The notes under the pieces: generated by a model
What the model was told of the DNA's origin: nothing
Database searches by the model: none
What the model saw: the letters and a program-made list of their open reading frames with translations, nothing else
Translations under genes and position numbers: made by a program
Assembly (NCBI RefSeq): GCF_019175385.1
Contig: NC_083338.1
Coordinates: forward strand, 66,434,884 to 66,498,883
Direction of reading: 5' to 3'
Length of the DNA: 64,000 bases
Source: Lycium barbarum
Taxonomy: Eukaryota > Streptophyta > Magnoliopsida > Solanales > Solanaceae
Part shown: piece after piece, positions 1 to 64,000 of the stretch
Layout: the number at the start of each line of letters is the position of its first letter
Numbering within the stretch: position 1 is the first letter of the stretch

Positions 1-2046
1 GTAAGAAAATTCAATGAGTGGCAAATGATCATCCCAATTACCTCCAAAATCTATCATACATGCTCGCAATATCTCTTCAAGAGTCTGGATGGTGCGTTCA
101 GCTTTCCCATTGGTCTGCGGATGAAATGCCGTGCTAAAGCTCACTCGGGTCCCTAAACCCTCTTGGAAAGACTTCCAGAAATTGGCTGTAAACTGAGTCC
201 CTGTATCAGAGATAATAGATACTGGAACACCATGGAGCCTCACTATCTCCCTAAGATAAATCTTTGCATAATCTTCTGCCATATATGTCATTTTGACCGG
301 TAAGAAATGAGCTGACTTTGTCAGCCTATCTACAATCACCCATATGGAATCATACTTACGTCGAGAACGGGGTAAGCTTGCAATGAAGTCCATATTAATC
401 ACTTCCGACTTCCAAGTCGGGATTTCTATGGCTTGCAACAATCCACCCGGCTTTTGGTGCGCGATTTTCACTTGTTGACAATTGAGACATTGAGCTACGA
501 ATTCCGCTATATCTTTCTTCATTCCATTCCACCAATATATAGACATAAGGTCATGATACATTTTCGTCGCTCCGGGATGGATAGAATAACGGGAACAATG
601 AGCTTCTCTTAATATTTGGTGGCATAAACCTGCCACATCGGGAACACATAATCTGCCTCGACATCGGAGAACTCCGTCTGCTGAAATATTAAATGACGAC
701 TCCTCTTTCTAAGGGAGTGAATCTCTGTACTGCATTAGCATGGAATATTCGTATTGCCGCTCTTTCACTTCTGCTACTAGCGACGAGATTGTTGTATTCT
801 GAATAGTAGTTCTCCTGATACCTGAGTCCACTACTCGAACACCTAGGCTAGCTAGCTGCTGGAGCTCACGAGCCATTTCTCTCTTCTCTAGTAGTACTTC
901 ACACAAACTTCCCATAGATCTGCGGCTAAGAGCATCAGCTACAACATTTGTCTTTCCGGGGTGATACAAGATATCAACATCATAATCTTTTAGCAATTCC
1001 AACCGTCGTCGTTGCCATAAATTCAGCTCTTTCTGCTTGAAGATATACTGTAGACTTTTATGATCTGTATAAATATCCACGTGGACACCATATAAATAAT
1101 GTCTCCATATCTTTAACGCATGAACCACTGCTGCCAATTCCAAATCGTGGGTTGGATAATTCTGCTTATGTTTTCGTAATTGCCTTGAAGCATACGCAAT
1201 CACCTTGACATGTTGCATTAATACACAGCCTAATCCAGCGCCTGAAGCGTCGCAATAAACAACATATCCTTCCAACCCCTCTGGAAGTGTCAAGACTGGG
1301 GCAGAAGTCAATCTATCCTTCAACTCTTGGAAACTACGTTCACAAGTATCTGTCCATTGAAACCTTGCCGATTTCTGGGTCAACTTCGTAAGCGGGGCAG
1401 AAATAGAAGAAAAACCTTCAACAAATCTCCTGTAATAGCCTGCCAACCCCAGAAAGCTACGAACCTCTGTAGGAGTTGTGGGCCTTGGCCAAGTCTTCAC
1501 GGCCTCAATCTTTTGACTGTCCACTAGAATACCATCGGCTGCAACAATATGCCCCAGAAATGTCACTGAGTTCAACCAAAACTCACATTTAGAAAACTTT
1601 GCAAACAACTCTCGAGTTCGAAGAACTCCAAGGACTGTATGCAAATGATCCGCATGTTCTGCCTCGGATCTAGAATACACCAAGATATCATCGATAAACA
1701 CGATTACAAATAAATCCAGGAAGGGCCTGAACACATTGTTCATCAAATCCATAAATACAGCCGGTGCATTAGTTAGCCCAAACGACATTACTCGGAACTC
1801 AAAATGGCCATATCTTGTTCTGAAGGCTATCTTAGGGATATCTTTCTCCCTAACTCTCACTTGGTGATATCCGGACCTCAAATCGACCTTTGAAAACCAT
1901 TTGGCACCTTGCAATTGATCAAATAAATCATCAATCCTCGGAAGAGGATATTTGTTCTTAATCGTCACTTTATTCAATTGCCGATAATCAATGCACATTC
2001 TCAAAGAGCCATCTTTCTTTCGGACAAACAATACGGTGCTCCCCAC
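1..2046 (-). pseudogene. E1 pol, 3' part: RT C-terminal part, RNase H, integrase (partial)
   Basis: Reverse transcriptase, RNase H and integrase of E1, which copy the RNA to cDNA and insert it. The frame picks up at the RT fingers after a frameshift near 2040. The RT palm motif FIDD is intact. RNase H shows YCDASG, DLELAA and TDHKSL. A TAG at 711-709 stops the frame where E3 has a CAG Gln codon. Beyond it the same frame stays open for 236 codons to the window edge, through an integrase H-H/C-C finger and a core with MDF, SDTGTQF and a Glu in D-X35-E spacing. The C-terminal chromodomain lies outside the window. As it stands this cannot make a complete enzyme. Confidence 0.92.
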
Positions 2047-3194
2047 GGGGACGAACTAGGCCTAATGAAGCCTTTCTCAAGAAAGTCTTTCAATTGCTCT
2101 TTCAACTCCTTCAATTCTTCGGGAGCCATTCTATAAGGAGGAATAGATATAGGCTTAGTGCCTGGCAGCACATCAATAGCAAAATCAATTTCCCGCTCAG
2201 GAGGAAGGCCTGGAAGTTCTTCCGGGAACACATCCAGAAATTCGTTCACCACTGGAACTGACTGTAGGGTCGGCGACTCAGCTTCTATATCTTGAACTCG
2301 CACTAGATTATAAATGTACCCTTTCGTGATCATTTTCCTTGCCTTTAGATAGGAAATAAACCAACCTTTTGGTGATGCCGTATTCCCTTTCCATTCTAAA
2401 ACTGATTCTCCCGGAAATTGGAAACGAACCATTTTCATCCTACAATCCACATTGGCATAACAAGAAGCCAACCAATCCATGCCCATAATAACATCAAAAT
2501 CCACTATTTCTAACTCATGCAAGTCAATCATGGTACGACGATCACAAATCACAATTACACAATTTCTATATACCCGGCTAGCTATTACCGATTCACCCAC
2601 GGGTGTAGACACCTCAAAAGGTTTGATCGACTCCGGTTCGACTCTAAACCGACCCACAATATATGGAGTAACATATGACAATGTGGTGTCCGGATCAATC
2701 AAAACATATACATCATGAGAGAATACCGATAATATACCTGTAACTACATCAGGAGAAGACTCAAGATCTTGGCGTCCAGCCAAGGCATAAACACGGTGCT
2801 GAGGACCGCTAGAACAAGGAACTCTCCCTCTGCCTCTATCATGGCCGACTGGTGCATGTGAACCTGGCCCCATAGGGCGTACAGACGCTGAAGATCCGGC
2901 TACCGACCCTGAGGGCTGGGTCCTACCTCTACCATGAACTGAGGGGAAATCACGCATGATATGGCCAGGTCGACCATATGAATAGCAAACATCTGAACCC
3001 AATCGGCATCGACCCCAATGCAACTTCCCACACTGGGAACATCGTAGTGCGGGTGGCCTTGCCTGACACGAATCATCTCTAAACTGAGACCCCGAATAAC
3101 TCTGACTCGGCCCGGAACGGGTAGATCTGTCGAATCTCTGGCCTGAAAATCGTGGAGGTGCACTAGTCATAGAATAACCTGAGTGCCTGGGAAA
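2001..3194 (-). pseudogene. E1 gag C-terminus, zinc knuckle, protease and start of RT
   Basis: This segment follows the gag nonsense codon at 3197-3195 and ends at a 1-bp frameshift near 2040, just after SSPWGAP at the start of RT. The zinc-knuckle region lies around residues 44-74 counted from the Met at 3170. Its second knuckle is damaged: the second Cys is Tyr (CYSYGRPGH) and the last Cys is Phe (MRDF). The protease active-site loop reads LIDPDTT, where E2 and E3 have LIDPGST, so the catalytic Gly is lost. MGMDWL and the protease-RT linker are clear. The Tekay type of protease and knuckle is recognised from the family. Confidence 0.9.
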
Positions 3195-4125
3195 CTACTG
3201 CCTGTGCCCACCTCTAAACTCGCTCGTTGGACCCAAAGATCTAGCCCTCTTGCCATGTCCCCTATCTTGCTCGTGTTCACTTCTCTGCTGTTGCAAGCTT
3301 TCTTCTAAGTTCTGAGCATGGGCTTGAATGCGTGCAATATCCATATTGTCCTGAAGAGACGCAGTCAAGCACCCATCCATCAAACATGGCCCTAGGCCCT
3401 TTCACAAATCGGTGCACTCGATCACCCATATCCGCTACCATGGCTGAAGCAAACCTAGCCAAAGAATTAAAGTGGAGACTGTACTCTAGAGCACTCATAC
3501 TACCTTGCCTCAAATTTAAGAACTTATCGGCCCTAGCTCGCCGAACTTCTGGAGGTATATAGTGTCGGAGAAAAGCATCAACAAACTCCTGCCATACCGG
3601 GGGAGGTGCATTGGCTCCCCGTGAAGCCATCCAAACTGTATACCACTGGATCGAGACATCCCTCAATCTATACGATGCTAGCTCCACCGATTCGGTGTCC
3701 GAAGCATGTATCAACCGGAGCGTCCTAAACATACCATCGATGAAATCCTGAGGGTCCTCATCCGGCTTCGACCCAAAGAATTCCGAAGGGTTTAAGGTAA
3801 TGAAATCACGGGCCCTTGCACTAACAGCCCTATCGCCTTGCCCTGAACTTTGCCTCTGAGTCTGGGCCGCAACCAACTGAGTAAGCACATGGATGGCCTC
3901 TTTCACATCTTGGCCTGAAGCATCCGGTGGAGGAGCTGGAGATGCTAGAGCTGGGGCTGAGGCTCCCTCACACTCCTCAGTAATAGGCATTGTCTTGGAG
4001 GACAGAGATTGAGCCGCACTTTGGGACTCACTTTCCTCTACTACCGGTGGCGGTGCTGTTTCAGCCCGCTTTTCTGCCACCGTCTTGCCCTTTTGGGCAG
4101 CTGTAGCCTTTTTCTTTACATGCAT
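3195..4125 (-). pseudogene. E1 gag, N-terminal part, frameshifted
   Basis: Gag is the structural protein that packages the element RNA. The Met at 4125-4123 is chosen because E2, E3 and E7 have Met at the same place, followed by the conserved KATAAQKGK segment; an upstream Met at 4158 belongs to the leader. The retrotransposon gag core is readable: DFITLNPSEFFG, then SIQWYTVWMAS, then VDAFLRHYIPPEVRRARAD. A net 1-nt shift near 3390 moves the frame at RFVKG, and a TAG at 3197-3195 ends the shifted piece. Together with the lesions in pol, E1 has two frameshifts and two nonsense codons. Confidence 0.88.
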
Positions 4126-4236
4126 TTCTGAAATACATAGCACACAGTTAAGGAACAAGAATTTCTCATATCATAGCTCTATCGCACGATTCTTATGAAG
4201 AAGGAAGGTCATTTATTCCTAAAATGCCCGCAGCTT

Positions 4237-4276
4237 CTTGTTTATAAGTGTTGTGCGCAACACACCCATAACCAAG
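4237..4276 (-). promoter_or_regulatory. E1 leader hairpin (putative dimerisation/packaging signal)
   Basis: Inverted repeat between PBS and gag. The outer arms are 4237-4245 and 4268-4276, 9 bp with one mismatch. The inner arms are GTGTT at 4248-4252 and AACAC at 4259-4263. The loop region contains the self-complementary TGCGCA (4254-4259). The same fold occurs at the same place in E2-E7. The function is inferred by analogy with retroviral kissing loops. Confidence 0.65.
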
Positions 4277-4321
4277 ACTCTACTAGACACAGCTCGTAGA
4301 CACACCCTAGGACTGAACTTG

Positions 4322-4328
4322 GCTCTGA
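4322..4328 (-). other. E1 primer binding site remnant, cut by a deletion
   Basis: Only 7 of the 12 PBS bases remain (gctctga on the plus strand). Relative to E3, about 36 bp spanning the rest of the PBS and the last 27 nt of the 5' LTR are missing. Confidence 0.8.
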
Positions 4329-5007
4329 GCACCCGGTGCTATCCCACCCGGGCACCCCTTGACATACTTTCACATAACATTTAAGTGAGCCACATAGTAA
4401 AACATACATTTCTATCCATCAATCATACTAGTCCCTTTGGACAACAACCTCTTTATGTCATCATAGGCATCTATGCATACAGGCCGACAAGGACAAACAC
4501 ATCTAACCACATACACATGTCTACGAGCCTCTAAGGAGTGTATAACATATCACATGAGCGGGACAAGACCCCGCTATGCCCATAATTATGTACACAAAAG
4601 AATTAATACCCAAAAGCTATGGCTCCGAATGAAATGGAGCTCTGCTATGTAATCTCTGAGAAAGCAGCTATGGATCAAGTCTGTCTCCCTGTGCACCTGC
4701 GGGTATGACGCAGCGTCCACAAACAAAAGGATGCCATACGAAGAATGTACTAAGTATGTAAAGCATGATCAATATCAATATAGAAGCATAATGAGCAATC
4801 ATGAGAAATAGCACAGGATGGGAAACAGTAATATCATCGTCATAGGCACTTACTTACATTACATAGGAACATTCCATTTCTAATGCGTATTTGTGTACAT
4901 ACCTCCATATCCGTATCCGTAACCATTTACATATCTTCAGTCTTATTCGTATCGTTTACCTCTCATATACATAACGTATTCGTACTCATTTTGATGTCAT
5001 ATACATA

Positions 5008-5009
<2 letters not shown>

Positions 5010-5055
<46 letters not shown>
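5010..5055. repeat. (TA)n microsatellite in E1 LTR
   Basis: About 23 uninterrupted TA units, absent from the matching place in the E3 LTR. Confidence 0.97.
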
Positions 5056-5057
<2 letters not shown>

Positions 5058-6095
5058 CATGCCCGACCACGAAGGTTCGGTGTTTCATACATACTTGGCC
5101 AGCCAAGGCTCAAGGTTATACATACCTGGCCCTACCAAGGCATCTGGGTTATTCGTACCATCGGCAGAGATGTGCGCGCGTTACATTATCATATACATAC
5201 TTATTTACATATCTTACCCAGCCTCATAAGTTCGGGGTCCCATAATAGTCATACATAGACACATATACATAATAGCTCATAGGCATCTTTACTATTAACA
5301 TCATTATCATAATCGTCATCGTTATCGTCAACGCTATTACCCTTGTAGTCGTCATCAATAACATTATCACTATTATCGTCATTCATCTCATCTACCTTAA
5401 TAGGCCTACTCGTCATAAGAGGAACTTAGTACTATCGTAGCATATCAAGCATCGTGAGCTTACTAGCTCGGAAGATCAATCATTTGAAGAAATCATTGAC
5501 TTATAGAAGATTTAGACATTAGGCTAAAGAACCATGCCTTATGAAAGAAGGGTTAGCCTTACATACCTTTTCGTTTGACTATTTACCATTTGCACGTTCT
5601 CTTTCAACGGTTGCGTTTATACCTTCATTAAATTTATACTATCGTTAGAATCGACAACTAGCACACATGGCTAAAGCTAGAGAAAATAGGACAGCATCTC
5701 CTTTATTTATACAACATTCCTCCACATCGTAATTCAACTCCCAAACGTCAACAATACATTCACAATACCATAACAATGGCCATTAATCATTTACATTAAC
5801 CACATTATCAAAATTTCTCAATTCGCTCCCAATTCACCCATATTCATGGTCATATCACCCGACTTCGTCCATTTATATACAATGCCTATTTTCATGATTT
5901 TAACATCATTTATAACACATTCATATCACAACAGAACAAGAATCATGGTTCAATTCAAACTACTCCTCAAAATGTCACTATTCATCATTCATGACCCATT
6001 TTTCTATACTCATCTAATCCAAGTGTTTTAACTTTCAAATACCTTAAACAACAAGGAAATGTCATAAAACTTACCTTAGATGGTGTAGGAATGAA

Positions 6096-6100
6096 CCTTG
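6096..6100. repeat. Target-site duplication of E2, left copy (CCTTG)
   Basis: CCTTG precedes the E2 LTR start TGTTACACC. The partner copy is at 29064-29068, directly after the E2 LTR end GTGACA. Confidence 0.95.
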
Positions 6101-7546
6101 TGTTACACCTCAAAAAAGTCCCCGTACATGTACAAGGGATAGAACAACAAAGGGTATGAGTGTATGGTGTTTTATCAAGTAAGGGGTGATGATTCATGAA
6201 TTGTTGGAAATGGGAAAGCTGTAGAAATTCATGCAGCCCAGTGGTCGTAAAGTGGTTCACGGCCCATAAAGTGATTTACGGACCGTAAACCACCATCGTC
6301 CTCCAGCCTTCCAAACTTCAACTTCCTGTTAATGTTTATATGGTTAAAAACGACTTGGTGGACGGCCCGTAAACTGGTTTACAGACCGTAAACCTCGATT
6401 GTAAACTGCAATGAACATCAGCCAACCTTCTCTGTTTTGGAAATGCTTAAAGACGACCACACAATACGGCTCGTAAACTGTGGTTTACGACCACCGTTCA
6501 CCCCGACTGAAATTCATTAAAGATCAAACTTTGAACTAATAAAAAGGGACCAAAGCCTCATTTTATTTCATTTCTCAGTTACACCATTCAAGAATACTCT
6601 AGAACTCTCTCAACATTTCATCCATAGAAATTCAAGGAGAATCAAAGGAAACCTAAGACCATCAACACCAAATCCATGCAATAAGTGTATGAAATGCTAG
6701 TAAAGGCCAGCTACCTCAAGAAAACTCAAGAAAGGTGAAGTAGGGTTTTGGTGCAAAAAGGAGAATTCCACTTTAAGCTTGTTCCACCATTATCTAAGGT
6801 AAGTTTCACAGCTATACCATGTTATTTAAGGTATTGGGAAGTTAAGATGCTTGAAATGTAGAAGAACATGGAAAATGGGTCTTGCATGAGTGAATAGTAT
6901 CACCATTGAATGATAGTTGAGTGGAACCACGAAAGTTAATATGCTATGATCACAAATACGTTATAAATGACGTATAGACCATGGAATAAGTGTGAAGTGA
7001 GTAAAATTATGATGACAAGCAAAAACCATAAAATGTGGGGGAAATTGGAGGGAAATAGTGGATTTTGCGTAAGGTATATAAATGATGATTGTTGCTTGCA
7101 ATATTATGGGTGTTGTAGTAAATGTTGGGAGTTGCAATAGAACGGAGAGAAGGGTAGTAGAAACAAAGGAAATGCCGCCTAATTTTCCCTAGAAATAACG
7201 ACGCGTTCTGATGGTCGATTAACTAACGTTAATACGATTTTCTCATGAAGGTAACGACGTGACATCGAAGGAAGACAAGTGAAAGATGACTTAGCTAAGC
7301 GATCAAGGTATGTGAGGCTAGTCCTTTCTTTCCAATGGCATGAATCCTATAGTACGAGTTCTTTTCCTCTTCATGAGTTCATGCATCCCGAGAAGCTAAA
7401 AGCCTATATTCCTACATGTCTATATAAGATAAGAAGTATGCCATGATGATGCCATATTGATAATGATGTCCTTTATTTCTCACACTCACATAATGTACTA
7501 ATTCCTTCAAGGTGAGGCAGAATGTCGATAATTGCTCCATAATGAA

Positions 7547-7664
7547 ATCGGGGGATCACGACCTTACGTCACCCCGATAGAGTATAGATGATCTTGAGCC
7601 TTATGCATGTATTATGTTAAGATAAGCATATTTTGATAAACAAATTATTATAAGTATTTTATAA
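7547..7664 (+). promoter_or_regulatory. Candidate LTR promoter of E2: ATCGGGG hairpin with TTACGTCA, then TATA-like box
   Basis: ATCGGGG (7547-7553) and CCCCGAT (7572-7578) form a 7-bp inverted repeat whose loop holds TTACGTCA (7564-7571), a TGACG/bZIP-type core. About 75 bp on is an AT-rich TTATAAGTATTTTATAA (7647-7663). A second TATATAAG lies at 7421-7428. The arrangement recurs in the LTRs at 36465 and 38851 and in E7. The promoter role is inferred; no start site is visible. Confidence 0.5.
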
Positions 7665-8016
7665 CGAGCATGTCATGATTGCATCACACCGTGCCTATTT
7701 GGCCGGGCAGTTACCGCTACGGCGGGCAGCTATATGGATACACCACGACCTTCGGGCGTGGGCAGACACCACTAGTGGGAGGCATGAGATGGTACCCCGG
7801 ACGTGGGAGGCCTGGACGCGGGCTCAGATTATTGATTATCACATCGTTCCAACATGGACGGGTAGCTTGCATGTCATGCATTTATGATATTATGATAAGT
7901 ATGAGTAAGATAGTATGCATTACTTCTCTTATGATATTTATTCAGATTCAGATGTTCTTATTGATGCTCTCACTATATTGTTGTTGCTCTTCTTCACTGT
8001 TTATGCCTCTCATACT

Positions 8017-8055
8017 CAGTACAATATTCTTACTGATGTCCTTTTCCTTGGACGC
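8017..8055 (+). promoter_or_regulatory. Conserved LTR double hairpin, E2 5' LTR
   Basis: CAGTAC and TTACTG arms are followed by GATGTCC and GGACGC arms, then the near-invariant TTCATGCCCACAGGTA. It lies about 430 nt before the LTR end. Arms covary in other families (see findings). Confidence 0.6.
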
Positions 8056-8486
8056 TGTGTTCATGCCCACAGGTAGGCAAGGAGGCGAGCTTGATCCAGA
8101 CACTTAGGAGCTGTCAGCCATCGAGAGCACTCCATTGTCCGGAGGTGCTTATGATTATTCTTTTGGTACATATGCATGTATATATTTTGGGCATGACAGA
8201 GTCTTGTTCCGTCCATTGTATAGTATGTCTGTAGAGGCTCGTAGATGCGTAGTGTGGGTAGCATGGTCTCACATCTTTCATGTATATGTGCACTCATTAT
8301 TTTGATTTATTAAACCTTTCTATATACAAAAGTATTTATGTTTTCATACAAACTATGAACTTTTCCATGTTTGAGTATGAATGGGATAATAAGGCATTAA
8401 TCGAGTAAGGAGAGTAATAGAATGAGCGGTGCTCGGCGGTTAGCCCCGGGTACCTGTCGCGGTCCCTAGCTGGGTCGTGACAAAAG

Positions 8487-8498
8487 TGGTATCAGAGT
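8487..8498 (+). other. E2 primer binding site (initiator tRNA-Met)
   Basis: TGGTATCAGAGT, 11 of 12 bases complementary to the 3' end of plant initiator tRNA-Met, four bases after the LTR end. Confidence 0.95.
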
Positions 8499-8540
8499 TG
8501 TTCGTCCTAGGAAGTGTCTACGAGCCGTGTCTAGTAGAGT

Positions 8541-8579
8541 CTTGTTTATGGTGTGTTGCGCGCCACGCCAATAAACAAG
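8541..8579 (+). promoter_or_regulatory. E2 leader hairpin with GCGCGC loop (putative dimerisation signal)
   Basis: Outer arms CTTGTTTAT (8541-8549) and ATAAACAAG (8571-8579) pair perfectly over 9 bp. Inner arms GGTGTG (8550-8555) and CACGCC (8564-8569) pair with one wobble. The 8-nt loop TTGCGCGC ends in the self-complementary GCGCGC. It lies 42 nt after the PBS and about 107 nt before gag. Confidence 0.7.
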
Positions 8580-8686
8580 GGGTTACAGGGCATTTAGGAA
8601 GATGACCATCTTTATTTCCATTAGATCGTGCGATAGAGCCATGCATAGGATTTTATCCATTCCTAAAAGTGCGTTGTGATTTCAGA

Positions 8687-9718
8687 ATGCCGCTAAAAGG
8701 GAAAGCTACGGCCGCCCAGAAGGGCAAAGCTACGGCAAAGAGGCGGGCGGAAAGAGAGCCTCCGGCAAATGTAGAGGAAAGTGAATCACAGAATGAGGCC
8801 TCGCTCGATGTAGAAAGGCAAGGAGGAGCCTCAGCTCCGGTCCCTCCACCAGTTGCTTCGGGTCAACAAGTGACTGAAACTATTCAATTATTGACACAAT
8901 TGGTTGCCGCCCAGGCACAGTGGCAGAATGCGGGCCCGAGTGATCGCTCCGCCAGTACGAGAGCTCGTGATTTCTTAACTTTAAATCCTCCGAAATTTTT
9001 CGGGTCAAAGTCGGGTGAGGACCCACAAGGTTTTTTCGATGAGATGCTGAGGACGCTGAAACTTATGCATGCTTCTGAGACTGAATCGGTGGAGTTGGCC
9101 TCTTATAGACTCCGCGATGTGGCGGTATTATGGTATAACAACTGGATAGCGTCAAGACCCGAAAATGCACCTCCTCCTGTCTGTCAAGAGTTTGTTGACG
9201 CTTTTGTTCGTCATTATTTGCCACCTGAGGTCCGCTGAGCTAGAGCGGACAGGTTCCTGAATCTAAAGCAAGGAGGCATGAGTGCTCGAGAGTATAGTAT
9301 GCAGTTTAATTCTCTGGCCAGGTATGCTCCGACTATAGTGGCCGACATGGGAGACCGAGTGCACAGATTTGTAAGTGGTTTAGGGCCACACTTATTTAGA
9401 GATTGCTTGACAGCCTGTTTGCAAGTCGGGATGAATATTTCCCGAATACAGGCACATGCTCAAAATCTCAAGGAACGACAACAGCAACAAAGAAGCGATC
9501 GTGATAATGACAGAAGGCAAGGCAAGAGAACTAGGTCCATGGGAGCCAGCAGTGAATATAGAGGGGGACAGAGACCGATGCATTCTAGGCACTCAAGTCA
9601 GTTAGCGACTAGTGCACCTCCCAGATATTCAGATAGGAGGATTGATCGCTATTTCCAGTCAGGACAAGGCCAGAGCTCGAGGGCCTCAGATTTTCAATCC
9701 AGGGGAGATTTTAGTTAG
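8687..9718 (+). pseudogene. E2 gag domain
   Basis: Packaging protein of the element. The N-terminus is basic (KGKATAAQKGK), followed by an acidic and Pro-rich linker. The core shows DFLTLNPPKFFGSK, then VLWYNNWIASR, then VDAFVRHYLPPEVR. A TGA at 9236-9238 falls where the sister copies have Arg, and the frame continues with ARADRFLNLKQG. A Gln/Arg-rich stretch with likely coiled-coil character (QAHAQNLKERQQQQ) precedes a TAG at 9716-9718. No further lesion is seen. Confidence 0.92.
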
Positions 9719-10561
9719 CAGAGACCTTTAGTACCGCGGTGCAGCCAGTGCGGTAGATTGCATTTCGGGCAGTGCCGTCAGGGTTCCGATGCTTGCTATG
9801 CCTGTGGACAGGCTGGTCATATGATGAGAGATTGCCCTTCAGCGAGAGGTAGAGCGGGGACTCAGCCCACAAGCTCAGCAGTCGGTTCTTCTTCAGTACG
9901 CCCGACAGCACAGACTTCTCAGACTACAACAGGTAGAGGCAGGGGCCGAGGGGGAGCATCTACTTCAAGCGCTGTTCAGCCCCGCGTATATGCTTTGGCA
10001 GGGCGACAGGATCTTGAATCCTCCCCAGATGTTGTCACAGGTACTTTGACCGTATTTTCCCGCGATGTATATGCGTTGATTGATCCGGGCTCTACTTTCT
10101 CTTATGTTACCCCGTATGTTGCTGATTGTATTGGGGCTAAACCCGGGCCGATTAAACCTTTCGAGGTGTTCACTCCGGTTGGTGATCCGGTAATAGCGAG
10201 GAAAGTGTACAAAAATTGTGTCATTGTGATATGTAATCGCCAGACCAAAGCCGATCTAATCGAGCTGGAAATGATAGACTTTGACGTGATCATGGGAATG
10301 GATTGGTTGGCCTCGTGCTATGCTAACGTCGATTGCCGGACGAAAATGGTTCGATTTCAGTTTCCGGTAGAGCCCGTACTTGAATGGAAGGGTAACACTG
10401 CATCCCCAAAGGGTAGGTTTATTTCCTACCTTAAGGCAAGAAAGTTGATAGTCAAGGGCTACCTTTACCATCTAGTTCGAGTTCATGATATCGAGGCAAG
10501 GCCGCTGACTTTCCAATCTGTTCTGGTGGTAAATGAATTCCCAGATGTATTCCAAGAATAA
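9719..10561 (+). pseudogene. E2 zinc knuckle and aspartic protease
   Basis: The nucleocapsid-type knuckle CYACGQAGHMMRDC (C-X2-C-X4-H-X4-C) is complete. It is preceded by a second Cys pair, CSQCGRLHFGQC, typical of this lineage. An Arg/Gly-Ser linker leads to the protease with active-site loop ALIDPGST, so the loop here is D-P-G rather than the more usual D-S/T-G, and E3 has the same. MGMDWL follows in the C-terminal half. TAA at 10559-10561 ends the segment where E1 and E3 have Glu-Glu. Confidence 0.92.
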
Positions 10562-11254
10562 TTTCCAGGTCTTCCTCCAGAATGGGAAATCGGCTTTGCT
10601 ATCGATGTATTACCAGATACCGAGCCTATTTCTATTTCTCCGTACCGAATGGCTCCAGCAGAATTGAAAGAGCTGAAGGCACAGTTAAAAGATTTACTTG
10701 AGAAGGGGTTTATAAGGCCTAGTTCATCACCGTGGGGAGCACCGGTCTTGTTCGTGAAAACGAAAGACAGATCCCTACGAATGTGTATCGACTACAGGAA
10801 ATTGAATAAGGTGACAATAAAGAATAAATACCCTCTTCCCAGAATCGATGATCTGTTTGATCAATTACATGGCGCTAAATGGTTCTCCAAGATAGATCTG
10901 AGATCTGGTTATCATCAAGTGAGGGTCAGAGAAGCGGATATTCCCAAGACTGCCTTCAGGACAAGATACGGTCAGTACGAGTTTCGAGTAATGTCGTTTG
11001 GGTTGAAAAATGCCCTGGCAGTGTTCATGAATTTGATGAACAATGTGTTCAGGCCATTTTTGGACCTTTTCGTGATAGTATTCATCGACGATATTCTGGT
11101 ATATTATCGCACAGAGTCAGAACATGCAGATCATTTAAGAATTGTTCTTGGCGTTCTCCGAGCCCGAGAATTATATGTGAAGTTCTCCAAGTGCGAGTTT
11201 TGGCTAAATTCTGTGGCATTCCTAGGCCATGTTATTTCAGACTATGGCGTCTGA
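10562..11254 (+). pseudogene. E2 reverse transcriptase domain
   Basis: RNA-directed DNA polymerase. [13 protein letters not shown] opens the domain. [32 protein letters not shown] and FRVMSFGL follow in order. The catalytic FIDD ([11 protein letters not shown]) is intact. SKCEFW and VAFLGHVIS close the palm. The segment ends at TGA 11252-11254, where E3 has [10 protein letters not shown] and E1 has [10 protein letters not shown], so it is probably an Arg codon turned into a stop. Confidence 0.95.
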
Positions 11255-11746
11255 GTCGACACTCAGAAAATTGAAGCTGTGAAGACTTGGCCAAGGCCTA
11301 CGATGCCTACAAAAGTTCATAGTTTTCTGGGTTTGGCAGGTTATTACCGAAGATTCGTAGAGGGATTTTCTTCTATTTCAGCCCCATTAACGAAGCTAAC
11401 CCAGAAGTTGGCGAAATTTCAGTGGAACGATGCATGTGAGCGTAGTTTCCATGAATTGAAAGACAGATTGACCTCAGCTCTAGTGTTAACACTTCCAGAA
11501 GGGCTGGATGGTTATGTTGTGTATTGTGATGCTTCCGGTGTGGGACTAGGATGTGTACTGATGCAGCATGGCAAGGTTATCGCATATTCTTCGAGACAGT
11601 TGCGAAAACATGAACATAATTACCCTACTCATGACCTCGAATTGGCTGCGGTTATCCATGCCTTAAAGATATGGAGGCATTGTTTGTACAGTGTACACGT
11701 CGATATCTATACAGATCACAAGAGTCTTCAACATATTTTTAAGTAG
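11255..11746 (+). pseudogene. E2 RNase H domain
   Basis: Degrades RNA in RNA-DNA hybrids during reverse transcription. The RT connection ([16 protein letters not shown], then APLTKLTQK) leads into RNase H with [28 protein letters not shown] and [11 protein letters not shown], giving the Asp and Glu positions expected for the active site. A TAG at 11744-11746 replaces Gln in the KQKELN segment of E1 and E3. Confidence 0.93.
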
Positions 11747-13117
11747 AAGGAGTTGAACCTACGGCAGAGGCGGTGGTTAGAATTGTTGAAGGATTATGAC
11801 GTGGATATCTTGTACCATCCTGGAAAAGCGAATGTGGTAGCCGACGTGCTTAGCCGTCGATCAATGGGTAGTTTATGTGGAGTTCCTTCGGAGAAGAAAG
11901 AAATGATTCGTGAGCTTCATCAATTAGCAAGCCTTGGGGTACGTGTGATTGATTCGGGTAATGCGGGAATTAGTGTCAATGATCCTACGGTCTCGCCTTT
12001 GAATGCAGAGATAAAAGAACGCCAGTATGAAGATCCACAAATGTGTCATTACAGGGATGTATCCTATGGAAAAGAGAAATCTCCATTTGAAGTTTCTGTA
12101 GATGGGGTTCTTAGATACCGAGACAGACTGTGTGTACCGGATGTGGCAGAATTACGTCAGCAGATCCTAGAGGAAGCACACCATTCTCGATATTCCATTC
12201 ATCCAGGTGCAACTAAAATGTATCATGATCTCAAGTTGCTATATTGGTGGGATGGCATGAAAAGGGACATAGCCAAGTTTGTAGCACAGTGTCCAAACTG
12301 TCAACAAGTGAAAGCTAAACATCAGAAGCCAGGGGGCTTATTGCAAGCAATGGAAATTCCTACCTGGAAATGGGAAGAGATTAATATGGATTTTATCGTG
12401 GGATTACCTCGCTCCCGAGGTAAATATGATTCTATATGGGTGATCATGGACAGGCTCACGAAAGCAGCTCATTTCCTCCCAGTTAGAACTACGTATTCGG
12501 CGGAAGATTATGCAAAGTTGTATTTGAAAGAAATTGTGCGACTTCATGGAATTCCATTAGCCATCATTACAGACAGAGGGGCACAGTTTACAACTAAGTT
12601 TTGGAAATCTTTTCAAGAGGGGTTAGGTACTCAAGTCAAGTTCAGCACGGTATTTCATCCACAAACTGACGGACAAGCCGAGCGTACTATTCAGACCTTG
12701 GAGGATATGCTACGAGCGTGTGTGTTGGATTTTGGTGGTAGTTGGGATGTGTATTTACCCCACATTGAATTTGCCTACAACAACAGCTACCATTCCGGTA
12801 TTCAAATGGCCCCGTACGAAGTATTATATGGGAGAAAATGTAGATCCCCAATTGCAAGGTTTGAAACCGGAGAGGTACAACTGATAGGCCCCGACTTGAT
12901 CCAACAAGCGGTTGAAAAAGTTAAAGTGATCCGAGACCGACTGTTAACAGACCAAAGTCGCCAAAAGTCCTATGCGGACAATCGCCGACGAGACCTGGAA
13001 TTCCAAGTTGGTGATTGGGTGTTTCTGAAGGTATCACCGATGAAGGGGGTGATGAGGTTTGGCAAGAAAGGGAAACTAAGCCCTAGATATATCGGACCCT
13101 ATGAAATCATTAATTAG
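11747..13117 (+). pseudogene. E2 integrase domain
   Basis: Inserts the cDNA. The N-terminal finger is formed by HHSRYSIHPG and CPNCQQVK. The catalytic core has Asp in NMDFIVG (12389-12391), Asp in TDRGAQF (12572-12574) and Glu in GQAERT (12680-12682), giving D-X60-D-X35-E, so the active site is complete. The GPY/F-like region (SPRYIGPYEI) follows and is cut by TAG at 13115-13117. This 457-codon piece is the longest open stretch in E2. Confidence 0.95.
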
Positions 13118-13462
13118 GTGGGATAGGTGGCCTATGAGTTGAAATTACCTTCGGAGCTTGGAGCAGTTCATCCAGTATTTCATGTGTCGATGCTCCGCAA
13201 ATGTATTGGAGACCCAACAAAAATAGTACCCGTGGAGGATGTGCAAGTGACAGAGAAGCTGACATATGAAGAAGTACCTATTGCCATTTTAGATCGACAG
13301 GTGCGAAGACTCCGAAATAAAGAAGTCGTCTCAGTCAAGGTTCGATGGCGAAGCAACAATAGGGAAGAAATGACTTGGGAAGCGGAAGAGAAGATGAAAG
13401 CCAAGTACCCGCATTTATTCCAATCTCCAGAAAAGGTTCATGATAAGACGCCGAGGTTATAA
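13118..13462 (+). pseudogene. E2 integrase C-terminus with chromodomain-like module
   Basis: After a second TAG at 13124-13126 the frame reads VAYELKLPSE, then HPVFHVSMLRKC, then a chromodomain-like tail with VRRLRNKEV, VKVRWRS and EEMTWEAEEKM, ending KYPHLF. In chromoviruses this tail is thought to guide integration to heterochromatin. That fits the insertions into other LTRs seen here, but targeting is inference. Confidence 0.88.
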
Positions 13463-13629
13463 GGTATGTATACTTTTTTTTTATGTTTTGGTCGTGTGTG
13501 GCCATAGAGAAATTGCTATTATGATGTAGCCTTGTGAGGCGAAGATATTGTGGGTTGTTGTGGCAGGTAGGTGGTGCCCAATGTATAAAGGAAACTCTGG
13601 CGAAATTTTCTAGGATTCCCGAGTATTTT

Positions 13630-13650
13630 AACATTCAAGGACGAATGTTC
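13630..13650 (+). promoter_or_regulatory. Hairpin beside the E2 polypurine tract
   Basis: AACATTCA and CGAATGTT arms around an AGGA tetraloop, with one mismatch. It lies just upstream of the polypurine tract. The perfect version is in E4 and E5. Confidence 0.6.
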
Positions 13651-13651
13651 C

Positions 13652-13667
13652 AAAAAGGGGGGAAGAA
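13652..13667 (+). other. E2 polypurine tract
   Basis: Sixteen purines of the form A5-G6-AAGAA immediately before the 3' LTR start; primes plus-strand DNA synthesis in LTR elements. Confidence 0.92.
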
Positions 13668-14079
13668 TGTTACACCTCGGAAAAGTCCCTATACATGTAC
13701 AAGGGATAGAACAACAAAGGGTATGAGTGTATGGTGTTTTATCAAGTAAGGGGTGATGATTCATGAATTGTTGGAAATGGGAAAGTTGTAGAAATTCATG
13801 CAACCCAGTGGTCGTAAAGTGGTTCACGGCCCGTAAAGTGATTTACGGACCGTAAACTACCATCGTCCTCCAGCCTTCAAAACTTCAACTTCTTGTTAAT
13901 GTTGATATGGTTAAAAACGACTTGGTGGACGGCCCGTAAACTGGTTTACGGACCGTAAACCTCGATCGTAAACTGCAATGAACATCAGCCAACCCTCTCT
14001 GTTTTGGACATGCTTAAAGACGACCACACAATACGGATCGTAAACTAGTTTACGGCTCGTAAACTGTGGTTTACGACCA
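13668..14079 (+). repeat. E2 3' LTR, part 1
   Basis: Starts TGTTACACC and matches 6101-6494 except for one extra palindrome unit of about 20 bp. It is broken at 14079 by E3. TSD GACCA is at 14075-14079 with its partner at 24637-24641. Confidence 0.95.
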
Positions 14080-14924
14080 TGTCACGACCCGACTCAGGGC
14101 CGCGACGAGCACCCGGTGCTAGCCCACCCGGGCACCCTCTTAGCTTACTCTTATGCGTACATCTAGGTGAGCCACATAATTATACATGAATTTCCATTCA
14201 TTCGTCAACTAGTCCCATTTGGGACAACAGCACATTTATATCATCATAGGCATCTGTGCCACAACAATGTAGATGGGCCGACGAGGCCAACAAAATGATA
14301 TACAAAACATAGGCCGACAAGGCCAAACACATCTACCCACACACACACATGTCTACGAATCTCTAAGAGTATAACATATCACATTAGCGAGACAGGACCC
14401 CGCTATGCCCATGATTATATACACAAAAGAATGAATACCCAAAAGATATGGCTCCGAAGGAAATGGAGCTCTCTATGTAATCTCCGAATAGGCAGCTATG
14501 GATCAAGTCTGTCTCCCTGTGCACCTGCGGGCATGACGCAGCGTCCACAAACAAAAGGACGTCAGTACGAAGAATGTACTGAGTATGTAAAGCATGATCA
14601 ACATCGATATATAAGCATAATGAACAACATACGAAATAGCGTATGAGGGGAGACAATAATATCATCGTCATAGTACTTACCTGCCTTTCGTAGGACTTTC
14701 CATTTTTCATATGTATTTGTACACCTACGTCATCATCCGTATTCCATAATAGTACTCGTACCATACTTGTGCTCATATTCGTATACATATCCTTATTCGT
14801 ATTCTTATATATAGTCTTATCACATTAATATTCATATTATATATTTAGTCATTTCATATACATAGCATTTTACATAGCATACCCGACCTCATAGGATCGG
14901 TGTTTCATACATACTTGGCCAACC
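14080..14924 (-). repeat. E3 3' LTR, part 1
   Basis: Close to 22276-23108 of the E3 5' LTR. It stops at the solo LTR insertion (TSD CAACC, 14920-14924). Confidence 0.93.
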
Positions 14925-17303
14925 TGTCACGACCCAACTAGGGGCCACGACGGGTACCCGGAGCTAGCTACCGAGCACCGCTTACCTACTACTCATTTAA
15001 TGCTCTTTCATCAACTTTTCATACCAATTGTAGGAAAATCATATTTAAATAAAAACATAAATACTTATATACATTTGCCTTTCGGCCATCAAAATAATAT
15101 ATATATATATATATATGGTAATAGCGTTTTGTGTGACCATCTAACCCACACTGCATATCTACGAGCCTCTACTGACATACTGTATAAACAGACGGAACAG
15201 GACTCCGTCGTGCCCAAAATATGCATGTGTATATGTACATCAAAAGAATGGCCATAAGCACCTCCGAACAATGGAGTGCTCTCTATCCGCTGGCAGCTAC
15301 TGAGGATCTGGGCCAAGCTCTCCTCCCTGTCTACCTGTGGGCATGAACACAGCGTCCGAAGAAAGGACGTCAGTACGAATATTTTACTGAGTATGAGAGG
15401 CATAAACAATGAAAGAAAGCATCAATAATATAGTGATAATATCAACAGGAAGCATCTGGATCTTACTGATGATCATAAAAGAAGTAATGCATGCTGTCTT
15501 ACTCATACTCATCATCATGACATATATGCATCATATGCAAGCTGCCCGTCCATGTCGGAATGGTGTGATAATCAATAATATAAGCCCGCGTCCAGGCCTC
15601 CCGCGTCCGGGGTACCATCTCATGCCGCCCACTAGTGGTGTCTGCCCACGCCCGAAGGTCATGGTATATCCGTATAGCTGCCCGCCTTGGCGGTGACTAC
15701 CCGGCCAACTAGGCACTGTGTAAAATGCTCATGACATGCTCAATGCAAAATATTCATAATAATATGCTCATCATAAAATACTCATCTTATCATGATATGT
15801 GTATAAGGCTCAAGATCAACTTTACTCTATCGGGGTGACGTAAGGTCGTAATCCCCCGGTTACATTATGGAACCATTATGGACATTCTGCCTCACCTTGA
15901 AAGGACTAATACATAAGGTGAGTGTAGGCAAGGAATAACATCCTCATATCGTATAGCTTATCTCATATAGACATTTATAGGCCTATGCCTTTAACTTCTT
16001 AGAATGTGTGAACTCATGAAGAGAATAGAGATTAAAGCTAAAAGACTCATGCCATTAGAAAGAAGGACTAGCCTCACATGCCTGGTCGTTTAGCTAGACT
16101 ATCGCTCACTTGCTCTCCTTCAATATCACGTCGTTACCTTCATAAGAGAATTTGGATCAACGTTAGTAACTAACTACAAGAACGCATCGCTAATTCTAGG
16201 AAAGGTCGGACAACGCTTCCTTCGTTTATACTACTTTTCTCATGCTTTATCTCAACTCCCAACATTCATAACATTACTCATAATATCACAATCGACAATC
16301 GTCATTTACGTACATTTAGCAAAATCCACCATTTTCCTCCAATTTCCCCCATACTTATCCTTATGACTCGTCTTTGCGTTTTCATGCATTTAATGCTTGA
16401 TTCATGATATAAACATCGTTTATAATGTAATTTTACTCTCAACACTTCAACATTCGTAATTCAATTCCACTATCATTCATTTATGTCACTATTCACTCAA
16501 TAATGACCCACTCTCTATGTTCTTCTACATTTCAAGTGTCTAAGCTTTCCAACACTTCAAACAACATGGAATAATCATGAAACTTACCTTAGATGATGGT
16601 TGAACAATCCTTAAGTTAAAATACTTCACTTAGCCAAACCCTAGTTCCACCTTCCTTGGAATTTCTTCACTTAGATGATCCTGTATTGTGTTCTTACACT
16701 TGATTTCATGAATTTGGTGGTGTTGATCTTGATATTCCCTTTAATTCTCTTGAAGTCTTGTGGAAGAATTATTTGGAATGTTCTAGATGTCTCTTGAGTT
16801 GTTGGATTAATAATGAAATAATATGAAGCCTAAGTCCCTTTTTAAAATCACAAAATCTGATCTTTAATGAATTCTTGTCGGGGTGAACAGTGGTCGTAAA
16901 CCACTATATACGGACCGTATTTTGATTTACGGTTCGTCTTCCATGGCCGTATTTAATCATTCCAAAAACAGAAAGTTTTGGCTGAGGGACATGGCAATTT
17001 ACGACCTGGTTTACGATCCGTAAACCAGTTTACGGGCCGTAAACTGGGTCGTATTTAACCATATCAACACTGGCAGAACTTGAGATTTTTGGCACGATGG
17101 AAGACGATTGCACTATACGGTCCGTAAATCACTTTACGGGCCGTATAGTGCAATATACGACCACTGGGCTGAAAATTTTCCGCGACTTTCTTATTTCTAA
17201 AAATTCATAATTAGCCATTCCCGACTTAGTAAAACATCATACACTCAATCCCTTCCTCGTTCTACTCATCACACAAGTACGGAAAAATTTTCGAGGTGTA
17301 ACA
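14925..17303 (-). repeat. Solo LTR A (2379 bp), TSD CAACC
   Basis: Plus strand begins TGTCACGACC and ends GAGGTGTAACA. CAACC lies at 14920-14924 and 17304-17308, and no internal domain is present, so this is a solo LTR left by LTR-LTR recombination. It carries TTTACGG/CCGTAAA palindromes (16890-17165), TGACGTAA at 15836-15843, the double hairpin (15352-15389) and an (AT)n run near 15098-15116. Confidence 0.95.
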
Positions 17304-17386
17304 CAACCAAGGCTCAAGGTTACTCATACCTGGCCCTACCAAGGCTTCAAGGTTATCCGTACCATCTGCAGAGGTGTGCGCGCGTC
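17304..17386 (-). repeat. E3 3' LTR, part 2, fused to chromodomain by deletion
   Basis: Begins with the second CAACC. It follows the LTR sequence to GTGTGCGCGCG and then switches directly to the antisense of the integrase C-terminus. About 1.45 kb of LTR plus the end of pol, PPT and 3' UTR are missing. Confidence 0.9.
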
Positions 17387-17739
17387 ATCTCCTCTCGTTT
17401 ACTGCTTCTCCATAGAACCTTAACCGAGGCCACCTCTTTGTTTCTAAGCCTCCGTACTTGCCTGTCTAATATGGAAATGGGTACCTCTTCATAAGTCAAT
17501 TTCTCTGTCACTTGCACATCGTTTACTGGGACGATCCTAGTGGGATATCCAATACATTTCTGGAGCATCGAGACATGGAATACTGGATGGACTGACTCCA
17601 ATTCCGAAGGTAGTTCTAACTCATAGGCCACTTTGCCTATCCTTCGCACAATTTCGTATGGCCCAATATACCGGGGACTAAGCTTCCCCTTTTTTCCAAA
17701 TCTCATAACGCCTTTCATTGGCGACACTTTCAAGAATAC

Positions 17740-19605
17740 TCAATCCTTCACTTTGAACTCCAAGTCTCTTCGACGATTATCTGCATAGTACTTCTGACGA
17801 CTTTGGGCTGCTAACAACCGATCTTGTATAAGCTTGACTTTCTCTATAGCTTGCTGGACCAAGTCTGGCCCTATCAATTTAGTTTCTCCGGTTTCAAACC
17901 ACCCAATTGGGGATCTACACTTTCGCCCATATAAAGCTTCATATGGTGCCATTTGAATGCTGGAATGATAACTATTATTGTAAGCAAATTCAATGAGTGG
18001 CAAATGATCATCCCAATTTCCTCCAAAGTCTATCATACATGCTCGCAACATATCCTCCAAAGTCTGTGGATGAAATGTCGTGCTAAGGCTAACTCGGGTC
18101 CCTAAACCCTCTTGGAAAGACCTCCAAAACTTAGCTGTAAACTGAGTCCCTCTGTCGGAGATAATAGATACCGGGACGCCATGGAGTTTTACTATCTCTT
18201 TAAGATAAAGCTTCGCATAATCTTCTGCCTCATAGGTCGTCCTGGCCGGTAAGAAATGAGCTGACTTGGTGAGTCTATCCACAATCACCCATATACAATC
18301 ATACTTACGTCAAGAATGGGGTAAGCCTGAAATGAAGCCCATCTTAATCACTTCCCACTTCCAAGTTGGGATTTCCATAGCTTGCAACAATCCACCCGGC
18401 TTTTGGTGTTCAATCTTCACTTGTTGGCAATTAGCACACTGGGCTACGAATTCCGCTATATCTTTCTTCATCCCATTCCACCAATATATAGACTTAAGAT
18501 CATGATACATTTTTGTCGCCCCGGGGTGGACAGAATAACGGGAACAATGGGCTTCCCTCAATATTTGGTGATGTAGGCCTACCACATCGGGAACACATAA
18601 CCTGCCTCGACATCGGAGAACTCCGTCTCCCGAAATATCAAATGATGACTCCTCTTTCTGAGGGAGTGTATCTCTGTACTGCATTAGCATGGGATCCTCA
18701 TATTGTCGCTCTTTTACTTCCGCTACTAGCGATGAAACTGTTGAATTCTGAATAGTAGCTCTGCTGCTACCTGAGTCCACTACTCGGACTCCTAGGCTAG
18801 CTAATTGTTGAAGCTCACGGGCCATCTCTTTCTTTTCTGGTCGTACATCACTTAGACTTCCCATCGACCTACGGCTAAGAGCATCAGCCACCACATTTGC
18901 CTTTCCGGGGTGGTACAGGATCTCAACATCATAGTCTTTTAGCAACTCTAGCCATCGTCGTTGCCGCAAATTCAATTCTTTCTGCTTGAAGATGTATTGA
19001 AGACTCTTATGATCTGTGTAAATATCCACGTGGACACCATATAAGTAATGTCTCAATATCTTTAATGCATGGACCACCGCGGCCAATTCTAAGTCATGGG
19101 TAGGATAATTCTGCTCATGTTTCCGCAATTGCCTTGAAGCATACGCAATCACCTTGCCATGTTGCATCAACACACAGCCTAGCCCAACACCTGAAGCGTC
19201 GCAATACACAACGTATCCTTCCAATCCCTCTGGAAGTGTCAGAACCGGGGCAGAAGTCAATCGACCCTTTAACTCTTGAAAACTACGTTCGCAAGCATCT
19301 GTCCATTGAAACTTGACTGATTTCTGTGTCAACTTTGTGAGTGGAGCAGAAATAGAGGAAAAACCTTCAATGAATCTCCTGTAATAAATTGCTAAGCCCA
19401 GAAAGCTACGAACCTCTGTAGGAGTTGTGGGTCTTGGCCAAGTTTTCACGGCCTCAATCTTTTGACTATACACTCGAATACCATCGGCTGCCACAATGTG
19501 CCCTAAAAATGCCACTGAGTTCAACCAGAACTCACATTTGGAAAACTTTGCAAACAATTCTCGAGTTCGAAGAACTCCAAAGACAATACGCAAATGATCC
19601 GCATG
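17740..19605 (-). pseudogene. E3 RT C-terminus, RNase H and integrase core lacking the catalytic Glu
   Basis: RNase H motifs [23 protein letters not shown] and [11 protein letters not shown] are complete. The integrase finger ([10 protein letters not shown] with CANCQQVK) is intact. A TGA at 18312-18310 cuts the core where E2 has Arg. Asp residues are seen in the second part (SDRGTQF), but after STTFHPQT the sequence jumps to LEDMLRAC. Ten residues including the Glu of D-X35-E are gone. TGA at 17742-17740 replaces Trp of KDWVFLK. Confidence 0.93.
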
Positions 19606-20865
19606 TTATGCTTCGGATCTAGAATACACCAAAATATCATCAATGAATACAATTACAAATAAGCCCAGAAAGGACCTGAACACATTATTCATCAAATCCA
19701 TAAATACCGCTGGCACATTAGTTAGCCCAAATGACATCACCCGGAATTCAAAATGACCATATCTCATTCTGAAGGCTGTCTTAGGGATATCTTTCTCCCT
19801 AACCCTCACTTGATGATACCCGGACCTCAAATCAATCTTTGAAAACCATTTGGCGCCTTGTAATTGATCAAACAAGTCATCAATCCTTGGAAGAGGATAT
19901 TTATTCTTAATCGTTACATTATTCAATTTCCTATAATCAATGCACATTCTCAGGGAGCCATCTTTCTTTCGGACGAACAATACGGGCGCTCCCCACAGGG
20001 ATGAACTAGGCCTAATGAAGCCTTTATCAAGAAAGTCCTTCAATTGCTCCTTCAACTTTTTCAATTCTGCTGGTGCCATTCTATATGGAGGAATAGATAT
20101 AGGTGTGGTGCTTGCCAACACATCAATGGTAAAATCAATCTCCCGTTCGGGAGGAAGGCCTGGAAGCTCTTCCGGGAACACATCCATAAATTCATTCACC
20201 ACTGGAACTGACTGTAGAGCCGGCGACTCAGCTTCTACATCTTGAACTCGTACTAGATGATAAATGCACCCTTTTGTGATCATTTTCCTTGCCTTTAGAT
20301 AGGAAATAAACCTACCTTTTGGTGATGCCGTATTTCCTTTCCATTCTAACACTGGTTCTCCCGGAAACTGGAAACGAACCACCTTCATCCGGCAATCAAC
20401 GTTGGCATAAGAAGAAGCCAACCAATCCATGCCCATAATAACATCAAAATCTACCATTTCTAGCTCATGCAAATCAATCATAGTACGACGATCACAAATC
20501 ACAATCACACAATTTCTATATACTCGGCTAGCTATTACCGATTCACCCACGGGTGTAGACACCTCAAATGGTTTGACAGACTCCGGCTAAATTATAAATC
20601 GACCCGCAATATATGGAGTAACATATGATAATGTGGAGCCCGGATCAATCAAAGCATATACATCATGAGAGAATACCGATAATATACCTGTGACCACATC
20701 AGGAGAAGACTCAAGATCTTGGCGTCCAGCCAAAGCATAAATACGGTGTTGAGGACCGCTAGTACTGGGAGCTCTGCCTCTACCTCTACCATGGCCGACT
20801 GGCGCATGTGTACCTGGCCCTGTAGGGCGCACAGATACCGAAGATCCGGCTATCGACCCTGATGG
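19606..20865 (-). pseudogene. E3 protease and reverse transcriptase N-terminal two thirds
   Basis: An Arg/Gly linker leads to the protease loop ALIDPGST. A TAG at 20589-20587 interrupts soon after PYIAGRF. The frame continues with [26 protein letters not shown] and the RT motifs [29 protein letters not shown] and [14 protein letters not shown] at 19608-19606 then replaces Glu just after SEA. The catalytic residues themselves are unchanged. Confidence 0.93.
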
Positions 20866-22065
20866 TTAGGTCCTACCACTACCATGTACTGAGGGGCAAT
20901 CACGCATAATATGGCCTGGTCGACCACATGAATAGCAAACATCTGAACCCAATCGGCATTGACCCCAATGCCACTTCCCACACTGGGAACATCGTGGTAT
21001 AGGTGGCCTTGACTGGCCTGAATCAACTCTAAACTGGGAACCCGAATAACTCTGACTCAGCCCGGGATGAGTAGATCTATCAAGGCTCTGGCCTGAAAAC
21101 CGTGAAGGTGCACTGGTCATAGAATAGCCCGAATGTCTAGGTAACTGTTGCCTGTGTCCGCCTCTGGACTCACTTATTGGGCCCGAAGATCTGGCCCTCT
21201 TGCTATGTCCCCTATCCTGTTCACGTTCACTTTTCCGCTGCTGTAGGCTTTCCTCTAAGTTCTGAGCATGTACCTGAATGCGTGCAATATCCATACCTTC
21301 CTGAAGGGACGCAGTCAAGCATTTATCCATCACATGGGGCCCTAGTCCCTTTACAAATCGGTGTACCCTGTCGCCCATATCTGTTACCATGGCCGAAGCA
21401 TACCTGGCCAAGGAGTTAAAACGGAGGCTATACTCTAGGGCACTCATACTGCCTTGCCTCAAATTTAAGAATTAATCGGCCCTAGCTCGCCGAACTTCTG
21501 GGGGCATATAATGACGGAGAAAAGCATCAACAAACTCTTGCCATATCGGGGGAGGTGCATTTTCTCCCCGTGAAGCCATCCATACCGTATACCACTGAAT
21601 CGAGATATCTCTCAATCTATATGACGCTAACTCCACTGACTCGGTGTCCGAAGCATGTATCAACCGCAGCGTCCTTAGCATACCATCAATAAAGTCCTGG
21701 GGATCCTCCTCCGGCTTTGACCCAAAGAATTCCGGAGGGTTCAAAGTAATGAAATCACTGGCCCTCGCACTAACAACCCTATCACCACGCCCTGAACTTT
21801 GCCTCTGCATTTGGGCCGCAACCAACTGAGTCAACAAATTAATGGCCTCTTTCACATCTTGGCCAGAAGCATCCGGTGGAGGTGCTGGAGATGGGGCTGA
21901 GGCTCCCTCACGCTCCTCAGAGACGGGCACTACCTGGGAGGACTTAGATTGAGCCGCACTCTGGGACTCATCTTCCTCTACTACCGGTGGCGGTGCTCTT
22001 TCAGCCCGCTTTTCTGCCACCGTCTTGCCCTTTTGGGCAGCTGTATCGTTTTTCTTTTCAGGCAT
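20866..22065 (-). pseudogene. E3 gag and zinc knuckle
   Basis: Gag core motifs DFITLNPPEFFGSKP, IQWYTVWMASR and VDAFLRHYMPPEVRR precede a TAA at 21474-21472 that replaces Lys of the ADKFLNLRQG seen in E1. The next piece carries SMSALEYSLRFNSLARYAS, a Gln/Glu/Arg-rich likely coiled coil, then CSQCGKWHWGQC and CYSCGRPGHIMRDC. It ends with TAA at 20868-20866 where E1 has Gln. The knuckle keeps all four zinc ligands, unlike E1. Confidence 0.93.
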
Positions 22066-22176
22066 CTCTGAAATACACAACACACGATTTAGGAACAAGA
22101 ATTTCTTACATCATAGCTCTATCGCATGATTCTTATGGAGAAAGAAGGTCAATCATTCCTAAAATGTCTGCAGCTC

Positions 22177-22216
22177 CTTGCTTATAAGTGTGGCTCGTAA
22201 CACACCCATAACCAAG
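22177..22216 (-). promoter_or_regulatory. E3 leader hairpin, loop decayed
   Basis: Outer arms 22177-22185 and 22208-22216 pair with one mismatch. Inner GTGTG (22188-22192) and CACAC (22201-22205) pair perfectly around an 8-nt loop. The minus-strand loop TTACGAGC is no longer self-complementary. Confidence 0.6.
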
Positions 22217-22259
22217 ACTCTACTAGACACGGCTCGTAGACACACCCTAGGACTAAACT

Positions 22260-22271
22260 GCTCTGATACCA
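22260..22271 (-). other. E3 primer binding site (initiator tRNA-Met)
   Basis: The minus strand reads TGGTATCAGAGC, an exact 12-base match, four bases from the LTR. Confidence 0.96.
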
Positions 22272-22275
22272 CTTT

Positions 22276-24636
22276 TGTCACGACCCGACTCGGGGCCGCG
22301 ACGAGCACCCGGTGCTAGCCCACCCGGGCACCTCTTAGCTTACTCTTATGCGTACATCCAGGTGAGCCACATAATTATACATGCATTTCCATTCATTCGT
22401 CAACTAGTCCCATTTGGGACAACATCACATTTATATCATCATAGGCATCTGTGATACAACAATGTACATGGGCCGACGAGGCTAACAAAATGATATACAA
22501 AACATAGGCCGACAAGGACAAACACATCTACCCACACATAAACATGTCTACGAGCCTCTAAGAGTATAACATATCACATTAGCGGGACAGGACCCCGCTA
22601 TGCCCATGATTATATACACAAAAGAATGAGTACCCAAAAGATATGGCTCCGAAGGAAATGGAGCTCTCTATGTAATATCCGAATAGGCAGCTATGGATCA
22701 AGTCTGTCTCCCTGTGCACCTGCGGGCATGACGCAGCGTCCACAAACAAAAGGACGTCAGTACGAAGAATGTACTGAGTATGTAAAGCATGATCAACATC
22801 GATATATGAGCATAATGAACAACATATGAAATAGCGTAGGAGGGGAGACAATAATATCATCGTCATAGTACTTACCTGCCTTTCGTAGGACTTTCCATTT
22901 TTCATACGTATTTGTACACCTACGTCATCATCCGTATTCCATAATTGTACTCGTACCATACTTGTGCTCATATTCGTATACATATCCTTATTCGTATGCT
23001 TATACATAGTCTTATCACATTCATATTATATATTTAGTCATTTCATATACATAGCATTTTACATAGCATACCCGACCTCATAGGATCGGTGTTTCATACA
23101 TACTTGGCCAACCAAGGCTCAAGGTTACTCATACCTGGCCCTACCAAGGCTTCAGGGTTATCCACACCATCTGCAGAGGTGTGCGCGCGTTTCGTAATTG
23201 TATACATACTTTATACATATTCATATACATATATCCTACCCGGCATTATAAGCTCGGGGTGTCATTATAGCCCTTCATAGGCACATGTAAGTATAATAGC
23301 CCGTAGGCACCTTTAGCATCATTATTATTATCATCTTCATCACTATCATCATCATTTTCGCTACGTCTATATCTTATGCTTACTCATCATATGGGGTGCG
23401 TAGTACAATCGTAGCACATATCGAGGATCGTGAGCTTATGAGCTCGGAGTGTCAATCGTTTGAATACAACATACTCATATAGAGGATTTAAGAGTTTGGC
23501 CAAGGAACCATGCCTTATGAAAGAAGGGTTAGCCTTACATACCTTTTCGTCGGACTATTCTACACTCGCACGCTTCCTTCCAATGCTAGCGTCCATACCT
23601 TCATTAATATCATAACAATGGCCATTAGTCATTCACATTATCCACATTATCTAGATTCCTTAATTTGCCTCTAATTCACCCATATTCATGGTCATAACAT
23701 CCAACTTCGTCCATTCGTCTAAAGTGTCTAGTTCATGATCTTAGTACCATTTATAATACACTCATATCACAACACAACAACGTTCATGATTCAATTCAAA
23801 CTATTCCTCAAAATGTCACTATTCATCATTCGTGACCTACTTGACCATATTTTCTACAATCCATGTATTTCAACTCTTCAATACCTTAAATATCATGTAA
23901 AAATCATGAATCTTACCTTATAAGTTGTAGGAACAAGCTTTGGTTAATAATACTCCACTTTGAGCAAAACCCTAGTTTTTCTCCATTTGGATTTCTTGAC
24001 CTGGATGATCTTTGATGATGTTCTTACTCTTGATTCACCTTGTTTTATGTTGTTGATCCTCAAATATCCGTGAAAACTTGTATAATAAATGTAGAGAGAG
24101 GTTTTAGAGAGAAGTGGTGTAATGTAGAAATGAAATAAAACAAGTCTTGGTCCTCATATTTAATGAATTGAAAATCTGTGCTGAGGTGAACAATGGTCGT
24201 CCATGGAGGTTTACGGTCCATATTCCAGTTTACGGACCGTCCCTCGTGGTCGTCTTTAACCCTAAGCAGAACCATAAACTTTGGCTGCATGCATGGTGAT
24301 TTACGACCATGGTTTACGGGCCGTAAATCACTTTACGGTCCGTCCACCAAGTCGTTTTTAACCATTTACTCGACTGGTAGAAAGTTGAAGTTTTTGCATG
24401 CCAATTTACGACTGCCAGTTTACGGACCGTATTCCATTTTACGGTCCGTATTTTGCACTTTACGACCACTGGGCAGTTTTGCCAACTTTCAACTTTTCAC
24501 ATTTCTCGACTTTTCATTCTAATCATTCTCGTCCGTATACGCACATTGCTCATGAAACATTATACACTCGCACTCCTCGCACACATCACTAGTTCGTTTA
24601 CTTGCGTACCAACGAGAAATTTTCCGAGGTGTAATA
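22276..24636 (-). repeat. E3 5' LTR (2361 bp)
   Basis: The plus strand starts TGTCACGACC beside the PBS and ends at the GACCA duplication. The TTTACGG/CCGTAAA palindrome cluster is at 24200-24475. This LTR type lacks the TTACGTCA hairpin seen in E2. Confidence 0.95.
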
Positions 24637-25421
24637 GACCACTGTTCACCCCGACTGAAATTCATTAAAGATCAAACTTTGAACTAATAAAAAGGGACCA
24701 AAGCCTCATTTTATTTCATTTCTCAGTTACACCATTCAAGAATACTCTAGAACTCTCTCAACATTTCATCCATAGAAATTCAAGGAGAATCAAAGGAAAC
24801 CTAAGACCATCAACACCAAATCCATGCAATAAGTGTATGAAATGCTAGTAAAGGCCAGCTACCTCAAGAAAACTCAAGAAAGGTGAAGTAGGGTTTTGGT
24901 GCAAAAAGGAGAATTCCACTTTAAGCTTGTTCCACCATTATCTAAGGTAAGTTTCACAGCTATACCATGTTATTTAAGGTATTGGGAAGTTAAGATGCTT
25001 GAAATGTAGAAGAACATGGAAAATGGGTCTAGTGAATAGTATCACCATTGAATGATAGTTGAGTGGAACCATGAAAGTTAATATGCTATGATCACAAATA
25101 CGTTATAAATGACGTATAGACCATGGAATAAGTGTGAAGTGAGTAAAATTATGATGACAAGCAAAAACCATAAAATGTGGGGGAAATTGGAGGGAAATGG
25201 TGGATTTTGCGTAAGGTATATAAATGACGATTGTTGCTTGCAATATTATGGGTGTTGTAGTAAATGTTGGGAGTTGCAATCGAACGGAGAGAAGGGTAGT
25301 AGAAACAAAGGAAATGCCGCCTAATTTTCCCTAGAAATAACGACGTGTTCTGATGGTCGATTAACTAACGTTAATACGATTTTCTCATGAAGGTAACGAC
25401 GTGACATCGAAGGAAGACAAG
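24637..25421 (+). repeat. E2 3' LTR, part 2
   Basis: Begins with the second GACCA copy of E3, then CTGTTCACCCCGACTG as in 6495 onward of the 5' LTR. It ends with ACAAG (25417-25421), the TSD of solo LTR B. Confidence 0.94.
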
Positions 25422-27852
25422 TGTCACGACCCGACTCGGGGCCGCGACGAGCACCCGGTGCTAGCCCACCCGGGCACCCTCTTAGCTTACTCTTATGCTT
25501 ACATCTAGGTGAGCCACATAATTATACATGTATTTCCATTCATTCGTCAACTAGTCCCATTTGGAGAACAACCCATTTATATCATCATAGGCATCTATGC
25601 CACATCAATGTACATGGGCCCACGTGGCTAACAAAATGATATACTAAACATAGGCCGACAAGGCCAACACATCTACCCACACACACACATATCTACGAGC
25701 CTCTAAGAGTATAACATATCACATTAGCGGGACAGGACCCCGCTATGCCCATAATTATATACACAAAAAATGAGTACCCAAAAGATATGGCTCCGAAGGA
25801 AATGGAGCTCTCTATGTAATCTCCAAATAGGCAGCTATGGATCAAGTCTGTCTCCCTGTGCACCTGTGGGCATGACGCAGCATCCACAAACAAAAGGACG
25901 TCAGTACGAAGAATGTACTTAGTATGTAAAGCGTGATTAACATCAATATAGAAGCATCATAGACAATATATGAAGTGGCATAGGAGGGAAGACAATAATA
26001 TCATCATCATGGCACTTACCTGCCTTTCATAGGAACTTTCCATTTCTCAAGCGTATTTCATAATAGTGCTCGTACCCTACTTGGGCTCATATTCGCATAC
26101 ATGTCCTTATTCGTATTTGTATACATAGTCTTTTCACATTCATATTCATATTATACACATAGCCATACACTTATATACATACATAGAGTGCCCGACCATA
26201 AGGTTCGGTGTTTCATACGTACTTAGCCAACCAAGGCTCAATGTTACTTCTACCTGGCCCTACCAAGGCTTCAGGGTTATCCGTACCATCTGTAGAGGTG
26301 TGCGCGCGTTACGTAATCGTATACATACTTTATACATAATCATACACATATATACGTCCATATACATATATTCTACCCGGCATTATAAGCTCGGGGTGTC
26401 ATTATAGCCCTTCATAGGCACATGTGAATATAATAGCCCGTAGGAACCTTTAGAATCATTTTTATTATCATCGTCATCACTATCATCATCATTGTTGCTA
26501 CATCCATATCTTAGGCTTACTCGTCATATGAGGGGCGTAGTACAATCGTAGTACATGTTAAGGATCGTGAGCTTATGAGCTCGGAGTGTCAATCACTTGA
26601 ATACAACATACTCATATAGAGGAATTAGAAGTTTGGCCAAGAATCATGCCTTATGAAAGAAGGGTTAGCCTTACATACCTTTTCGTCGGACTATTCTACA
26701 CTTGCACGTTTCCTTTCAATGCTAGCGTCTATACCTTCATTAATATCATAACAATGGCCATTAGTCATTCACATCATCCACATTATCTAGAATTCTCAAT
26801 TTGCTTCTAATTCTCCCATATTTATGGTCATGACCTCCAACTTCGTCCATTCGTCTAAAGTGTCTAGTTCATGATCTTAGTACCATTTATAATACATTCA
26901 TATCGTAACACAACAACATTCATAATTCAATTCAAACTATTCCTCAAAATGTCACTATTCACCATTCATGACCTAGTTGACCACATTTTCTACAATCCAT
27001 GTATTTTAATTCTCCAATACCTTAAACATCTTGTAAAAATCATGAATATTACCTTAGAAGTTGTAGGTACAAGCTTTGGTTGATAATACTCCTCTTTGAG
27101 CAAAACCCTAGTTTTTCTCCATTTGGATTTCTTGACTTGGATGATCCTTGATGATTCCCTTATCCTTGATTCACTTGTCTTAATGTTATTGATGGCTCAT
27201 AATCCTTGAAAACTCATATAATAAATGTAGAGAGAAGTTTTAGAGAGAAGTGGTGTAATGTTGTAATGAAATAAGACAATTCTTGATCCTCACATTTAAT
27301 GAATTGAAAAATCTGTGCTGGGTGAACAGTGGCCGTCCATGGAGGTTTACGGCCCGTATTCCACTATACGGCTCGTCCTCCATGGGCGTAATTAACCATT
27401 TCCAGAACCAGAAGCTGGGCTGCCTTCATGGTGGTTTACGACCATGGTTTACGGGCCGTAAATCACTTTACAGTCCGTCCACCTGGTCGTATTTAACCAT
27501 TTCCTCGGCTGGCAGAAAGTTGAAACCTTGCATGGCAGTTTACGACTGCCAGTTTACGGACCGTATTGCAATTTACGGTCCGTATTTTGCGATTTACGAC
27601 CACTGGGCAGTTGCAATTCTGCAACTTCCCATATTTCTTAGACTTCTCATTTTAATCACCCCCGTCCATGCACATGCATTGCTCACCTTGTATCTCATCT
27701 TAACTTAGCCAAATTCCTCGTGTCACATCGGATACTTTCGAAATCTCGCCTAAGGTCATCAACGTCGTTTCTTGCTCATGGACATCATGCACTCATATTC
27801 ATCACTAGTTCATTCTCTTGCGTACCAACGGAAAATTTTCCGAGGTGTAACA
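25422..27852 (-). repeat. Solo LTR B (2431 bp), TSD ACAAG
   Basis: The plus strand begins TGTCACGACCCG and ends GAGGTGTAACA. ACAAG is at 25417-25421 and 27853-27857. It is the same LTR type as the E3 5' LTR, with the palindrome cluster at 27335-27605. There is no internal domain. Confidence 0.95.
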
Positions 27853-29063
27853 ACAAGTGAACGACGACTTAGCTAAGCGATCAAGGTATGTGAGGCTAGT
27901 CCTTTCTTTCCAATGGCATGAATCCTATAGTACGAGTTCTTTTCCTCTTCATGAGTTCATGCATCCCGAGAAGCTAAAAGCCTATATTCCTACATGTCTA
28001 TATAAGATAAGAAGTATGCCATGATGATGCCATATTCACAATGATGTCCTTTATTGCTCACACTCACCTAATGTACTAATTCCTTCAAGGTGAGGCAGAA
28101 TGTCGATTATTACTCCATAATGAAATCGAGGGATCACGACCTTACGTCACCCCGATAGAGTATAGATGATCTTCAGCCTTATGCATGTATTATGTTAAGA
28201 TAAGCATATTTTGATAAACATATTATTATAAGTATTTTATTACGAGCATGTCATGATTGCATCACACCGCACCTAGTTGGCCGGGCAGTCACCGCTACGG
28301 CGGGCAGCTATACGGATACACCACGACCTTCGGGCGTGGGCAGACACCACTAGTGGGCGGCGGCATGAGATGGTACCCCGGACGCGGGAGGCCTGGACGC
28401 AGGCTTAGATTATTGATTATCACACCGTTCCGACATGGACGGGCAGCTTGCATGTCATGCATTTATGATATTATGATAAGTATGAGTAAGATAGTATGCA
28501 TTACTTCTCTTATGATATTTATTCAGATTCAGATGTTCTTATTGATGCTCTTACTATATTGTTGTTGCTCTTCTTCACTGTTATGCCTCTCATAATCAGT
28601 ACAATATTCGTACTGACGTCCTTTTCCTTGAACGCTAATGTTCATGCCCACAGGTAGGCAAGGAGGCGAGCTTGATCTAGACACTTAGGAGCTGTTAGCC
28701 GTCGAGAGCACTCCATTTTCCGGAGGTGCTTATGATTATTCTTTTGGTACATATGCATGTATATATTTTTGGAATGACGGAGTCTTGTTCAGTCCATTGT
28801 ATTTTATGTCAGTAGAGGCTCGTAGATGCGTAGTGTGGGTAGCATGGTCTCACATCTTTCATGTATATGTGCACTCATTATTTTGATGTATTAAACCTTT
28901 CTATATTCAAAAGTATTTATGTTTTCATACAAATTATGAACTTTTCCATGTTTGAGTATGAATGGGATAATAAGGCATTAATCGAGTAAGGAGAGTAATA
29001 GAACGAGCGGTGCTCGGCGGTTAGCCCCGGGTACCCGTCGCGGCCCCTAGCTGGGTCGTGACA
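27853..29063 (+). repeat. E2 3' LTR, part 3
   Basis: Resumes with TGAACGACGACTTAGC as in 7281 onward and ends GGGTCGTGACA at 29063, followed by TSD CCTTG. It includes TTACGTCA at 28142-28149 and the double hairpin at 28597-28636. Confidence 0.95.
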
Positions 29064-29800
29064 CCTTGGGTGCAAACACTTCACTCAAGAAAAACCCTAG
29101 TTTTTCCTCCAATGAGATTTCTTGACTTAAAAGATCTTAATGGGTTTCCTTACACTTGATTCACTTGATTTGTGTTGTTGATGACTAATAATCCTTGAAA
29201 ACTTGTGGAATAAATGTAGAGAGATGTTTTAGAGAGAAGGGATGAAATGTGGAAATGAAATAATAAACTTGGATCCCTTATTTAATGACTTAAAATCTGA
29301 TCTGGAGTGAACAACACAGTGGCAGTAAACTTGGTTTACGGTCCGTATTCCATTTTACGGACCGTCCTTCGTGGTCGTATTTAATCATAACAGAACCAGA
29401 AACTCAGGCTGAGACGTGGTGATTTACGGACACAATTTACGGGCCGTAAACCACTTTACGGTCCGTATTTCAGGTCGTATTTAACCATTTGATCATTTGG
29501 CAGAAAGTTGAAGTTTTGGAAGCCAAGATACGACATGGCAATTTACGGGCCGTATACCACTTTACGGTCCGTATTTCATTTTACGTTCAACTGGCCAAAA
29601 TGCAAATCTGCAACTTTCCACATTTTCAGAACCTATAATTAGTCATTATGGAGCATAACCTATCTCTTATTGCAATTGCCTTCGTAATCTTACTTAGGGT
29701 CGTCAAATGTTATTTCTTACTCATGAAAATATCGGATACTCGTACTCCTCGCGGGTCCATTCACTTGGGCAACAATGGGGGATTTTTCCGAGGTGTAACA
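29064..29800 (-). repeat. E1 5' LTR, 5' portion
   Basis: After the second CCTTG copy (29064-29068) the E1 LTR resumes. The palindrome cluster is at 29325-29590, and the LTR start (minus strand TGTTACACC) is at 29800-29792. Confidence 0.93.
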
Positions 29801-30454
29801 CTAGGGGCCATGACGGGTACCCGGGGCTAACCACCGAGCACCGCTCATGCCATTACCCATCGTACACATCAAGCGTTCATTCATTAATCTTTTACTCAAA
29901 TCATAGGAAAATCATTTTTCATTTGGAAACATAATTACATATATGCATAAGCCCTTCGACTATCAAAATAATGTACATACAATAGGGACATCGTGAGACC
30001 ATGCTACCCACACATACGTATCTACGAGCCTCTACTATAGTACTAGACATATGGACGGGACAGGACCCCGTCGTGCCCAAAACATATATGTACACAAAAT
30101 AGTAAATCAATAGCACCTCCGAAATAATGGAGTGCTCTCAAAAGTCTGCTTATCAGCTTCTATAAATCTGGGTCGCCTCCCTGTCTACCTGTGGGCATGA
30201 ACACAGCGTCCAATGAAAACGGACGTCAGTACAAATATTGTACTGAGTATATAAGGCATGAAAATGAACACAATATAGAAATCATAAGACATAAGATGAT
30301 GATATAACCTGCGTAACTTTTAAGGGTGGATACCTTTCATACATATATCATATATATTCGTAGTACATGTATCATCATAGCGCATACATCATCGTATCAT
30401 ATATATCATAGTACCATATCTGCTCATACACATTAAACATTATCCGTATTCAGC

Positions 30455-30513
30455 CATGTAGTGGCTCAACAATATCCGTATTCGGCCACGTAGTGGCTCG
30501 ACAACATCACATA
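30455..30513. repeat. Short tandem duplication in the outer LTR
   Basis: Two adjacent copies of about 30 bp, each with ATCCGTATTC, then GCCA and GTAGTGGCTC. They differ at a few C/T positions. Confidence 0.8.
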
Positions 30514-30659
30514 CATGTCTTCCTTACCCGACCATAACAAGGCTCGGTATATCTCATCATCATCATTGCCATCACTACATAAATCTTTTATCATCACATA
30601 CATCTCATAAGATTATCATAACTTTTCATAGAGCATGCATTTGAATTTAAAGACAATCT

Positions 30660-31380
30660 ATGAAAATTATATCATATTCGTAGCATGAACTTTGTAAAAA
30701 TATCGTATGATAGACTTTATAATCTCTAAACTTGGGCTCATCATTACCATCATCGTATCTATGGCATATCTCTTACCTTTATCTCATATGAAATCCTCTA
30801 TGAACATAGACTCGTAATTCTTCTGAAACATTTGTCATAGGGCATGCATTAGAGCTTATAGACAATCTATGACAATATCGTGGTGACATAAGGTCGAGAA
30901 CCCCGATTACATTATGGAGTGATGATATTCATTATATCTCACCTTGGAGGAACTAACATTTTAAGGCGAGTGTACACCACGAACAACATCAAAGGATCGT
31001 AAGTAGGATCATTAACTTCATGGACACCATATCTTGCTTTAGAATCTCTAGGCTTAGACTTATCATCATCATTATCATATTCGTGACATATTTCTCATCT
31101 TTCTCTCATAAGAAGCTCTTTATCAATGTTGACTCATACTTCCCGGAATGTAAGAAAGTCATGGAGAGGTAGGGCAATAATATCATAGGAATCATATAAG
31201 GATCATTAGCTTCGTAGGAATGTCATATCATGAGCTTTAGGACTTTTAGACTTAGATTCATCATCAATATTGTCACGCTCGTAACGTATCTCTTTTCTTT
31301 ATCCTGTATGAAGCTCTTTATAATCGTAGACTCATAATTTCCGATATGTAGGAAAATCATGGAAAAATAGAAGGATTCAT
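30660..31380. repeat. Three imperfect repeats of about 190-220 bp in the outer LTR
   Basis: Near 30700, 31010 and 31195 the same series recurs: a CTTTATAATCTCTA-like start, a CATCATTA tract, CATATCTCTT, then AAGCTCTTTAT with GACTCATA. Copies are diverged and one is separated by a block containing the decayed TGACATAAGG hairpin (30880-30910). Confidence 0.6.
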
Positions 31381-32735
31381 GCCATAGGAGTAATGCCTTG
31401 GAAAGAAGGGACTAGCCTTACATATCTCTTTCGTTTAACAATTCCATCGCTTACTTGTTCTCCTTCAACGCTCACGTTGTTTCCTTCAAGAGAGTTCGCA
31501 TTAACATTAGCTAATTGATCATATGAACGTGCTTACTAAAGCTAGAGAAAATTGGGCAGCATTTCCTTAGTTTATACAACTTTCCTCATAGCATATATCA
31601 ATTCCCAAACGTCTGTAATAACATTCACAACATTATAACCAACAATCTTTATTCATCTACATTATCCACATTCCACAATTTCACTTCAATTCATCCATAA
31701 TCATGGTCGTAGTATACTAGTACGTTTTCTCACATATAATGCTTATCTCGTGTCCTTAATATCATTTATAGCATAATCATAATCACAATATATCAAGAAT
31801 CTTTACTCAACCCAAGCTACTACTCACCAACATCACTATTCTCGCATTCAAGACCCATTTCCTATATCCCTCTACAATCCAAGTGTTTCAACTTCTCAAT
31901 ACCTTAAACAACATACAAATACTATAAAACTTACCTTAGATGGTGTAGGAATAATCCTTTGGTGGAAATACTTCTCTTGAGCCAAAACCCTAGTTCACCT
32001 CCAATGAAATTTCTTGACTTGGATGAACTTTAATGTGTTTATTACACTTAATTTTGTTGGTTTGATGAAGTTGATCACCAATCTCTCTTGGGTTCTTGTA
32101 GATGAAGAGTGTGGAAGGTTCTAGTGAGTTCTTGAGTCGTGGAGTAGAAATGAGAATGAAATAAATGAACTTGGGGTGCTCTTTTATAAAATAAAAATCT
32201 GTCCCGACATTATTATACGGACACTTATACGGTCCGTAAAAATTTATACGGTCCGTATAAGTGACCGTGAAATCATCCCAACCACACTTCGCTTCTGTAA
32301 TCATTATACGGCACATTATACGGTCCGTATAATTTTATACGATCCGTATAAGTGACCGTATAATCCCATCAGTGAGGGACCTTTACTGTGACGATCCTGC
32401 GGACCATTATACGGACCGTATAATTGGTCGTATAATCTATCTCTCTCCGATTTTGTTCTCGTCACTTCGTTTGATCTCCAATCCTTATGGAACCTTCTTG
32501 ACACTTGTTTAACACCTCATTAACAATCTAAGGGACATTATAACTCTTCTCCAAAACATCATTAAGCCATCATTAATTCGATACACATAAATCTTGCCCG
32601 ACACACCACCTATACCATGCTTTCCTTAACAACTTATGTCTTCTAACTCACATGTCTTTGAAATCTCATTTAGATTCATCAAATGTTATATCTTGGAGAG
32701 GCGGTGATTTGAGATACAATCATCGAGGTGTAACA

Positions 32736-34100
32736 ATGGTGAGGTGTGACAAGGATGAGATAGTGGAAAGGCGGTGATTTGAGATGGAAAGAAGTGAGGT
32801 GTGAGTTGGTTTAAGTAGAAAAGAGACGAAGTACAAAGAGGTGTGAAAAGGAATTTTGAAGAGTCCTTCTTTGAAAGAAGGGGATTTGATATTGGTATAT
32901 TTTCAAGAAAGTCATCATGACTCACTCTTTCTTTTCTCAAGGCTCTCTTAATGATGGCTTATCTAGACTAGAGTAGTAAAAGCAAGTTGTCCGTGTTGTT
33001 CCATGATCTGAATGTATAATTGACTACCAGGGAAAGAAAATATACCTGAAGAGTAAATGACTAACCATATGCAATCTTTGATTTAGGCCAGTTTCTGTGA
33101 CAGTCACAAAGTTAACTTCAAGAGATCATGAACCTGTTATAGTATAGGACATACAACTAAATGCACAAGACTGTACAATATTCTTTTCTTTTAGAAACAA
33201 ATTTAATCTGAGACAGGCTTGTTAGCAAATTCTAAGGTGGACATGTGCAACTTTAATCCCTTTCGGTACTAACATGATTCTTTATTCTAAGTTGGTTGTG
33301 GGAATTCTTCAATTTTATCAGTCACAATTTTTTAGACAAATTAAGACCCCCTTAGTAATTTTCTCACAAGAGCTATGTCTTCTATTAGAACAGTGTATAG
33401 CCTTAACCCTAACCATAACTTTTAGTGGCATTGTTAGCATATTCTTGAAAATAAATTGCATACCAGACTCCTTTATTCTTTCCCACCTCATCGTGACTGA
33501 GCACAGCACAAGACCTAACCATATATTGTTGCTTCCACACAGGATATCCTCTTTGAGAACTGCTTCCTTAGTGACCCTAATTCATAGCAATAGACTGTAC
33601 CTGTTGTGACCCGTTATGTTCCTTATTTTGTGACAGCTCAGCACTAAACTAGAATCAATGGCACTGTCTGGGATCAGGTTGAGCCACTTGTTCCACTGAT
33701 CCTCCTATATCCATCTAACAGAACCGGTTCTGTAACTCATTTTAAGCCCACAATCGTATCCATATTTCGGTCCCTTATTTTTGCAGCAGTTTCTTACAAT
33801 ACTGTGATGGGCTTGCACTCTTATCTTCCCCTAGGTACTGGAAGTTGAGGTTGATTTAACTTGGTTCAATGATTGATAGCTTCATCAGATGTTCCTCTTG
33901 TCTTGGTGCAGCTAGCTTTCTTTATGTGGGGGTGTTTCCTTCATCCAGGCAACCCATTTTGTAACCTGCTTTGAATTTTTTAACACACGTTTCCTCTATC
34001 CTTAAGCATTCCTCCTTTCCTTCTCCCTTCCTAAAATTAAGAGTGAACAAAATTATTGTTTCTATTTCTATTGTGTGCCTTTGAACAGGCACTTTCATAT
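32736..34100. other. Flanking DNA without recognisable genes
   Basis: No gypsy LTR homology. Short open frames (for example 111 aa at 33274-33609, plus) show no domain and have the look of chance frames. A 17-bp segment GGCGGTGATTTGAGATN recurs at about 32700 and 32770 on both sides of the outer LTR end. The right part may be degraded copia pol on the minus strand, but I cannot show it. Confidence 0.5.
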
Positions 34101-35702
34101 GTCTACTCAGCTTGCTTTTTGTCACTCTTTCTTACAAGAATGATCAGAGCTTAGTGTTAGGAGCCCAGTCTTGCTTGGGTCCCTTTTCTTTATAGCTGGA
34201 GGGCATTTGTGTTTTCTTTGTCTCTCTAGACCTTGTACAAAAGAACCTGTTGACTTTACCTATTCCACCCTTCTTTCCAAAGTGTCGATCTGCGATTTTT
34301 TACTTTATTACTTTGTAACCAGTATTAGCAAGGTACTTGACTTCTAGTCGATCAACTTTCTCATGTATAGTACCCACCTTTTCTTCTGAGAATTCAGGCT
34401 CATGAGCCCCATTTTATTATTGGTTCCGTATTGGTGGTCAACTTTAGTACTTCAACTCAGAAGGTTGAGATGCATAAGCCAAGTTGAGTTACTTGTTCCT
34501 TCAGCCAGTGATTTTCCTTGTAAGTTGTATTTTTGCTCTCCTTGAAATATGTGAGCTCACTCTTTAGACTGGCAATGGTACTATGCAACTTAACTCTCTC
34601 AGCACCAATGTCCTGATATTTATTGGTCAAGTTTACTACCAAGGTCATGAGACCTTTCTTAGACAAGTCATCTAGCTTTCTAAGGTCAAGAATACCCTCC
34701 CTAGTTTCTTTATTGATTTCATAATTTGAGTCTTGACTAGCCATGACTGCAATGTGATTTACTTTCACCACATAATCCTCCATGGATCTTGAGTTCCATG
34801 CCGCTATCATAGTCTTTTCAATTTAGATCCCCATGGTGGGCAACTTTTGATGTTCAAGCCAGATTCCTCATCCATGAAACCTCTTGACTCCTTGTCCTAG
34901 ATCTGCCTTCTTCAGGTTTTCCTTTCTTGAAGTCCTTTCCATGCCTGTAGACATCTATCTCCTATTTCTCATTATCGGAGTTACAATCAGTTCGTGTGTC
35001 TTCTATATCTGAAGAGTTCTGCTTAACTTGGTGGCCCTTTTTCGATTCATGAGCTTCCAGATGAGCAAATAGGTCCTCCATTAACATATTGCTAATTTCA
35101 TGCCCTTCTTCAATAGTTGTCACACTTGTATCCCATGAGGGAGGAAGACTCCTCAAAATTTTCCTGATTAGTTCTTCTATAGTGAAGACCTTTTCAAAGA
35201 GCATAAGTTTACTCACAATACTTACAAATCTTGTGAGCATGCCTATGACTGATTCCTTGCTTCCCATAGAAAATAGCTCATGCTTTCTCATGAGCTTATC
35301 TAGTTTGAGTCATTTTTCTTGAGACGTATCTCCATGAGTCAGTGTCGGCAGTTCCCAAATTTCTTTGGCACTGGAGCATTCGGAAACTTTGTTGTAATCT
35401 ACAGTTTATAGACTGCAACATAGAATATGAACAGTTGTTGAATTTAGTTCGAATGCCCTGAAATCTTCACCAGATAATTCTTTTTCAATTTTAGGTCTCT
35501 TTGTGCACTCCGATCTGGTTGTAGTGGGAACAAGTGGTCCTCTCGTTGTAATCAACCAGAGATTGTAGTCCACAACCATCAAGTAAGTATCCATATGGTT
35601 CTTCCATAAAGCAAAGTGCTCTACATTTAATCGTAGTGGCTTGTGAATTGGTCTCCCTTTACTAAGTCCTTTAGGTGGTGCAGCATCCATCATGATCCTC
35701 AA
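34100..35702 (-). pseudogene. Ty1/copia gag (UBN2 type) relic, start of protease
   Basis: On the minus strand the Met at 35702 opens a copia gag-like reading with GRPIHKPLRLN and WKNHMDTYLM. After a TAG at 35408-35406 the frame continues through VSECSSAKEIWE, crosses a TGA near 35316 and reads KLMRKHELFSMG, MLTRFVSIVSKL and LRSLPPSWDTSVTTIEE, which is a UBN2-like domain. A Lys/Glu-rich likely coiled coil lies at 34457-34810. Further on, GPKQDWAP (about 34170) and a degenerate LSRHMK (about 34095) resemble the gag-protease linker and the protease start. It has several stops and shifts and is clearly dead. Confidence 0.8.
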
Positions 35703-35725
35703 TTAAGATGTTAGCCTCTTTGACG

Positions 35726-35746
35726 AGAACCTGGCTCTAATACGAC
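35726..35746 (-). other. Degenerate primer binding site of the copia relic
   Basis: The minus strand reads GTATTAGAGCCAGGTTCTCG, resembling TGGTATCAGAGC with two changes. It sits between the gag start and the LTR end. Confidence 0.5.
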
Positions 35747-35751
35747 TTCTT

Positions 35752-36464
35752 GTTCTACACTACCTACTTCTATCCTAGTCAATACCAGATTTTGGCATAT
35801 AGGATAGAACACGTTTCTCTACCTGTTCCACGCTAGCGTTTGCAGAATAGTAAAGAACAGTGGAGTAAAAGACACATCAATTTTACGTGGAAACCACCCG
35901 GCTCACAAGGGTGAAAAAACCACGACCTACACCTCTGTAGGAATTTTCCCAACTCCACAACAACTATGCGTCTGTGCAAATTCAAGTTATAAATTTGTAA
36001 CCTAGGAAACTAACCTTTAATTCCTATGTCACTAATCTTCCTAGACTAGTAACCAACCTTCAAGTTATCCCAACTTGAAGTTGAATTTCACTAACTGTTT
36101 ATCCCTATGATTTATGCTTCAATGAAAGCGGATAAAAATACAACTAGATAAACAGCCTAATAAACAAGTCTAGACTCAAGAACTGTAAAACATAAACTCC
36201 ATAAAACAATTTGTTTAATCTTCTTCGTAGTATCAAGGTCGCACTACTGTAATCAAAACTTCTCTCAACTATGTCTTTGACAGCTTTTGCTCAACTTCTG
36301 ATTTTCTCTCTTTATAGGTGCACAAACTTTCTTCTTGGTAAGACTTGGATATATATAGCATTGAGTGCACAGCAGATCTTCAAAACCTAAACCCTTCGTC
36401 AATCGGACGATTAGTTGTAATAAGTTTGAGTTGACTTAGGATTCTTGCATTTCCATGCGGCTTC
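35752..36464 (-). repeat. Copia LTR remnant (713 bp), cut by the next LTR
   Basis: The plus strand begins TGTTCTACAC next to the PBS. The minus strand carries CTATATATATCC (about 36350) and CTATAAAGAG (about 36320), likely TATA elements. TACGTGGAAACCACC with the nearby GGGTGAAAAAACCACGACC is typical of plant copia LTR/leader DNA. It is interrupted at 36465. Confidence 0.6.
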
Positions 36465-38850
36465 TGTTACACCTCGGAAAAGTCCCCGTTCATGTACAAT
36501 GAATAGGCCAATGAAGGGTATGAGTGTGCGATGTTATACTAAGTCGGGGATGGAGATTCATAAATTTTTGGGAATAAGAAAGTTGCGGAATTTCATTCAG
36601 CCCAGTGGTCGTAAAGTGCTTTACGGCCCGTAAAGTGATTTACGGACCGTAAAGTACCATCGTCTTTCAACATTTCAAAAACTTCAACTTTCTATCCAAT
36701 GTTGAAATGGTTAAAAACCACTTGGTATACGGCCCGTAAACTGGTTTACGGATCGTAAACCTCGATCGTAAATTGCCATACTCATCAGCCAACCTTTCTG
36801 TTTTAATATGCTTAAATACGACCACACTATATGGCCCGTAAACTAGTTTACGGTCCGTAAACTGTGGTTTACGACCACTGTTCACCCCGACTATTGATCA
36901 TTAAAAATCAAACTTTGAATTATTAAAAAGGACCCAAGCCTCATTTTATTTCATTTCTCATCCATACAACTCAAGAAACCTCTAGAATATTCCAAACACT
37001 TCATCCATAGGAATTCAAGAGAATCAAAGGGGAAACTAAGATCATCAACACCAAATCCAAGCAACAAAGTGTATGAAACCTAGTTGGAGGTCATCTTCTT
37101 CAAGAAATTCCAAAAGAGGTGAAGAAGGGTTTTAGTGCTAAAGGAGTATTCTCATTCAAGGCTTGTCCAACCGTCATCTAAGGTATGTTTCATGACTATA
37201 CCATGTGATTCAAGGTATTGGAAGGCTTAGATACTTGAAATGTAGAAGAACATAGAAAATAGGCCATTATTGAGTAAAAAGGTGTCATAGTTGGGTGATA
37301 GCTAGGTTGGATCAAGAAAGTTGACATGCTATGATTATGAACCCGTTATAAATGACGTATAGACCATGGAATAGGTGTGAAGTAAGCAAAATTATGATGA
37401 TAAGCAAAAACCATAAAATGTGGAGAAATTGGAGGAAAATGGTGGATTTTGCTTAAAGTATATGAATGAGGATTGTTGCTTGCAATATCACGAGTGTTGT
37501 TGTAAATGTTTGGGAGTTGAAATAGAATGGGTAAAAAGGTATTAGAAACAAAGGAAATGCCGCCTAGTTTTCCCTAGGAATAACGATGCGTTTTCATGAT
37601 ATATTAACTAACGCTAGTCCAAATTCTCTCGTGAAGGTAACGACGTGACATCGAAGGAAGACAAGTAAATGATAGCCTAGCTAGACGATAAAGGTATGTG
37701 AGGCTAGACCCTTTTATTTCAATGGCATGAATCTTATGATATGATTTCTCTTTCGGTCCATGATTCTCCCACATTCCTGAAAACCAAGAGTCTAAGATCA
37801 TGAATAGCTATATGAGTCCAGAGATATGATATGAAGTTCTTATAAAGTAAAGGATGTTGTTCCTTGTGTACGCTCACCTTATACATTGATCCCTTCAAGG
37901 TGAGGCAGAATGTTCATGTATGTTCATAATGGAATCGAGGGTTCACGACCTTACGTCACCTCGATGGAATGCAGTTGTTCTAAAGCCTTTATGTATGTAC
38001 AATAACAAATATATTTTTATAAGCATATTATTATAAGTATTCTTATGATGAGCATATCATGATTGCATCACACCGCGCCTAGTTGGTCGGGCAGTCACCG
38101 CTAAGGCGGGCAGCTATACGGATACACCATGACCTTTTTGGCATGGGCAGACACCACTAGTGGGCGGCATGAGATGGTACCCCGGACGCGGGAGGCCTGG
38201 ACGCGGGCTAATATTATTGATTATCACACCGTTCCGATATGGACGGGCAGCTTTCATGTCACGCATATATGATATGATGATGATTATGAGTAAGACAGTA
38301 TGCATCACTTCTCTTATAATTATCATTCAGTTCCAGAAGTTCATATTGATGCGCTCATTATATTATTGTTGTCCTTCTTCATTGTTTATGCCTCTCATAC
38401 TCAGTACAATATTCGTACTGACGTCCCTTTTTTTAGATGTTGTGTTCATGCCTACAGGTAGACAGGGAGGCGAGCTCGATCTAGATTCTTAGGAGCTGTC
38501 AGCTGAGTGAAAGCACTCCATTGTTCGGAGGTGCTTATGATTATCCTTTTGACACATATGTATATTTTGGGCACGACGGAGTCTTGTTCTGTCTATTTGT
38601 ATAGTATGTCAGTCGAGGCTCGTAGATGCGCAGTGTGGGTAGTATGGTCTCGCATTTTTCATGTACATGTGCATTTATTATTTTGATATACTAAAGATCT
38701 ATATATAGATATAAAAGTATTTATGTTTAAATATAAACTATGATTTGTTTTTCATACTTTGAGTATAAATGTGATAAAAAGGGCATTAATCGAGTAAAGT
38801 GGGTAATAAAGCGAGCGGTGCTCGGTGGTTAGCCCCGGGTACCCGTCGCG
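36465..38850 (+). repeat. Gypsy LTR (5' or solo), 3' end deleted
   Basis: Starts TGTTACACC after GCTTC with no polypurine tract, so it is not a 3' LTR. It follows the E2 LTR type through the palindromes (36605-36875), the ATCGAGG/CCTCGAT hairpin with TTACGTCA (37934-37965) and the double hairpin (38402-38440). It stops at CCCGTCGCGG, about 20 bp short of the usual GTGACA end. Confidence 0.9.
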
Positions 38851-40623
38851 GAATAGACCAACGAAGGGTAAGAGTGCGTGGTGTTATACTAAGCAAGGGG
38901 TGATGATTCATGAATTTTTGGAAATGAGAAGGTTGTAGAATTTCAGCACAACCAGTGGTCGTAAATCAGTATACGGCCCCCGTAAAGTGATTTACGGACC
39001 GTATACTGCCATCGTCCTTCAGCTTGCCAAAAATCTCAACTTTCTGTTAAGTGTTGAAATGGATAAATACGACTTGGAATACGGCCCGTAAACTGGTTTA
39101 CGGACCGTAAACCTCGATCGTAAACTGCCATGCTCATCAGCCAACCTTTCTGTTTTGAACATGCTTAAATACGACCACACTATACGGTCCGTAAACTGTG
39201 GTTTACGACCACTGTTCGCCCCGATGAAGGTTCATTAAACATCAGAGTTTGTGCTCATTAAAAGGGACTTAAGCCTCATTTCATTTCATACTTCACCCCC
39301 ACAACTCAAGAGACTTCTAGAACCCTCCAAATACTTCATCCACAAGAATCCAAGAGAATCAAGGGAAAACTAAGATCATCAACACTAGATCTATGAAACA
39401 AGTGAATGAAACCTAGTTGGAAGTCATCTCCTCCAAGAAATCTCAAAAGAGGTGAAGTAGGGTTTTGGTGCAAAAGGGAGAATTCCACTCTAAGCTTGTT
39501 CCACCACCATCCAAGGTAAGTTTCACAACTATACCATGTTATTTAAGGTATTGGGAAGCTAAGATTCTTGATATGTAGGAGAACATGGAAAATGGGTTTT
39601 TGCATGAGTGAATAGTATCACCATTGAATGATAGTTGGGTGAAATCATGAAAGTTAATATGCTATGATTATGAATACATTATAAATGACGTTTTGACCAT
39701 GAAATAAGTGCGACGCATGAGTAAAAGTGACGATTAGCTAAAACCACTAAATATGGAGAAATTGGAGGAAATTGGTGGATTTCGCTAAACGTATATAAAT
39801 GATGATTGCTGATTTCTATATTGGGGATATTGTTGCGAATGTTTCGGAGCTGAAATAGAATATGGGAAACGTAGTATAAACAAAGGCAATGCTGCCCAAT
39901 TTTCCCTAGAAATAGTAGTCCGTTCTTATAATTGCTTAGCTAACGACGACATGAATTCTATTGAAGGTATATACACGTGCAATAAAGGAAGAACGAGCAA
40001 GCGATAAGAATAGTAAACGTCAAAGGTATGTTAAGGCTAGTCCCCTTCTTTCTAAAGGCATGATCCTTCTGTTATAAATCTTTGTGTCGTACTCATAATA
40101 TGATTGAATCCATAAATGTTCAAAGCTCACGAATTTCATGATCCTTATAATGTTATTGAGTTTCTGAAGGCATGATTCCGATGCTATGGCTTCATAAATG
40201 TTTCCATATTTTCCTCGTTTTCAAAAGTTAAATATTTACGCCTCCAAGGCATAATTACTTTCCTAATAACTCATAGTTGTCTTCCCAAAATGCCGTATTT
40301 TCCCAACCAGAGGTTTATGATTCTGTGATCTCTTATGATAATAGCGATGAGCATGTTTTTATGATGATTATGATGAGATGATTTTATTCATAGAGATTTC
40401 CATGTACATGAGCTTATTATTATTATGAGGTGATTGAGCTTATTTGAAATTTATTAATTTCCTTCATTGTTGGTATTCTCACCTTATGACCCTTGTTCCT
40501 TCAAGGTGAGACAAAGCGACGATGATTATTCCATAATATAATCGGAGGTTACCGACCTTACGTCACTCCGATAGAGCTACAGCCTTTCCTTGGGCTCTCG
40601 TGCATGCTATGTATACTATATAA

Positions 40624-40624
40624 G

Positions 40625-40685
<61 letters not shown>
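40624..40685. repeat. (TA)n(TG)n compound microsatellite
   Basis: About 13 TA units followed by about 14 TG units, downstream of the TTACGTCA hairpin in the E4 LTR. Confidence 0.97.
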
Positions 40686-40687
<2 letters not shown>

Positions 40688-41044
40688 TCAGGGGACATGG
40701 GGAAGGTGAGGCGCTATAGACGCATAGCCACCTGGACAGCTGGCATATCATGATTTCATCCCGGACGCGGGGTGCCCGGACGCTGGGTGCCCGGACGCGG
40801 GATATATGGGTTATGGATCGGGTCGTACGTTCCTCGGCACTAACATATTATATTTATGGATCGGGCCATACGTTCCTCGGCACTAACATTGTATTGATAT
40901 ATGGATCGGGCTGCACGTTCCGCAGCAAAGCACTATTATGCATGCATGGATCCGCCTTAAGAGGCAAGCAGTTATTGGTTATCTTCTTGTTTTACGTTAC
41001 TTTCTTTTTCTTACCTTATTTCTTAGATGTATGCCTTACATACT

Positions 41045-41083
41045 CAGTACAATGCTCGTACTGACATCCTTTTCTTTGGATGT
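41045..41083 (+). promoter_or_regulatory. Conserved LTR double hairpin, E4 5' LTR
   Basis: CAGTAC/GTACTG arms, then ACATCC (41064-41069) with GGATGT (41078-41083), a perfect 6-bp stem. Both arms differ from the ACGTCC/GGACGT of E7, keeping the pairing. Confidence 0.65.
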
Positions 41084-41468
41084 TGTGTTCATGCCCACGG
41101 GTAGACAAGAAAGCGGTCCAGACTAATAGGAGTTACCAGCTGAGCTGAGGAGCACTCCATCTTCCGGAGGTGCTAAATGTTTGATTCTTTTGTGTATATA
41201 TTGTGTATTTCACTCAATAGAGGCTCTTAGGTGCTCGATGTGGGTTGTGTGGTTCCATGACGTGGGTAGTGTGCATGTGTATAAGTATATTGAAATATGA
41301 TTGTCTATCAGAGTGTTATATTTTGTAATGGAAAGCAGATCTCCCCCTTAAAGTTAACAGGAAATCGATAAGGGACTTTGGAATAGATTAAGAAAATGAT
41401 AGCACGAGCGGTGCTAGGTGGTTAGCCCCGGGTACTCGTCGCGGCCCCTAGCGGGGTCGTGACAGAAG

Positions 41469-41480
41469 TGGTATCAGAGC
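41469..41480 (+). other. E4 primer binding site (initiator tRNA-Met)
   Basis: TGGTATCAGAGC, an exact 12-base match, four bases after the LTR end. Confidence 0.96.
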
Positions 41481-41522
41481 AGTTCGTCCTAGGGAGTGTC
41501 TACGAGCCGTGTCTAGTAGAAT

Positions 41523-41562
41523 CTTGTTTATCGGTGTGTTATGCACCACATCTATAAACAGG
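41523..41562 (+). promoter_or_regulatory. E4 leader hairpin (putative dimerisation signal)
   Basis: Outer arms CTTGTTTAT (41523-41531) and ATAAACAGG (41554-41562) pair over 9 bp with one wobble. Inner GTGTG (41534-41538) and CACAT (41547-41551) enclose the 8-nt loop TTATGCAC, whose palindromic core is TGCA. Confidence 0.65.
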
Positions 41563-41677
41563 AGGCTACCGGGCATTTAGGAAAGTTGACCATCCTTCTT
41601 CTTAATAGATCGTGCGATAGAGCTGTGTTATAAGATTATTCCTCCTCTAATGGTGCGTTATAATTTCAGCTAAGCTG

Positions 41678-42472
41678 ATGAAAAGAAAAGCTACGGCGGC
41701 CCAGAAGGGCAAGATGGTGGTTGAAGAAAGGCTTGATCGAGGGTCGTCTATAGATATAGAGGAAAGTGGACCCCAGAATAAGGCCCCACCTCGATGTTCC
41801 CATACTCCGTCCACATTTGAGGATCAGAGGGGAGCCTCGATCTTAGCTCCAGTACCCCCCGTTCCTTCACAAGATACCGCGGGCCAAGAGATGAGACTGG
41901 CCATTCTTTTACTGACTCAATTGGTAGCCGCTCAGACTCAGCGGCAGAATGCGGGTCACGATGACAGGGGTTGAAGAAAGGGAGTTAATTATTTTGGGTC
42001 CGACCATGAGATTAGAGATGCTCCTCCGCAGTTTCCCAGACCCAGATTTGATGGACCTACTTATTCAAGTTCATCCCAGAGTCTCAGAGTTGCCAGTTCT
42101 CGGGTTCAGAGTGATTCCGGTAAGGCAAGGTCACCAGTACCATGATGTACTCAGTGTCGCAAGTTGCATCGGGGACCATGTCGACGGGGCTTGGACGTAT
42201 GTTATGTCTGTGCTCGGCCAGGTCATCTAAAATGAAATTGTCCATCGCTACATGGTAAAAGTGAGGTTCGGACTACGGGAATGGTAACGGGCTCTTCATC
42301 ATCGGCACGCCCTCCAAGGTCAAGGCCACAGGGGCTAGTAAGCAGTGGTAGAGATCGAAGAACGCCTAGTCCAAGCGGATCTCAGCATCATACCCAGGCG
42401 CTAGCCGAACGACGGGATCCTGAGTCTTCCCCTGATGTTGCTCCAGGTATATTGTTAGCACCCCTTTTATGA
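41678..42472 (+). pseudogene. E4 gag remnant: N-terminus and zinc knuckle, core deleted
   Basis: Met at 41678 opens MKRKATAAQKGK and an acidic/Pro linker to LTQLVAAQTQRQN, then the frame stops at 41972-41974. The gag core present in E1-E3 is absent. In another frame FPRPRFDG, then CTQCRKLHRGPC and CYVCARPGH can be read around 42025-42245, with TGA in place of Arg twice. After that comes RRDPESSPDV, the protease lead-in, before the reading is lost at 42472. The product could not form a particle. Confidence 0.85.
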
Positions 42473-44415
42473 TTAATGTGAATACGTGGGCAATAATCCA
42501 TACGGTAAGTGTAATGTGACTGACTAAGGAGAATAACAGGCTGAGTGCGCCTGCTTCATGAGGCTATCCCATGTTATAAGCAGGCTCGCGAACGGGATTA
42601 GGAAGTGTCACTTCATAGGGTAGATTATGATCTAGATATGATGAGCATGTAACAAGGATTGTAACGTAAAGTATAGTGAGGAAATGCCTAAGGGTGTGCC
42701 AAACCCTGCACGAATACGAGGATGAAATCAGCGAGTGAACCAGCGAGCAGCAGATGAGAAAAGCTTGAAGGACTTAGTGCAGGGAATTCTTCAATGACAG
42801 AGGCAATAGCCAGCAAAAAGGGGGAAGTCAACCTGAAAAGAATTAGAGAAAAGTGATATAGCGAAGTAGCAGTAGCCGGGGATGGCATAATTAAGAGTAT
42901 GAATGATACTTTTAGTTGGTGTAAAAGACCGAGACTATAGTAATAATAAATGACGAAAGTAGGATAATTAGTAGGAGAAGGGTCAACATGATAGTAATGA
43001 GAGGGGATGATCAGAACGAACAAAATTAGTTTCGGCAGCAAGGGATGGATTGACAAAGGTAGTATACCCTGAAGGACAAAGCGGTACTAAGTTAAGAATA
43101 TAGTCCCTCATATGAAGAGTCAAGGGTCGATTATAAACGGGAGGAACTAAGATAAGTCGAGCAGGAAGGAATAAGAGCGAGAGCATAGCAAAAGGAAATA
43201 TACGAAGTACGCGTGCCTAAGGAATAGTTGTGTGGTAATTAAAGGAGAAAGTATTTCCTACGAATGTCCTATATCAAGTTAGCACAAGTGAAGTACATGA
43301 AATAAAGGGCTGAAGAGGAAAAGATAGCCATGAGCTATGAATTTATTCTACGACGATGATGCGATGGAGTAGAGTTACAATTAATAACGATAGTGGTACA
43401 AGGTGATTATGAAACTAGTGTCAAGAGTAATTAAGAGTAAAAGAATAGAAGGTATGGGGCGTATTATTGGCGTAAGAGGTTTAAGCCCTGGAGAAACGAA
43501 GATGGCGTTACAAGCAAATCTCGAGCGCTGAAGAAGAGGGCAAGTGACATTAGATGGGTGGCGTGGATGGTTAGACCTACCACTCATGGAAGCATCCCTA
43601 TGGGGCAGGAAGTTGTTAATTGGAGTAGATTCAGATATAGACCCATAATTACTGGATGAGCTAAGTAAAAACATTTTTGCTCAGATTGCTATGTCGGGTG
43701 CAATGTTTGGTTACGAGGACTGTAAAGTGGGTACGCTAAGACGTTATACATGAACTATTACAGCCATATATTGCTGGGAACGGTATGAGAAGACGCAGTG
43801 TAGTTAGGAGTACGTGAAATCAAAATTTACAGGTACGAGTAAAACCCTTAAAAGGGGGGGGGGGGGGGGCGAATAGAGAGGATACCAGCATGGAGATTAA
43901 GATGATGAGCCTTGTGGGAGTGCGTTGACTACAGACGGTAGGATGAGGTGACGTCCAAAAACAAGAAGGAGAGGGAGCAGAGCCGTGAGTCGGCAAAGAT
44001 GGTAAAACCCCAACGACAGGTAGGGGTGAACCCACAGTTCCTTAAGATTATACTATCTCCTCATCCCTCTAAATTACGAATCCCAGATGAATTTTAGTGA
44101 AGTATGAGGCCGATCATTTAGATGTTGTGTTCCTTAAGGTTCCAAGTGGTGCAAGATAGGGAGAAAAATTACAAAACTCGGACTATGTGACATGGCTGAA
44201 GAAGAGTTGGAATCAGCTTAGGGAATACTGGTTAGTTACTATTACTCTTCCAGCAGAATGGAAACTCTCGTTTCTCTGTCCTCATATTGATTTAATGACT
44301 TCCGGGATTGAATACTCTTCTAGCCCAAATGAAAATATGACCCCGGAGAATGTTGTGAATATAGTGGGTGATGGTAGTCACAAGAAGAAGGCATGCAGGC
44401 CTGAGACACAGAATA
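42473..44415. other. E4 internal non-coding purine-rich stretch
   Basis: Plus strand is strongly A/G-rich. No domain was recognised on either strand; antisense open frames at 42688-43056 and nearby follow from base composition. A run of 16 G lies at 43854-43869. RT and RNase H, expected here, are not detectable. Confidence 0.6.
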
Positions 44416-45250
44416 ATTCATGAGATTAACATGGGTTTTATTGTAAGGTTACCCCATTCTCGAGGTAAGGACGTTAGCGAAAAGGTCATTGAGAAGGATA
44501 TTGATACTTATATGAATATGACCATGGATACGGTATACAGATGAATATGACTATGAATACGAAGACGGACATGGATACAGGTATACGGACAGATGTGTAT
44601 GAATGCGAATTGCGCAAAAAGAGTATGTAATTCGTAGATATTTACGCGTCGCCAATGAGACTAAGAGAGCACTTAGGAGAGGAATAAGAGGTAAAATAAG
44701 GATGAGGGAGTCTTGATGCCCGGGGTAAGTTGAAGGAGGGTGTATGGTAAACGGAACTGAAATGTCAAGTTGGAATTGTTGTGAGAGACAAATAGAATAA
44801 TTGCTTGGGACATGGTATAAGTACAGGTTACATACTTACTATAGAAGCTTGGGGATATGACAACCTGCGAGAGCGATAGAATCACTGAATAAAGGGGGAG
44901 TTAGGTTCCGGTACAGTAGGCCTTACGAGATCGTATGTGATGAGCTAGGTAGCTTATGAACTAGACCTATCATCTATAACCCGATACTTCCAAAACAAAA
45001 AAATGGAAATCCTATTGGAATCATGTCAATAGATAGGGGTCTAACGACAGGGAAGTGGATCCATGAAAAGGTACCCATTGCCATGTTGGATAACTACGTG
45101 TGAGGGCTTACCTAAGTAGGGAGGAAGCTTAGGCCAAAGGTTGGTGGTGAAGCAATAATCGGGAAGAAATACTAGGGAAGCCAAAGGGAATGTGGAAGCC
45201 AAGTATCTGCATCTAGTCGAATCTCCAGGAGAAGTTCATGATGATATGTA
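44416..45250 (+). pseudogene. E4 integrase and chromodomain relics
   Basis: 44420-44470 matches the first catalytic-Asp block of E2 integrase (EINM-F then LPHSRGK, with Gly in place of the Asp). 44896-44970 reads RYSRPYEIV then LGS, matching the GPY-like block. 45040-45245 matches the chromodomain tail (VPIAMLDN, then a diverged tail ending in the SP-VHD equivalent). The blocks are out of frame with each other and hold stops. They show that E4 descends from a full gag-pol element. Confidence 0.75.
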
Positions 45251-45450
45251 TGCTTAAGGTATTGTGTTACGAGGCCTTCAAGGTATGTATGCTTACTTTT
45301 TTTTTACTTTTGGGGCGTGTGTGACCATGGATATGTTGGTATTGTGTTATAGCCCTGTCAGGCAGTGTCATTGTGGGTTGTTGTGACAGGTTGGTAGTGC
45401 CATGTTACAGGGAAAAATATGGCAAAAATTTTCTAGAATTCCCGAGTGTT

Positions 45451-45472
45451 GAACATTCGAGGACGAATGTTC
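45451..45472 (+). promoter_or_regulatory. Perfect hairpin beside the E4 polypurine tract
   Basis: GAACATTCG (45451-45459), loop AGGA, CGAATGTTC (45464-45472): nine perfect pairs. It is shared with E2, E5 and E6 at the same position. Confidence 0.7.
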
Positions 45473-45473
45473 C

Positions 45474-45488
45474 AAAAGGGGGGAAGAA
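45474..45488 (+). other. E4 polypurine tract
   Basis: AAAAGGGGGGAAGAA directly before the 3' LTR start at 45489. Confidence 0.93.
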
Positions 45489-47299
45489 TGTTACACCTCG
45501 GAAAAGTCCCCGTACATGTACAAGGAATAGACCAACGAAGGGTATGAGTGAGAGGTGTTATACTAAGCAAGGGGTGATGATTCATGAATTTTTGGAAATG
45601 AGAAGGTTGTATAATTTCAGCACAGCCAGTGGTCGTAAATCAGTATACGGCCCGTAAAGTGATTTACGGACCGTATACTGCCATCGTCCTTCAGCTTGCC
45701 AAAAATCTCAACTTTCTGTTAAGAGTTGAAATGGCTAAATACGACTTGGAATACGGCCCGTATACTGGTTTACGAACCGTAAACCTCGATCGTAAACTGC
45801 CATGCTCATCAGCCAACCTTTCTGTTTTGAACATGCTTAAATACGACCACACTATACGGTCCGTAAACTGATTTATGGTCCGCAAACTGTGGTTTACGAC
45901 CACTGTTCACCCCGACGAAGGTTCATTAAACATCAGAGTTTGTGCTCATTAAAAGGGACTTAAGCCTCATTTCATTTCATACTTCACCCCCACAACTCAA
46001 GAGACTTCTAGAACCCTCCAAATACTTCATCCACAAGAATCCAAGAGAATAAAGGTAAAACTAAGATCATCAACACTAGATCTATGAAACAAGTGAATGA
46101 AACCTAGTTGGAAGTCATCTCCTCCAAGAAATCTCAAAAGAGGTGAAGTAGGGTTTTGGTGCAAAAGAGAGAATTCCACTCTAAGCTTGTTCCACCACCA
46201 TCCAAGGTAAGTTTCACAACTATACAATGTTATTTAAGGTATTGGGAAGCTAAGATGCTTGATATGTAGGAGAACATGGGAAATGGGTTTTTGCATGAGT
46301 GAATAGTATCACCATTGAATGATAGTTGGGTGAAATCATGAAAGTTAATATGCTATGATTATGAATACATTGTAAATGACGTTTTGACCATGAAATAAGT
46401 GTGACGCATAAGTAAAAGTGACAATTAGCTAAACCCACTAAATATGGAGAAATTGGAGGAAATTGGTGGATTTTGCTAAACGTATATAAATTATGATTTT
46501 TGATTTCTATATTGGGGATATTGTTGCGAATGTTTGGGAGCTGAAATGGAATATGGGAAACGTAGTATAAACAAAGGCAATGCTGCCCAATTTTCCCTAG
46601 AAATAGTAGTCCGTTCTTATAATTGCTTAGCTAACGACGACATGAATTCTATTGAAGGTATATACACGTGCAATAAAGGAAGAACGAGCAAGCGATAAGA
46701 ATAGTAAACGTCAAAGGTATGTTAAGGCTAGTCCCCTTCTTTCTAAAGGCATGATCCTTCCGTTATAAATCTTTGTGTCGTACTCATAATATGATTGAAT
46801 CCATAAATGTTCGAAGCTCACGAATCATGATCCTTATAATGTTATTGAGTTTCTGAAGGCATGATTCCGATGCTATGGCTTAATAAATGTTTCCATATTT
46901 TCCTCGTTTTCAAAAGTTAAATATTTACGCCTCCAAGGCATAATTCCTTTCCTAATAACTCAAAGTTTTCTTCCCAAAATGCCGTATTTTCCCAACCAGA
47001 GGTTTATGATTCTGCGATCTCTTATGATAACAGCGATGAGCATGTTTTTATAATGATTATGATGAGACGATTTTATTCATAGAGATTTCCATGTACATGA
47101 GCTTATTATTATTATGAGGTGATTGAGCTTATTTGAAATTTCTTAATTTCCTTCATTGTTGGTATTCTCACCTTATGACCCTTTTTCCTTCAAGGTGAGA
47201 CAAAGCGACGATGATATTCCATAATATAATTGGAGGTTACCGACCTTACGTCACTCCGATAGAGCTACAGCCTTTCCTTAGGCTCTCATGCATGCTATG
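45489..47299 (+). repeat. E4 3' LTR, first 1811 bp
   Basis: Starts TGTTACACC and follows the E4 5' LTR closely. It is cut at 47299 by E5, whose left TSD would be CTATG (47295-47299). The remaining ~0.85 kb of this LTR is not in the window. Confidence 0.94.
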
Positions 47300-50200
47300 T
47301 GTCACACCCCAATCCCGACAGGGTGTGATGGGCACCCGACCCCATATCTGGAGCCGAGCGAACCCACTGACTCTTATTACATACATAAACTCTTGAATCA
47401 CTTAAGAATAAAATACATAGTAAGCTCTCCAAATTTTTTTTCATAAGTAAAGTCTATCATCATATAGGACCCGTGACATGAACATAATAACATATTGACT
47501 GGCGAAGCCGTCTACAAAGCTGACACTCTATACCCACGACTCTATCTGCAAAGTCTCTAACATCGAAAAAAACATCATGGCTCATATACTCTGACTCGGC
47601 AGCACTCCAGAACAAGTGGAGTCTACCGACCCCGCTGAAACGTCTTCTATGCTAGCTTCACTCGTCTGGGTGTACCTGCGCGGCATGAACGCAGCCCCCG
47701 AAGAAGAGGGGTCAGTACGAACAATGTACTGAGTATGTAAGGCAAGAGTAATAACATAAGATCATGGTAGAAGACATAGAGAATAGTATATAGTAAGAAC
47801 ATAACTTGTACCTCTGCTTGCCTCTTAGGGCAGATATCAAGTAAGCTAACTTTCCCTTTTTGCAACGACATATACACATTTACATGTAAACTGCCCAACC
47901 ATATAGGTACGGGGTACTTCTGTCTGAGCATATCATGGAACAAAAGAGTAACCTGAACATATGAGTGCCCTGGGGGCGGATGCCATGCATGATTTATCTG
48001 GTCATGTCATATCATGTCGTATCATATCATATCATGTCATGTCATATTATATCATATCATGTCATATCATAGTGTGTCATATCATGTCATATCATATCGT
48101 GTCATATCATGTCGGGTCAAAGCATAGCACCGAATAATGTCGGCTCGCCCACATAGCACCGAAATACATCGGCTCGCCCATATATCCCGCGTCCGGGCAT
48201 CCCGCGTCCGGGATGGTAAGCCAGCTGACCAGGTGGCAATGAAACATGTTTCCCTTCCAATCCCCATGTATCCTTTCCCCCCACCCCATGTACATATTCA
48301 TATCTCATATACATATGTCATATAAGCATGCAGGAGAGCCCAAAGAAAATCATGTATCCATCGGAATGACGTAAGGTCGGTGACCTCCGATTACATTATG
48401 GAATAACCGTGATCGCTTTGTCTCACCTGGAAGGAACGAGTATTTTAAGGCGAGACTATCAACGGAGAATGGCATTAGAAGAAAACATAGTATGAAATCA
48501 TGGGCATCATAGACATCAATTCATGTGCTTTGAAATCTTTAGAGAATAACGTCATGACCAAGGAATAGAATTAAAGATCATGAACTAGTTGGGCACTTTC
48601 ATACTCACATTGAATTCTTGACTTAAGACACTTGGTCATGGAATCATTCTTGTCATACTTATCATGGACATATTCTCTTCCTTACATCATCATTATCATT
48701 ATTATCATAGAAATATTCTCATTGGAATAGTTACAGTACTTGTCACTTGATAAACGGAACAATAAGGAAAATCCGGGAACAATGGGCCCACCTCGGGTCA
48801 AATGAGGCGGCGTACCAAATTTACGTACATTACATTTCATGACGTCACTCGTGGGGGTTTTAAGGTAGTCAGGTCATATTTATGCAAGTTCTAGATGCTT
48901 CGGAGGTTTTTCCAACATTTCGCACACTTTCTAATTCAATTCCATTGAATGAAAAAGGAGAAACTTTAGGTGCGGATTCCGGAGAATAGAGTTGTCCCCG
49001 AGGCTCGTATCCAACCTAGTATGCCTAAGACATGCCAAGCAAGAAAGGATAAAACCTTACATACCTTTTTCTGCTCCTTATGCTACTCCAAATTCAAGTT
49101 GCAAATCCGCCAAAATCTACAAATTGGTCATATTTACCAAACCTTAATTAGCGCATCTAGAAGTTGAATCTTAAGGTAACATTTGTCTACCGAAATTTCG
49201 GCAGCACTTCCCCTATAAATACACCATCTCCAAAACTTCAACTTAGCCAATTTAATCAACAACAATCCGGGAATTCAACCCGGCCAAATTATCAACAACA
49301 ATGCCAACAGTCATAATAACAATTTCAATTAACATACTACTTCCTTCAAGACCTTCCAACTCCAACAAAAACAATAACAACCTTATAATTTATATTCCAA
49401 CAACACCATACTAACAACCTTATATGTCATACATGCAAGAACATCATATTCAATCTTCATAAACTTCTAGAACAAGTTTCCAACAATTACCACCTAAACT
49501 AAAATTATTAAGCTTCCATTTTCCATCATAGATTTCACTACAACAACAACCAACATACAAGATAAAATTTGCTCACTCTTCTAGCACCACACGGCCACAC
49601 ATGCACACTACATATTTTCATGAGTTTCATTCACTTCAACATACCACAACAATCATGATACTAAGTAAAATTAATTCATTATTTCTCCACAAATGCAACT
49701 AAATTCGGCCAACACCATACTCACATGGCCACACTTCAACATTCATGTTTTCATGTTTCTCATTCATTTACACATCCTACAATATACACAAGCATCCACA
49801 ACATATAAAGATTTGTTCTTACCTTTTTTTCCTTCAACTTTCCTTTTGGTTAAGATTATGAATTTGTACAAATGGATGATTTTCTTGTTCCAACAACTCT
49901 TCCATGTTGTAGAGGGCCTTCCAATTGGTGGGATTGCTAGGAGAAAATATTTTTTTGTGATCAATTTCCATGGCATGAATTTTTGGGGTCTTGGCCGAAA
50001 TGGCCCTTCCCCTTTCTTTCTTCTTTGTTCTTTAAAATTCTAGAAATATCTAGGAAATGTTATGAAATAAAGATGACTTAGTCATCTTTTAAGCTTATTC
50101 ATTAAGCTTCTAATTGGGCCTAAGCCCACCCCCTTTGAATGGCCCAAATGGCCTCTTTAATTGCAAGCCCACCTTTGTTTTTTTTTGTCCTACAATTTAT

Positions 50201-50423
50201 GAAAAATTATTTTCCAAATTCCAAATTTGCCCTTCGTCTTCCTCCATATTTCCACGAGTCGTATTGCGAATTTCCCTTCATGCCCTTGACCTTTCTTAAT
50301 ATTCCCACTTCAAAATTTTCATAAAAAACTTGTACACCAAACAAGATCAAAATTATAGTCTTGTTCTTAATCTTCCGCAATTATCTTAAATTATCCGAAT
50401 GCGCAAAAATGCGGGATATAACA
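47300..50423 (-). repeat. E5 3' LTR (3124 bp)
   Basis: The plus-strand start forms an inverted repeat, CACACCC with GGGTGTG. It contains the double hairpin with C/G arms (47695-47732), the TCATA/TCATG pentamer array (48001-48116), two CCCGCGTCCGGG motifs (48187-48216) and TGACGTAA in the ATCGGA hairpin (48360-48391). Confidence 0.93.
48001..48116. repeat. TCATA/TCATG pentamer array in E5 left LTR
   Basis: About 23 units of a 5-bp repeat with A/G alternation. The right-LTR copy (52981-53090) lacks about two units. Confidence 0.95.
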
Positions 50424-50437
50424 TCCTCCCCCCTTTA
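50424..50437 (-). other. E5 polypurine tract
   Basis: The minus strand reads CTAAAGGGGGGAGGA directly before the 3' LTR. Confidence 0.9.
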
Positions 50438-50459
50438 GAACATTCGTCCTCGAATGTTC
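50438..50459 (-). promoter_or_regulatory. Perfect hairpin beside the E5 polypurine tract
   Basis: GAACATTCG, loop, CGAATGTTC, nine perfect pairs, identical in arms to E4 although E5 belongs to a different LTR family. Confidence 0.7.
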
Positions 50460-51465
50460 AACTGACCTCATGGAGGGGGTCCCTTTATAGTCCCTTTATG
50501 TCTTGTAGCACTTCGGGAGGGGGTCCCTTTATAGTCGCCCTTTTCTCCATGTCCATTCCATATCTGTTATCCTACTTTCCTTACTATCAAACTCCTGGAT
50601 CCTTACATGAGTCCTCATTCCATGTCATGGGTTTCTTTTATAGCTGCTCTTTCCATTATGCCCGTTCCTTACCCTTTACCTTATGTTCCTTATAATCGAA
50701 CTCCTTGACTTTTCGTGAGTCACCGCTCCATGTCATGGGTTTTTCTAACTCCCTGTGTCACCTCATTATCCTTATTCTTTCCGGGTCCTTCCTTTTCTAT
50801 TATTGTCTCGTCACCGCACCTTAACGGAAGCCATGTCTTAGTACGCAATCCTTACTTAACGATTCAATGTAGTCGTAGGCTATTTCTTTATCCTCAGGTC
50901 TATCTCTTAGTATACTTTATTTTGCTTCTACTCTTCTCCCAAGTATTCTTGCGACACGCCGACATATTTTAAACTCTGATTCCAAGCTAATAGATTTCCT
51001 TTTCTGACACTTGATAGTGTTGCAATTCCTTTTTAGGTCTAATATAGTATGATCTCCCCCCCTTTAGGGGGCTCCTTATATACTAACCGTCTTCGAGTAC
51101 CTTCCTCTTCTTGCTATTTCTTTATATGAATTCTAAAGCTCGTGAACTATTACTTTGTTTAATTAATGCCTTCCTTGTCATAGTGCCGGTTACTGGAACT
51201 CTGAGATTCACCTATACAATCATCTTGGAATATTCTACATCTTCACATGTACATATATAATTACTATCAGCTAGCCCGCAAAGTACGTCCAAATGCTATT
51301 CAAGCCTATCCTAATTTTAGGGCTGTGATGCACTCCGTGTCTCTTTACCGAGCTAATCCACCTTGTCTTACGCCCTCTTAAGGTTTCCAGCCATCCCATA
51401 TACTCTAGTTTTCCTTAGGCTACGCTAATCTCCCATTTGTCCCTTATGTCCGAATATGCAGAATT
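50460..51465. other. E5 interior, non-coding
   Basis: No protein domain. GGGTCCCTTTATAGT occurs twice (50477-50491 and 50522-50536), and a block of about 105 bp with CATGTCATGGGTTT recurs near 50620 and 50730. From about 51160 it becomes similar to the E6 interior, for example GTGCCGGTTACTGG. Confidence 0.7.
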
Positions 51466-51466
51466 T

Positions 51467-51575
51467 CTTGTAAACTTCCCAGGGGGTCACCCATCATGAA
51501 ATTGCTCCCACCTGAGCACGCTTAACCAAAAAACTTCACTGGAATTCGGTGTCTTAATGCTGATATTTTCGCTTC
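51467..51575 (-). ncRNA. 5S-rRNA-derived segment in E5
   Basis: On the minus strand it follows the order of plant 5S rRNA, including GGTTAAGCGTGCTCAGG (internal promoter box A region) and ATGGGTGACCCCCTGGGAAGT (box C region). It is more diverged than the E6 copy around box A, with a TTTTGG in place of TTCGAGG. It is in the sense orientation of E5. Origin is clear; transcription by Pol III is unproven. Confidence 0.82.
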
Positions 51576-52181
51576 CGCTTCCTCACATGACCTTTATTAC
51601 ATGTTCTGGAGCAAGTCGACGTCTTACAGGTCCCGAAACATTTGCGTAACTCGTCCTTTCTTTTACAATTACGGTTTTACCCTTTTGGTTTCCGGTGTTC
51701 ATCTTCCGCCTGCGTGTATGGCTACCTCCTGTTCTGGACTTCCAGATTCTCAATTGTAGCGATCTCACCTTCGTTTCCACGCCAGACCCATAGGTCCTCT
51801 AGAACAACACATCCCGTATATCGTCTGTTTATGGCATTCCCTTTTTCTGCGTCTCTTTCTATTAAACTTATCCATTCTGGTAGAACTTCGTCTACCACTC
51901 CTGCTATTTAAAATCAGTACATAGCAAATATCGACAATACTTCGCAAAACATATAGCTATATGACATATTCCAGCCATCAGAACTTCCAGTTCCAAGAAA
52001 TAGAACAATTATCCAAGCTTACCTTTGTAACTTGCCATCTCGTCACTTGTCTTCTTTCGTCACCACTAGGCGGCTGCGAAAATCGACGGTTAGTATAAGG
52101 AATCTCATTTCCTATGACTTGGCTTTATCGCACGATCTAAGACAGAAAGAAGGTCAACAATTCCTAGATGCCCCGAAGCCT
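51576..52181. other. E5 interior between the 5S-like segment and the leader hairpin
   Basis: No gene seen. It holds the conserved ATCGTGCGAT box (plus ATCGCACGAT at 52128-52137), which is also in every other element leader here. Confidence 0.6.
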
Positions 52182-52221
52182 CCTGTTTATAAATGTGGCC
52201 GGCTTCACACCCATAAACAGG
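52182..52221 (-). promoter_or_regulatory. E5 leader hairpin with GCCGGC loop
   Basis: Outer arms CCTGTTTAT (52182-52190) and ATAAACAGG (52213-52221) pair perfectly. Inner TGTG/CACA enclose the minus-strand loop AAGCCGGC, holding the palindrome GCCGGC instead of GCGCGC. Confidence 0.7.
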
Positions 52222-52264
52222 ACTCTACTGGACACGACTTTGCAGACAACCCTTAGACCGACCT

Positions 52265-52276
52265 GCTCTGATACCA
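52265..52276 (-). other. E5 primer binding site (initiator tRNA-Met)
   Basis: The minus strand reads TGGTATCAGAGC, exact, three bases from the LTR. Confidence 0.96.
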
Positions 52277-52279
52277 CTT

Positions 52280-54100
52280 TGTCACACCCCAATCCCGGCA
52301 GGGTGTGATGGGCACCCGACCCCATATCTGGAGCCGAGCGAACCCACTGACTCTTATTACATACATAAACTCTTGAATCACTTAAGAATAAAATACATAG
52401 TAAGCTCTTCATTTTTTTTTTCATAAGTAAAGTCTATCATCATATAGGACCCGTGACATGAACATAATAACATATTGACTGGCGAAGCCGTCTACAAAGC
52501 TGACACTCTATACCCACGACTCTGTCTGCAAAGTCTCTAACATCGAACAAAACATCATGGCTCATATACTCTGACTCGGCAGCACTCCAGAACAAGTGGA
52601 GTCTACCGACCCCGCTGGAACGTCTTCTATGCTAGCTTCACTCGTCTGGGTGTACCTGCGCGGCATGAACGCAGCCCCCGAAGTAGAAGGGTCAGTACGA
52701 ACAATGTACTGAGTATGTAAGGCAAGAGTAATAACATAAGATCATGGTAGAAGACATAGAGAATAGTATATAGTAAGAACATAACTTGTACCTCTGCTTG
52801 CCTCTTAGGGCAGATATCAAGTAAGCTAACTTTCCCTTTTTGCAACGACATATACACATTTACATGTAAACTGCACAACCATATAGGTACGGGGTACTTC
52901 TGTCTGAGCATATCATGGAACAAAAGAGTAACCTGAACATATGAGTGCCCTGGGGGCGGATGCCATGCATGCTTTATCTGGTCATGTCGTATCATATCAT
53001 ATCATGTCATGTCATATTATATCATATCATGTCATATCATAGCGTGTCACATCATATCATGTCATATCATATCGTGTCATATCATGTCGGGTCATAGCAT
53101 AGCACCGAACAATGTCGGCTCGCCCACATAGCACCGAAATACATCGGCTCGCCCATATATCCCGCGTCCGGGCATCCCGCGTCCGAGATGGTAAGCCAGC
53201 TGACCAGGTGGCAATGAAACATGTTTCCCTTCCAATCCCCATGTATCCTTTCCCCCCACCCCATGTACATATTCATATCTCATATACATATGTCATATAA
53301 GCATGCAGGAGAGCCCAAAGAAAATCATGTATCTATCGGAGTGACATAAGGTCGGTGACCTCCGATTACATTATGGAATAACCGTGATCGCTTTGTCTCA
53401 CCTGGAAGGAACGAGTATTTTAAGGCGAGACTATCAACGGAGAATGGCATTAGAAGAAAACATAGTATGAAATCATGGGCATCATAGACATCAATTCATG
53501 TGCTTTGAAATCTTTAGAGAATAACGTCATGACCAAGGAATAGAATTAAAGATCATGAACTAGTTGGGCACTTTCATACTCACATTGAATTCTTGAATTA
53601 AGACACTTGGTCATGGAATCATTCTTGTCATACTTATCATGGACATATTCTCTTCCTTACATCATCATTATCATTATTATCATAGAAATATTCTCATTGG
53701 AATAGTTACAGTACTTGTCACTTGATAAACGGAACAATAAGGAAAATCCGGGAACAATGGGCCCACCTCGGGTCAAATGAGGCGGCGTACCAAATTTACG
53801 TACATTACATTTCATGACGTCACTCGTGGGGGTTTTAAGGTAGTCAGGTCATATTTATGCAAGTTCTAGATGCTTCGGAGGTTTTTCCAACATTTCGCAC
53901 ACTTTCTAATTCAATTCCATTGAATGAAAAAGGAGAAACTTTAGGTGCGGATTCTGGAGAATAGAGTTGTCCTCGAGGCTCGTATCCAACCTAGTATGCC
54001 TAAGACATGCCAAGCAAGAAAGGATAAAACCTTACATACCTTTTTCCGCTCCTTATGCTACTCCAAATTCAAGTTGCAAATCCGCCAAAATCTAAAAATT
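52280..54100 (-). repeat. E5 5' LTR, truncated to 1821 bp
   Basis: Matches 47300-49127 nearly base for base, then departs at about 54100 into the E7 LTR in the opposite orientation. Confidence 0.92.
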
Positions 54101-55661
54101 GAATATTGTTTGAATGGTTTCGGATTAATACTTGAATATGTGAGCAATTGTGAATTGAATATAAATGAAATGTCGTTGAATGGTGTGACGAAGGTTGCTA
54201 ATGTTAGAATATATTTTGGATTGATTGTTGAAGTTGTTAGTATGATTGTTGGTATTGTTGTTGATAGTTTGGCCGAGTTAAATTCTCGGATTGTTGTTGA
54301 TAAAAATTGGCCGAGTTAGGTTCTCGGGGATGGTGTATTTACAGGGGAAATGCTTCCGAAATTTCGGTAGACAAAGTGTTAGTTTAGGATGAGATTCTTG
54401 GATACCTATAGCTAATGTTTGTATTCATTAACATTGTTATTGATTTTGGGAAAGCCAAGAGTTAAGTTGGATTGACTAAGGAAGCGGACAAGGTATGTTA
54501 AGGCTCGTCCCTTTCTGTCTAGGATGATAATATTCTATGATGACTATGATAAGAATGATTTTCTAAAAAATGGCTTCTGAAACGATCGTAGAAAGCTCTG
54601 TACTTCAAACGTTCATAACTTTTTCATACTAACTCGGATTGACTCCAAACATGGTTATGATCTTATTCTACGTTCTCTTAATGCTATCCTTCGTTGACCG
54701 TCTGACCTAATGATAATTGTTCCTTCAAGGTGGGCCACAACGATCATGATTATTCGATAATATAATCGGAGGTTACCGACATTACGTCACTCCGATAGAG
54801 TTGTAGCTTTCACTTGGGCTCTCTTGCATGCTTTATAATTATGTATGTATTTTAATAACACCGTGCCTACATGGCCGTGCAGTATAACACCGCGCCGTCC
54901 AATAGGCGGCCGGGCAGGCACACCACTGCAGTGGGCAGTTCATGATTACCCCGGACGTGGGAGGCCTGGACGCGGGCTAATGATGATCACACCGTGCCTA
55001 AATGGTCGGGCAGCATTACACCGTACCTATATGGTCGAGCAGTTTACTTATAAATACTTATATGTTTTTTTAAAAAGGTAAAGTTAGCATGCATGATATC
55101 CGCCTTAAGAGGCAAACAGAGGTACAGGTTATTTCCTTACTCTATGTTGTGCTTTACGTCTCTTACTATGATCTTATGGTATTATTCATTCCTTACATAC
55201 TCGGTACATTATTCGTACTGACGTCCCTTCTTGTGGACGTTGTGTTCATGCCCACAGGTAAGCAGGTAGACGCGTTCGATCCCTAGGAGCTCCACCAGCG
55301 GTACATTGAGAGCGCTCCAGTTGTTCCGGAGCTTCAGTCTATCGGTACTACTTTTGTGTACATATTTAGGCACGGCAGAACCCGGCCCTCCTTGTGAGAT
55401 TATATGTATCTTGTTTAGAGGCTCGTAGACAGATATGTACAGTCAGATGTTTTACACTCTTGTTCGTCCTTGTTGCTGTATAATATGCTAGTAAAGTTTA
55501 TCGACACTTGTTTACGAGTATGTTATAAATGATGGTGTTAAGTAAAGCAAGAGTGGTATCGTTCCTACGGCCCACTTAGTAGTAAAGATAAGATGCGAGA
55601 TAGGAGGTTCTCGGTACAGTAGTATCGGGCACCCGTCACGGCCCCTAGTTGGGTCGTGACA
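54101..55661 (+). repeat. E7 5' LTR, 5' end missing
   Basis: Ends GGGTCGTGACA. Block around 54258-54375 (GGCCGAGTT, CTCGGGGATGGTGTATTTACAG, AAATTTCGGTAGAC) is the reverse complement of E5 LTR sequence near 49190-49290. Confidence 0.88.
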
Positions 55662-55665
55662 AAAG

Positions 55666-55677
55666 TGGTATCACAGC
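55666..55677 (+). other. E7 primer binding site
   Basis: TGGTATCACAGC, 11 of 12 bases of the initiator tRNA-Met site. Confidence 0.92.
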
Positions 55678-55719
55678 AGTTCGTCCTAGGGATTGTCTAC
55701 GAGCCGTGTCCAGTAGAGT

Positions 55720-55759
55720 CCTGTTTATGGGTGTGTAGCGCGCCACACTTATAAATAGG
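55720..55759 (+). promoter_or_regulatory. E7 leader hairpin with GCGCGC loop
   Basis: Outer arms CCTGTTTAT (55720-55728) and ATAAATAGG (55751-55759) pair over 9 bp with one wobble. Inner GTGTG and CACAC pair perfectly. The loop TAGCGCGC holds GCGCGC. Confidence 0.7.
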
Positions 55760-55870
55760 GGGCTGCAGGGCATTAGGAAATCTGACCTTCTTTGTACTCT
55801 AGATCGTGCGATAGAGCTATGTTACTAGGTTTCCATGTTCTTTTCTTAATCCTGTGTTATGGTTTCAGTA

Positions 55871-55969
55871 ATGCCGGTAAAGAGGAAAGCTACGGCGGCC
55901 CAGAAGGGCAAGACGGTGGCTGGGAGAAGAGTTGAATAGGAGCCGCCGGCAGAAGTAGAAGAAGGTGAG
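55871..55969 (+). pseudogene. E7 gag N-terminus, stopped and cut by E6
   Basis: Met at 55871 opens a basic gag N-terminus with the KRKATAAQKGKTV motif shared with E1-E4. A TAG at 55937-55939 ends it after 22 codons, but the frame reads on with acidic residues to the E6 insertion at 55970. The bases GTGAG at 55965-55969 would be the left TSD of E6. The remainder of gag is outside the window. Confidence 0.85.
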
Positions 55970-56639
55970 TGTCACACCCTACCTTACTGGGGTGTGATGG
56001 GCACCCAACCCTTACATAGGGACGAGCGAACCCTCAGACTCTTGCTGCACATAAAATCACGTCAAACTTTTTAAATCAAATAAGATAAAATACATAGTAA
56101 TTTTTTTTTTCAGAAATATTCTTTCTCGTAGTTTCCAAGTTGAACAAATCTATAATCATACAAAATTTAGTACATAACACCGATCGACATATCGACTGAC
56201 GGAGCCGCTTACAGACTGACTAACAATACCCACGACGTTGTCTGCAAAGTCTCTAACATTAATCAAAAACCTTTACATACGAACTCTGACTCGGCAGCGC
56301 TCCAGGAGCAAATGGAGCTTGCCAACTCCGCTGGAACATCTTCTATAATAATCTCGCCTCATCGGGAGTACCTGCGTGGCATGAAACGCAGCCCCCGAAG
56401 ACATGGGGTCAGTGCGGAATATGTACTGAGTATGTAAGGCATGCATCACAAAGAAGCAGACAGAACTAACAAACAAATACGGTATTCAGAGTACCAAACG
56501 CTCATTACTTTTCAGACACAAAGCATACATACCTGTCTCACATATCAGTGAATATACAGAAAGTGAGGGTGTTGACCAAAGTACCAAAATACTTATTCTA
56601 CATTTACAGATCGCATGTCCGAAGAGGTGCAGAAAATAC

Positions 56640-56800
56640 AGAATACAGAACGGAGTACCGAACGTACAGAGGTGATATCACGCGCCAGACGGGGTACAGA
56701 ACGTACAAAATGCTCAGATGATGTCATGTTTCGGACGGAATACAGAACGTACAAAATACTCAGATGATGTCATATATCGGACGAAATACAGAACGTACAG
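56640..56800. repeat. 46-bp tandem array in E6 LTR
   Basis: TACAGAACGTACA starts at 56695, 56741 and 56787, exactly 46 bp apart, with a more diverged copy before. Units share CAGATGATGTCAT and CGGACG. Repeated at 61678-61838. Confidence 0.93.
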
Positions 56801-56865
56801 CATACCAGAGTGCTTACTTTCCGGACACAAATTATGCATATCGAAATCATATAATATTTCCATAG

Positions 56866-57215
56866 ATAACAGATCCCGGCCCTGTGATAAGGCACGCGGT
56901 AAAGAGAATCATCATATGTCAAAATCATGTGTCAATACATACATATGCAGATAGAAGATGACAGATCCCGGCCCTGTGATAAGGGACGCGGTAATAGAAC
57001 CCGGCCCTCTGGGAAGAGACGCGGTGAACAGAATCATATGCCATCCTGGCCGCCATCCCCATATCATCATATACAGATAACAGAACCCGGCTCTCCCACC
57101 GAGGGGCGCGGTGAACAATGCAGAGGAAATGCACGATAACAGAACCTGGCCCGGGACGCAGTGAACAAGCAGAAGAAGGGCACGATAACAGAACCTGGCC
57201 CGAGACGCAGTGAAA
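56866..57215. repeat. GC-rich CCCGGCCCT...GACGCGGTGAA repeats in E6 LTR
   Basis: At least six irregular units with the core ACAGA(A/T)CCCGGC and a following GGACGCGGT. Spacing varies from about 30 to 90 bp. Repeated in the right LTR at 61904-62253. Confidence 0.85.
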
Positions 57216-57433
57216 GAGACATTGAGTCATGCACGAGCAGAGTCATGAGAAACCATATGCACATAAATCCAGACTCGATGGATGGGTACACTTGCCGACA
57301 TTCGAAGGCTCAGAAATGAGTTTCGGGTTCTTCCAAGTTAATATCAGGAAGTTATGAGCATTTGAAATACAGAAACCTCTTCGGACTTTTAAGCGAACCG
57401 AGATCGTACTTAGAGAACATTAAGGCTTACAGA

Positions 57434-57740
57434 GAATACTCATATCAGAATACTTGGATCAGAAGGCTCATATCCAGACATTCATAGCCGAATACTTATT
57501 TCGGAATACTTATATCGGAATACCCATATCAGAACACTTATACCAGACACTCGTACCAGTATACCTAACTCAGAATGCTTATATCAGAATATTTATATCG
57601 GATTATTTATATTGGAATGCTTAAATCAGAACACTTATATCGGAATATTTACATCAGAATACTTATATCAAAATGTTCGAATCAGATCGTTCGTATCGGA
57701 GTATTTATATCAGAATAGTCGAGTCAGAACACTTGTATCT
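57434..57740. repeat. 14-bp tandem array (about 22 units) in E6 LTR
   Basis: Units of the form GAATACTTATATCA, variable at several positions but almost constant in length. Repeated at 62472-62778. Confidence 0.93.
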
Positions 57741-59710
57741 GAGTTACTAGGTACTTATAACAAACTCGGAACATTAGCCAAAGTTTCCCTTAATTATCGT
57801 ACGGAAATAGGGCAAATAAAACAATACAAATAGGTCTCGGGGGTTGTGGGCCCACCTTGGGTCAAGTCGAGGTGACATACGTAAAACTATAAACATTTGG
57901 TCTTATAAGGTCATCTACGAAAGTTTCAGGGCAATCCAGTTCCGTTGGTGGAAGTTACATATATTCAAACTAATTTTTTCAACTAAACATAATATGCCTA
58001 ATTCAATTACACTGAATGAAAAAGGGTCAAACATAAGCTCGGATTTCTAAGAGTGGAGTCATCCCCGAGGCTCGAATCATAGCCTACCACATCTAGGACA
58101 TGCCAAGAGAAAGAGAGGATAAGCCTTACATACCTTAGTTGCGCCTCACGCTCGTCCAGATTCAATTCTCGTTTCGCCCAGAATCTACAAATGGTCATTT
58201 TTACCAAATGTTAACTATAAGGCTTTTGGTATTCAATCTTGAATTGGTACTTGTCTACCGGAATTTCGGCAGCACCTCCCCTGTAAATACAACGCCCCGA
58301 GAATTTTACTCGGCCCAGAATATCAACAACAACAACACAACAATACCAACAACAAACCAACAGCATCAATAGTCAATCAAAAATGCATTCTAACATACAT
58401 TGTTTCCTTTCCTAAATAGTGCAACAACTTCCAACCCAACTTTGCACTTCTAAGTCAATATCAACATTTTCATATTCATGTACCAATTTAAGATCATTCT
58501 AACACAATTCGAAAGCTTTTCGTGTCACTCTACAAAATAGGCAAGATTCCACCAAATTCCATAACTTGCCCGAAAACTCCTCAACTTCCCTAGAAACGAT
58601 TTTTAATGCATTTCTTGCTTCCGAATTCATGAACTACTCCAACAACACACATTCTAACAACATTATACTCGTGAATATAGAAACGACATTAATATTACAT
58701 TGGCTTCCAAATCAACCCATAATATTTCCAGCACCACTTTAAATCATCAAATTCCCATTTCTATCATAGGATACATATCAACAACAATTAAATTACTACA
58801 TATAAATTTGGTCATCTTTCCTACACAACATATACACCACATGGCCAACCCAACATCTACAACTTCAACTAAAATCATCACACTTTCATTGTCAACATAG
58901 AATTCACAACAACAACAACAACTAAAACACTTCATAAAATCATTGAATCATTGTTACTACAATCACCCATGCACACGGCCACACACAATCATCATGCAAA
59001 CTTCCATATTCTTATGAATTCTACTCCTTTCTACATTCCACAACATAAACAAAGACTCCATAACATATAAAAGGAGATGACTTCTTACCTTTTCCTTCAA
59101 CTTCCTCACTTAACCAAAGTTGTCAACTTGCAACAAAGAGAGAGATTCTTGCCTCAACAACTATACCATGTTGAAGAGCATCCTTGAGTTAGTAGAAATG
59201 CATGAAGAAATAAATTTTTGGGACAAGATTTCATGGGGATGAAATCCCCTCCTCTTGGCCGAAACTCCCCTTCTTTCTCCTTCATCTTTTGTTTTTTGTT
59301 CTTTCTCTCAAGTTCTTGAATTTTCCAAATGGCAATGTGATGAATTCTTCTCATCCATGTGCCATATATTAAAGGGTCATGTGCATGGCACATGCCCTCC
59401 TCTAGAATTTTCTTAAATGGTGGCAAAAGATGACTTATTTGTCATCTTTGCTTATTTTTTTCTTTTCTCCTCTTTTTCTAGAATTTTGTGAAATTACCAT
59501 CTTGCCCTTAGTCTTCCACATTATTTCCATTGGCCATTTTGCAAATTTCTCTTTTTACCCTTGGCCTCTCCCAATATTTTCATACCACCAATGTTCATAA
59601 ATAATATTCCTAACCACTCGTACATTAAAATAATTCTTGAAAATGATCTTGTCCTTAACTTGTCACGACTTTCTCGGATTATCCGAATGTATGAGATACG
59701 GGATATAACA

Positions 59711-59733
59711 CCCTCCCCCCCCCCCCCCCTTTA
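59711..59733 (-). other. E6 polypurine tract with 15-G run
   Basis: The minus strand reads CTAAAG followed by a run of 15 G in total and AGGG next to the LTR; E5 has only six or seven G here. Confidence 0.9.
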
Positions 59734-59755
59734 GAACATTCATCCTCGAATGTTC
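59734..59755 (-). promoter_or_regulatory. Hairpin beside the E6 polypurine tract
   Basis: GAACATTCA, loop, CGAATGTTC: eight pairs and one C/A mismatch that fits a CG-to-CA change. Confidence 0.65.
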
Positions 59756-60396
59756 AACTGATCTTGTGGGGTGTCATAACACTTCGGGAGGGTCCCTATC
59801 ATAGTTATTCCTTTCTTCGTACCCATTCTCTGCTTTACACCTTACTTTCTTCGTAATCGGATTTCCCTACGCATAACATATCGAAAACTTCTTACCACGA
59901 GTCTTTCTCTCACTTTAGGTCTGTATCCTTATTTGTCCACATCTTCATGCCCTGTCTTTTTTCAAATAGCCTGGTGTTAAGGCTTCTCCATTCTTAACTT
60001 ATGATAGGAATAACATCAACGTATTTTATAACACTTGCACCATTTACCTTTGCTATCACTTGGACTTCGGTACCCTTATTCAGTTGGTGCCTTCCATATC
60101 GTAGCACCGGTTACTGGGACACACGTGTCCACTAATACAATCAGAAATAAGGTGTCATACGTATCCATATATATATACATATAAGTATTATCAACTAGCC
60201 CATAAAATACTTCCAATCGTCATTCAAGCCTATCCAAATTCCAGAGCCGTGACGTACTTTTTGTCTCTCCACCGAGCTAGTCTGCCTTGTTCTACGCGCC
60301 TTCTTATGGTCTCCAACCATCCCATATGTTCTAATTTCACTCAGGCCATTCCAGCCTTTCATTTGTCTCTTACAGCTAAATCTTTGGAATTTCTTG
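59756..60396. other. E6 interior, non-coding
   Basis: No protein domain. Shares blocks with the E5 interior (ACTTCGGGAGGG, CACCGGTTACTGGGAC, CCAACCATCCCATATG). Confidence 0.7.
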
Positions 60397-60503
60397 CATA
60401 CTTCCCAGGGGGTCACCCATCCTGAAATTGCTCCCACCTGAGCACGCTTAACCTCGAAACCTTGGTGGAATTTGGCGCCTTAACGCCGATATAATCATGT
60501 CCA
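60397..60503 (-). ncRNA. 5S-rRNA-derived segment in E6
   Basis: On the minus strand about 107 nt align with plant 5S rRNA from near its 5' end to past the box C region without gaps. GGTTAAGCGTGCT and AGGATGGGTGACC followed by CCCTGGGAAGT are essentially unchanged. Most other differences are transitions. It lies in the sense orientation, between leader and PPT. The 5S origin is recognised from the known rRNA sequence; a Pol III promoter role is inference. Confidence 0.88.
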
Positions 60504-60909
60504 CTTCCTGGTATATCATTTACTACATAATCTAGAGCAAGTCAAGGTTTTACAGATTCTGAGACACATTCGTAACACGCCCTTTCTTGTGAAATTACTA
60601 TTTTACCCTTTTCGGTCTTCCATACCACCTTTACAAATTCTTATCATTCGAAATCTGTACGCAGCAAATACCAACAATACCTTACAGAGCATACGGCTAT
60701 ATATCACATTCTAGCCGCCCAGAACTTTCTGTTTCAGGGAATAGAACGATTATCTCCAGACTTGCCCTTGTGACCCTTCCATATCATTTCACATCTTCTT
60801 CCGTAGTATGTAAGGCTTGCATATAAGGGATCTCATGTCCTATGACTTGGCTCTATCGCACGATATATGACAGAAAGAAGGTTAACAATCCCTAGATGGC
60901 CCGTAGCCT
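60504..60909. other. E6 interior between the 5S-like segment and the leader hairpin
   Basis: No gene. Contains CTCTATCGCACGAT (60851-60864), the conserved leader box, and a stretch similar to E5 51580-52180. Confidence 0.65.
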
Positions 60910-60948
60910 CCTGTTTATGAATGTGGCGCGCTTCACACCATAAACAGG
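60910..60948 (-). promoter_or_regulatory. E6 leader hairpin with GCGCGC loop
   Basis: Outer arms CCTGTTTAT (60910-60918) and ATAAACAGG (60940-60948) pair perfectly. Inner TGTG/CACA enclose the minus-strand loop AAGCGCGC. Confidence 0.7.
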
Positions 60949-60992
60949 ACTCTACCAGACACGACTTTGCAGACAACCCCTAGGACAGACCT

Positions 60993-61004
60993 GCTCTGAT
61001 ACCA
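60993..61004 (-). other. E6 primer binding site (initiator tRNA-Met)
   Basis: The minus strand reads TGGTATCAGAGC, exact, three bases from the LTR. Confidence 0.96.
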
Positions 61005-61007
61005 CTT

Positions 61008-64000
61008 TGTCACACCCGACCTTACTGGGGTGTGATGGGCACCCGACCCTTACTTAGGGACGAGCGAACCCTCAGACTCTTGCTGCACATAAAATCACGT
61101 CAAACTTTTTAAATCAAATAAGATAAAATACATAGTAATTTTTTTTTCAGAAATATTCTTTCTCGTAGTTTCCAAGTTGAACAAATCTATAATCATACAA
61201 AATTCAGTACACAACACAGATCGACATATCGGCTGACGGAGCCGCTTACAGACTGACTAACAATACCCACGACGTTGTCTGCAAAGTCTCTAACATCAAT
61301 CAAAAACCTTTACATACGAACTCTGACTCGGCAGCGCTCCAGGAGCAAATGGAGCTTGCCAACTCCGCTGGAACATCTTCTATAATAATCTCGGCTCATC
61401 TGGGAGTACCTGCGTGGCATGAAGCGCATCCCCCGAAGACAGGGGGTCAGTGCGGAATATGTACTGAGTATGTAAGGCATGCATCACAAAGAAGCAGACA
61501 GAACTAACAAACAAATACGGTATTCAGAGTACCAGACGCTCATTACTTTTCAGACACAAAGCATACATACCTGTCTCACATATCAGTGAATATACAGAAA
61601 GTAAGGGTGTTGACCAAAGTACCAAAATACTTATTCTACATTTACAGATCGCATGTCCGAAGAGGTGCAGAAAATACAGAATACAGAACGGAGTACCGAA
61701 CGTACAGAGGTGATATCACGCGCCAGACGGGGTACAGAACGTACAAAATGCTCAGATGATGTCATGTTTCGGACGGAATACAGAACGTACAAAATACTCA
61801 GATGATGTCATATATCGGACGAAATACAGAACGTACAGCATACCAGAGTGCTTACTTTCCGGACACAAATTATGCATATCGAAATCATATAATATTTCCA
61901 CAGATAATAGATCCCGGCCCTGTGATAAGGCACGCGGTAAACAGAATCATCATATGTCAAAATCATGTGTCAATACATACATATGCAGATAGAAGATGAC
62001 AGATCCCGGCCCTGTGATAAGGGACGCGGTAATAGAACCCGGCCCTCTGGGAAGAGACGCGGTGAACAGAATCATATGCCATCCTGGCCGCCATCCCCAT
62101 ATCATCATATACAGATAACAGAACCCGGCTCTCCCACCGAGGGGCGCGGTGAACAATGCAGAGGAAATGCACGATAACAGAACCTGGCCCGGGACGCAGT
62201 GAACAAGCAGAAGAAGGGCACGATAACAGAACCTGGCCCGAGACGCAGTGAAAGAGACATTGAGTCATGCACGAGCAGAGTCATGAGAAACCATATGCAC
62301 ATAAATCCAGACTCGATGGATGGGTACACTTGCCGACATTCGAAGGCTCAGAAATGAGTTTCGGGTTCTTCCAAGTTAATATCAGGAAGTTATGAGCATT
62401 TGAAATACAGAAACCTCTTCGGACTTTTAAGCGAACCGAGATCGTACTTAGAGAACATTAAGGCTTACAGAGAATACTCATATCAGAATACTTGGATCAG
62501 AAGGCTCATATCCAGACATTCATAGCCGAATACTTATTTCGGAATACTTATATCGGAATACCCATATCAGAACACTTATACCAGACACTCGTACCAGTAT
62601 ACCTAACTCAGAATGCTTATATCAGAATATTTATATCGGATTATTTATATTGGAATGCTTAAATCAGAACACTTATATCGGAATATTTACATCAGAATAC
62701 TTATATCAAAATGTTCGAATCAGATCGTTCGTATCGGAGTATTTATATCAGAATAGTCGAGTCAGAACACTTGTATCTGAGTTACTAGGTACTTATAACA
62801 AACTCGGAACATTAGCCAAAGTTTCCCTTAATTATCGTACGGAAATAGGGCAAATAAAACAATACAAATAGGTCTCGGGGGTTGTGGGCCCACCTTGGGT
62901 CAAGTCGAGGTGACATACGTAAAACTATAAACATTTGGTCTTATAAGGTCATCTACAAAAGTTTCAGGGCAATCCAGTTCCGTTGGTGGAAGTTACATAT
63001 ATTCAAACTAACTTTTTCAACTAAACATAATATGCCTAATTCAATTACACTGAATGAAAAAGGGTCAAACATAAGCTCGGATTTCTAAGAGTGGAGTCAT
63101 CCCCGAGGCTCGAATCATAGCCTACCACATCTAGGACATGCCAAGAGAAAGAGAGGGTAAGCCTTACATACCTTAGTTGCGCCTCACGCTCGTCCAGATT
63201 CAATTCCCATTTCGCCCAGAATCTACAAATGGTCATTTTTACCAAATGTTAACTATAAGGCTTTTGGTATTCAATCTTGAATTGGTATTTGTCTACCGGA
63301 ATTTCGGCAGCACCTCCCCTGTAAATACAACGCCCCGAGAATTTTACTCGGCCCAGAATATCAACAACAACAACACAACAATACCAACAACAAACCAACA
63401 GCATCAATAGTCAATCAAAAATGCATTCTAACATACATTGTTTCCTTTCCTAAATAGTGCAACAACTTCCAACCCAACTTTGCACTTCTAAGTCAATATC
63501 AACATTTTCATATTCATGTACCAATTTAAGATCATTCTAACACAATTCGAAAGCTTTTCGTGTCACTCTACAAAATAGGCAAGATTCCACCAAATTCCAT
63601 AACTTGCCCGAAAACTCCTCAACTTCCCTAGAAACGATTTTTAATGCATTTCTTGCTTCCGAATTCATGAACTACTCCAACAACACACATTCTAACAACA
63701 TTATACTCGTGAATATAGAAACGACATTAATATTACATTGGCTTCCAAATCAACCCATAATATTTCCAGCACCACTTTAAATCATCAAATTCCCATTTCT
63801 ATCATAGGATACATATCAACAACAATTAAATTACTACATATAAATTTGGTCATCTTTCCTACACAACATATACACCACATGGCCAACCCAACATCTACAA
63901 CTTCAACTAAAATCATCACACTTTCATTGTCAACATAGAATTCACAACAACAACAACAACAACTAAAACATTTCATAAAATCATTGAATCATTGTTACTA
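61008..64000 (-). repeat. E6 5' LTR, first 2993 bp in window
   Basis: Same sequence as 55970-58960 with few substitutions, including all three tandem arrays. It continues beyond the right edge. Confidence 0.95.

Follow-up and report, generated by a model that had tools for sequence, protein, structure and literature searches.

A hairpin ahead of gag in LTR retrotransposons of Lycium barbarum is probably, with a chance of roughly three in four, a dimer initiation signal that acts by kissing loops in a lineage of plant Ty3/gypsy chromoviruses. Four properties are backed directly: the predicted fold, its conservation, the use of G·U pairs in the sense RNA, and the self-complementarity of the loop across four recurrent alleles. 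From these we infer dimerization, a link to packaging, and the use of another element's Gag. According to the proposed mechanism, the genomic RNA would form a three-storey stem between the primer-binding site (PBS) and gag that presents an 8-nt loop. Two such RNAs would pair first by six loop-loop base pairs, the pairing would then probably spread over the arms, and a single Gag particle would thereby take up two RNA copies. The hairpin would be kept by elements that lack gag because its action would be in cis, on any RNA that contains it. The window is the whole 64-kb stretch of DNA that was analyzed, and seven elements (E1 to E7) are considered in it. All genome-wide counts refer to one genome, a 1.67-Gb assembly of 164 contigs.

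The leader module and its host elements

The leaders of all seven elements were predicted to take the same fold ahead of gag, with minimum free energies of -26 to -35 kcal/mol and z-scores of -4.1 to -6.6. For each element, none of 200 dinucleotide shuffles folded as well, and the common fold claimed in a preliminary description of the window stands. The hairpin caps a larger stem of about 67 nt. From bottom to top, this module begins with a basal stem (TGTCTAGTAG pairs with CTACAGGGCA), which has about 10 bp and includes a mismatch. A 2x2 internal loop follows, then 10 bp, a one-base irregularity, 6 bp, and the 8-nt loop, in which two unpaired bases precede a hexamer. The 9-bp stem of the preliminary description is real; the basal stem and the 2x2 loop below it had been left out, and the loop of E1, given there as 8 nt like the others, has 10 nt. 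In 122 of the 123 aligned leaders, purines occupy all four positions of the internal loop (8538-8539 and 8581-8582 in the window); the search anchor covers two of these positions.

In E2, the whole module occupies 8527..8593 on the plus strand (fold z-score, -4.14, with 0/200 shuffles as good; alignment of copies), and the hairpin proper, which had been placed at 8541-8579, spans 8540..8580 (+). The apical loop, TTGCGCGC, lies at 8556..8563 (+), where each base is predicted to be unpaired with a probability of at least 0.92, and its hexamer (8558-8563, +) is the palindrome GCGCGC. Upstream is an exact PBS match, TGGTATCAGAG (8487..8497, +), which would presumably bind initiator-Met tRNA. Downstream is the gag open frame (8606..9238, +, stop to stop), with a first-exon-like ATG at 8687. 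The order of PBS, module, and gag ATG is that of a dimer initiation site (DIS). Among the seven leaders searched, the PBS match is exact in five and has one mismatch in E6. In E1 no match was found, so the position between PBS and gag, originally asserted for every element, is one that we infer for E1.

The other modules were located as follows. E1 (4224..4290, minus strand) has a 10-nt loop in which the palindrome TGCGCA is shifted by one base. In E3 (22164..22230, -; loop TTACGAGC), the hexamer ACGAGC is decayed and nonpalindromic, and in E4 (41509..41576, +; loop TTATGCAC), the hexamer ATGCAC is one step from GTGCAC. Palindromic hexamers are found in E5 (52168..52235, -; loop AAGCCGGC; GCCGGC), E6 (55706..55773, +; loop TAGCGCGC; GCGCGC), and E7 (60896..60962, -; loop AAGCGCGC; GCGCGC). 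Loop bases were predicted to be unpaired with probabilities of 0.86 to 1.0 in the six elements with an 8-nt loop. The loop ends therefore read as first reported, with GCGCGC in E2, E6, and E7, GCCGGC in E5, and a decayed form in E3. The loop described as palindromic in five of seven elements is so in register in four (E2, E5, E6, and E7), and five are reached only by counting the shifted TGCGCA of E1.

E1, E2, and E3 show homology to gag, protease, RT/RNase H, and integrase, spread over several stop-bounded pieces; E1 extends beyond the edge of the window. Pfam matches in E2 comprise a zinc knuckle, RVP_2, integrase H2C2, SH3, and Chromo, with rve just under the cut-off. The gag frame of E2 has no Pfam match of its own and is homologous to the gag of E1, which matches Retrotrans_gag in Pfam; the gag and RT of E2 were both recognized through homology to Pfam-matching pieces of E1. 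The integrase tail and chromodomain of E2 lie at 13127..13456 (+; Pfam Chromo PF00385, E 1.6e-6; SH3_Tf2-1). E2 thus has gag, protease, RT/RNase H, integrase, and a chromodomain, and it is a Ty3/gypsy chromovirus because the integrase SH3 domain and the chromodomain are present. Its 3' LTR is apparently in three pieces (13668-14046, 24637-25423, and 27853-29063), with nested insertions that include E3.

The remaining elements are less complete in coding sequence. Homology comparison at E values of up to 1e-4 gave no gag/pol match in E5 or E7 and only remnants of gag and protease in E4. E6 is cut by E7 (LTR start, 55970) no more than about 200 nt from its own gag start, so the window does not show whether E6 is autonomous; the rest of E6 would lie outside the window (interruption region, 55620-55970). 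The term nonautonomous, applied earlier to E4, E5, and E6, is consistent with the state of E5 and the remnants in E4 and cannot be judged for E6; E7 likewise has no gag/pol match.

Several further motifs lie close to the module. The palindrome CCTAGG is found on its 5' side (8506-8511 in the window), and 78 of 99 leaders picked by their flanks have it, as a fixed sequence, within 40 nt. On the 3' side of the hairpin, ATCGTGCGATAGAGC (8625-8639 in the window) is highly conserved, with 24,338 places at a set distance. UCGUGCGA is self-complementary when U·G pairs are counted and might provide a second site of pairing. TCGTGYGA is present in 83/112 rows of the first stem family and in 3/15 rows of the second, which is described below. 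TTTCAG adjoins the gag ATG (8681-8689 in the window) and resembles a 3' splice site; near an ATG, a motif of the acceptor type occurs in 61 of the 106 first-family leaders tested and in 0 of 15 second-family leaders. If the gag message is spliced, it might lack the hairpin.

Loop alleles across the genome

The stem pattern TTTAT-N3-TGTG-N8-CACA-N3-ATAAA had 22,526 matches in the 1.67-Gb genome, and two flank-only patterns had 18,683 (9,205 + 9,478) and 24,338 (12,135 + 12,203) matches; the reversed control of each pattern gave 0. NN-GTGCAC was the largest loop class in the stem pattern, with 14,228 of the 22,526 places, and NN-GCGCGC accounted for 2,359. Together, these two alleles make up 16,587 of the stem-intact copies (73.6%; a random hexamer is palindromic 1 time in 64), shares that hold for this class only, as the pattern misses subfamilies with an inner stem one base shorter or with another outer stem. 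Loops were judged palindromic by eye in 42 of 50 among the matches listed for the stem pattern and in 85 of 100 among those listed for the second flank-only pattern. GCGCGC is distinguished from GTGCAC by two symmetrically placed bases. The pattern NN-GYGCRC, which covers both, occurs at 17,178 places (8,540 + 8,638), and the half-changed loops GTGCGC and GCGCAC together number 591, compared with 4,489 if the two positions were independent. This tally is of copies, not events, and shows that there are lineages with matched ends, not the number of selected changes.

A sample chosen without regard to the hairpin comprised 100 of the 18,683 places of the first flank-only pattern (L024-L123), all near one end of contig C1. 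RNAfold gave an 8-nt apical loop in 84 of these 100 leaders, and the last six bases were palindromic in 56 of the 84. In the aligned sample of 99 rows, with one duplicated context merged, the hexamer was palindromic in 60 (60/97 ungapped there): GCGCGC in 42, GAGCTC in 11, GTGCAC in 4, GCCGGC in 2, and GCATGC in 1. GCGCGC is commoner than GTGCAC in this sample, unlike in the stem-pattern class. The other 39 rows consist of 30 that are one step from a family palindrome (16 CpG transitions, 10 other transitions, and 4 transversions), 5 at two steps, 2 at three steps, and 2 with indels. By the same measure, the next hexamer windows of the module were palindromic in 15/69 and 3/98 rows. Other module windows with more than 50 ungapped rows reached at most 15/69, and flank windows reached at most 46/99; this last value, at window -21, is due to one fixed sequence, CCTAGG, and the variants there are nonpalindromic. 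Four palindromes are recurrent, namely, GCGCGC, GTGCAC, GAGCTC, and GCCGGC. The loop palindrome proposed from the window was thus found again across copies, in 60/99 leaders picked without conditioning on the hairpin and in the 16,587 stem-intact copies with one of the two main alleles.

The 100 flank-picked rows also contained a second stem family, with arms CTCGTGGAT...ATCTGCGAG and a loop, ATGAGCTC, that again consists of two bases and a palindrome. The loop hexamer of this family is GAGCTC. Its arms are 58% identical to those of the first family, and pairing is kept. The downstream flanks of the two families are hardly more alike than shuffled ones (61% vs 59% identity), and the upstream flanks are somewhat more alike (69% vs 58%); the basal 5' strand is 95% identical, a value partly forced by the search anchor. 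In the three copies with a match (L035, L041, and L044), the second-family gag is 32 to 37% identical to the gag of E2. When the tree was rooted in the first family, 12 module substitutions fell on the branch to the second, and 10 of these form five pair-preserving doubles. A free-loop pattern for the second family was found at 218 places (116 + 102), with GAGCTC seen by eye in 70 of 100 among the matches listed. When both known stems were excluded and the anchor was kept, to look for a third stem family, 10 places were obtained, all of which read as variants of the two known families. One of these, a second-family copy at G000:C11:72169364-72169438, has the loop hexamer GACGTC, a further palindrome separated from GAGCTC by two symmetric transversions. 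In IMG/VR, 3 contigs contained the 15-base anchor, and the hairpin was in none of them.

The LTR pairs of five elements were compared as a measure of divergence. Mismatches numbered 24 in 2,994 aligned positions for E7, whose LTR may run past the window, 23 in 1,832 for E5, 43 in 1,782 for E4, 23 in 845 for E3, and 69 in 2,384 for E2, where the LTR is in three pieces. The least-diverged elements, E7 and E5, have palindromic loops; among the other three dated elements, the loop of E2 is palindromic and those of E3 and E4 are not, five elements being too small a number for a test. Palindromicity showed no trend with terminal branch length in 123 rows (20/30, 21/31, 21/31, and 21/31) and likewise none when four misplaced rows were included (20/31, 21/32, 22/32, and 20/32), although, in a sample of about 120 copies taken from many thousands, terminal branch length reflects the sampling as much as the age. 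In 30 flank-picked leaders, the loop was palindromic in 15 of 19 with a gag match in the 1.5 kb downstream and in 9 of 11 with no such match, which may also reflect nested insertion.

Pairing, covariation, and duplex energy

The data for the pairing tests were 130 leaders (L001-L123 and the window's seven), or 127 after three identical contexts were merged. Removal of L092, L094, L109, and L120, which had been misplaced by the structure parser, left 123 rows. The sample is nonrandom, since L001-L008 resemble E2 and the stem pattern was used to choose L009-L023. In the null, the substitutions of each column were kept and re-dealt to the branches of the flank tree in 2,000 runs, with the second family as one branch. 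On the 123 rows, 2,962 of 3,075 stem cells were paired, compared with 2,553 (SD, 123) in the null, and 83 loops were palindromic, compared with 18.0 (SD, 11.3; largest, 71). Same-branch doubles in the loop numbered 8, compared with 1.3. None of the 2,000 runs reached any of these three values. Same-branch doubles in the stem were in mild excess (7 vs 2.5), with 34 of the 2,000 null runs reaching 7. The loop was palindromic at 115 of the 122 reconstructed inner nodes.

A MAFFT alignment of 57 divergent rows gave 94.8% standard pairs, compared with 88.0% when the 3' letters were shuffled and 35 to 57% when the partners were slid by 1 to 3 columns. Both the number of double-changed cells (110 vs 35 shuffled) and the covariation score (0.342 vs 0.212 shuffled) were reached in 0/500 shuffles. 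Differences were weak for pairs changed on both sides (12 vs 9.7; 42/500 shuffles) and for further pair types (38 vs 34.6; 28/500 shuffles). The loop pair at columns 34-37 (1-based) was C-G in 29 rows, A-U in 16, U-A in 6, U·G in 4, and other in 2.

An R-scape-like G-test with the tree null gave no pair with an E value of <0.05 on 127 or 123 rows. Loop pairs ranked 1 and 4 of 2,346 on the 127 rows (E values of about 23 and 29) and 3 and 5 on the 123 rows (about 28 and 34). This test was without significance because most of the stem change fell on one branch, which the G-test cannot credit. The covariation check that had been proposed is thus answered in two ways: the pairing-aware tests support the stem and the self-pairing of the loop, and the tree-null G-test gives no significant pair.

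G·U was the commonest pair at three stem positions, with 46, 29, and 27 of 57 rows (11 rows being gapped at the last). These pairs exist only in the sense RNA, and their use is a mark of that RNA and not of the DNA. The center of the palindrome is offset by one base from the center of the hairpin, so the palindrome is more than the tip of the hairpin's own symmetry. The middle bases of the hexamer, being neighbors, would be unable to pair within one loop and could pair with their counterparts in the same loop on another RNA.

For the four recurrent hexamers, the predicted self-duplexes have six pairs and energies of -7.9 to -11.7 kcal/mol. The half-changed loop GCGCAC has a predicted self-duplex energy of -8.5 kcal/mol with four pairs, compared with -7.9 kcal/mol for the palindromic GUGCAC, and the half-changed GUGCGC is predicted at -7.1 kcal/mol with wobbles. 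In these calculations, nearest-neighbor energy alone fails to set the palindromic alleles cleanly apart from half-changed loops. Neither the energy comparison nor the repeated tree-null G-test helps the kissing-loop reading.

Competing explanations and known dimerization systems

The well-kept pairing in all three storeys, and the 95% identity of the basal 5' strand between families (a strand that lies in the search anchor), would suit a hairpin for Gag binding, export, or translation control whose loop palindrome is incidental. An incidental loop should drift to nonpalindromes between families, however, and the four recurrent alleles are all palindromic. The 83 palindromic loops, against 18 in the null, and the contrast window at -21, where the 46/99 palindromes are solely the fixed CCTAGG and the variants are nonpalindromic, likewise make such a hairpin an unlikely explanation. 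It is less likely still that the loop is under no selection at all, a founder GCGCGC having spread by copying and the other loops being deamination products that are palindromic by chance. CpG transitions do make up 16 of the 30 one-step loops, GTGCAC and GCATGC can be reached from GCGCGC by two CpG transitions with no selection needed, and the strict tree-null covariation test was not significant. On the other hand, two symmetrically placed transversions separate GCGCGC from GCCGGC and likewise from GAGCTC, half-changed loops number 591 and not 4,489 (counted as copies, not events), and GTGCAC is itself the largest stem-pattern class, at 14,228/22,526.

Palindromes are also typical of DNA sites, and the copies were observed as DNA, as would be the case for a dyad bound by a dimeric DNA-binding protein or for a cruciform. 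A DNA-level element of this kind is highly improbable given the heavy use of G·U, a pair confined to the sense RNA (46/57 at one position), the palindrome center one base off that of the hairpin, and the difference in sequence between families with pairing kept. The loop moves among self-complementary sequences, a behavior that suits a kissing loop better than it suits any of the alternatives considered. As a candidate DIS, the hairpin has a GC-rich, self-complementary loop of about 6 nt that is predicted to be unpaired in the monomer, and its loop sequence changes with self-complementarity kept, though the tree-null G-test is not significant. The unpaired purines on either side of the hexamer that are found in a DIS of the HIV-1 type are absent.

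The HIV-1 DIS is among the families in Rfam. Rfam covariance models run over the window gave 0 families at gathering; at E values of up to 10, there was no match for E2 (8450-8690), and E7 had only three weak miRNA matches. HIV-1 SL1 has a purine internal loop, which the 2x2 purine internal loop of the plant module recalls. Further points of likeness to the HIV-1 DIS (SL1) are a hairpin ahead of gag and a 6-nt GC-rich loop palindrome. In the accessible portions of the HIV-1 papers, GCGCGC is assigned to subtypes B and D and GTGCAC to the other strains studied (PMC7411029), GCGCGC, GUGCAC, and GUGCGC are named as the three prevalent hexamers, in which the two central G-C pairs are critical (PMC5874298), RNAs with different hexamers are co-packaged far less (about 20% vs about 45%) (PMC3187697), and the NL4-3 loop is AAGCGCGCA (PMC4588261). 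On these accounts, the plant GCGCGC and GTGCAC are the two main HIV-1 DIS hexamers, and the E7 loop, AAGCGCGC, differs from the NL4-3 loop only in being without its last base. In contrast to HIV-1 SL1, the plant hexamer lies flush against the 3' arm with no unpaired 3' purine, its 5' flank varies among TT, AA, TA, and AT (TT in the largest classes) with no constant purines, and the host element is a plant LTR retrotransposon. Because of these differences at the flanks of the hexamer, the plant hairpin is not filed as an HIV-1-type SL1. The likeness is most simply read as convergence.

BARE1 and BARE2 are Ty1/copia elements. In the accessible part of one account (PMC3735527), barley BARE2, which is unable to make Gag, is said to keep dimerization and packaging signals and to be packaged in trans; like the elements studied here, these are plant LTR retrotransposons, and that part of the account describes no hairpin, loop, or palindrome. 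Yeast Ty3 shares with the plant elements the Ty3/gypsy superfamily and a short palindrome near the RNA 5' end. As far as the available text of PMC11381356 goes, its dimerization palindrome, PAL6 (CUGCAG), is apical in a short hairpin in vivo, a kissing dimer has been proposed, and dimers in vitro need PAL6, as judged from its deletion. PAL6 (nt 391) seemingly lies inside the GAG frame, whereas the plant site is ahead of gag, multi-allelic, and known from sequence alone. The RNA of the yeast LTR retrotransposon Ty1 dimerizes via the hairpin loops SL1a and SL3a, according to the available part of PMC5454406; that model has two different complementary loops, whereas the plant hairpin has one self-complementary loop. 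The available portion of a recent review (PMC12786077) makes no mention of dimerization, and the open-licence papers listed in literature searches, judged by title and the start of the abstract, included none on this hairpin or on a plant Ty3/gypsy dimerization hairpin.

RNA selection and pairing in plant LTR retrotransposons seem to have been little studied. The hairpin described here is short, very abundant, and multi-allelic, with HIV-like hexamers, and thus offers thousands of natural loop variants. If the kissing-loop reading is true, it would help explain the packaging of elements without gag and would provide a mechanism that keeps retrotransposon lineages genetically apart. A more speculative extension, which we put forward tentatively and rate as possible rather than probable, is that the loop hexamers are self-recognition codes, with the GTGCAC, GCGCGC, GCCGGC, and GAGCTC lineages each pairing with their own kind. 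Decay of methylated CpG would then move GCGCGC via the wobble-tolerant GUGCGC to the CpG-free GTGCAC, which is now the commonest allele among stem-intact copies. Such codes, if they exist, would restrict the set of RNAs that are co-packaged and recombine, and also the set of gag-less parasites able to pair with a helper RNA.
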